This document shows, piece after piece, positions 1 to 34,146 of a DNA stretch of 34,146 nucleotides; position 1 is the first letter of the stretch; each line of letters begins with the position of its first letter. The translations under genes were made by a program, and so were the position numbers. Location of the stretch: the NCBI GenBank assembly GCA_016794525.1, contig JAEUJY010000004.1:1-34146 (forward strand), read 5' to 3'. The stretch comes from Myxococcales bacterium. GTDB taxonomy: Bacteria > Myxococcota_A > Polyangia > Haliangiales > Haliangiaceae. Under the pieces are notes generated by a model. It was not told where the DNA came from. It was given only the letters and a program-made list of their open reading frames with translations, and did not search any database.

Positions 1-1
1 C

Positions 2-865
2 CACACCGTGCGGGAGATCGAGGACATGGTGAGCGGGCGGCGGCGCGGCGACGGGCCGGATGACCCGCCGGACCCCGCCGCGCGGCTGCACGAGCTGCGG
101 CTGCTGGTGCCGGCGGCCGTGCTGGGCAAGTTCACCGCGACCCGGCGCGCGCTGGAGGCGGCGTGCGGGCATCCGCTCACCGATGGCGACGTCGTCGCGG
201 CGCTCTGCGACCCGCAGCTCGCGGGCTCCCACGTGGGAGATGGGGCGACCGCCAGGCCGATGCACCAGATCGCGATCACGCAGTGCAGCGATTGCCAGAA
301 GGCGTGGCACGACGTCGCCGGGCACACCATCGAGCTCAGCGGCGCCGAGCTGGCGCAGGCGTCGTGCGACGCGGAGCTGCTGGGGCGGGTCGACGGCGAC
401 AAGCCGGCGCGGGTGACCAAGACCATCCCGCCGCGGACGCGCCGCGCCGTGCTGCGGCGGGATCGCGGGCGGTGCGTCGTGCCGGGCTGTCGCAACGCGC
501 GGTACGTCGACGTGCATCACATCGTGCCGCGGGCGGAGGGCGGCGATCACACGCCGACCAAGCTGGCGGCGCTGTGCTCGGCGCACCACACGGCGGCGCA
601 CGACGGCCGGCTCCGGGTCGATGGAATCGCACCGGGCAAGCTGCGGTTCGTGCACGCCGATGGGCGGCCGTACGGCGTGCCGCCGTCCCACGTGGGAGAT
701 GGCGACGCGGGCGCGTCGCCACAGGTGGGCGGCCACGTCGGCGTGCCACCGTCTCAGGCCACCGCCGAGGTAGCGGCGCCGCCGGCCGCACGCACGCGCC
801 GCCGCGCCAAGATCCCACCGGCAAGGCGAACCCAGAGATCCGCCAAGGCGAGGAGGCGCCGGTGA
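2..865 (+). CDS. HNH endonuclease domain protein (5'-truncated by window edge)
   Basis: Only the C-terminal part is present; the reading frame is open to the left edge, so the true start lies outside. A Cys-rich stretch (ITQCSDCQKAWHD) precedes a clear HNH nuclease domain encoded at about 465-630. This has the CVVPGC knuckle, the HHIVPRAEGGDH core (HH catalytic pair) and a downstream LCSAHHTAAHDG with the final metal-binding His. This order matches the DUF222/HNH-type proteins found in multiple copies in actinobacterial and myxobacterial genomes. They are presumed metal-dependent DNA nucleases, but their cellular role is mostly unknown. The C-terminal tail is low-complexity, Ala/Arg-rich and basic. 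The gene contains two copies of a 12-bp perfect palindrome, each encoding SHVG. It converges on the GCS2-CBS gene. Confidence 0.85.
   Translation, partial: HTVREIEDMVSGRRRGDGPDDPPDPAARLHELRLLVPAAVLGKFTATRRALEAACGHPLTDGDVVAALCDPQLAGSHVGDGATARPMHQIAITQCSDCQKAWHDVAGHTIELSGAELAQASCDAELLGRVDGDKPARVTKTIPPRTRRAVLRRDRGRCVVPGCRNARYVDVHHIVPRAEGGDHTPTKLAALCSAHHTAAHDGRLRVDGIAPGKLRFVHADGRPYGVPPSHVGDGDAGASPQVGGHVGVPPSQATAEVAAPPAARTRRRAKIPPARRTQRSAKARRRR
227..243. repeat. Palindromic repeat, copy 1 (TCCCACGTGGGA core)
   Basis: The 12 bases at 227-238 are a perfect palindrome, TCCCACGTGGGA, followed by GATGG. The same 17 bases recur at 686-702. The copy lies inside the HNH gene and encodes SHVGDG. It looks like a short dispersed palindromic element tolerated in the reading frame. 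Confidence 0.7.
686..702. repeat. Palindromic repeat, copy 2 (TCCCACGTGGGA core)
   Basis: This is an identical 17-base copy of the element at 227-243, again in frame and encoding SHVGDG, here in the low-complexity C-terminal tail of the HNH protein. A degenerate third unit encoding GGHVGV follows at about 728-745. Confidence 0.7.
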
Positions 866-876
866 GCGGTCCCATG

Positions 877-892
877 GGGCCGTTCCCGGCCC
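877..892. terminator. Small GC hairpin between convergent genes
   Basis: GGGCCG (877-882) and CGGCCC (887-892) form a 6-bp perfect stem with a TTCC loop, in the 52-base gap between the convergent HNH and GCS2-CBS genes. There is no T-tract on either side, so intrinsic termination is only a possibility. Confidence 0.3.
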
Positions 893-917
893 GGCAACCG
901 CAATCAACGGAGCGCGA

Positions 918-2978
918 TCACCCGCCCGGCGGCTCCGGGGTCTTGCCGCGCGGCGTGTCGATCGTGCGGTCGGGGACGTCGTCGTCCGCGGGCTCGCTGT
1001 CGGCCTTGGCCACGGCCACCGCGCTGCGGTCGAGGCTGTCGCTGGTGCGGTCGGGGCCGTCCTTGGACAGCTGGTCCTCGAGCATCCGCGAGGCGATGTC
1101 CATGAAGTCTTCCTCGGTGACGATCCCGACCAGCCGGCCCTCGTCGACCACCGGCAGGCAGCCGACCTTGAGGCGGCGCATCAGCTGCAGCGCGTCGAGC
1201 GTGCGGGTCGACGGGGTCACCGTCGTCGGGTCGCGCTTCATGATCTCGGCCACCGGGGTGCGCCGGGCCGAGCCGCCGTCCATGATGAAGCGCAAGACCG
1301 CGCGGTGGGTGACCACGCCGACCAGCCGGTGGTCTTTGTCCTCGACCGGGACGTGACGGATGCGCTCCCAGATCATCAGGTTGGCGACCATCTCGATGGC
1401 GTCGTCGGCCTGCACCGTGAACAGGTCGCTGGTCATGTAGTGCTCGATGCGCCGGTAGTTGCCGCCCTTGGCGTGGGCCTCGTCGAGCCGGGCCCGCTCC
1501 CACTCCGACACCGGGCGCCCCGAGTCCTGGCGGGCGACGGTCGCGGCCACCAGCGCGTTGGCGCGCTCGGCCGGCGTCGAGCGATCGCGGAGCGAGTTCC
1601 ACGACGAGAGCTGCCAGCGCGCGCCGGTGCGCGCGGTGCGGACCCGCTCTTCGATGACGCCGAGGTAGCGCTTGACGTCGGCCGGCACCACGCCCTGGCG
1701 GCGCAGCCCGGCCTCGGCCAGCGGCAAGAGCCGCTCGAGCATCAGCTCGCGCGCCGAGATGTCCTCGTGATCGAGCCAGGTGAAGTGGGCGCCGATGCCC
1801 TCGCGGGCGGCGGTGTAGAAGTTGGCGCCGGCCTGATCGAAGTCCATCCGCCGGGGCACGTCGTCGAGTCGGTGGCCCAGCTCGACCATCAGCCCGCACC
1901 ACAGCGCGGCGTTGGCGATCTCGTCGATCGTGCTCGGCCCGGCCGGCATGATCCGGTTCTCGATGCGCAGGTGCGGCTTGCCGTCGATGATCCCGTAGCA
2001 GGCGCGGTTCCAGCGGTAGATCGTGCCGTTGTGCAGGCGCAGCGCCTTGAGCTGGGGCGCCTCGCCGCGGTCGAGCATCGCCATCGGATCCTCGTCGAGG
2101 TCGGTGCCGACCAGCGGCCGGAACCGGGCGATGTCCTCCTTGAAGATCTCGACCACCGACTGCCGCACCCAACGGGTGCCGAAGCTGACCCGCGCCTCCT
2201 GCTCGCGGATCGTGCCGCCCTTGGCGCGAGTATCGACCGCCTGGCGGAACAGCGCGATCCGGGTCTCGGCCCACAGCCGCTTGCCGAACAGGATGGGCGA
2301 GTTCGACGACACCGACATCAGCGGGCCGGCCAGCAGCTGGGCCAGGTTGTAGTAGCGGGCGAACTCGTCGGGGCTGACCTGCAGGTGGACCTGGAAGCTC
2401 GAGTTGCAGGCCTCGACCATCACCGAGTCGTGCTCGATGGTCAGCTCGTCGAGCCCCTTGATCGCGAACTCGAAGCGCCCGCCGCGCATCGCGGTCAGGA
2501 CCTTGTTGAGCTGCAGGTAGCGCTTGCTCGGCACCATGCCGTCGAGGCCGAGGTGGCTCTGGCGCATCGTGGGCAGGATGCCCATCAGCACCACCTCCAT
2601 GCCCAGCTCGCGGGCGGCGGTGCGCGCCTTGCCGACCAGCAGGTCGAGCTGCGCGTGCATCTTGGCCAGGCCGTCGCCGGTGAACACCTGCGGGTCGCAG
2701 TTGGCCTCGAGCTGGAACTGGCCGAGCTCGGTGGTGTAATGGGGGTCGGGGCGCAGCTTGTCGAGCAGCGCCAGCACGCCCCGCGCCGGCGCGAACTGGT
2801 CGTCGATCAGGAACAGCTCCTGCTCGGCGCCGATCCGTCGCACGCCAGTCTCGAACCGGCGCTCGGCGATCATCCGGTCGAGCGCGCGCAGGTCGGCGAG
2901 CACCGCGCTGGTGAACTCGCGCTGGCGCTCGGCGTCGAGGGCGCCGTCGGTGTCCTTGTGCTCCCGCGTCGTCGTCAT
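918..2978 (-). CDS. GCS2-type glutamate-cysteine-ligase-like enzyme fused to a CBS pair
   Basis: The 686-aa product has two parts. Residues 1 to about 480 match the GCS2/carboxylate-amine ligase fold, with the IGAEQELFLID strand at 49-59, a GQFQLEANCDPQ segment and the LRIENRIMPAGPS block. That fold uses ATP to join the side-chain carboxylate of glutamate or a similar acid to an amine. From residue 515 to about 637 lie two CBS motifs, HYMTSDLFTVQADD and EIMKRDPTTVTPS, each with a VGVV/VGIVT strand. CBS pairs usually bind adenine nucleotides, so ligase control by energy state is inferred. The ATG at 2978 is preceded by GAAGGGG and overlaps the stop of the upstream esterase gene (ATGA), so translation is probably coupled. 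It is the last gene of the seven-gene operon. The true substrate is unknown; classical glutathione synthesis is not implied. Confidence 0.85.
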   Translation of the reverse strand: MTTTREHKDTDGALDAERQREFTSAVLADLRALDRMIAERRFETGVRRIGAEQELFLIDDQFAPARGVLALLDKLRPDPHYTTELGQFQLEANCDPQVFTGDGLAKMHAQLDLLVGKARTAARELGMEVVLMGILPTMRQSHLGLDGMVPSKRYLQLNKVLTAMRGGRFEFAIKGLDELTIEHDSVMVEACNSSFQVHLQVSPDEFARYYNLAQLLAGPLMSVSSNSPILFGKRLWAETRIALFRQAVDTRAKGGTIREQEARVSFGTRWVRQSVVEIFKEDIARFRPLVGTDLDEDPMAMLDRGEAPQLKALRLHNGTIYRWNRACYGIIDGKPHLRIENRIMPAGPSTIDEIANAALWCGLMVELGHRLDDVPRRMDFDQAGANFYTAAREGIGAHFTWLDHEDISARELMLERLLPLAEAGLRRQGVVPADVKRYLGVIEERVRTARTGARWQLSSWNSLRDRSTPAERANALVAATVARQDSGRPVSEWERARLDEAHAKGGNYRRIEHYMTSDLFTVQADDAIEMVANLMIWERIRHVPVEDKDHRLVGVVTHRAVLRFIMDGGSARRTPVAEIMKRDPTTVTPSTRTLDALQLMRRLKVGCLPVVDEGRLVGIVTEEDFMDIASRMLEDQLSKDGPDRTSDSLDRSAVAVAKADSEPADDDVPDRTIDTPRGKTPEPPGG

Positions 2979-3733
2979 CGCACCCCTTCGCGTAGCCACT
3001 GCTCGAGGATCTGCGGCAACATCTTACGCCAGGTGATCCAGTCGTGGGGCCAGTCGGGGCCCCACGAGTCGACCCGGTTGGGGACGCCGGCCTTGCCCAG
3101 CACCTTGGCCAGGTTCCAGCTCTCGCCGATGTCCTCGGCCTTGCCCTCGCCCGAGACGATGTGGACGTAGCGGGTCCGCAGCACCTCGAGGTGGCGGCCG
3201 CCCAGGGTCGGCACGAAGTGCACCGGCGACGAAACCCAGAAGTGATCGGTGAACTCGCGCGCGTCGTAGAACCGGCGCAGGTCGTAGGTGCCGCTCATCG
3301 CCAGCGCGCGGGTGAAGACGTCGGGGAACCGGCACACCACCGCCGCGGCGTGGAACGCGCCGATCGACGCGCCGGCGGTCCAGATCGGGATGTCGGCGCT
3401 CTTGCAGTCGGCGCGGATCGCCGGCACGACCTCCTGGCGGACGTAGTGGTGGAACTGGTTCTGCAGCCACATCTGGTGCTGCGGCGACTTCTCGCGGGTG
3501 AGCAGCGCCTTGCCGGCCACCGAGTCGCACGAGTAGACCTTGAGCTGGCCGCTGTCGAGCAGCGGCGCCAGCACGTCCATCATCTGGAACCGCTCGACCT
3601 CCTCGGCGTCGCCGCCGGCGGTCGGGAACAGCAGCAGCGGCTGGCCGATGGTGCCCCACTTGACCATCGTGACGTCGCGCTCGAGGCGCTCGCTGCGCCA
3701 GCGGCCGACGACCTTGTCGCCGCGCTCACCCAT
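2975..3733 (-). CDS. Alpha/beta-hydrolase, esterase family (second esterase of operon)
   Basis: The 252-aa product resembles the putative esterase (esterase D/Fes-like) family. The nucleophile elbow GASIG lies at 121-125 with Ser123 in the catalytic position, and a C-terminal PHDW motif places the likely catalytic His at about 230. No signal peptide is seen, so it should be cytoplasmic. Family members hydrolyse ester or thioester bonds of small molecules. The ATG at 3733 overlaps the end of the upstream ATP-grasp gene by 8 bases, and its TGA overlaps the ATG of the GCS2-CBS gene, so it is translationally embedded in the operon. The open frame extends further upstream, but that extension is an Arg/Pro-rich shadow of the ATP-grasp gene. 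Substrate unknown; the operon context suggests hydrolysis or transfer of the operon's ligase product. Confidence 0.8.
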   Translation of the reverse strand: MGERGDKVVGRWRSERLERDVTMVKWGTIGQPLLLFPTAGGDAEEVERFQMMDVLAPLLDSGQLKVYSCDSVAGKALLTREKSPQHQMWLQNQFHHYVRQEVVPAIRADCKSADIPIWTAGASIGAFHAAAVVCRFPDVFTRALAMSGTYDLRRFYDAREFTDHFWVSSPVHFVPTLGGRHLEVLRTRYVHIVSGEGKAEDIGESWNLAKVLGKAGVPNRVDSWGPDWPHDWITWRKMLPQILEQWLREGVR

Positions 3734-4994
3734 GGCTGGCACCGCCCGCGGGGCCGCCGGTGCCGGGCTCGGCCCGCCACGCCTGGATGCGCTTCCAGAA
3801 CAGCTCGGTGAACGGCTCGACCTCGTGCTTGGGGAACAGCGCCGCGACCTTGGCCCGGACCGCGCCCTTGGCGGTCTCGGTGCCGAAGAACTCCCACGCC
3901 ACCTCGTCGAGGTGGGCCAGGTGGGTGGCGCAGAACTCCTCGAACCGATCGGCCTCGAAGCGCTGCTTGGCGATCGCCGCGTAGGCGCGCAGCTTGTCAC
4001 GGTAGGGGCGGTCGCGGTCCGCGGCGATCGCGTAGAACGGCTCCCAGTCGAGGGTCTTGCGCATCGGCCGCTTGGTCACCGCGCAGAAGATCGACCACCG
4101 CAGGTTGGCCTTCACCAGCCACGGGAAGTGGCGGTGCAGCGACGTCACCTGGGAGTCGGGGCACGGGTTGGCGAAGTCGATCGGGAACCACTCGCCGCCC
4201 TTGCGCAGCGCCTCGCACGAGTTGAAGTCCCAGCCGAAGAACGCGTTGATCGTCAGCGTCGTGTCGCGCAGGATCTCGGCCTCGTCGGCCGACACGAAGT
4301 CGGTGGCCTGGGTGTAGCGATCGTGGAGCGCGGCGTCGGGGTCGTACTTGACCAGGTGGGTCTGCGGGCCCAGCCCGATGCAGCGGACGAAGCTGTCGAA
4401 CGGGTGCACCGCGGCCTGCAGGTGCATGACGCTCTTGCCGCTCTCCTCGTAGCGGGCCTTGAGCTGGCCCTCGTCGGCGCACCGGCTGACCGCGCGCCAG
4501 CCGCCGCCGTCGTACGGCTTCATGAACAGCGGGTAGCCGAGCTGCTTGCCGATCGCGCGCAGGTCGAACAGCTTGGCGTAGCGCTTGAGCGTCGGCGCCA
4601 GGTCGGGCAGCGGCTCGTAGTCCTTGGGCGGCACCATCCACGTGTCGGGGATGGGCATGCCCAGCGCCATCATCGCGCAGTACGAGGTGTGCTTCTCGTT
4701 GGCCTGCACCGACCACGGGTTGTTGAGGACGTACAGGCCGTCCATCAGGATGGCCTTTTTGATCCACTCGCGGCTGGTGTGGTACCAGTGCGTCAGCCGA
4801 TCGAGGACGACGTCGTACTTGCACGGCTGGCGCAGATCGAACGGCTCGATCGTCACGCGCTCGGTGGCGATCGTGACGGTGTCGCCTTGCCACGGGATGG
4901 CGAGATCGAGCTTGCCGAGGATCTGCTCGTAACAGATCGGCCAGCAGATGTCGGCGCCCAGCGAGAGACCAATGGTGCGGGTGACGGGGGCCAT
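3726..4994 (-). CDS. ATP-grasp superfamily ligase (second of operon)
   Basis: The 422-aa product has ATP-grasp features. The central lysine strand and glycine loop, YPLFMKPYDGGGW, lie at about 154-166. The acidic metal-binding strands are FFGWDFNSCEAL (about 253-263) and FPIDFANPCPD (about 270-280), the latter like the D/E-x-N pattern that ligates magnesium. ATP-grasp enzymes activate a carboxylate as acyl phosphate and join it to an amine or thiol. The ATG at 4994 is preceded by GGAAG and begins 10 bases after the upstream stop; an ATG at 5003 (MEAMAP) is an alternative one base after that stop. The 3' end overlaps the esterase gene by 8 bases. It is only distantly similar to the other ATP-grasp protein in the operon, so two different ligation steps are likely. 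Substrates cannot be read from the sequence. Confidence 0.8.
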   Translation of the reverse strand: MAPVTRTIGLSLGADICWPICYEQILGKLDLAIPWQGDTVTIATERVTIEPFDLRQPCKYDVVLDRLTHWYHTSREWIKKAILMDGLYVLNNPWSVQANEKHTSYCAMMALGMPIPDTWMVPPKDYEPLPDLAPTLKRYAKLFDLRAIGKQLGYPLFMKPYDGGGWRAVSRCADEGQLKARYEESGKSVMHLQAAVHPFDSFVRCIGLGPQTHLVKYDPDAALHDRYTQATDFVSADEAEILRDTTLTINAFFGWDFNSCEALRKGGEWFPIDFANPCPDSQVTSLHRHFPWLVKANLRWSIFCAVTKRPMRKTLDWEPFYAIAADRDRPYRDKLRAYAAIAKQRFEADRFEEFCATHLAHLDEVAWEFFGTETAKGAVRAKVAALFPKHEVEPFTELFWKRIQAWRAEPGTGGPAGGASHG

Positions 4995-5004
4995 CGCTTC
5001 CATC

Positions 5005-6141
5005 CTATTCGTAGACGAGCAGGAACGGGCCGGGCAGCAGCCACGACAGCGCGTCGCGCAGCCGATCGCGCCAGTTCTCCCAGTTGTGACCGTCCCGGGC
5101 TTCCACGTAGCGGACATCCATGCCTGTGCCGAGCAGCATCGGCACCAGCGACCGGTTCTCGTAGATCAGCGACTCGTACATGCCGCAGCTGACGAAGACC
5201 CGCTCCGAGACGGCGGTCGGCTCGGCGCGGAACCGGTTCATGAACGCGACCACCGGGTCGAACAGCGGGCCGCGGTGGTTGCGGTCGCCGATGTCGGTGA
5301 ACGCGAAGCTGCCCGACTGCAGCAGCAGCCGGCCGTAGAAGCCGGGGTACCGGCACGCCGTCGACAGCGCCGCGACCGCGCCGAAGCTGGCGCCCATCAG
5401 GCACCGGCTCTGCGGCACCGCCTCGAGCGGGAAGGTGCGCTCGACGAACGGCACCAGGTCCTCGGTCAGGTAGCGGGCGTGGCGCTCGTCGTCGGCGTAC
5501 TCGCGCAGCCGGTCGGGCGAGCTGGTGAACACGACGATCGCGTCGGCGACCTCGAGCCGATCGATCAGGTTGTCGAGGACGGTGCCCATCGACGCGTAGC
5601 GCAGGTAGTCGTGGCCGTCGTGGACGACCAGGAGCGGGTAGCGGCGGCTGCGCTTGAACCGCGCCGGCACGTACAGCCCGAAGCTGCGGCGGCCGAAGGT
5701 CTTGGAGTCGAGGAAGATCTCGTCGAGCCGGCCCGGCGGCGCGGCGCGGTCGTGGTGGATCCAGGTCGGCACCTCGTAGCCGGTGCCGTGGGCCACCGAG
5801 TTGGCGCCGAACGGATCGCGAGCCAGCGCGCCGTTGAGCGGATCCTGGATCCACTCGCCCTTGCCGTGGCGGACGATCTCGAGCTTGTATTCGACGCGCG
5901 AGCCCGGCGGCAGCTGCATCGTCAGGTGCCAGACGTCGGTGCCGTCGACGCGGGCCAGCGACTGCGACGACGGCAGGCCGAACACCCAGTGCTTGAGGTG
6001 CACCGCCTCGGCGTCGCCCCGCCAGACGAACGTGATCGACGGGCCGACCACGACCGGGAACTTGTGGCGGCCGATCCACGCGTCGACCGCCTCGCGGGTC
6101 CGCGGGCTGGCCTCGAGCTCGGCGATCACGCCCGCGCTCAC
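5005..6141 (-). CDS. Fes/enterochelin-esterase-like hydrolase with N-terminal E-set domain
   Basis: The 378-aa product combines an N-terminal beta-sandwich region (about residues 28-125, VTFVWRGDAEAVHL-like start and a DPLNGALARDPFGANS segment) with a C-terminal alpha/beta-hydrolase. This layout is typical of enterochelin esterase-like proteins. The nucleophile motif GASFG is at 250-254 (Ser252), and the DGHNW motif gives the probable catalytic His at about 352. No signal peptide is present. The start is GTG at 6141, forming a GTGA overlap with the stop of the preceding gene, with GAGGTG eight bases upstream. True siderophore hydrolysis is unlikely, since no siderophore synthesis or uptake gene is nearby. 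The E-set domain resembles the CBM48-like modules of glycogen enzymes, which is intriguing next to glgA, but that link is inference. Confidence 0.82.
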   Translation of the reverse strand: MSAGVIAELEASPRTREAVDAWIGRHKFPVVVGPSITFVWRGDAEAVHLKHWVFGLPSSQSLARVDGTDVWHLTMQLPPGSRVEYKLEIVRHGKGEWIQDPLNGALARDPFGANSVAHGTGYEVPTWIHHDRAAPPGRLDEIFLDSKTFGRRSFGLYVPARFKRSRRYPLLVVHDGHDYLRYASMGTVLDNLIDRLEVADAIVVFTSSPDRLREYADDERHARYLTEDLVPFVERTFPLEAVPQSRCLMGASFGAVAALSTACRYPGFYGRLLLQSGSFAFTDIGDRNHRGPLFDPVVAFMNRFRAEPTAVSERVFVSCGMYESLIYENRSLVPMLLGTGMDVRYVEARDGHNWENWRDRLRDALSWLLPGPFLLVYE

Positions 6142-7124
6142 GCCGGCACCTCGTCGGCGCTGTCGCCCAGCGCCAGCAGCGCGGGCGCGACCGGCGCGGC
6201 GGTCCACGCGGCGTCGATGCCCCCGTCGGGCCGCAGGTGGCGGCCGCGGCCGGCGACCAGCGCGCCGTCGACGAAGTCGAGCCGCGCGCCGAGATCCATG
6301 CCGACGCACACCGCCGGCGCCATCCGCCGCGCGAACCGCGCGATCGCCGGGCCGGTGTCGGGGTTGAGCCGCCGGCTGGGATCGGGCATGACGACCACGC
6401 CGGGCGCGACGCCGAAGCCGCTGTCGAGCACCTGCGCGACGTCGGAGCCGTACGGCGGGTAGTCGTGATAGAGGACGATGCGATCGGTCAGCACCATCGC
6501 GCCGGCGCCCCACGCGATGATCGGCTTGCCGGCGGCCAGGCCGAGCACGTCGAACAACTCGAGCCGGTTGTGCAAGGACGCGACGTGGCCGCCGGCGATG
6601 ACCAGCGCCTCGACCGGGGCCAGGAGCGCCGTCAGCTCGGCGCGGTGGCGCGCCACCGTCGGCCGATCGGTCGGGTGCCACAGCGCCGCGAACGCGGTGC
6701 GCACCTGCTCGCAGCGGGTGACGTGGTTGGCGTCGAGCTGCCGGAACTGCTCGACCGACACCGCGTCCTCGCCCTCGAGCAGCTCGGGCTCGAAGTAGCG
6801 CAGCGCGATCGTCCGGGCCGCGTCCTCGGTCTTCTCCAGGCGCACCCGGTAGCAGCTCTGCATGTGGCGGAGCAGCGCCTGGCGATCGCGGTACGCGGCG
6901 GTGAATGCGGGATCGTCGGCGAACACCGCGCTGGCGCGGGCGTGGAGCGCCAGGTTGACCGCCGGCACGCCCAGCGCCGCGACCAGCGCGCCGTCGTCGG
7001 CCTCGCGCTCCTGGTAGCCCGCGCGCACGATCGCGATCGGCCCGCGCAGGCCGCGCTCGCGCACCACCGCGCCGACGTCCGGCGTGGCGTGCTGCGAGCC
7101 GAGCACGATCACCTCGGCGGGCAT
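6138..7124 (-). CDS. Type-1 GATase / peptidase S51-like protein lacking the nucleophile
   Basis: The 328-aa product has the layout of the class-I glutamine-amidotransferase/S51 (dipeptidase E, cyanophycinase) fold. The strand and turn VIAGGHVASLHNRLELF is at 175-191, and the nucleophile-elbow region IIAWGAGAMVL is at 202-212, followed by YHDYPPYG. In active S51 peptidases the elbow reads G-x-S-A-G; here the Ser/Cys position is Gly206, so the usual nucleophile is absent. This suggests a non-catalytic binding or partner subunit, or a different chemistry. The ATG at 7124 shares one base with the stop of the upstream ATP-grasp gene (TGATG), and its stop overlaps the esterase start (GTGA). Longer in-frame extensions are shadows of the ATP-grasp gene. 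Family assignment is by motif only and moderate. Confidence 0.65.
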   Translation of the reverse strand: MPAEVIVLGSQHATPDVGAVVRERGLRGPIAIVRAGYQEREADDGALVAALGVPAVNLALHARASAVFADDPAFTAAYRDRQALLRHMQSCYRVRLEKTEDAARTIALRYFEPELLEGEDAVSVEQFRQLDANHVTRCEQVRTAFAALWHPTDRPTVARHRAELTALLAPVEALVIAGGHVASLHNRLELFDVLGLAAGKPIIAWGAGAMVLTDRIVLYHDYPPYGSDVAQVLDSGFGVAPGVVVMPDPSRRLNPDTGPAIARFARRMAPAVCVGMDLGARLDFVDGALVAGRGRHLRPDGGIDAAWTAAPVAPALLALGDSADEVPA

Positions 7125-8344
7125 CAGCGCGCGTGGACCTTCAACGTGCGGCCGACGGCGTCGAGGATCTGCCGGCAGCGGTCGTAGTCCTCGTGCTTCA
7201 TCCGCACCCAGGCGTTGGCCATGTAGCCGGCCTCGACGCCCTGGGTCGGCGTGCCGGGCGGCGGCAGGTGCCAGTCGATCAGGTTGGCGCCGAACGCCTC
7301 GCGGATCGCGTCGACGCCGTCGTAGTGGCTGATCCGGCCGTCGCGATCGGGGCGCAGCGCGATGATGCCGGCGGACATCCGCCGCGACGGGCGCTGGCTG
7401 GGCCGGCCGGCGGCGATCAGCATCGCCCACTCGCGGTACAGGTCCATGTCGTTGGCGACGTTGTAGAGGTCCCACGCGCGCACGCCCGGCGGGCGGCAGC
7501 CGATCTCCGAGAACTTCAGGCCCTTGGGCCCGAAGAACCACTCCATGTGGGTGGCCGAGGTCTCGATGCCGAGCAGCTCGATGACCTTGGCGGCCATCGC
7601 CTTGACCTCGCGGTAGCCGTCGGCGTCGATGCGGTTGGTGGTGATGAACTGCGGCGAGATCCACCGCGTGCGCATCGCCTCGAGGACGTTGGGGTAGTAG
7701 TGGGTCGCGAACTCGTGGACGACGTGGCCGCGCAGGGTCAGCGTGTCGAAGAAGCCCTCGTGGCCCTCGATGAACTCCTCGACGGCGATCGACCTGCCGT
7801 GCTGCAGGTGCAGCGCGGCGGCCGCGGCCTCGAGCTCGCGGTCGCTGTCGACCCGCGCCGCGCCCGAGGCGCCGGCGCCGTCGCGCGGCTTGACCAGGAT
7901 CGGGTAGCCGACCCGCTCGGCGAACTCGCGCAGCTCGGCCAGGCTGCCGGCGGCGGACGACTGCGCGCACGGCACGCCGCCGGCGCGCAGCACCTCCTTC
8001 ATCGCCGGCTTGTCGCGGCACAGGAACGCGGTGCGCGCGCTGGTGCCGGGGATGCCGGCCGCCTCGCGCACGTGCGCGGTGGGCATGATGTGGGCCTCGA
8101 CCGAGGCCTCGAGCCGGTCGACGTGGGCGTGGCGCTGGATGAACCGCACCTTGGCCAGCACCTGCTGCTCGTCGCAGACGTTGGTGACCTCCTCGTAGTG
8201 GGTCAGCCAGCGCTTGAGGTCGTCGTCGAGCGACGCCTTGCTGCCCTCGCCGATCGCGCTGATCGTCGCGCCGACCTCGGCCAGCGCGCGGATGAACTGC
8301 TTCTGGTTGGCGGGGAACCGCGGCTCGATGAAGACGACGTGCAT
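7124..8344 (-). CDS. ATP-grasp superfamily ligase (first of operon)
   Basis: The 406-aa product is a carbamoyl-phosphate-synthase/biotin-carboxylase-like ATP-grasp protein. The ATP-binding lysine and flexible loop, YPILVKPRDGAGASG, are at 147-161. The adenine-side acidic pair is AVEEFIEG (187-194), and the metal-binding strands are HMEWFFG (Glu268) and KFSEIGCRPPG (Glu280). The EIG-x-RPPG form resembles ATP-grasp amino-acid ligases that use EIGARPGG. Members typically ligate amino acids or peptides through acyl phosphates. The ATG at 8344 follows AGAGAG at normal spacing and lies 19 bases after the glgA stop; the 3' end overlaps the S51-like gene by one base. The N-terminal MHVVFIEPRFPANQKQF is a Rossmann-like preATP-grasp domain. 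Substrate unknown. Confidence 0.85.
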   Translation of the reverse strand: MHVVFIEPRFPANQKQFIRALAEVGATISAIGEGSKASLDDDLKRWLTHYEEVTNVCDEQQVLAKVRFIQRHAHVDRLEASVEAHIMPTAHVREAAGIPGTSARTAFLCRDKPAMKEVLRAGGVPCAQSSAAGSLAELREFAERVGYPILVKPRDGAGASGAARVDSDRELEAAAAALHLQHGRSIAVEEFIEGHEGFFDTLTLRGHVVHEFATHYYPNVLEAMRTRWISPQFITTNRIDADGYREVKAMAAKVIELLGIETSATHMEWFFGPKGLKFSEIGCRPPGVRAWDLYNVANDMDLYREWAMLIAAGRPSQRPSRRMSAGIIALRPDRDGRISHYDGVDAIREAFGANLIDWHLPPPGTPTQGVEAGYMANAWVRMKHEDYDRCRQILDAVGRTLKVHAR

Positions 8345-8363
8345 GGCGATCTCTCTTTGCCGC

Positions 8364-9803
8364 TCAGCGGTCGGTGCCGATCAGCTTTTCGTAGACGTAC
8401 TCGTAGCGGCGGGCCTGGCGGTCCCACGAGAAGTCGGCGGCCATGCCGTTGTCGATCAGCCGCGACCACGCCGGCGGGTCGCGGTACGTCGCGAGCGCGG
8501 CCTGCAGCGCCCACCGCACGCCGGCGGCGTCGTGGTGCTCGAAGACGAAGCCGGTGCCGGTGCGGGTGCGCGGGTGCCACGGCCGCACGGTGTCGGCGAG
8601 GCCGCCGGTCTTGTGGACGATCGGCACGGTGCCGTAGCGCAGGCTGTACAGCTGGTTGAGGCCGCACGGCTCGTAGCGCGACGGCATCAGGAACATGTCG
8701 GCGCCGGCCTCGATCTGGTGCGCCAGCTTGTTGCTGAAGCCCTGGTAGAAGCAGACCTGGCGCGGGAACGCGCGCTGCAGGCGGGTGAACATGTCCTCGA
8801 GGCCGGGCTCGCCGCTACCGAGGACGGTGAGCTGGAAGCCGTTGCGCTGGAGCAGGCCCGGCAGCACCTCGCCGAGCAGGTCGAAGCCCTTCTGGCTCGC
8901 CATCCGCGACACGATGCCGACCACCGGCGCGCTGGGCACGTAGGGGAGCCCGAGGCTCTCGACCAGCGCCTGCTTGCAGATCGCCTTGTTGCTGCGATCG
9001 GCGGCGGAGTAGCGCGCGGGCAGGTAGCGATCGTTCTCGGGCGACCACTCGTCGTAGTCGACGCCGTTCAGGATGCCGACGACGGTGGTCTTGCGCGCGC
9101 GCAGGAAACCGTCGAGGCCGGCGCCGTGAGCCGGGGTCTGGATCTCCTGCGCGTAGGTCGGGCTGACCGTCGACACGCCGTCGGCGTAGAGGATGCCCTG
9201 CAGGAGGAAGTTGACCCGGCCGGCCTTCAGCAGCTCCTGGTGGAACAGGTGCGCGACGTGGGTGAGGTTGGTGTCGGGCCCGATCGAGTCGGGGAACCCG
9301 CCCTGGTAGTTGAGGTTGTGGATCGTCAAGAGCGACCGCGCGCCGGCGAGGTGGCGATCGCGCGCGTAGATCGTCTTGAGGAGCAGCGGGATCAGCGCGG
9401 CCTGCCAGTCGTGGCAGTGGACGACGTCGGGCGCGAAGTCGAGCCGGCCGCACAGCTCGAGCGCGGCGTACGACAGGAGCAAGAACCGGCGGTGCTCGTC
9501 GGCGTCGCTGGTGTACAGCCGGCCGCGGGCGTAGAGCGGCGGGCAGTGCAAGAAGTAGATCGTCGGCGCGGTGCCCAGCGCCAGCACCCGCACCGGGTAG
9601 CGGTGCGACCCCAGCGGGATGGTCAGCTCGGCGACCTGGGTCAGCGTCACGCCGTCGAGCTTCGCCGTGTCGTACAGCGGCACGACGATGCGGACGTCAT
9701 GCCCAGCCCGGGCCAGCGTCTTGGGTAGCGCGGCCACGACGTCGGCCAGGCCACCGGTCTTGGCGTAGGGCGCCAGCTCAGAAGCAACGAACAGCAGCTT
9801 CAC
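8364..9803 (-). CDS. glgA: Glycogen synthase (ADP-glucose type, GT5)
   Basis: The 479-aa product has the hallmark GT5 N-terminus with KTGGLADV at 15-22, which binds ADP-glucose, the DVVHCHDW strand, NGVDYDEW, the RMASQKGFDLL segment starting the second Rossmann domain, and SRYEPCGLNQLYSLRYG with the conserved Glu-x7-Glu-like region. It extends alpha-1,4-glucan chains in the cytoplasm. Length equals that of typical bacterial GlgA, so the gene looks complete. It starts with GTG at 9803. It is the first gene of the minus-strand operon and is followed after 19 bases by an ATP-grasp ligase; no glgB, glgC or glgP is seen. Whether the downstream ligase/esterase genes act on glycogen metabolism or only share its transcript is open. 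Confidence 0.93.
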   Translation of the reverse strand: MKLLFVASELAPYAKTGGLADVVAALPKTLARAGHDVRIVVPLYDTAKLDGVTLTQVAELTIPLGSHRYPVRVLALGTAPTIYFLHCPPLYARGRLYTSDADEHRRFLLLSYAALELCGRLDFAPDVVHCHDWQAALIPLLLKTIYARDRHLAGARSLLTIHNLNYQGGFPDSIGPDTNLTHVAHLFHQELLKAGRVNFLLQGILYADGVSTVSPTYAQEIQTPAHGAGLDGFLRARKTTVVGILNGVDYDEWSPENDRYLPARYSAADRSNKAICKQALVESLGLPYVPSAPVVGIVSRMASQKGFDLLGEVLPGLLQRNGFQLTVLGSGEPGLEDMFTRLQRAFPRQVCFYQGFSNKLAHQIEAGADMFLMPSRYEPCGLNQLYSLRYGTVPIVHKTGGLADTVRPWHPRTRTGTGFVFEHHDAAGVRWALQAALATYRDPPAWSRLIDNGMAADFSWDRQARRYEYVYEKLIGTDR

Positions 9804-9858
9804 GAGCCAGCGACGATACCAGAGCGCGCGGATCGGCGCGCCGGGGTGAGGCGGAGAG

Positions 9859-10761
9859 TTACCACCAGACGGTGAGCGCCGACGCCAGCGGGGCGGCGAG
9901 GCGCGCGACCTGGGCCGCGCCGATGCGCATCTCGGCGAACGGCGACCACGGATCGGCCAGCAGATCGCGTCGCACCTCGAGACACAGGGTCCGCCCGGGC
10001 AGCGCCAGCACGTGGGCGTAGGCCTGGGTGCTGGGATGGAGCGGGTAGGTCGCGCCGCCGGCGACGTCGAGGCCGAGCGCGGTGGCGGCTGTGGTGAGGG
10101 CCGCGACGACCGCCGGCGGCGCGTGGTCGACGCCGTCGAGCGTCTTGCCGATCACGTCCAGCGCCGGCCGCAGCGGCCAGGTGTCGGCGCGATCGGGCGC
10201 GTACGCCCGCCGCAGGTTGGCCACGATCTCGTGATCGACCTGCACGTCGACGGTGCGCGGCGCGTAGGTGTGCAGCATCAGCATCGCGCCATCGGCGGCC
10301 AGCGCGGCGCGCGCCGCCATGACGGTGGCGACGTAGGCGTCGAACACGCCCCGCAACAGCACGCGGTCGGCGTCGGTCGCGATCCACGGCATCAGCCCGG
10401 GGCCGACCTTGCCGGTGCGGAAGTCCTCGGCCGACGCGTCGATCTGCCGGTTGCAGTCGATGAACGTCCGCGGCACGCGGCACCGCAGGATCAACACGCT
10501 GCGCACCGGCTGCGCCGCCACCAGCGCGTGCGCCGCCGCGACCGCGAGCTCGGGCGCCCCCGCGTCGGTGTTGACGTGGAAGAAGTCGCTGAGGTCCGCC
10601 GGCAGCGGGCTCGTCAGCTGCGCCGCGTAGTGATCGTAGTCGGCCGTGCGCGTCGCGCCGTGCGGGATCTCGATCAGCAGATCGGGCGTCGGGCCGGCCG
10701 CCGCACCGCGGATCAGCTCGACATCGACGACGTGGGGGATGGACGACGGCAGCGAAGTCAC
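9859..10761 (-). CDS. N-formylglutamate amidohydrolase (FGase/HutG-like) family protein
   Basis: The 300-aa product shows the FGase family pattern: LLIEIPHGATRT near the N-terminus (the His and acidic residues bind the metal), FHVNTDAGAPELA, RTFIDCNRQIDA and LCLEVRRDLL near the end. Family members hydrolyse N-formyl-L-glutamate in histidine degradation or related N-acyl amino acids. No other hut gene is here, so the substrate is open. The frame stays open to a GTG at 10872. The extra 37 codons encode a Gly-Ser repeat and use A/T-ending codons unlike the rest, so the GTG at 10761 is preferred; an ATG at 10842 is another choice. It is 55 bases upstream of glgA on the same strand, so co-transcription with that operon is possible. 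Confidence 0.7.
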   Translation of the reverse strand: MTSLPSSIPHVVDVELIRGAAAGPTPDLLIEIPHGATRTADYDHYAAQLTSPLPADLSDFFHVNTDAGAPELAVAAAHALVAAQPVRSVLILRCRVPRTFIDCNRQIDASAEDFRTGKVGPGLMPWIATDADRVLLRGVFDAYVATVMAARAALAADGAMLMLHTYAPRTVDVQVDHEIVANLRRAYAPDRADTWPLRPALDVIGKTLDGVDHAPPAVVAALTTAATALGLDVAGGATYPLHPSTQAYAHVLALPGRTLCLEVRRDLLADPWSPFAEMRIGAAQVARLAAPLASALTVWW

Positions 10762-10813
10762 CCGCGCACGTTGCCACGGATCGGTGCTCCCCGGTTCACG
10801 CGATCCAGATCGT

Positions 10814-10837
10814 GATCCCGATCCCGATCCCGATCCC
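10814..10837. repeat. Hexamer tandem repeat (GATCCC)4
   Basis: Four perfect copies of GATCCC lie just upstream of the chosen FGase start. If translated in the minus frame they would give Ser-Gly repeats. Codon use in that stretch is unlike coding sequence here, so it is taken as noncoding. Confidence 0.75.
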
Positions 10838-10872
10838 GACATCGACCGCTGCTGGCCGACATGGTCGGTCAC

Positions 10873-10977
10873 CTAGGCGTGGAAGTACCTCTCCTCGAAG
10901 TCGACGTCATGGGTCTCGGCGCCCGACAGGTTGCACCCAGCATCTGGTTGATCGAAGGTGAGGCGAGCCCCGCGCAT
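10873..10977 (-). pseudogene. Possible gene-end remnant (34 codons)
   Basis: A short minus-strand frame from ATG 10977 to TAG 10875-10873 encodes a peptide ending GCNLSGAETHDVDFEERYFHA. The NLSGA piece resembles a pentapeptide-repeat unit. The last 20 or so codons have the GC-ending bias of real genes, whereas the bases upstream lose it. This looks like the surviving 3' end of a decayed gene rather than a complete small protein. The TAG is followed directly by GTG of the longer FGase frame. No ribosome binding site is obvious. The stretch 10978-11102 holds nothing else that can be recognised. Confidence 0.3.
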
Positions 10978-11102
10978 CGGCGGCCGCGTCGTTCGATAGG
11001 GAGCTACAGAGCCACGGGCCTGCGGCCGGAGACAGTCCCAGGGCATGCGAAAGACCCATCAATGTCGACAGATCCTTGTCGCGAAGCCCGCACGGCGAAG
11101 CC

Positions 11103-11447
11103 ATGATCCGTACCCTGGACGACGCCGAGCGACTCTTCGAGCACGTCTTGCAGCACCTGCATCCGTCGCTCGCGCCTGCGCAACACGCTGACATCCTGGA
11201 GATGCTCTACTGGGCGTGTGACGATCCCGGTGACCTCCTCTTGTCGGTGCGCGAGAATTGGCTCCGGGCCGATGATCGGTATCGCGTTGAGGTGGCGCTT
11301 GCGTTCGATGAGACCTTTCCATGTCGAGAGCTCTCGGAGATGGAGGCTGCATTTCGGCAAATAGTCGCGCGATGGCCGGACCTCGCGGGGCGCTGCGAGG
11401 CGCTGGTCGTATCGCGAGTCGAACACGAGCGCAGAAGCAAGCTCTGA
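11103..11447 (+). CDS. Hypothetical small soluble protein
   Basis: The 114-aa product begins MIRTLDDAERLFEHVLQHL and is acidic and mainly helical in composition, with several Trp and Leu residues and no membrane segment or signal peptide. No family was recognised. Codon use is less GC-biased than in neighbours (frequent T- and A-ending codons), which suggests recent acquisition. The ATG at 11103 is chosen because the sequence upstream of it in the same frame is short and poorly biased. It is followed 46 bases later by a small membrane protein gene with a strong ribosome binding site; the two may form a unit. Its size and orphan nature would fit an immunity or anti-toxin type role, but nothing in the sequence shows this. 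Confidence 0.5.
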   Translation: MIRTLDDAERLFEHVLQHLHPSLAPAQHADILEMLYWACDDPGDLLLSVRENWLRADDRYRVEVALAFDETFPCRELSEMEAAFRQIVARWPDLAGRCEALVVSRVEHERRSKL

Positions 11448-11481
11448 TGTTTGCGTGGTGCCGGGATCGCAGGTGTGTGGC

Positions 11482-11487
11482 AAGGAG
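11482..11487 (+). promoter_or_regulatory. Strong Shine-Dalgarno (AAGGAG)
   Basis: A perfect AAGGAG lies six bases before the ATG at 11494. It fixes the start of the 55-aa membrane protein and rejects the longer frame. It is one of the clearest ribosome binding sites in the window. Confidence 0.75.
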
Positions 11488-11493
11488 CGACTA

Positions 11494-11661
11494 ATGATGA
11501 CTGGCATATTCCTCGGAGCTGGTGCCGCACTGCTCGTGGCTGCGCTGCTCATCGACTTCTTGGCCTCTGGTGAGTTCCGCCATCGACTACTGCTCGTCTT
11601 CCTATTGCTCGTCACCGGCCTTGGGCTCGTCGTGTTTGCCCTGGCAGGGAAGTTCTTCTGA
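11494..11661 (+). CDS. Small two-helix membrane protein
   Basis: The 55-aa product has two hydrophobic stretches, about residues 3-20 (IFLGAGAALLVAALLIDF) and 29-50 (LLLVFLLLVTGLGLVVFALA), separated by a short charged loop SGEFRHR. It is a probable inner-membrane hairpin. No family was recognised. The start is set by AAGGAG at optimal distance. Together with the preceding orphan gene it sits in a patch of lower GC between FGase and hrpA. Function unknown; small two-helix proteins of this kind can be holin-like, toxin-like or assembly factors, and none is favoured. Confidence 0.6.
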   Translation: MMTGIFLGAGAALLVAALLIDFLASGEFRHRLLLVFLLLVTGLGLVVFALAGKFF

Positions 11662-11672
11662 AGGTGGCGAAG

Positions 11673-11695
11673 CCCCGCGGTCAAGCCACGCGGGG
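11673..11695. terminator. GC hairpin in convergent gap
   Basis: CCCCGCG (11673-11679) and CGCGGGG (11689-11695) form a perfect 7-bp stem with a 9-base loop, in the 102-base gap between the small membrane protein gene and the 3' end of hrpA. There is no T-run. It may end transcripts from one or both sides. Confidence 0.45.
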
Positions 11696-11763
11696 TGTAC
11701 GGCCGCCGGCGCGTGCGCGCGTGAGCGTTCAGGAGTGGCGGCTCGTCGCTACGCGGCTCTGAC

Positions 11764-14700
11764 TCACGCCAGCGACGCCCACAGCTCTGCGAGCCGCGGC
11801 GCAGACACCGGCACGGCGGTGCGCAGCTCGGGCGCGAACGCTTGCACGCGCAGCTCCTCGAGCAGCCAGCCGAACTCCTCGAGGTCGTCCAGCGCGCCGC
11901 CGCGGCGGCGGGCCTCGGCGTACGCGGCGCGGAACTTCTGCCACAGCGGGACGACCGGCGCGGCCTTGCTGGCGTCCTTCTGCGGATCGAGCGCGAGCCG
12001 CTCCAGCCGGATCTGCACGGCGCGCAGGTAGCGCAGCAGGTGATCGAGGCGATCGAGCGGCGCGAGGCGCACCAGCTCGGGCGTGATCAGGTGCGCGAGC
12101 TGGCTGTCGATGTCGTCGATGGCGGCCTTCCACAGCCCGGGCTTGCCGAGCAGCGGCTTCTGCAGCCGGCGCACCTTCTCGACCTCGACGTGGACCGCCA
12201 GCGCGACGCGCGAGAGATCGAGCAGCGCGACCGGCAGCGCGCGGCGGCCCTCGTCGAGCTGCGCCTCCCACGCGGCCCGCGTGCGGGGCAGCGGGTCGGC
12301 CGGCGTCAGGCCGAAGGCGTCGTCGAGCGCGCGCAGCACGACCTGGCGGCGCGGCGTGGCCGGCGCGCCGGCGACTACCAGCGGCCCCGACGCCAGCGCG
12401 CCCGCGACCTGGGCGTCGAGCTTGGTCAGCGTGGTCCGCAGATCGAGCAGCACCAAGCGGCGCAGCCCGGCGCGGGTGGCGGCCTCGGCGGCGGCGGCGG
12501 TCTCGAGCAGCCGCAGGTCGACCGCGGTCTCGGTGTCGACCAGCGCCGGGTAGGCGGTGAGGCGGCGGCCGGCGACGTCGAGCGTCACCGACGCCGGCAG
12601 CGCGTCGAAGTCCCAGCGGGTCAGGCCGGCGCGCTCGTGGCGCGACCGCGGCGCCTTGGCCCACAGCTCCTGGGCCCGCGGCGCCAGCGAGCGCTGCAGC
12701 TCGGCCAGGTCGCGGCCGCGGCCCAGCTCGCGGTCGTGCTCGTCGACGACGCGGAAGCCCAGCGCCAGGTACGGCGGCAGCGCCCGGCGGTCCCACGCGG
12801 TCCGCGGCACCCGCTCGCCGGTGCGCTGGAAGATCGCGCGCTCGAGCGTCGGCAGCAGCGGCCCGCTGAACGGCTTCAGCTCGGCGGCCAGCGCTGTCGC
12901 GAGCGCGTCGAGCGGGAACAGCGTCTTGCGCACCGCCTTGGGCAGGTTCTCGAGCAGCCCTTCGATCAGCGCGTGGTGCCAGCCGGGGATGGTCCAGGCC
13001 AGCTGCTCGGGATCGAGCTGCGGCAAGAGCGCCAGCGGCACCGTCGCGGTGACGCCGTCGTCGTCCTCGCTGGGCTCGAAGCGGTAGGTCAGCGGCAAGG
13101 TCGCGCCGCCGATCGTCAGCTGATCGGGGAACTGCTCGGGCGACAGCGCCGCGGCCTCGTCCAGCAGCACGTCCTCGAGCGCGAGGTGCAGCACGTCGGG
13201 GTCCTTGGCCTCGGCGTCCTTGCGCCACTGCTCGAAGGTCTTGCCGCTGAACACGCCGGGCCCGACGCGCTGCTCGAAGAACTGCTCCAGCGCGTACTCG
13301 TCGGCCAGCACGTCGCCCTTGCGCGCCTTGTCGCGGATCCGCTGTACCTCGTCGAGCACCGCCCGGTTGTGGGCCATGAACGCGCCCTTGGTCGTGTACT
13401 CGTGGCGCACCAGCGCGTGGACGATGAACAGCTCGCGGGCCGCGGTCGGATCGATCGGGCCGTACGGGACGCGCCGATCCTTGATGATCGGCAGGCCGTA
13501 CAGCGTCACGTGCTCGCGCGCCATCACCTGCGCTTGCTTCAGCTCCCAGTGCGGGTGGCCGTAGGTCTTGCGGCACAGCGGGCCGGCGGCGCGCTCGAGC
13601 CAGGTCGGATCGATCTTGGCGACGGTGCGTGCGAACAGCTGCGAGGTCTCGACCAGCTCGGCCGCCATCACCCACGGCGTCGGCTTGCGGGCCAGCCCCG
13701 ACGACGGGTGGATCAGGAAGCGGGTCTGGCGCGCGCCGATGTAGCAGCGCGTCTCCTGGTTCCACATGCCGATCTTGCTGAGCAGGCCGGGCAGGAGCGC
13801 GCGGTGGATCTGCTCGGCCGACGCCGGCGGCGTGTCGATCGCGAAGCCCAGCTCGCGCACGGTGCGCTTGAGCTGCTCGTGGATGTCCTCCCACTCGCGC
13901 ATGCGCGGGAACGACAGGAAGTTGTCGCGGCACAGCCGGTGCAGCTGGTTCTTGCTCGACCGGCTGCGGGCCTCCTGCCAGAACGCCCACAGCTTGAGGT
14001 AGCCCGCGAAGTCGCTGCCCTCGTCCTTCCACTTGGCGTGGGCCGCGTCGGCTTTTTGCTGCGCCGCCATCGGCCGCTCGCGCGGATCCTGCAGGCCCAG
14101 CGCCGCGGCGATCACCAGCACCTCGGGCAGCGCGCGCTCGTCGACGCCGCCCAGGATCATCCGGCCCAGCCGCGGATCGATCGGCAGCTTGCCGAGCTGG
14201 CGGCCGATCGGCGTCAGCGCGCCGTGGTCGTCGATCGCGCCCAGCTCCTCGAGCACGTGGTAGCCCTCGTCGATCGCGCGCTTGCTGGGCGGATCGAGGA
14301 ACGGGAAGCTCTCGACCGCGCCGAGGTCGAGCGCCTTCATGCGCAGGATGACGCCGGCCAGCCCGACCCGCTTGATCTCGGGATCGGTGTACGCCGGCCG
14401 CGCCAGGAAGTCGGCCTCCTCGTACAGCCGGAAGCACACGCCGTTGGCGGTGCGGCCGCAGCGGCCCTTGCGCTGGTTGGCGCTGGCCTGGGACACCTCC
14501 TCGACGAGCAGCTGGGTGACGCCGGTGCGCACGCCGTAGCGGTTGACGCGGGCGACGCCGGCGTCCACGACGTAGACGATGCCGGGGATGGTCAGCGAGG
14601 TCTCGGCGACGTTGGTCGCCAGCACGACGCGGCGCGGGCCGCCGGTCTGGAACACCCGCTGCTGCTCGGCGCCCGCCAGCCGCGCGTACAGCGGCAGGAT

Positions 14701-15597
14701 CGCCGTGTGTGGCAGCGCGCGCTCGGTGATCGCGCCCATCGCCTCGCGGATCTCGCGCTCGCCGGGCAGGAACACCAGGATGTCGCCGCGCGGATCGAGC
14801 TCGGCGATCTCGTTGACGGTGTTGGCCACCGCGTCGATCAGGTCGGCCTCGTCGGGGCGCGGCGGCCGGTACAGCACGTCGACCGGGAAGGTCCGCCCCG
14901 ACACCTCGATCACCGGCGCGCCGTCGAAGAACTGCGCGAAGCGCTCGGTGGCCAGCGTCGCCGAGCTGATGATCACCCGCAGGTCGGGGCGGCGCGGCAG
15001 CACCTGCTTGATGAAGCCGAGCAGGAAGTCGATGTTGAGGCTGCGCTCGTGGGCCTCGTCGATGATCAGCGTGTCGTAGCCGCGCAGCAGCGGATCGCCG
15101 TGGAGCTCGGCGAGCAGGATGCCGTCGGTCATGAACTTGATGTAGGTCGACGGCCGCACGGTGTCCGAGAACCGGACCTGGTAGCCGACGACGTCGCCGG
15201 GCTCGGTGCCGAGCTCGGCCGCGACCCGGGCCGCGACGCTGGTGGCGGCGATGCGCCGCGGCTGGGTGCAGCCGATCCGGCCGTGGACGCCGCGGCCCAT
15301 CGCCAGGCACATCTTGGGCAGCTGCGTGGTCTTGCCCGAGCCGGTCTCGCCCGCGACGATGATCACCTGGTGCTGGTCGATCGCGTTGACCAGATCGATC
15401 AGCCGCGCGCTGATCGGCAGCTCGGGCGGGAACGCCACCCGCGGGCTCAGCGTCAGCCCGGCGCGCAAGCGCGGCCCACCTGACCCAGGCGGCTGCGCGG
15501 GCGGCTGCGCGGGCGGCTGCGCGGGCGGTGCGGCCGGCGCAGGGGGCGGGGCCGGAGGATCGGACGGCGGGGACACGGCGGCCCCGGGGAGTATCAC
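11764..15597 (-). CDS. hrpA: ATP-dependent RNA helicase HrpA (DEAH box)
   Basis: The product is about 1277 aa, close to the 1300 aa of E. coli HrpA. Motifs appear in order: GETGSGKT (83-90, Walker A), TQPRRIAA (motif Ia), DEAH (180-183), SSAT (motif III), ATNVAETSLTIPG (motif V) and QRKGRCGRT (motif VI). A long C-terminal region fits the HrpA-specific HA2/OB/DUF3418 part. HrpA unwinds RNA and is linked to mRNA processing and ribosome rescue. The start is uncertain: GTG at 15597 or 15576 fits codon bias, and the open frame further upstream does not. The N-terminal tail is Pro/Ala/Gln-rich, made by a 12-base tandem repeat. It is divergent from an exported-protein gene with an 80-base shared promoter region. 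Confidence 0.92.
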   Translation of the reverse strand: MILPGAAVSPPSDPPAPPPAPAAPPAQPPAQPPAQPPGSGGPRLRAGLTLSPRVAFPPELPISARLIDLVNAIDQHQVIIVAGETGSGKTTQLPKMCLAMGRGVHGRIGCTQPRRIAATSVAARVAAELGTEPGDVVGYQVRFSDTVRPSTYIKFMTDGILLAELHGDPLLRGYDTLIIDEAHERSLNIDFLLGFIKQVLPRRPDLRVIISSATLATERFAQFFDGAPVIEVSGRTFPVDVLYRPPRPDEADLIDAVANTVNEIAELDPRGDILVFLPGEREIREAMGAITERALPHTAILPLYARLAGAEQQRVFQTGGPRRVVLATNVAETSLTIPGIVYVVDAGVARVNRYGVRTGVTQLLVEEVSQASANQRKGRCGRTANGVCFRLYEEADFLARPAYTDPEIKRVGLAGVILRMKALDLGAVESFPFLDPPSKRAIDEGYHVLEELGAIDDHGALTPIGRQLGKLPIDPRLGRMILGGVDERALPEVLVIAAALGLQDPRERPMAAQQKADAAHAKWKDEGSDFAGYLKLWAFWQEARSRSSKNQLHRLCRDNFLSFPRMREWEDIHEQLKRTVRELGFAIDTPPASAEQIHRALLPGLLSKIGMWNQETRCYIGARQTRFLIHPSSGLARKPTPWVMAAELVETSQLFARTVAKIDPTWLERAAGPLCRKTYGHPHWELKQAQVMAREHVTLYGLPIIKDRRVPYGPIDPTAARELFIVHALVRHEYTTKGAFMAHNRAVLDEVQRIRDKARKGDVLADEYALEQFFEQRVGPGVFSGKTFEQWRKDAEAKDPDVLHLALEDVLLDEAAALSPEQFPDQLTIGGATLPLTYRFEPSEDDDGVTATVPLALLPQLDPEQLAWTIPGWHHALIEGLLENLPKAVRKTLFPLDALATALAAELKPFSGPLLPTLERAIFQRTGERVPRTAWDRRALPPYLALGFRVVDEHDRELGRGRDLAELQRSLAPRAQELWAKAPRSRHERAGLTRWDFDALPASVTLDVAGRRLTAYPALVDTETAVDLRLLETAAAAEAATRAGLRRLVLLDLRTTLTKLDAQVAGALASGPLVVAGAPATPRRQVVLRALDDAFGLTPADPLPRTRAAWEAQLDEGRRALPVALLDLSRVALAVHVEVEKVRRLQKPLLGKPGLWKAAIDDIDSQLAHLITPELVRLAPLDRLDHLLRYLRAVQIRLERLALDPQKDASKAAPVVPLWQKFRAAYAEARRRGGALDDLEEFGWLLEELRVQAFAPELRTAVPVSAPRLAELWASLA
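15489..15527. repeat. 12-bp tandem repeat in hrpA N-terminal tail
   Basis: About three copies of GGCGGCTGCGCG run in tandem and encode PPAQ units on the minus strand, just before the helicase core. The unit keeps the frame, so copy-number change would only lengthen or shorten a flexible linker. Confidence 0.7.
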
Positions 15598-15641
15598 CTC
15601 GCCGGCCGCCGCGCTAACCGCACGCGGTACCCCGACGCTAC

Positions 15642-15659
15642 CCACCGCCGCGACGGTGG
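15642..15659. promoter_or_regulatory. Inverted repeat in hrpA divergent promoter region
   Basis: CCACCG (15642-15647) and CGGTGG (15654-15659) form a 6-bp inverted repeat spaced by six bases, between the divergent starts of hrpA and the exported protein. It could be an operator or a 5' hairpin. In such GC-rich DNA it could also arise by chance. Confidence 0.25.
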
Positions 15660-15678
15660 CCGTGTGACGATCGTCGCC

Positions 15679-17286
15679 ATGACCGCATGGCGTGGGGGCC
15701 TTGTCGGCGCCCTGCTGAGTTCCATGGGCGCGCTCGCGTCGGCCGCGGCCGAGCCCATCCCCGACCTCGGGATCGACCTCTCGTCGAGCGACTGGGTGGT
15801 CGCGGACGCTAGTCGCAACCTCGTGCAGTCGCGCGGCACCGGGCTCTTGCTCGAGCTCAACCTGTTCGCCCAGGCGACCAACCAGCGCTGCCAGACCATC
15901 GCGCGGGCGGTGCGGGACAACAAGGGCACCCCGCTGCCGGCCGGGTTTGCGAAGGGCGATGTCGGGGGCAGCATCCCGGACCAGTGGATCAGCGTGTGCC
16001 GGGTCGCGGGCGCGCGCACGATCGTGCTGCGCGGCGAGCTGCGCGAGCAGCCGTGGTCGGCGTCCGAGGTCGCCGCGATCCAGGTGCTGCTCGCCGACAC
16101 CGAGCGCGCGATCGCGCGCCAACGCGCGCTGGTGCTGCCAGGCAGCGAGCTCGACCTCGGGCCACGCTTCGATCGCTGGCAGGTGTCGCCGGTGCTCTTC
16201 GTCGCCAGCGACACGGTCACCCGGGTGGCCGCCGACGGCCCCGAGCTGAGCGTGCAGCTCCGGCGCATCGACGACGCGTGCGCGGCGTACGATGAGCCCG
16301 GCGAGGACGAGGGCTCGCCGCGACCGCCGCTCATCCCCGCGGCGTACGCCGCGCTGGCGCGAGCCGGACGCGACGGCGACGCGACGACGGTCGCCACCTG
16401 CCTCGCGCACGGCGAGGGCGGCTACGAGGTGACCATCGAGCGGGCCAGCGGGGCGACCCGCGCCCAGACCGCTGCCGCCGACGCCGACGTGACGGACCTG
16501 CTCGTGGGGTTCGCAGCGGCCGTCGCGAAGAGCCCACCGATCGCGGCCGACGGCGCGGACGACGTCGACTCGACGACCAGCGCGAGCTGGAGCGAGGACG
16601 AGGACGACGCGACGCCCGCGCCCACGCCCACGCCCACGCCCACGCCTACGCCCAGGCCCACGCCCGAAGGCGACCCGCCCGCGGCCGAGGCCGCCGCCAC
16701 GCCCGTCGCGTTGCCGGGCTACGCTCCCGATCTCTCCACCTTCACGTCGAACCACGATGATGACGACGATCACCCGACCGGCTTCCTGCCGACGTCCCGG
16801 GTGCTGATGCTGCGCGGCCGGCGGCTGGCGATCGACGCCAGCGGGCCCGTGATGGCGCGCGACGCGCTGGGCGCCGAGCTGGCCTTCGCGCGGCCGCTCG
16901 CGCTGGCGTGGGACGACTTCGACTACGAGTGGAGCGCGGCGGTCGGCTACGACGCGGTGAGCGGCGTGACGTACGACGTCCGCGTCGGCGGTGGCGTGAA
17001 GATCGCCGGCGCGCTCGGGCTGCTCGCCGGCGGCGGCCTCGACGGCTGGACCGGCGACGCCGAGCTGCCGAGCCAGCCGTACCTGTACGTCGGCGCGCGG
17101 CTGCCGATCGGCCCGCTGGCGGTGCGCGCCGAGTACCTGCCGCGCAACGGCGGCGACGACGAGTCGCGGCTGCGCGCGACCTACACGCGGTACCGCGGCA
17201 CGCGCCGCAAGATCGCCGTCGAGGGCAGCGCGACGTTCATCGGCGACGCGACGATGCTGGCGCTCGGCGTCGGGCTCGGCATGTGA
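15679..17286 (+). CDS. Exported protein with Pro-Thr linker and C-terminal beta-rich domain
   Basis: The 535-aa product starts with a Sec-type signal peptide (MTAWRGGLVGALLSSMGALASAAAEP, cleavage near 23). The N-terminal domain, to about 280, is mixed; no family recognised. A linker follows with an acidic patch, a (Pro-Thr)n run at about 313-330, and a His/Asp cluster (SNHDDDDDHP). The last 170 residues are rich in alternating Gly/aromatic/hydrophobic strands (AVGYDAVSGVTYDVRVGGG, YLYVGARLPIGPLAVRAEYLP). They end with short amphipathic strands typical of an outer-membrane barrel, though the final residue is Met rather than Phe. It probably acts in the outer membrane or periplasm. GTG at 15664 is an alternative start. 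It converges on the next lipoprotein gene with a 7-base gap. Confidence 0.7.
   Translation: MTAWRGGLVGALLSSMGALASAAAEPIPDLGIDLSSSDWVVADASRNLVQSRGTGLLLELNLFAQATNQRCQTIARAVRDNKGTPLPAGFAKGDVGGSIPDQWISVCRVAGARTIVLRGELREQPWSASEVAAIQVLLADTERAIARQRALVLPGSELDLGPRFDRWQVSPVLFVASDTVTRVAADGPELSVQLRRIDDACAAYDEPGEDEGSPRPPLIPAAYAALARAGRDGDATTVATCLAHGEGGYEVTIERASGATRAQTAAADADVTDLLVGFAAAVAKSPPIAADGADDVDSTTSASWSEDEDDATPAPTPTPTPTPTPRPTPEGDPPAAEAAATPVALPGYAPDLSTFTSNHDDDDDHPTGFLPTSRVLMLRGRRLAIDASGPVMARDALGAELAFARPLALAWDDFDYEWSAAVGYDAVSGVTYDVRVGGGVKIAGALGLLAGGGLDGWTGDAELPSQPYLYVGARLPIGPLAVRAEYLPRNGGDDESRLRATYTRYRGTRRKIAVEGSATFIGDATMLALGVGLGM
16621..16664. repeat. Hexamer tandem repeat (CCCACG)n
   Basis: Roughly seven CCCACG units, two of them with one-base changes, encode the Pro-Thr linker of the exported protein. 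The period of six keeps the frame under slippage. Confidence 0.8.
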
Positions 17287-17293
17287 CAGCCGG

Positions 17294-18136
17294 TCAGCGC
17301 GTGAAGTAGATCGGTCGCTGGCTGCCGACCACGAACTCGATGACGCCGGCGGGCGCGAGCACGCTCTTGCGCGTGAACCGCGTGATCGTGGACGTGTGCG
17401 ACTCGAGGCCGCTCGACGCGCGGGGCAGCGCGGTCACCAGCGCGGCGGGGATGGTCAGCGCGCCGTCGTCGGCGGTCTCGCAGAGGAGCAGCGCCTCCCA
17501 GGGCGCGCCGTGCCAGCCGACCAGCAGCGCGAGCTGGACGCGGCCGCTGCCGGCGGCGGTCCAGGTGACCTCGGCGGGCTGGCCGTCGGTCAGGGCGAGC
17601 GTCTGGGTCGCGCCGGCGAGGTCGGCGACGCCGGTCAGCGCCACGTCGAAGCCGCCGATGGCGGCGCCGGGCGCGGTGATCGCGATCGGATCGCCGGCGT
17701 CGAACAGGTCGGCGCTGCCCGGCGCCGGCGTCGGCTCGTAGCCGAAGCCGCCGCGCACGAACGCCAGCGGCTGCTTGAGGCCGGTGACGGTGATCGTGCC
17801 GACGTCGACCGACTGCGGCCACGGTCGGCACACGCCGGCCTCGCACACGCCGTCGCACGCCGGCTGGCACAGCGACGGCGCCGGGCGGCGGTACACCGCG
17901 CACTCGCCGTCGACGGCGATCGCGCTCGGGATCGGCCGCTCGGGGCCGTCGGCGACCGCGGCGAACACCGCCAGGAACGCGCCGCCCTCGATCACGTTGA
18001 CGTAGCCGACGCGGTCGACGTGGTAGTCGTCGGTGCCGGCATCGAGCGTGGGGCCGGCGTCGGGGGCGGCGGGGTCGGCGCCGCCGCAGGCTGCGAGCAG
18101 CGCGGCGGTCGCGGCGACGATCAGCAGGCGGCGCAT
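17294..18136 (-). CDS. Uncharacterised lipoprotein
   Basis: The 280-aa product has a lipoprotein signal peptide, MRRLLIVAATAALLAACGG, with the lipobox Cys at 17, followed by a Pro/Ala/Asp-rich linker. A short Cys cluster follows at about 80-105 (CQPACDGVCEAGVC), resembling the small disulfide motifs common in myxobacterial secreted proteins. The rest reads as beta-rich, with no recognised domain. In-frame ATGs at about 18166 and 18205 would only lengthen the positively charged N-region; the 18136 start gives a standard signal peptide. It is divergent from another lipoprotein gene. Function unknown; cell-surface location is inferred from the lipobox. Confidence 0.7.
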   Translation of the reverse strand: MRRLLIVAATAALLAACGGADPAAPDAGPTLDAGTDDYHVDRVGYVNVIEGGAFLAVFAAVADGPERPIPSAIAVDGECAVYRRPAPSLCQPACDGVCEAGVCRPWPQSVDVGTITVTGLKQPLAFVRGGFGYEPTPAPGSADLFDAGDPIAITAPGAAIGGFDVALTGVADLAGATQTLALTDGQPAEVTWTAAGSGRVQLALLVGWHGAPWEALLLCETADDGALTIPAALVTALPRASSGLESHTSTITRFTRKSVLAPAGVIEFVVGSQRPIYFTR

Positions 18137-18215
18137 CGACGGCCGACGAAGCACGGCGCGTGCCATGGCGCCGGGGCGGCGAGCCTTGCGCGCGGCGCTG
18201 CGCATCTCAGAATTC

Positions 18216-18230
18216 CGTCGATCGTCGACG
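18216..18230. promoter_or_regulatory. Inverted repeat between divergent lipoprotein genes
   Basis: CGTCGA and TCGACG separated by TCG make a perfect 15-bp inverted repeat in the 173-base gap between two divergent lipoprotein genes. It is placed where an operator acting on both could sit. No clear -10/-35 pair was seen. Confidence 0.25.
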
Positions 18231-18309
18231 CGCGCGGCTCGAGAATGCGGCGCGGCGCGCGCGATCTCGTGCGCTTGCGCGTGGCGCAGGGCTTGCTGTG
18301 GGCGCGGGC

Positions 18310-19767
18310 ATGACTCGACGGCTGTTCGCGCTGCTGGTGGTGACGCTCGCCGCGTGCGGCGGCTCGGACGCGACCCCGGCGCCGGACGCCGCGACTGGGC
18401 TGTGCGCCGGCCGCCCGTGCCTGACGGCGATCGACGACGCCGCCGACTGGGCCGCGGTGAGCGCCGCCCACGCCGGCGATGGGCGCTGCGACTTCCTCGA
18501 GGACGCCAAGTTCATCGCCCCGGCCAGCGCCGCCGCCGAGCTGCAGGAGGTGGTGTTCCAGGACGTGAAGGCCCACCGCCTGCACCTCGACTTCATGACC
18601 GCGGTGCTGCCCGAGTTCTTCGGCGGCCTGACCCCGCAGCAGTACCAGCAGGTCGTGCTGCGCCGCGCCGGGCGGCAGTACTGGGCCGGCGCGCTGTTCC
18701 GGCTGGTCGACGAGCGCGGCGCGACCACCGGCTACGGCTTCGACGTCGCGGTCGATCCGGCGTGGGACGAGCAGCTCACCGAGGCCGAGGTCGCCAGCGT
18801 GCGGGCGCTCTTGGTCGCGCGCTTCCACCTGCCGCTGATCTACGCGCCGACGTCCGACGACGCGATCTATCAGGCGCGGATGTTCACCGGCCTGGTCGCG
18901 CACTTCCCGCGAGCCTGTCAGTTCGTACCGTGCGCGACCGCCGGCATGGACTGCGTCCAGGTGCCGACCGCGACCACCGTGTGCGGCCACTTCCTGGAGG
19001 GGCGCAGCGCTGCCGTCGAGCTCGACCGCAAGGCGCGGGTCGCGGTCGCCGCGCGCACGATCGATCTGCCGCGCGCTGCTGGCACCTACACGGTGCCGGC
19101 GCTGTTCGGCGCCGGCGAGCTGGGGCCCGCGCGCGCGGCGATCGCGCCGGCGGCGGCGACCGCGACCTACGAGGTCGTCGTCCAGCCGTCGTTCGTCCAG
19201 CACATCTACACCCAGCGCTACACGTCCCCGACCGGGCCGATCGAGCTGCGGTGGGAGGTGCCGCTGCCGCAAGACGGCGGCGGCTTCCGCTTCGCCGAGC
19301 CGTACCTCGGCAACTACTTCGGCGCGATGCTGGGCGACCCCGCGGCGACCTCCCAGGACGCGCTCACGTCGCTCGGCTCGTGCACCGCCGAATCGCTCGA
19401 GCGCTGGCGCGTGCGCGGCGCGCTGGCCGACGGTGGGAGCTTCCAGATCGACTACCGCTACCAGCCGCCGTTCGCCGGCTCGGGGCCGCTGTTCCCGACG
19501 CACGGCGAGGTCACCCTCGACGGCCAGACCGCGGTGGTCGACGACTACTTCCGGCTGGTCTACGCCGGCGAGCATCACAACTGGAACAACCAGTACTGGG
19601 TGCTGTTCGCCGCGCCGATCACCTACCGCGGCCACGCGGTCCACGGGCTGTGGCTCGACGAGGCCGCGTTCACCTCCGAGCTCGACGGCGCGTACACGCT
19701 CGACGCCGCCCGCCAGCCGATCGATACGCTCGCGGTCACCAGCTACGTCGTCGAGCGCGCGCCGTAG
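18310..19767 (+). CDS. Uncharacterised large lipoprotein
   Basis: The 485-aa product begins MTRRLFALLVVTLAACGGS with the lipobox Cys at 16, then a short Ala/Pro/Asp linker. The mature part contains aromatic-rich segments (AGEHHNWNNQYWVLF, YLGNYFGAMLGDP, GSFQIDYRYQPPF) and a few Cys residues (CQFVPCATAGMDC). No family was recognised. The ATG at 18310 is chosen because the lipoprotein signal begins exactly there and the frame upstream is an Arg-rich shadow. Its own promoter probably lies in the divergent gap upstream. The gene is followed by a hairpin at 19770-19786 and then another lipoprotein gene on the same strand. A surface or periplasmic role is inferred; no catalytic motif is visible. 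Confidence 0.75.
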   Translation: MTRRLFALLVVTLAACGGSDATPAPDAATGLCAGRPCLTAIDDAADWAAVSAAHAGDGRCDFLEDAKFIAPASAAAELQEVVFQDVKAHRLHLDFMTAVLPEFFGGLTPQQYQQVVLRRAGRQYWAGALFRLVDERGATTGYGFDVAVDPAWDEQLTEAEVASVRALLVARFHLPLIYAPTSDDAIYQARMFTGLVAHFPRACQFVPCATAGMDCVQVPTATTVCGHFLEGRSAAVELDRKARVAVAARTIDLPRAAGTYTVPALFGAGELGPARAAIAPAAATATYEVVVQPSFVQHIYTQRYTSPTGPIELRWEVPLPQDGGGFRFAEPYLGNYFGAMLGDPAATSQDALTSLGSCTAESLERWRVRGALADGGSFQIDYRYQPPFAGSGPLFPTHGEVTLDGQTAVVDDYFRLVYAGEHHNWNNQYWVLFAAPITYRGHAVHGLWLDEAAFTSELDGAYTLDAARQPIDTLAVTSYVVERAP

Positions 19768-19769
19768 CG

Positions 19770-19786
19770 GCCCCACGCGACGGGGC
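19770..19786. terminator. Short GC hairpin after lipoprotein gene
   Basis: GCCCC (19770-19774) and GGGGC (19782-19786) form a 5-bp stem with a 7-base loop, three bases after the lipoprotein stop codon. It is a weak terminator candidate with no T-tract. The remaining 66 bases to the next gene include an A-rich stretch (AAGACGAAGTAAGAAT) that could hold its promoter. Confidence 0.3.
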
Positions 19787-19852
19787 GCCAAAGACGAAGT
19801 AAGAATGGGGCCGGCGTGGACGGCTAGGGTGCGCGGCGAAAGGTCGTGACCC

Positions 19853-21382
19853 ATGCGCGAGGCCGCACCCCGACGTGTCACCGCGAACCTGCCCGCCATC
19901 GTCGCCGCGGCGCTGCTGACCCTGGGCGCCTGCGGCCCGCAGCCGCCGCCGACCGTCGAGGACGGCCGCGCCGACGCCGTCAACACCAGCCCGCTCGACG
20001 GCGCTGACGGCACCGACGGTGCGCCACGCGACGGCGCAGCATCGGACGGCGCGCTGGTCGACGCGCGCGGGCCGACATCCGACGCGTCGACCGCCGAGTG
20101 CGTCGCCGATGGCGACTGCGGCGCGGGGCGCGGGTGCCTGGCCGGCATCTGCCGCGATCGTTGCACGCTCGGCATCTGGTGCGGGACCTCGACCACTGGC
20201 GAGCACTGCGAGGCAGGGCTGTGCGTCGAGTGCCAGGCGCAGGACGACTGCGCTGGCACGCGCTACGAATGCAGCCCGACGGCGCGGGTGTGCGAGGAGA
20301 CGACCTTCGACCCGACCCTCACCAAGATCGGCGTCTTCTATCACACGTGGCATTGCCCGGCCGCCGACCAGATCCACGACCTCACCCAGATCCTCGCCGG
20401 CAACGCGCCGTACGGTCCCTACAACGCGTCGCACTGGTGGGGCCGCCCGGCCGAGGGCTACTACTGCCTGAGCCGCAACGACGCGCTGCTCGCCCGGCAC
20501 GCCACGCAGCTGCGCGACATGGGCGTCGACTTCGTCTTCGTCGACGTGACCAACCACGCCTACAACAGCAACGCGCTCAACGATCGACCGGTCGAGATGA
20601 TCATCCAGCCGTTCACGCGGATGGTCGCGGTGTGGAGCGGCATCCCGGGCGCGCCGCGGATCGTGCCGTGGGTGCCGGTGGTGCGCGCCGACGCCACGCA
20701 CCCGCGCGACAAGCACATGGTCTACACGCTGCTCGATCTGCTGAACGCGCACCCGGGCCTGCAGTGGGTCTACGAGGGCAAGCCGCTGATCCTGGTGACC
20801 GAGAACGACAGCTACCCGGTCGACGTCGCGCGCTGGAACGAGCTGTCGGCGAACTACACGCTGCGCAAGATGTGGGCGAACGCGCCGAGCGATGCGACCA
20901 AGTGGAGCTACATGGAGCGCTGCCAGGAGTCGCCGCTGAACGCCGCCGCCTGTCGCCAGCGCCTGGCCTACAAGGCCGGCGCGATCGAGCAGCTGCCGAT
21001 CGCGACCGCGTACCAGGCCGACTACATGAGCCACCCGGCGTCGGCGACGCCCAAGCACCAGGGCAAGACGTTCCGCAAGCAGTTCGAGACGCTGTTCGAC
21101 AACCCGACGGCGCGCATCGCGACGATCACCGGCTGGAACGAGTGGAACGTCGGGCGCCTACAGTGCGACCACGCGCCGCTGTGCGTGTGCTCGCACCCCG
21201 AGGACGTCAACGGCTGCTTCCTCGACCAGTACGACATCGAATACAACCGCGACCTCGAGCCGGCGGCCAACGCGATGGGCGACTACTACTACCGGCTGGC
21301 CAAGGGCTGCATCGCGCTGTTCCGGAGCGGCGCGCGCTGCGACGCCGCCCACGCCAACGACATCTGCTGCAAGAACTACTGA
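19853..21382 (+). CDS. Cys-rich lipoprotein with GH99/WbsX-like glycosidase domain
   Basis: The 509-aa product has a lipoprotein signal (lipobox LGAC, Cys27) and a Gly/Asp/Ala linker. A Cys-rich segment follows at about 83-147 with repeated C-x-x-x-D-C and C-x-x-x-x-C spacing, as in myxobacterial secreted proteins. From residue 157 comes a likely TIM barrel: KIGVFYHTWHCP, HWWGRPAEGYYCLS, DMGVDFVFVDVTNHA and TGWNEWNVGR. The FYxxW opening and the late WNEW motif resemble GH99-like and WbsX-type proteins, which act on mannan-like or polysaccharide substrates. Enzyme class and substrate are inferred. It is expected to be surface-anchored. It converges on an NTF2-like gene, and both stop codons lie in one inverted repeat. 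Confidence 0.65.
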   Translation: MREAAPRRVTANLPAIVAAALLTLGACGPQPPPTVEDGRADAVNTSPLDGADGTDGAPRDGAASDGALVDARGPTSDASTAECVADGDCGAGRGCLAGICRDRCTLGIWCGTSTTGEHCEAGLCVECQAQDDCAGTRYECSPTARVCEETTFDPTLTKIGVFYHTWHCPAADQIHDLTQILAGNAPYGPYNASHWWGRPAEGYYCLSRNDALLARHATQLRDMGVDFVFVDVTNHAYNSNALNDRPVEMIIQPFTRMVAVWSGIPGAPRIVPWVPVVRADATHPRDKHMVYTLLDLLNAHPGLQWVYEGKPLILVTENDSYPVDVARWNELSANYTLRKMWANAPSDATKWSYMERCQESPLNAAACRQRLAYKAGAIEQLPIATAYQADYMSHPASATPKHQGKTFRKQFETLFDNPTARIATITGWNEWNVGRLQCDHAPLCVCSHPEDVNGCFLDQYDIEYNRDLEPAANAMGDYYYRLAKGCIALFRSGARCDAAHANDICCKNY

Positions 21383-21404
21383 GCGCGCGCCGGCGCGCCG
21401 CTCA
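21380..21404. terminator. 25-nt inverted repeat spanning both stop codons of convergent genes
   Basis: TGAGCG (21380-21385) pairs with CGCTCA (21399-21404), and the inside is a 12-base perfect palindrome CGCGCCGGCGCG plus one bulged C. The plus gene's TGA and the minus gene's TGA form the outer ends of the stem. It should form a strong RNA hairpin in both directions, so a shared bidirectional terminator is likely, although no T-run follows. Confidence 0.55.
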
Positions 21405-21740
21405 CGTCGCGGCGAACGACCAGGTGCGCGCGATCTGGTCGCCGACGATCTGGTAGACCACGACGACCTCGAACGGCGCCGGGCGCACGCCGTGGATGCG
21501 CTCGTGGTCGATCACCGTCGCGCCCAGCACGCTGCGGTGGAGCAGGTCGGCGTGGAGGCCGGCGTGGACGAAGCGCTCGCGGGCGTAGAAGTCGCGCAGC
21601 GCGGCGCGGCCGACCAGCGCCGGCGCCGCGGCCGGCGGGCGGTACAGCTCGACGTCGTCGGCGTACTGCGCGACGAACGCATCGAGATCGCGGGCGTTGT
21701 AGGCGTCGAGCTGGCGCTGCACCACGGCTTCGGCGGACAT
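21402..21740 (-). CDS. NTF2-like / SnoaL-like domain protein
   Basis: The 112-aa product matches the small NTF2-like cone fold used by SnoaL-type cyclases, ketosteroid isomerases and many proteins of unknown role. The pattern is an N-terminal helix with VVQRQLDAYNARDLDAFVAQYADDVELYRP, the short helix GRAALRDFYARE, then the strands VIDHERIHG, EVVVVYQIVGDQIARTWSF. The length is typical for a single domain. The ATG at 21740 gives the conserved N-terminus. It lies 29 bases downstream of the zinc-ribbon membrane protein gene on the same strand and may be the last gene of the macro-domain group. Ligand unknown. Confidence 0.8.
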   Translation of the reverse strand: MSAEAVVQRQLDAYNARDLDAFVAQYADDVELYRPPAAAPALVGRAALRDFYARERFVHAGLHADLLHRSVLGATVIDHERIHGVRPAPFEVVVVYQIVGDQIARTWSFAAT

Positions 21741-21769
21741 CGAGGCAGCGTACCGCGAGGCGGTGCTGA

Positions 21770-22030
21770 TCAGCGCAGCGCCGCCAGGCCGAGCCCGACC
21801 GCGACGACGCCGGCGGTGATCGCCAGGAGCCACAGCGTCAGGTGCAGCCACGGCCGCCGCAAGCTGCTGCCGGCACGCGCGCAGGTCAGGCACAGCGCGA
21901 AGGTGGCGGCGCCGCCGCTGGTCAGCTCGCAGCAGTCGGCGCACACCGAGCGGCGGCAGCGCGCGCACGGCCCCGACGCGGGTCGGCCGCACAGCGCGCA
22001 GCGGGTGACCGGCCCGCCGCCGTCGGTCAT
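21770..22030 (-). CDS. Zinc-ribbon/B-box-like small membrane protein
   Basis: The 86-aa product has an N-terminal Cys-rich domain with pairs CALC (11-14), CARC (22-25), CADC (30-33) and CLTC (47-50), spacing that would bind two zinc ions. One C-terminal membrane helix follows at about 60-83 (LTLWLLAITAGVVAVGLGLAAL). The layout resembles B-box-type zinc-finger membrane proteins of bacteria. The ATG at 22030 follows the macro-domain stop by 11 bases; a GTG at 22045 overlapping that stop (GTGA) is an equally plausible start. The close spacing suggests co-translation with the macro-domain protein. Function unknown. Confidence 0.65.
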   Translation of the reverse strand: MTDGGGPVTRCALCGRPASGPCARCRRSVCADCCELTSGGAATFALCLTCARAGSSLRRPWLHLTLWLLAITAGVVAVGLGLAALR

Positions 22031-22041
22031 CAGCCCGCCGG

Positions 22042-22563
22042 TCACGGCGATCCGGCCGCGGCGTCGACCGCGTCCTGCAGGGTGCGCGTGGCCTCGGCGT
22101 CGAAGCCGACCAGGATCACCCGCGCCGGCAGCGCGTGATCGGCCAGCTCGGCGGTGATCGTCGCGACCGCGACCTGCGCGGCGCGCTTGGGCGGATAGCC
22201 GTAGATCCCGGTCGAGATCGCCGGGAACGCGATCGTCGCGAAGCCGTGGTCGCGCGCGATCGCCAGCGACCGCCGGTAGCACGAGGCCAGGAGCTCGCGT
22301 TCGTTCATGCCGCCGCCGTTCCACTTCGGCCCGACGGTGTGGATGATGTGGCGCGCCGGCAGGCGGTGGCCGCGGGTCAGCTTGGCGTCGCCGACCTTGC
22401 AGCCGCCGAGCAGCCGGCACTCGTGCAACAGGTCGGGGCCGGCCGCGCGGTGGATCGCGCCGTCGACCCCGCCGCCGCCGAGCAAGCTGGTGTTGGCCGC
22501 GTTGACGATGGCGTCGACCGCCAGCGTCGTGATGTTGGCCTGGAGCACCTCGATGCGCGTCAC
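22042..22563 (-). CDS. Macro domain protein (ADP-ribose / O-acetyl-ADP-ribose hydrolase-like)
   Basis: The 173-aa product is a single MacroD/YmdB-type macro domain: [27 protein letters not shown] (catalytic Asn and the Gly loop), [21 protein letters not shown] and [13 protein letters not shown] (phosphate-binding loop). Such proteins bind ADP-ribose and remove it from proteins or deacetylate O-acetyl-ADP-ribose. The usual GECPTGQA segment is altered to GGCKVGDA, but the Lys/Thr part is kept. GTG at 22563 is chosen as start ([12 protein letters not shown]); a GTG nine codons upstream is possible. It heads a three-gene minus-strand group with the zinc-ribbon and NTF2-like genes and is divergent from the GH18-like gene. 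Confidence 0.9.
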
Positions 22564-22643
22564 CGCGGCAGGGTAGCGCGGGGGGCGCACGAATCGACAC
22601 GCGGTCGTGACCCGATCGGCCGCGGCGCGCTCTCCATCCCACC

Positions 22644-23783
22644 ATGACCCGCATCGCCGTCGCCGCTGCCCTCGCTGCCCTGGTCGCCTGCGCCGATGAT
22701 CCGACCGGTGGCGACCCCGGCGACCCCGACGGTGGCGGCGGCCAGCCCGACGCGCCCGGCGGCGGCGACGGCGACGGCGGCCCCGGCCCGGCGCCCAGCG
22801 GCCTGGTGTTCGGGCCGTACAAGGACACCAGCATCCACATGAACTGGAACACCAACGTCATCTCGACGCAGGTGTCGGGGCCGATGATGCCGCTGGCCGG
22901 CGAGCTGGCGGCCAACGGCGGCAAGACCGTGACACTTTCGTTCGCCACCGGCGAGTGCGGCAACGAGAGCTGGGGCGGCATCCCGGGCGCGGCCATGGCC
23001 ACCGCCAACGTCGCCGGGCTGACCGCCGCCGGCGTCGACTACCTGCTTGCCACCGGCGGCGCCGCCGGCTCGTTCACCTGCGGCAGCGACGCCGGGTTCA
23101 TGACGTTCATCGATCGCTGGATGTCGCCGCACCTGGTCGGCATCGACTTCGACATCGAGGCCGGGCAGTCGCAGGCGGTGATCGCCGATCTGATGCGGCG
23201 CGCCGGCGCCGCCCACGCGCGCTACCCGAACCTGCGCATGAGCCTGACGCTGGCGACGCTGGCCAACAACGACGGCGCGACCACCGCGCACTCGCTGGGC
23301 GCCGCCGCGCCGAGCAGCTTCAACGTCTACGGCGACTGGACCATGGCGGCGGTGAAGGCCGAGCTGGGGTGGGACGGCACCGAGGCCGACTGGCCCAGCT
23401 ACCTGACGGTCAACCTGATGACGATGGACTACGGCGCGCCCGGATCGGGCGTGTGCGTCGTGCGCGGCGGCAGCTGCGACATGGGCCAGTCGGCGCTGCA
23501 GGCCGCGTACAACCTGCACGACCACTGGCGCGTGCCGTGGGCGAACATCGAGCTGACGCCGATGATCGGCGGCAACGACGTGCAGGGCGAGACCTTCACG
23601 CTGGCCGACGCCGACACCGTCGCGGCGTTCGCGATCGAGCGCGGCCTGGCCGGCGTGCACTACTGGTCGTACGATCGCGACGTCGACTGCCCGCCCGGCG
23701 CGGCGTCGCCGATCTGCAACTCGATGGGCGGCGCCGGGGCCCACGGCTTCCTGCAGCGGTTCCGCGGCGCCGGGATGCCCTGA
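22644..23783 (+). CDS. GH18-like (chitinase/ENGase-type) lipoprotein
   Basis: The 379-aa product has a lipoprotein signal ([19 protein letters not shown], Cys16), then a long Gly/Asp/Pro linker to about residue 52. The rest fits a GH18-type barrel: [26 protein letters not shown], and [11 protein letters not shown] at 164-174, which carries the D-x-D-x-E core with Glu172 as probable catalytic acid. VNLMTMDYG and [10 protein letters not shown] fit the late strands, with a Tyr and a Trp of the active site. The first Asp of the usual DGxDxDxE is replaced by Val. GH18 enzymes cut chitin, peptidoglycan-type or N-glycan beta-1,4 links; the substrate here is unknown. Predation or scavenging use is inferred from the likely lifestyle. 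Confidence 0.8.
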
Positions 23784-23821
23784 CGCGTCCTGGGTGGGGC
23801 GACGAGCCCGCTGGAACTCGA

Positions 23822-24430
23822 TCAGCCGCGGCGCCACACGATGGCGTGGTTGTTGGCGGGTAGGCCGAAGGTGCCGATCAGCGCGAGGCCAGCGGCGGCG
23901 GCGGCGGTCTCGAGGTCGCTGACGTCGCGCACGCCCCAGCGCGGATCGCGGCGGCGCAGATCGGCGTCGAAGGCGGCGTTGGACGGCGCAGTGAACGCGC
24001 CACCGAAGCGGTACGGGCCGTAGGTGACCAGCGGGCCGCCGGCCGGCAGCACCCGGGCGGCGCCCGCGAACAGCGCGAGCGCGGCCTCCCACGGCGCGAT
24101 GTGGATCATGTTGATGCACACGATCGCCTCGGCGGCCGCGATCGGCCACGGCGCGGTCACGTCGAGCGCGAGCGGCGGGCGCAGGTTGGGCAGCGCCGCT
24201 TCGTCGCGCCACGCGGCGATGCTGGCGCGGTTGTCGGGGTCGGGGTCGCTGGGCTGCCAGGTCAGGTCGGGCAGCGCCGCGGCGAAGTGCACCGCGTGCT
24301 CGCCGGTGCCGCTGGCGATCTCCAGCACCAGGCCACGGCCGGGCAGGACCTCGTGCAGCACCTCGAGGATCGGCGCGCGGTTGCGCGCGGTGGCGGGGGC
24401 GAAGCGGCGAGCGTCGGTGGGGGTGGGCAC
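23822..24430 (-). CDS. DUF938 SAM-dependent methyltransferase
   Basis: The 202-aa product matches the DUF938 family in length and sequence. It has an N-terminal RRFAPATARNRAPILEVL, SAM-binding motif I VLEIASGTGEHAVHFA (35-50), ICINMIHIAPWEA (motif IV region), LVTYGPYRFGGAF, DPRWGVRDVSDLE and the C-terminal LPANNHAIVWRR. The family is widespread and its methyl acceptor is unknown. The start is GTG at 24430, matching the family's N-terminus; the frame upstream is a shadow of the YCII gene on the other strand. It is divergent from the YCII/ECF42 operon, so a promoter for both lies in the 123-base gap. It converges on the GH18-like gene. Confidence 0.9.
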   Translation of the reverse strand: MPTPTDARRFAPATARNRAPILEVLHEVLPGRGLVLEIASGTGEHAVHFAAALPDLTWQPSDPDPDNRASIAAWRDEAALPNLRPPLALDVTAPWPIAAAEAIVCINMIHIAPWEAALALFAGAARVLPAGGPLVTYGPYRFGGAFTAPSNAAFDADLRRRDPRWGVRDVSDLETAAAAAGLALIGTFGLPANNHAIVWRRG

Positions 24431-24468
24431 GCGCCAGCCTAGCCCGGCCGGCGATTTTCGGTGGGGCG

Positions 24469-24495
24469 TGTCGATCCGGGGCGCGGCCGTTCGTG
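24469..24495 (+). promoter_or_regulatory. Candidate ECF42-type promoter
   Basis: TGTCGA at 24469-24474 is followed 17 bases later by CGTG at 24492-24495. TGTCGA is the reported -35 element of ECF42 promoters (from memory of the family literature), with a CGT/CGA-type -10. It lies about 55 bases upstream of the YCII start, so the sigma factor encoded downstream could drive its own operon. The -10 match is only partial. Confidence 0.5.
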
Positions 24496-24540
24496 TAGCA
24501 GGTGCCCGACGCGCGCCGCGGAGGGCTACCCTGACCCCGC

Positions 24541-24547
24541 GAAGGAG
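24541..24547 (+). promoter_or_regulatory. Strong Shine-Dalgarno (GAAGGAG)
   Basis: GAAGGAG ends six bases before the ATG at 24554 and fixes the start of the YCII-domain gene. Confidence 0.75.
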
Positions 24548-24553
24548 ACCGCC

Positions 24554-24901
24554 ATGAAGTACGTGCTCAACATCATCCAGCCCGATGGTCCGCCGCCGCC
24601 GCCCGAGCGGCTCGACCCGATCATGCGCAACGTCTACGCGTTCATGGCCGAGCTCGAGGCGGCCGGCGCGCGGGTGTGGAACGCCGGCCTGGCCCCGGCG
24701 AGCGCGTCGACGATGGTGCGGGCCAAGCCGGACGGCGAGGTCGAGCTCGCCGACGGCCCCTACGCCGAGGGCAAGGAGCACATCGGCGGGCTGGTGGTGG
24801 TCGAGGCCGCCGATCTCGACGGCGCGCTGGCGTGGGCCGGCAAGCTCAGCCGCGCGATCACGCTGCCGATCGAGGTGCGGCCGGTGGCCCACGGCGGGTG
24901 A
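24554..24901 (+). CDS. YCII/DGPF-family protein
   Basis: The 115-aa product fits the YCII-related (DGPF) family: MKYVLNIIQPDG at the start, a helical FMAELEAAGARVW, and the diagnostic VELADGPYAEGKEHIGG at about 63-79 (DGPY in place of DGPF), ending with EVRPV. DGPF proteins are dimeric ferredoxin-like-fold proteins of unknown biochemical role. They are encoded next to ECF42 sigma factors across many phyla, as here. The stop shares one base with the start of the sigma gene, so the two are translationally coupled. It is probably a target and partner of the sigma factor's regulon rather than an anti-sigma factor. Confidence 0.92.
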   Translation: MKYVLNIIQPDGPPPPPERLDPIMRNVYAFMAELEAAGARVWNAGLAPASASTMVRAKPDGEVELADGPYAEGKEHIGGLVVVEAADLDGALAWAGKLSRAITLPIEVRPVAHGG

Positions 24902-26103
24902 TGCGCGCCGCGGTCGAGCAGGCGTTCCGCGCGTGCTACGGCAAGGCCGTCGCGGTGCTGACCCGCGTCTGCGGCGATCTGGCGCTGGCCGAAGAGTCGG
25001 TCGAGGACGCGTTCGCCGCGGCGCTCGAGCGGTGGCCGCAGACCGGCGTGCCCCCGAGCCCGATCGGCTGGATCATCACCACCGCGCGCCACCGCGCGAT
25101 CGATCGGCTGCGCCGCGAGGCGACCCGCGACGAGCGCCACGCGACCGCCGCGCTGGTGGCGTTCCCCGACGACACCGAGGAGGCCACCGTGCGCGACGAC
25201 TCGCTCCGGCTGATCTTCACCTGCTGCCACCCGGCGCTGGCGCCGGCCGCGCAGGTGGCGCTGACGCTGCGGCTGATCGGCGGCCTGTCGACCGCGGCGA
25301 TCGCGCGGGCGTTCGCGGTGCCCGAGACCACGATGGCGCAGCGGCTGGCGCGGGCCAAGGGCAAGATCCGCGACGCCGGCATCCCGTACCGCGTGCCCGA
25401 GCCGCCCGAGCTGCCGGCGCGGCTGGGCGCGGCGCTGGCCGTGGTCTACCTGATCTTCAACGAGGGCCACACCGCGACCCGCGGCGACGCGCTGGTGCGC
25501 GACGAGCTGTGCGCCGAGGCGCTGCGGCTGGGCGAGCACCTGGTCGAGCTGTTGCCCGACGAGCCCGAGGTCCACGGCCTGCTCGCGCTGATGCTGCTGA
25601 TCGACGCCCGCCGCGCCGCCCGCACCGACACCGCCGGCGAGCTGGTGCCGCTGCCGGCGCAGGCGCGCGATCGCTGGGATCGCGACGCGATCGCCCGCGG
25701 CCTCGGCCTGGTGCACGGCTGCCTGCGCGCCGATCGGCCCGGGCGCTACCAGGTGCAGGCGGCGATCCAGGCGGTGCACGCGGTGGCGCCGTCCGCGGCC
25801 GCCACCGACTGGCCGCGGATCGTCGCGCTGTACGATCTGCTGCGCACGCTCGACGCCAGCCCGATCGTCGCGCTGCACCGCGCGGTGGCGGTGGCCGAGG
25901 TCGACGGGCCGGCGGCGGCGCTGGCGGAGGTCGACGCGCTGCCGCTCGAGCGCCACCACCTGTGGCACGCGGTCCGCGGCGACCTGCTGGCCCGGCTCGG
26001 TCGCACCGCCGAGGCCCGCGCCGCGCTGGCGGCGGCCGCCGCGCGCACCGACAACGCCGCCGAGCAGCGTCACCTGGCCCGCCGCCTGGCCGCGCTCGGG
26101 TAG
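24901..26103 (+). CDS. ECF42-type RNA polymerase sigma factor with C-terminal extension
   Basis: The 400-aa product has sigma-70 region 2 at about 5-75 (ESVEDAFAAALERWP, SPIGWIITTARHRAIDRLRRE). Region 4 is at about 115-160 (LTLRLIGGLSTAAIARAFAVPETTMAQRLARAKGKI, the helix-turn-helix for -35 recognition). A long extension from about 175 to 400 is helical and TPR-like (YLIFNEGHTAT, LLALMLLIDARRAAR, AAIQAVHA, LDASPIVALHRAVAVAEVDGPAAALAEVD). This architecture, with an adjacent DGPF protein and no anti-sigma gene, is that of ECF42, in which the C-terminal extension is required for activity. The ATG at 24901 overlaps the YCII stop. A TGTCGA promoter upstream suggests autoregulation. Confidence 0.93.
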   Translation: MRAAVEQAFRACYGKAVAVLTRVCGDLALAEESVEDAFAAALERWPQTGVPPSPIGWIITTARHRAIDRLRREATRDERHATAALVAFPDDTEEATVRDDSLRLIFTCCHPALAPAAQVALTLRLIGGLSTAAIARAFAVPETTMAQRLARAKGKIRDAGIPYRVPEPPELPARLGAALAVVYLIFNEGHTATRGDALVRDELCAEALRLGEHLVELLPDEPEVHGLLALMLLIDARRAARTDTAGELVPLPAQARDRWDRDAIARGLGLVHGCLRADRPGRYQVQAAIQAVHAVAPSAAATDWPRIVALYDLLRTLDASPIVALHRAVAVAEVDGPAAALAEVDALPLERHHLWHAVRGDLLARLGRTAEARAALAAAAARTDNAAEQRHLARRLAALG

Positions 26104-26113
26104 ATTCGCCGCC

Positions 26114-26944
26114 ATGCAGGTCTATCTCAGCGTCGATCTCGAGGGCGTGGCCGGCGTGGTCCACGTCGACCAGACCCGCCGCACCGGCCACGACTACGAG
26201 CGGGCCCGGCGGTGGATGACCGCCGAGGCGTCGGCGGCGATCGCCGGCGCGTACGACGGCGGCGCGACCGCGGTGCTGGTCAACGACGCCCACGGCGACA
26301 TGCGCAACTTCGTGCTCGAGGAGCTCGACCCGCGGGCCGAGCTGATCTCGGGCTCGCTCAAGCCGCGGTCGATGGTCGAGGGCGTCGCCACCAGCTTCGG
26401 CGTCGCGCTGTTCGTCGGCTACCACGCCGGCGCCGGCAGCCGGGCCGGGATCCTCGACCACACCTACTACGGCCGCGTCGTGGCGCGGCTGCGGGTCGGC
26501 GGCCGCGAGTGGAACGAGACCGCGCTCAACGCCGCGGCGTGCGGTGAGCTCGGCGTGCCGGTCGGGCTGGTCACCGGCGACGCCACTGCGTGCGCCCAGG
26601 CCCGCGCCCACCTCGGCGACGTGGCGACGGTCGTGGTCAAGGACGCGATCACCCGCTACGCCGCCCGCGCGGTTCACCCGACGGTCGCCTGCGAGCGGAT
26701 CCGCGCCGGCGCCCGGGCCGCGGTCGAGCGGGCCCGGGCCGGCGGGCTGTCGCCGTTCCGGCCGGCGCCGCCGTTCGATCTGGAGATCGACTTCGTCAAC
26801 GCCGCGTGCGCCGACGCCGCCGAGCTGGTGCCGCACACCCGCCGCGTCGACGGCCTCACCTGCGCGTACCGCGCGCCCGACGCCGCGACGTTGCTGCAGG
26901 TGATCCAGGCCTGGACGATCCTGGCCGGCACGACGATGGTGTGA
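26114..26944 (+). CDS. M55 family D-aminopeptidase (DppA-like)
   Basis: The 276-aa product matches the zinc-dependent DppA family in length and ligands. SVDLEGVAGV supplies Asp8 and Glu10, VNDAHGDMRN supplies His60, and VGYHAGAG supplies His104, the same numbering as the described Bacillus enzyme. A Glu in GREWNETALNA (132-135) probably completes the site. M55 enzymes form ring-shaped decamers in the cytoplasm and release D-amino acids from short peptides, for example from peptidoglycan. It starts 10 bases after the sigma-factor stop, so it is likely part of that operon. It ends one base from the stop codon of the convergent TetR gene. Confidence 0.92.
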   Translation: MQVYLSVDLEGVAGVVHVDQTRRTGHDYERARRWMTAEASAAIAGAYDGGATAVLVNDAHGDMRNFVLEELDPRAELISGSLKPRSMVEGVATSFGVALFVGYHAGAGSRAGILDHTYYGRVVARLRVGGREWNETALNAAACGELGVPVGLVTGDATACAQARAHLGDVATVVVKDAITRYAARAVHPTVACERIRAGARAAVERARAGGLSPFRPAPPFDLEIDFVNAACADAAELVPHTRRVDGLTCAYRAPDAATLLQVIQAWTILAGTTMV

Positions 26945-26945
26945 G

Positions 26946-27575
26946 TCAGCGACGCCGCGCGGGCGACGCGAACAGCCGCAGCACCGTCGCCAGCGTGCGC
27001 ACCGGCAGCGTCGGATCGATCGCGCGCTGCACGCCGAGCCCGACGCCCAGGCTGAGCAGCGCGACGCCGATGTCCTCGGCCGGCAGCGGCAGCGTCAGCC
27101 GGTGCGCGGCGGCGTAGGCGGCGATCAGCTCGGCCACCCGCGCGCGCACCTCCTGGTGGCGGCGCGCGACCTGCTTGGCCAGCGCCGGGCTGCGCGACGC
27201 GTGGACGCCGAACTCGACCTCGAGCCGGGTCCACGCCGGATCGCCGATGTGGGCGTCGGCCCAGCGCTCGAGCCCGGCGGCGAGCGCCTCGACGGTGGTG
27301 GCGCCGGCGATCGCGCGGCCCAGCGCGGCGATCTGCTGGGCGCGGATCGCGTCGAGCACCGCCTGGCACAGCTCGACCTTGCTTGGGAAGTTGGAGTAGA
27401 CGGCGCCCTTGGTGAAGCCGGCGGCGGCGGCGATCGCCTCCATCGACGTCTCGGCGTAGCCGTCGCGCAAGAAGCACGTCGTCGCGGTGGCCAGCAGGCG
27501 CGCGCGGGTCTGGGCCTGGCTGTCGGCGCGGCTGAGCTTGGCGGGCCTGGCGGGGGCGGCGGGGCGGCGGGGCAT
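26946..27575 (-). CDS. TetR-family transcriptional regulator
   Basis: The 209-aa product has a TetR-type N-terminal DNA-binding domain: TRARLLATATTCFLRDGYAETSMEAIAAAAG then FTKGAVYSNFPSKVELC (recognition helix and the conserved Y-x-x-F-x-x-K end). A basic Pro/Ala-rich tail precedes it. The C-terminal ligand-binding part is helical and unassigned. The ATG at 27575 places the HTH at the usual position. It is divergent from the patatin-monooxygenase-SDR operon with a 73-base gap that contains inverted repeats. It is the obvious candidate repressor of that operon and of itself; the inducer is unknown but may be a lipid or hydrophobic ketone. Confidence 0.92.
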   Translation of the reverse strand: MPRRPAAPARPAKLSRADSQAQTRARLLATATTCFLRDGYAETSMEAIAAAAGFTKGAVYSNFPSKVELCQAVLDAIRAQQIAALGRAIAGATTVEALAAGLERWADAHIGDPAWTRLEVEFGVHASRSPALAKQVARRHQEVRARVAELIAAYAAAHRLTLPLPAEDIGVALLSLGVGLGVQRAIDPTLPVRTLATVLRLFASPARRR

Positions 27576-27621
27576 GGCGGCGGGCGACGGCACGGTAGCG
27601 AACTTCGGCCTTGCCGTCGAT

Positions 27622-27632
27622 TCGGATTCCGA
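27622..27632. promoter_or_regulatory. Palindrome TCGGA-T-TCCGA (possible operator half)
   Basis: A perfect 5-bp palindrome with a one-base centre lies in the TetR/patatin intergenic region, within an unusually AT-rich stretch for this genome. Read on the minus strand, the neighbouring TACTAT (27632-27637) resembles a -10 box for the tetR gene. Confidence 0.35.
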
Positions 27633-27634
27633 TA

Positions 27635-27656
27635 GTATCCAGATACCCATGGTATC
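27635..27656. promoter_or_regulatory. Overlapping inverted repeats at patatin start (candidate TetR operator)
   Basis: GTATC-CA-GATAC (27635-27646) and GATACC-CAT-GGTATC (27642-27656) are two perfect inverted repeats that share the GATAC arm. The second spans the ATG of the patatin gene. Such paired palindromes in a divergent gap are typical of TetR-family operators. Binding here would block transcription or initiation of the patatin operon. Confidence 0.45.
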
Positions 27657-28638
27657 GCAAATCGGAAATCGGCCGCCGCGCCGCGGCCTCGTGCTGGGCT
27701 GCGGCGGCACGCTGGGCGCGGCGTGGACGCTGGCCAACCTCGTCGAGGTCGAGCGCGCGCTCGGCTGGGACGCGCGCACCGCCGACGTCATCGTCGGCAC
27801 CTCGGCCGGCTCGGAGCTGGCGATGCTGCTGGGCGCCGGCGTCGCCACGGCGACCATCCTGGCCGCCGCGCTGGGCGAGCGCGACGTGCCGGCGGCGCTG
27901 GCGCACCGCTTCGCGCACCCGCCGCCGGCGTACCCGCCGCGCCCGACCGCGCGCCCGGCGGCGCCCGGCGTGGCGCTGGCCCGGGGCGCGACCGCGTTGA
28001 CCCGCCTCACCGCGCTGTTGCCGGTGGGCCGCGGCGATCCGGCGTTCCTCGACGCGCTGGTCGACGCCCACGTCGCGCCGGGCGGCTGGGTCGCGCACCC
28101 GGCCACGTGGATCGTCACCGTCGATCTGGCCACCGGCCAGCGGGTGGCGTTCGGCGCGCCCGGCGCCCCGCCGGCGGCGATGCGCGACGCGGTGCGCGCC
28201 TCGTGGGCGGTGCCGACCTGGTTCCCGCCGGTGGCGATCGGCGGCCGCCGCTACGTCGACGGCGGCGTCGCGTCGCCGGCCTCGGCCGATCTGCTCGCGG
28301 CCCGCGGCCTCGACGAGGTGATCGTGCTGGCGCCGATGGCGTCGAGCGACCCCGGGCCGCGCACCGGGCTGGGCCGGATCGAGGGCGTCGTGCGCCGCGC
28401 GATGACCCGCACGCTCGACGCCGAGGTCGCGCGCGTGCGCGCCGCCGGCGTGCCGGTGCTGCGGCTCGAGCCCGATCGCCGCGACCTCGTCGCCCTCGGC
28501 CCCAACTTCATGGATCGAGATCGCCGCCACGCCGCGCTCGAGGCGTGCCTGATCCACGCCCGCGCGTCGGTGGTGCGCGCGTGCGCCCGCGATCGCGTCG
28601 GCCCTGCCACCACCGCCCGCGTCCGGAGCGCGTCATGA
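27649..28638 (+). CDS. Patatin-like phospholipase
   Basis: The 329-aa product has the patatin fold motifs: oxyanion loop LGCGGTLGAAW (16-26), nucleophile elbow VGTSAGS (49-55, Ser52) and catalytic YVDGGV (Asp204). This makes a Ser-Asp dyad acyl hydrolase acting on lipids. The usual GGGxxG is GCGGTLG. The ATG at 27649 sits inside an inverted repeat and has no clear Shine-Dalgarno, so a leaderless or short-leader mRNA is possible; no later start keeps the oxyanion loop in a normal position. The stop overlaps the ATG of the monooxygenase gene (ATGA). It is the first gene of a three-gene operon, presumably releasing an acyl chain or opening an ester formed by the monooxygenase. Confidence 0.88.
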   Translation: MVSQIGNRPPRRGLVLGCGGTLGAAWTLANLVEVERALGWDARTADVIVGTSAGSELAMLLGAGVATATILAAALGERDVPAALAHRFAHPPPAYPPRPTARPAAPGVALARGATALTRLTALLPVGRGDPAFLDALVDAHVAPGGWVAHPATWIVTVDLATGQRVAFGAPGAPPAAMRDAVRASWAVPTWFPPVAIGGRRYVDGGVASPASADLLAARGLDEVIVLAPMASSDPGPRTGLGRIEGVVRRAMTRTLDAEVARVRAAGVPVLRLEPDRRDLVALGPNFMDRDRRHAALEACLIHARASVVRACARDRVGPATTARVRSAS

Positions 28639-30101
28639 CCCACCACGCGATCATCGTGATCGGTGCCGGCCCGTCGGGCATCGGCGCGGCGATCCGGCTG
28701 GCCCAGGCCGGCTACACCGACGTCGTCGTCCTCGAGAAGTCCGACCGGCTCGGCGGCACCTGGCGCGACAACACCTACCCTGGCTGCGCCTGCGACGTGC
28801 CGTCGGCGCTGTACTCGTACTCGTTCGCGCCCAACCGCGAGTGGTCGCGGCTGTTCGCAGGCCAGGCCGAGATCCAGGCGTACCTCGAGCGCGTCGCGCG
28901 CGAGCACGGCGTGCCCGAGCGGGTTCGCTTCCGCACCGAGCTGATCGGCGCGCGCTGGCAGCCGACCGCGCGGCGCTGGCGGCTCGAGACCTCGGCCGGC
29001 TTCTACACCTGCGACGTGCTGATCGGCGCGTCGGGGCCGTGGCACCAGCCGCGCATGCCGTCGCTGCCCGGCGACGCCAGCTTCCCCGGCCACCGCTTCC
29101 ACTCGGCGCGCTGGGACCACGGCTTCGATCTGCGCGGCAAGCGGGTCGCGGTGATCGGCACCGGCGCGTCGGCGATCCAGTTCGTGCCGGCGATCCAGCC
29201 CGACGTCGCGCGGCTGCACCTGTTCCAGCGCACCGCGCAGTGGGTGCTGCCCAAGCCCGACGGCGCGCTGCCGCCGAGCGCCCGCTGGCTGTTTCGCCAC
29301 GCGCCGGCGGCCGGGCGGGCGCTGCGGGCCGCCGAGTACGCGACGCTCGAGGCGTTCGGCGCCGGCTTCCGTCACCCGCGGCTGCTCGCGCAGATCCAGC
29401 GCCTCGGCGAGCGCCACCTGGCCCGCACCGTCGCCGATCCGGCGCTGCGCGCGAGGCTGACCCCTGACTACCGGCTCGGCTGCAAGCGCATCCTGATGTC
29501 GAACACGTACTACCCGGCGGTGGCGCGGCCCAACGTGGCGGTGCACGCCACCGCGGTCGCGCGCATCGACGGCCCGCGGGTGATCGGCGCCGACGGCACG
29601 GTCGCCGAGGTCGACGCGATCATCTACGGCACCGGCTTCCACATCCTCGACATGCCGATCGCCGATCGGGTGTTCGACGGCGACGGCCGCAGCATGGCCG
29701 GGCGCTGGCAGGGCACGCCGCGCGCGTACCTGGGCACGACGGTCAGCGGCTTCCCCAACTTCTTCATGCTGCTCGGCCCCAGCCTCGGCACCGGTCACTC
29801 GTCGGCGTTCACGATCCTCGAGGCGCAGCTGACGTACGTGCTGGGCGCGCTGGCGCACCGCGCGCGCAGCGGCGACGCGGTGGTCGACGTCCGCCCCGAG
29901 GTGCAGGCCGCGTACGTCGCCGACGTGCAGGGCGCGCTGCCCCACACCGTCTACGCCGCTGGCGGCTGCGCCAGCTACTACGTCGACACCAACGGCATCA
30001 ACAGCTTCAACTGGCCGTGGTCGACGCCGGCGATGGAGCGCCGGCTGGCCACGTTCGATCCCGACGCGTACGAGCGCCAGCCGGCGCAGGAGGTCTCGTG
30101 A
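28635..30101 (+). CDS. Flavin-containing monooxygenase, Baeyer-Villiger type
   Basis: The 488-aa product has two Rossmann motifs, IGAGPSGIG (9-17, FAD) and IGTGASAIQ (174-182, NADPH). Between them is the Baeyer-Villiger fingerprint F-P-G-H-R-F-H-S-A-R-W-D (150-161), with the conserved His and Trp-Asp ending. GGTWRDNTYPGCACDVPS (40-57) is the usual N-terminal segment, and YGTGFH is a late motif. These enzymes insert oxygen next to a ketone to give an ester or lactone. The gene overlaps patatin upstream (ATGA) and the SDR downstream (TGATG). The set ketone-forming SDR, ester-forming monooxygenase and ester-cutting hydrolase makes chemical sense as a degradation route; substrate unknown. The arrangement recalls mycobacterial monooxygenase/lipase/SDR clusters. 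Confidence 0.93.
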   Translation: MTHHAIIVIGAGPSGIGAAIRLAQAGYTDVVVLEKSDRLGGTWRDNTYPGCACDVPSALYSYSFAPNREWSRLFAGQAEIQAYLERVAREHGVPERVRFRTELIGARWQPTARRWRLETSAGFYTCDVLIGASGPWHQPRMPSLPGDASFPGHRFHSARWDHGFDLRGKRVAVIGTGASAIQFVPAIQPDVARLHLFQRTAQWVLPKPDGALPPSARWLFRHAPAAGRALRAAEYATLEAFGAGFRHPRLLAQIQRLGERHLARTVADPALRARLTPDYRLGCKRILMSNTYYPAVARPNVAVHATAVARIDGPRVIGADGTVAEVDAIIYGTGFHILDMPIADRVFDGDGRSMAGRWQGTPRAYLGTTVSGFPNFFMLLGPSLGTGHSSAFTILEAQLTYVLGALAHRARSGDAVVDVRPEVQAAYVADVQGALPHTVYAAGGCASYYVDTNGINSFNWPWSTPAMERRLATFDPDAYERQPAQEVS

Positions 30102-31000
30102 TGGCGATCTGGTCCTCGAGCTACCCGACGTTCCCGCTCGACGGCGCGGTGGTGCTGATCACCGGCGGCGGCCGCGGCATCGGCCGCGCCACCGGCCACG
30201 CGTTCGCGCGGGCCGGCGCCCAGGTGTGGCTGGGCGACCGCGACGAGCTCGCGGTCACCTCCGCCGCTGCCGAGATCGGGCGCGGCGCGCGCGGGCGCTA
30301 CCTCGACGTCACCGACCGCGCCTCGTTCGCCGCCTTCGTCGAGGCCGCCACCGCGGCCCACGGCCGCGTCGACGTGCTGGTCAACAACGCCGGCGTCATG
30401 CCGCTGGGCGCGTTCGTCGAGCAGCCCGACGCGATCGGCCGGCTGACGCTCGAGGTCAACCTGTGGGGCCTGGTCCACGGCATGCGCCTGGTGCTGCCGA
30501 CGATGCAGGCGCGCGGCCGGGGTCACGTCGTCAACGTCGCGTCGATGGCCGGCAAGATCGCCATCCCCGGCATGGCGATCTACAACGCCAGCAAGTTCGC
30601 CGCGGTCGGCCTGTCGGCGGCGGTGCGTCGCGAGGTGGCTCCGCACGGCGTCAGCGTCAGCGCGGTCCTGCCGTCGGCGGTGCGCACCGAGCTCGCGGCC
30701 GGCGTGCCGCTCGGCGGCGGCATGCCCACCGTCGACGCGGTCGACGTGGCGGCGGCGATCGTCGCCAGCTGCCGCACCCGCAAGGCGATGATCCCGGTGC
30801 CCGGCTTCCTCGGCGCCTGGGACCTGCTCGACGCGGTCGTGCCCGAGCGGCTGATGGCGTTCGGCCGCTCGCTGATCGGCGAGCGGCGCGCGCTGACCTC
30901 GATCGATCACCAGGCGCGCGACGGCTACGCCGCGCGGGTCGCCTCGCAGGCCGAGGCCCACGCCGGCGTGCCGGCCGCGGGGCGCCGCGCGCCTGGATAG
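30101..31000 (+). CDS. Short-chain dehydrogenase/reductase (classical SDR)
   Basis: The 299-aa product carries TGGGRGIG (21-28, cofactor loop), NNAG (95-98), the catalytic Ser148 in NVASMAG, and YNASK with Tyr161 and Lys165. GDRDE after the second strand has an Asp, which would favour NAD over NADP, with moderate certainty. A C-terminal extension from about 230 contains a hydrophobic segment (PGFLGAWDLLDAVVPERLM), as in SDRs that associate with membranes. The ATG at 30101 shares a base with the monooxygenase stop. It likely oxidises an alcohol to the ketone used by the monooxygenase, or reduces a product; the direction cannot be read from sequence. Confidence 0.93.
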   Translation: MAIWSSSYPTFPLDGAVVLITGGGRGIGRATGHAFARAGAQVWLGDRDELAVTSAAAEIGRGARGRYLDVTDRASFAAFVEAATAAHGRVDVLVNNAGVMPLGAFVEQPDAIGRLTLEVNLWGLVHGMRLVLPTMQARGRGHVVNVASMAGKIAIPGMAIYNASKFAAVGLSAAVRREVAPHGVSVSAVLPSAVRTELAAGVPLGGGMPTVDAVDVAAAIVASCRTRKAMIPVPGFLGAWDLLDAVVPERLMAFGRSLIGERRALTSIDHQARDGYAARVASQAEAHAGVPAAGRRAPG

Positions 31001-31037
31001 CGTCCGCGGCCGCGCGGAGATGGGCTACCGTTCCGAC

Positions 31038-32594
31038 ATGCGGCACGTCAACGCGGCGCTCGTGGTCCTGATCATCGGCGGGTGCGGCAAGGGATCGGAG
31101 CGCGCACAGCCCGCACCGTCCACGGCCGCCAGCGCTGCGGCACCCACGCAGCCGCCACGCCGGCCCGAGGTGCCTGCCACGGTGGCGCTGCCGCAGGTCG
31201 GTCGTGGCGCGTTCCTCGACGCGGTGCCCGCCGGGCCGCTCGTCGTCGCGGGTGACACGGAGATCGTGCTCGAGGGCAGCTCCCTGGTGCCGCTCCGCAA
31301 CGGTGCGGTGCCAGCGAGCGAGCTGGCTGGGACCGCGACCGACCTCCGCCTCCCGAAGGTCGTCGCCTGGGCCGCGGCGTGGCACCAGCTGCCGATCGCG
31401 CGCGACGCGGTGGTGTCCCTCGCGGTGAAGCCGTCGCATCCGGCCGCGGTCGCGCTGCAGGTGATCGCGTCGTTCGCGCCGTCCGAGCAGCGCGAGTTCG
31501 CGCTGCTGGCGCGTGGCTCTGAGGGCGTCGGCGCGCTGCCGGTGCGACTGCCCGCCGCCGCGGCGCCGAGCGCGCCGGCGCCGGCTGAGCCGCCGGTCGA
31601 CATGGTGCTGTCGTTCGCGGGACCGGACCTGCTCGTGTGGTCGCTGTCCGGACAAGAGGGCACGCTGGCTGCGCCGCGCGCCGTGCTGCCGGTCGACGCC
31701 GACGGCGCGTGGGTCGAGCGGGTGCGCGAGGTGCTCGGCGCGGTGGTGCAGCGCCGCTGGGCCGGGCGCGCGCGGCCCGTCGACCAGACCGCGATCGTGA
31801 TCATGGTCGACCCGCCGAGCACGGCCGGGGCGCTGGTCGCGGCGATCGCGGCGGTGCGCAGCGACGCCACCGGTCGGCCGCTGTTCCCCGACGTTCGCTT
31901 GTCGCTGGGCTTCGCCCCGGTCGCCAAGCCCGCGGCCGCGACCGCGCCTCCGGCGGTCGCGCACGACGACACCATCCTCACCCAGCTCACCGACGACGAG
32001 GCGGCGCGGTTCGCGCAAGCGCTGCTGGCGTCGAGCGACGACGACATGGGCGCCGGGGACATGGCGCGGCGGCGCCCGGGGAGCGATCTCGGCAGCCAGA
32101 TCGACGACGTCCGCGCCGCCGGGGCCGCGGTCGCGGTCGGTGGCGGCACCCGCCAGGGGACCAGCGACGGCGGTCGCGGCGATGGCGATCCGCGCGTCGG
32201 AGGCGGCACGATGCGGCCGGGCGGCGACGGCCCCGCCCCGGCGGCCGGTCCGGTTCCGGGCATCACGATCACCAGCAAGGCCCAGGTCACCGACACCTCG
32301 CTGAGCACCGACGAGGTGCTGCGGAAGCTGACCGCCGTGTACATGAGCGGGCTCAAGCGCTGCTACGGCGAGGCGCTCAAGCTCGATCCCCAGCAGCGCG
32401 GCGCCGTCACGCTCGCCTTCACGCTCAACGAGACGGGGCGCGTCACCGACGCCAAGGTGGGCGCGATGACGCCCGCGCTGACGGCGTGCATCGAGGGGGC
32501 GGCGGCGAACTGGCGCTTCCCGGTGCCACGCGACGGTGACGGTGAACCCGCCGCGGCAGAGTTCAAGCTGGGCCTCGGGCTGGCGCCGCGCTGA
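31038..32594 (+). CDS. Lipoprotein with AgmX/PglI-type C-terminal domain
   Basis: The 518-aa product starts MRHVNAALVVLIIGGCGKG, a lipoprotein signal with Cys16. An N-terminal domain, to about 300, has strands such as AIVIMVDPPSTAGALVAAI and no recognised family. A Gly/Asp/Arg-rich linker leads to the C-terminal domain at about 420-518 (YMSGLKRCYGEALKLDPQQRG, VTLAFTLNETGRVTDAKV, LTACIEGAAANWRFPVP), with its conserved Cys pair. That domain is the TonB-like module found in AgmX/PglI proteins of Myxococcus gliding and envelope systems. It is likely periplasmic and membrane-anchored; the partner is unknown. ATG 31038 is chosen over an in-frame ATG at 31020 because it begins the signal peptide. 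Confidence 0.8.
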   Translation: MRHVNAALVVLIIGGCGKGSERAQPAPSTAASAAAPTQPPRRPEVPATVALPQVGRGAFLDAVPAGPLVVAGDTEIVLEGSSLVPLRNGAVPASELAGTATDLRLPKVVAWAAAWHQLPIARDAVVSLAVKPSHPAAVALQVIASFAPSEQREFALLARGSEGVGALPVRLPAAAAPSAPAPAEPPVDMVLSFAGPDLLVWSLSGQEGTLAAPRAVLPVDADGAWVERVREVLGAVVQRRWAGRARPVDQTAIVIMVDPPSTAGALVAAIAAVRSDATGRPLFPDVRLSLGFAPVAKPAAATAPPAVAHDDTILTQLTDDEAARFAQALLASSDDDMGAGDMARRRPGSDLGSQIDDVRAAGAAVAVGGGTRQGTSDGGRGDGDPRVGGGTMRPGGDGPAPAAGPVPGITITSKAQVTDTSLSTDEVLRKLTAVYMSGLKRCYGEALKLDPQQRGAVTLAFTLNETGRVTDAKVGAMTPALTACIEGAAANWRFPVPRDGDGEPAAAEFKLGLGLAPR

Positions 32595-32639
32595 CTCGCC
32601 GCGCTGGCGTCCGCGCCGGGTTGGCGGCACGCTGCCGCG

Positions 32640-33014
32640 ATGGGCTCCAACCACGCGGGCGCGGTCGCCCTGGCCGACAAGTTCGCCACCTTCGACGCCG
32701 CGTTCGCGCCGCGGCGGGTGGCGCACGTCAACGACTTCGTCGTGAAGATCATCAAGGTGCGCGGCGCGTTCGTGTGGCACCGCCACGCCGACACCGACGA
32801 GCTGTTCCTGGTGCACCGCGGCGAGATGGTGGTGCGCTACCGCGACCGCGACGTCGCCTTGACCGCCGGCCAGCTGCACGTCGTGCCGCGCGGTGTCGAG
32901 CACATGACGCTGGCCGACGACACCTGCGAGGTGCTGGTGTTCGAGCCCGACGACACGGTCAACACCGGCGACGCCGGCGGCGCGCTCACCGCCCACGCCG
33001 AGCCGTTCGTGTGA
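32640..33014 (+). CDS. Cupin domain protein
   Basis: The 124-aa product is a single small cupin barrel. Motif 1 is WHRHADTDELFLVHRGEMVVRY, giving His47, His49 and Glu54 as metal ligands, and motif 2 is LTAGQLHVVPRGVEHM, with His88 as the fourth ligand. Such proteins include isomerases and dioxygenases as well as binding proteins, so the reaction cannot be named. The length is typical. It lies 45 bases downstream of the AgmX/PglI lipoprotein gene and ends four bases from the stop of a convergent lipoprotein gene. No signal peptide is present, so it is cytoplasmic. Confidence 0.9.
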   Translation: MGSNHAGAVALADKFATFDAAFAPRRVAHVNDFVVKIIKVRGAFVWHRHADTDELFLVHRGEMVVRYRDRDVALTAGQLHVVPRGVEHMTLADDTCEVLVFEPDDTVNTGDAGGALTAHAEPFV

Positions 33015-33018
33015 TCGG

Positions 33019-33885
33019 TCAGCCGCAGGCGCCGCGCGTGGTCTGGCGGTCGCGGTAGCAGAACGTCTCGACCCGCGTCTCGTCACCGCCGAGCTCGGGC
33101 TGGGCGGCGAAGGTGACGGTGCACGGCGTGCTCGCCGGCGGCACCTGCTGGTGCAGCTTGATCTGGCCGGCGTGGAACGCCTCGCCGCCGCGGAGCCCGC
33201 CGGCCTCGTTGTGGCTGGTGTCGTCGGTGGCGCCGTCGGCGCACGCGATCGTGACGTGCATCCAGCCCGCGGGCGGCTGATCGCGGTGGGCCTGCACGGT
33301 GTAGCGCAGCACGAGGTGCTCGCCGTTGAGGTACACGCCGTCGGGATCGGGGGCGACGTGCTCGACGGTCAGCTCGGGCACCGACCAGCCGCCGCCGGTG
33401 CCGTCGCCGGCGACGACGTTGGGCGGGCAGCGCCCGTCGACCGGCGCCTGGCCCAGCCGCGCGCACACCTCGTACAGCGGGCGCGGCGCGCCGCGGTAGC
33501 CCTCGTGCTCGGTGATGCGCAGCTCGCACATCGACGGCTTGGCCGGCAGCTCGGAGAGGATGAACGGCGTGCTCTCCTGCCAGCCGGGGCGTTCACCGCG
33601 CAGCCGCGGTCGCATCGCCGGGTACTCCGGCTCGTCGTTCACGAGGCGCAGCGCGCCGACCTGACACGCCGCGCGCACCTGCAGGTGCGTCTCGTCGCCG
33701 TCCTTGGGCGCCGTGTAGCGGTAGCGCGCCTCGAGGTACCACTCGACCTTGCCGTGGTCGTCGCGCGAACGCACCGCGACCCGCAGCCCGCCGCCGCCGC
33801 CCGCGCCGCTGCCGCCGTCGCCACCACCGCCGCCACACGCGGCGAGCATCCCCAGTCCGAGCGTGGCGAGCGGCGCGCGACGCAT
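33019..33885 (-). CDS. Uncharacterised lipoprotein downstream of leuS
   Basis: The 288-aa product has a lipoprotein signal, MRRAPLATLGLGMLAACGGG, with Cys17 and a poly-Gly linker. The mature part is beta-rich and contains evenly spread Cys residues (AACQVG, MCELRI, VCARLG, RCPPN, IACADG, PCTVTF, FCYRD, GACG) that could form four disulfides. No family was recognised. Its ATG overlaps the leuS stop (ATGA), so it is co-translated with leucyl-tRNA synthetase. In many proteobacteria the gene after leuS is lptE, but this protein is longer and shows no LptE-like pattern. Confidence 0.75.
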   Translation of the reverse strand: MRRAPLATLGLGMLAACGGGGGDGGSGAGGGGGLRVAVRSRDDHGKVEWYLEARYRYTAPKDGDETHLQVRAACQVGALRLVNDEPEYPAMRPRLRGERPGWQESTPFILSELPAKPSMCELRITEHEGYRGAPRPLYEVCARLGQAPVDGRCPPNVVAGDGTGGGWSVPELTVEHVAPDPDGVYLNGEHLVLRYTVQAHRDQPPAGWMHVTIACADGATDDTSHNEAGGLRGGEAFHAGQIKLHQQVPPASTPCTVTFAAQPELGGDETRVETFCYRDRQTTRGACG

Positions 33886-34146
33886 CAGACGACCAGGTTG
33901 ACCAGGCGGCCCTTGACGTAGACCTCGCGCTTGATGGGCTTGCCGGCGAGGTGCTCGGCGACCTTGGGGTCGGCCTTGGCGGCGGCGAGGATGTCCGCCT
34001 CGGCCGCGTCGGCGGGGACCTCGATGGTGCCGCGGAGCTTGCCCTGGACCTGGACGGCGATGGTCAGCGTGTCGCGCTTGAGCTTGGTCTCGTCGAAGGC
34101 GGGCCAGGGGGCGTAGGCGATCGAGGTGGTGTGGCCGAGGCGGCGC
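33885..34146 (-). CDS. leuS: Leucyl-tRNA synthetase, C-terminal end (partial)
   Basis: The last 86 codons of leuS run off the right edge. The translation contains HTTSIAYAPWPAFDETKL and LTIAVQVQGKLRGTIEVPAD, the anticodon-binding/C-terminal region typical of LeuRS. It ends VAEHLAGKPIKREVYVKG then RLVNLVV, closely matching the known LeuRS tail. LeuRS charges tRNA-Leu in the cytoplasm. The TGA overlaps the ATG of the lipoprotein gene, so the two are coupled. The rest, including the HIGH and KMSKS motifs, lies outside the window. Confidence 0.95.
   Translation of the reverse strand, partial: RRLGHTTSIAYAPWPAFDETKLKRDTLTIAVQVQGKLRGTIEVPADAAEADILAAAKADPKVAEHLAGKPIKREVYVKGRLVNLVV

Follow-up and report, generated by a model that had tools for sequence, protein, structure and literature searches.

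Predicted ligases and hydrolases conserved together with a dedicated glycogen synthase subfamily in Myxococcota and other bacteria

What is a glycogen synthase gene doing at the head of a compact run of genes for ATP-dependent ligases and esterases? Bacterial glycogen is usually viewed as a plain glucose polymer, and clusters of peptide ligases as separate, secondary metabolism. The question is raised by a stretch of 34,146 nucleotides from a Myxococcales bacterium of the Haliangiaceae, hereafter the window, in which a first-pass annotation had seen a seven-gene pathway, from glgA to a GCS2-CBS gene, that would build and take apart an amino-acid-based conjugate. The genes are as follows, starting from the 5' end of the cluster:

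Z, 9859..10761, minus strand: zinc hydrolase of the FGase (N-formylglutamate amidohydrolase) family, first gene of the cluster (PF05013; conserved place before glgA)
A, 8364..9803, minus strand: glgA, ADP-glucose glycogen synthase belonging to the operon's own subfamily (TIGR02095; tree)
B, 7124..8344, minus strand: ATP-grasp ligase, L-amino acid ligase / PurK-like (PF02222; nearest solved structures)
C, 6138..7124, minus strand: S51 (cyanophycinase/peptidase E) fold (AF2 model, structure comparison)
D, 5005..6141, minus strand: Fes-like esterase with an N-terminal Enterochelin_N (E-set) domain (PF00756, PF11806)
E, 3726..5003, minus strand: ATP-grasp ligase of RimK/LysX fold with an extra C-terminal helical domain (AF2 model; no Pfam match)
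F, 2975..3733, minus strand: second PF00756 esterase, lacking the N-domain
G, 918..2978, minus strand: GCS2 carboxylate-amine ligase domain fused to a CBS pair, facultative (PF04107, PF00571)

Seven open frames, all on the minus strand, do fill positions 918-9803, with glgA at the 5' end and the GCS2-CBS gene last. Counted from glgA, the first junction has a gap of 19 bases and the fourth a gap of 1 base; the others are overlaps, of 1 base at the second, 4 bases (GTGA) at the third, 8 bases at the fifth and 4 bases (ATGA) at the sixth, and the tight packing noticed beyond the first gap is borne out, the measured range being from an 8-base overlap to a 19-base gap. The limit of seven genes has to be given up: the set is larger, including an FGase or AstE/AspA enzyme and two further B-type ATP-grasps coded elsewhere in the genome. 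Z begins the cluster 55 bases upstream of glgA in the window and holds the same place in Kofleriaceae-type loci; in other loci it is replaced by AstE/AspA, sited after G.

The family assignments made at first reading are supported by profile matches for most of the proteins, while E, which has no Pfam match, and C, which scores beneath the Pfam cut-off, were settled by predicted structures. Z matches PF05013 with 33.7 bits (gathering score 28.9), and GlgA reaches 534.1 bits against a cut-off of 328.45 for TIGR02095, making it by that model a full ADP-glucose glycogen synthase. B matches PF02222 (8.4e-10) and has as its nearest solved relatives the L-amino acid ligases 4wd3 and 3vot; its 42.4 bits against the BacD model (cut-off 850) leave it below the threshold of the characterised ligase. 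D combines PF00756 (4.6e-20; 72.9 vs 22 bits) with PF11806 (2.3e-07; 32 vs 27.1 bits), and its Ser252 and His352 are invariant in 74 of 74 sequences; F matches PF00756 (4.9e-08) and keeps Ser123 in 65/65 and His230 in 64/65. G has a divergent GCS2 domain (PF04107, 30.1 bits vs 21) followed by a CBS pair (PF00571, 94 bits), and the YbdK subfamily model TIGR02050 is not among the matches listed for it (25 of 29).

E is the most conserved marker of the system. Its AF2 model (pLDDT 90.6) is matched by the structures of RimK, LysX and ArgX, the best matches being RimK and RimK with RpsF; with RimK 5zct the alignment has Z 19.7 and rmsd 3.0 over 261 aligned positions, spanning residues 9-310 at 14% identity. 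Residues about 310-415 form an additional helical C-terminal domain outside the RimK-like fold, and the score against TIGR00768 (rimK_fam) is 24.1 bits for a cut-off of 143.4.

The case of C is more intricate. Its Pfam S51 score is 15.9 bits (cut-off 23.9), and its AF2 model (pLDDT 91.8) matches cyanophycinase 7uqw with Z 16.5 and peptidase E with 15.5, the next group falling below 6; in that model a helical hairpin is inserted into the S51 fold at residues 72-149. In the window, C has Gly206 at the nucleophile position and so lacks the catalytic serine of S51, as the first-pass annotation had perceived in calling it a pseudo-peptidase. That description does not extend to the system as a whole. 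Among 70 aligned sequences, the nucleophile-elbow column contains Ser in 47, Cys in 13, Gly in four, Ala in three and Thr in three, and H220 is invariant. Because Ser or Cys stands at the elbow in most of these relatives (60/70), loss of the nucleophile is lineage-specific and no mark of the system. A fixed pseudo-enzyme state was rejected, Gly occurring in just 4/70, and most relatives probably have a C with hydrolase activity.

The proposal had been made contingent on these genes being conserved together. This they are: the same families surround E across phyla, with near-perfect co-occurrence. Neighbourhoods were collected by tblastn and profile searches, genes were called with a codon-trained ORF caller, and 1,880 called genes were clustered. 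In some 130 E-bearing loci the only recurring families are E, B, D, F, C, glgA, GCS2-CBS, FGase or AstE/AspA, and glgC. By cluster, E is found in 123 loci, D in 100, C in 93, F in 88, B-type proteins in 79 (148 copies), glgA in 57, G in 41, FGase in 21, AstE/AspA in 17 and glgC in 12; small-module genes aside (see below), the next cluster reaches 5 loci only. The order Z-A-B-C-D-E-F-G is kept in Kofleriaceae-type loci, and Acidobacteriota and Planctomycetota display a C-D-E-F core with B, glgA and glgC in other arrangements. FGase and AstE/AspA are nearly mutually exclusive (both in 1/70).

The suspected tie to glycogen is also upheld. The neighbourhood includes glgA, glgC, glgX, debranching enzyme and GH57 (in some Planctomycetota loci glgC, a glycogen debranching enzyme and GH57 are added), and a GlgA subfamily is dedicated to the system. 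Of 56 non-redundant loci with full flanks, 26 have a glgA no farther than about 10 kb away, for a chance expectation well under 1% with one or two copies per genome; counting all non-redundant loci, its orientation is the same in 29 and opposite in 25.

E finds a match in 121 of 379 Myxococcota genomes, about 102 of which have relatives at >=55% identity (a count in which a few are cut by contig ends) and about 19 of which have relatives at 30-38% only. It is further present in 20/119 Planctomycetota, 5/149 Acidobacteriota and 1/299 Pseudomonadota, the last being the centre genome itself; these phylum counts include centre genomes. Among the Myxococcota sampled, about one genome in four has the system; it also occurs in Planctomycetota and a few Acidobacteriota, and sporadically elsewhere. 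Four Planctomycetota relatives of E at 36-40% identity (L124-L127) were left out as solitary paralogs, with no partner gene at the locus. A scan of genome contigs gave 493 places for E; among the best 80 of these 493, a few belong to metagenome-assembled genomes labelled Gemmatimonadetes, Eisenbacteria or Alphaproteobacteria, where mis-binning is possible. A plasmid collection searched with E gave no match, nor did six proteins of the cluster match the PADLOC models of anti-phage defence.

Co-occurrence was followed in 80 Myxococcota genomes chosen by E status, 36 with E and 44 without full-length E, ten of the latter having a distant E only. D was found in 36/36 of the former and 0/44 of the latter, and so were B-type ATP-grasps (Fisher p 1e-23 for each, a value that ignores kinship of the genomes). 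This does not come from linkage alone, because in several genomes D and B are on contigs other than that of E. The presence/absence check against glg genes suggested at first reading gives glgA in 36/36 genomes with E vs 30/44 of the others (p 1.5e-4, kinship again ignored). GCS2-CBS was rejected as a core member, with 23/36 E-positive genomes and 11/44 others having it; it is facultative, because it is absent from part of the systems and present in genomes without E.

Each E-positive genome carries two to seven B-type proteins. In a tree of 72 sequences these form three fully supported clades, every one of them spanning phyla, so that B is one of three ancient paralogs (B, B', B''); examples from the clades retain HMEWF-type and E[IV]xxRxxG motifs. 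In the genome of the window, a divergent pair of genes for B' and B'' opens another contig (C4, 771-3225), which may adjoin the window's end, because in a congener (L031) a B-type gene sits on the opposite strand about 1.8 kb past G.

GlgA shows a comparable specialisation. A quick IQ-TREE reconstruction from 75 sequences, with SH-aLRT support only, places 33 of the 35 operon-linked GlgA, both of those classed as 'near' and three unlinked ones in a single clade (SH-aLRT 100, branch 0.46), the remaining unlinked sequences falling outside. The two operon-linked exceptions come from locus L122 and from Enhygromyxa salina SWB007 (L110), which has a linked glgA of ordinary type. The operon GlgA therefore forms its own well-supported subfamily, and the genome of the window has a second, ordinary glgA beside glgC on a further contig (C166).

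How does this set compare with what is known? Its parts are of known kinds and, as far as we found, their combination with a glycogen synthase is undescribed. With the cyanophycin system it shares ATP-grasp ligases and, through C, the fold of cyanophycinase CphB, but the ATP-grasp plus Mur-ligase architecture of CphA is missing and the nucleophile of C in the window is Gly: no Mur-ligase domain occurs in B, B' or B'' (E having no Pfam domain at all), no other gene recurs in the loci, and cyanophycin synthetase models match B partially, far under cut-off. E has the fold of RimK, LysX and ArgX over residues 9-310, but differs by its low identity (14%), its extra helical domain and its gene context. 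B, B' and B'' have the ATP-grasp core of L-amino acid ligases (BacD, BL00235, 4wd3), with the LAL_C2 domain weakly present in B and B''; unlike these ligases, B scores far under the BacD cut-off and the system has three co-occurring paralogs tied to glycogen genes. D, which comes closest to CE1 ferulic acid esterases and to enterochelin esterase, resembles Fes and the CE1 feruloyl esterases in its Enterochelin_N and esterase domains and its conserved Ser and His; in contrast to Fes, it stays under the cut-off of the enterochelin esterase equivalog NF007758 (94.2 vs 222 bits), and no siderophore gene recurs among the clustered genes near E loci.

A smaller module (L163-L165, L167-L169) deserves mention. 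It codes for a GATase1-like protein, an F-like esterase, a shorter E-like ATP-grasp, a circularly permuted ATP-grasp and YbdK. Like the operon, it places an E-type paralog next to an F-type esterase, together with a GCS2 ligase and a class I glutamine-amidotransferase-like protein; unlike it, the module has an E that is 28-36% identical and devoid of the C-terminal domain, and a CP_ATPgrasp_2 protein and a true YbdK in place of B, B', B'', D, C and GCS2-CBS. Neither D nor B was found in any of the ten tested genomes with the smaller module and without full-length E, and no glgA was seen beside it in the loci read. The module has the ancestry of E and F in common with the operon, but not that of D, B, C or glgA. 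In 1/36 E-positive genomes there is a possible, partial E of the small-module kind; we make no claim of mutual exclusion, this figure being not significant since the module is rare. The module is possibly among the amidoligase neighbourhoods of Iyer et al. 2009. Linked peptide ligases acting in succession are an established theme, according to PMC4431377, which cites that survey. As for the first impression that no known pathway has this gene set, our literature searches found no description of it, and an earlier mention could still be contained in the amidoligase survey of Iyer et al. 2009.

What is observed, then, is that these predicted ligases and hydrolases are conserved and inherited together, that they are linked to glycogen, and that a dedicated GlgA subfamily goes with them. 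We infer that these enzymes act in one pathway and that its product is an amide. Tentatively, and with less than even confidence, we favour a discrete glycogen-coupled system which builds and takes apart a conjugate of amino acids or short peptides by ATP-dependent ligation, the conjugate being borne by a glucan. B, B', B'', the RimK-like E and, where present, GCS2-CBS would convert carboxylates to acyl phosphates and add amino acids or amines successively; the dedicated GlgA would supply an alpha-glucan serving as acceptor, carrier or primer; D and F would form or cleave an ester linking the conjugate to a hydroxyl group of a sugar; and C, with the FGase or AstE/AspA zinc enzyme, would trim or recycle the amide part. 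The RimK/LysX amino-acid-ligase fold predicted for E, the proximity of B to L-amino acid ligases and the cyanophycinase fold of C would fit a conjugate. The build-and-take-apart pathway first proposed is thus supported in part, the make-up of ligases, S51 and zinc amidohydrolases, and esterases being consistent with it. Several facts count against the conjugate: in about half of the loci glgA is not found within 10 kb, C has no nucleophile in the window and GCS2-CBS also occurs outside the system. Because B, E and G score far under the curated cut-offs of characterised ligases, their substrates may be other than amino acids. Attachment to the glucan is the least certain step, and the glucan ester is a guess, PF00756 enzymes also acting on small soluble esters.

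It may be, with a probability that ranks close behind the glucan-borne conjugate, that the product of the ligases is a small molecule in free form (an osmolyte, a nitrogen reserve or a cofactor-like peptide), linked to a dedicated glycogen pool by no more than shared regulation, with a soluble ester intermediate as the substrate of the esterases. The logic would be comparable to that of N-acetylglutaminylglutamine amide or cyanophycin, and it agrees with the kinship of B with free L-amino acid ligases, with the cyanophycinase-type S51 fold of C, with the handling of acylated amino acids by the AstE/AspA and FGase families, and with glgA not being adjacent in every locus. Co-regulation alone explains less well why an entire GlgA subfamily follows the system, however, and it leaves the two esterases unexplained.

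These esterases have no role either in a third reading, which we find improbable: amino acids would be added by the ligases as a tag on a protein, such as GlgA or one bound to glycogen, and C and FGase or AstE would take the tag off. RimK adds amino acids to ribosomal protein S6, and it is RimK, alone or with RpsF, that best matches the structure of E, next to a GlgA which is itself a dedicated subfamily; yet the B-type ligases resemble free amino-acid ligases, and no conserved small substrate protein recurs among the clustered genes of E loci. Finally, overlapping frames in a compact genome could be chance neighbours devoid of joint function, the esterase, GCS2 and FGase families being common and GCS2-CBS occurring without the rest. 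This is scarcely credible for a set kept across phyla and re-formed in different orders, and the co-occurrence of unlinked members (36/36 vs 0/44) already refutes it.

To return to the glucan-borne conjugate, its bolder form would have Myxococcota, Planctomycetota and some Acidobacteriota make a modified glycogen, an alpha-glucan carrying or primed by an amino-acid or peptide group, with a dedicated synthase, four or five ligases and its own turnover esterases and amidases; this we hold to be possible but rather doubtful. The system is amenable to testing in cultured bacteria, such as Enhygromyxa salina. Joining three B-type ATP-grasps, a RimK-like ligase and two esterases with a glycogen synthase subfamily of its own, and occurring in about a quarter of the Myxococcota genomes sampled, it points to a reserve, a primer or a modification of the polymer that has so far gone unrecognised.

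The S51-like protein encoded within the operon (C, window 6138-7124) has its fold interrupted by a long helical hairpin, which spans protein residues 72-149. In many loci of the Polyangia type, an AstE/AspA-type hydrolase stands right behind GCS2-CBS and replaces the FGase found before glgA, as at the following locus:

L060:13937-14950, AstE/AspA-type hydrolase, directly after GCS2-CBS

Two genes flank the operon in the window, both likened by eye to known families, the former lying right at the contig's edge, where it adjoins the operon's end, and the latter upstream of the operon:

8-865, plus strand, protein with an HNH-nuclease-like C-terminus
11767-15468, operon's strand, 1,234-residue HrpA-like protein with DEAH-type helicase motifs

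Paralogs of the operon's first ATP-grasp (B) also occur as pairs elsewhere:

L174:771-3234 (contig C4 of the window's genome), B' and B'', divergent, at a contig end
L175:9568-12038 (a different contig, congener G086), second B-type pair

Relatives of the RimK/LysX-fold ATP-grasp (E) are met in further settings. In Planctomycetota (L124, L125, L126 and L127) they are solitary (36-40%), without partners of the multi-phylum gene set around E, and those of L124 and L126 neighbour a serC-like aminotransferase and an ABC-transporter ATPase. A smaller module, paralogous to that set, combines its genes variably between loci, and two E-like copies are present in some genomes:

L163-L165 and L167-L169, GATase1-like protein, esterase resembling the operon's second one, F (PF00756), short E-like ATP-grasp, circularly permuted ATP-grasp and YbdK GCS2
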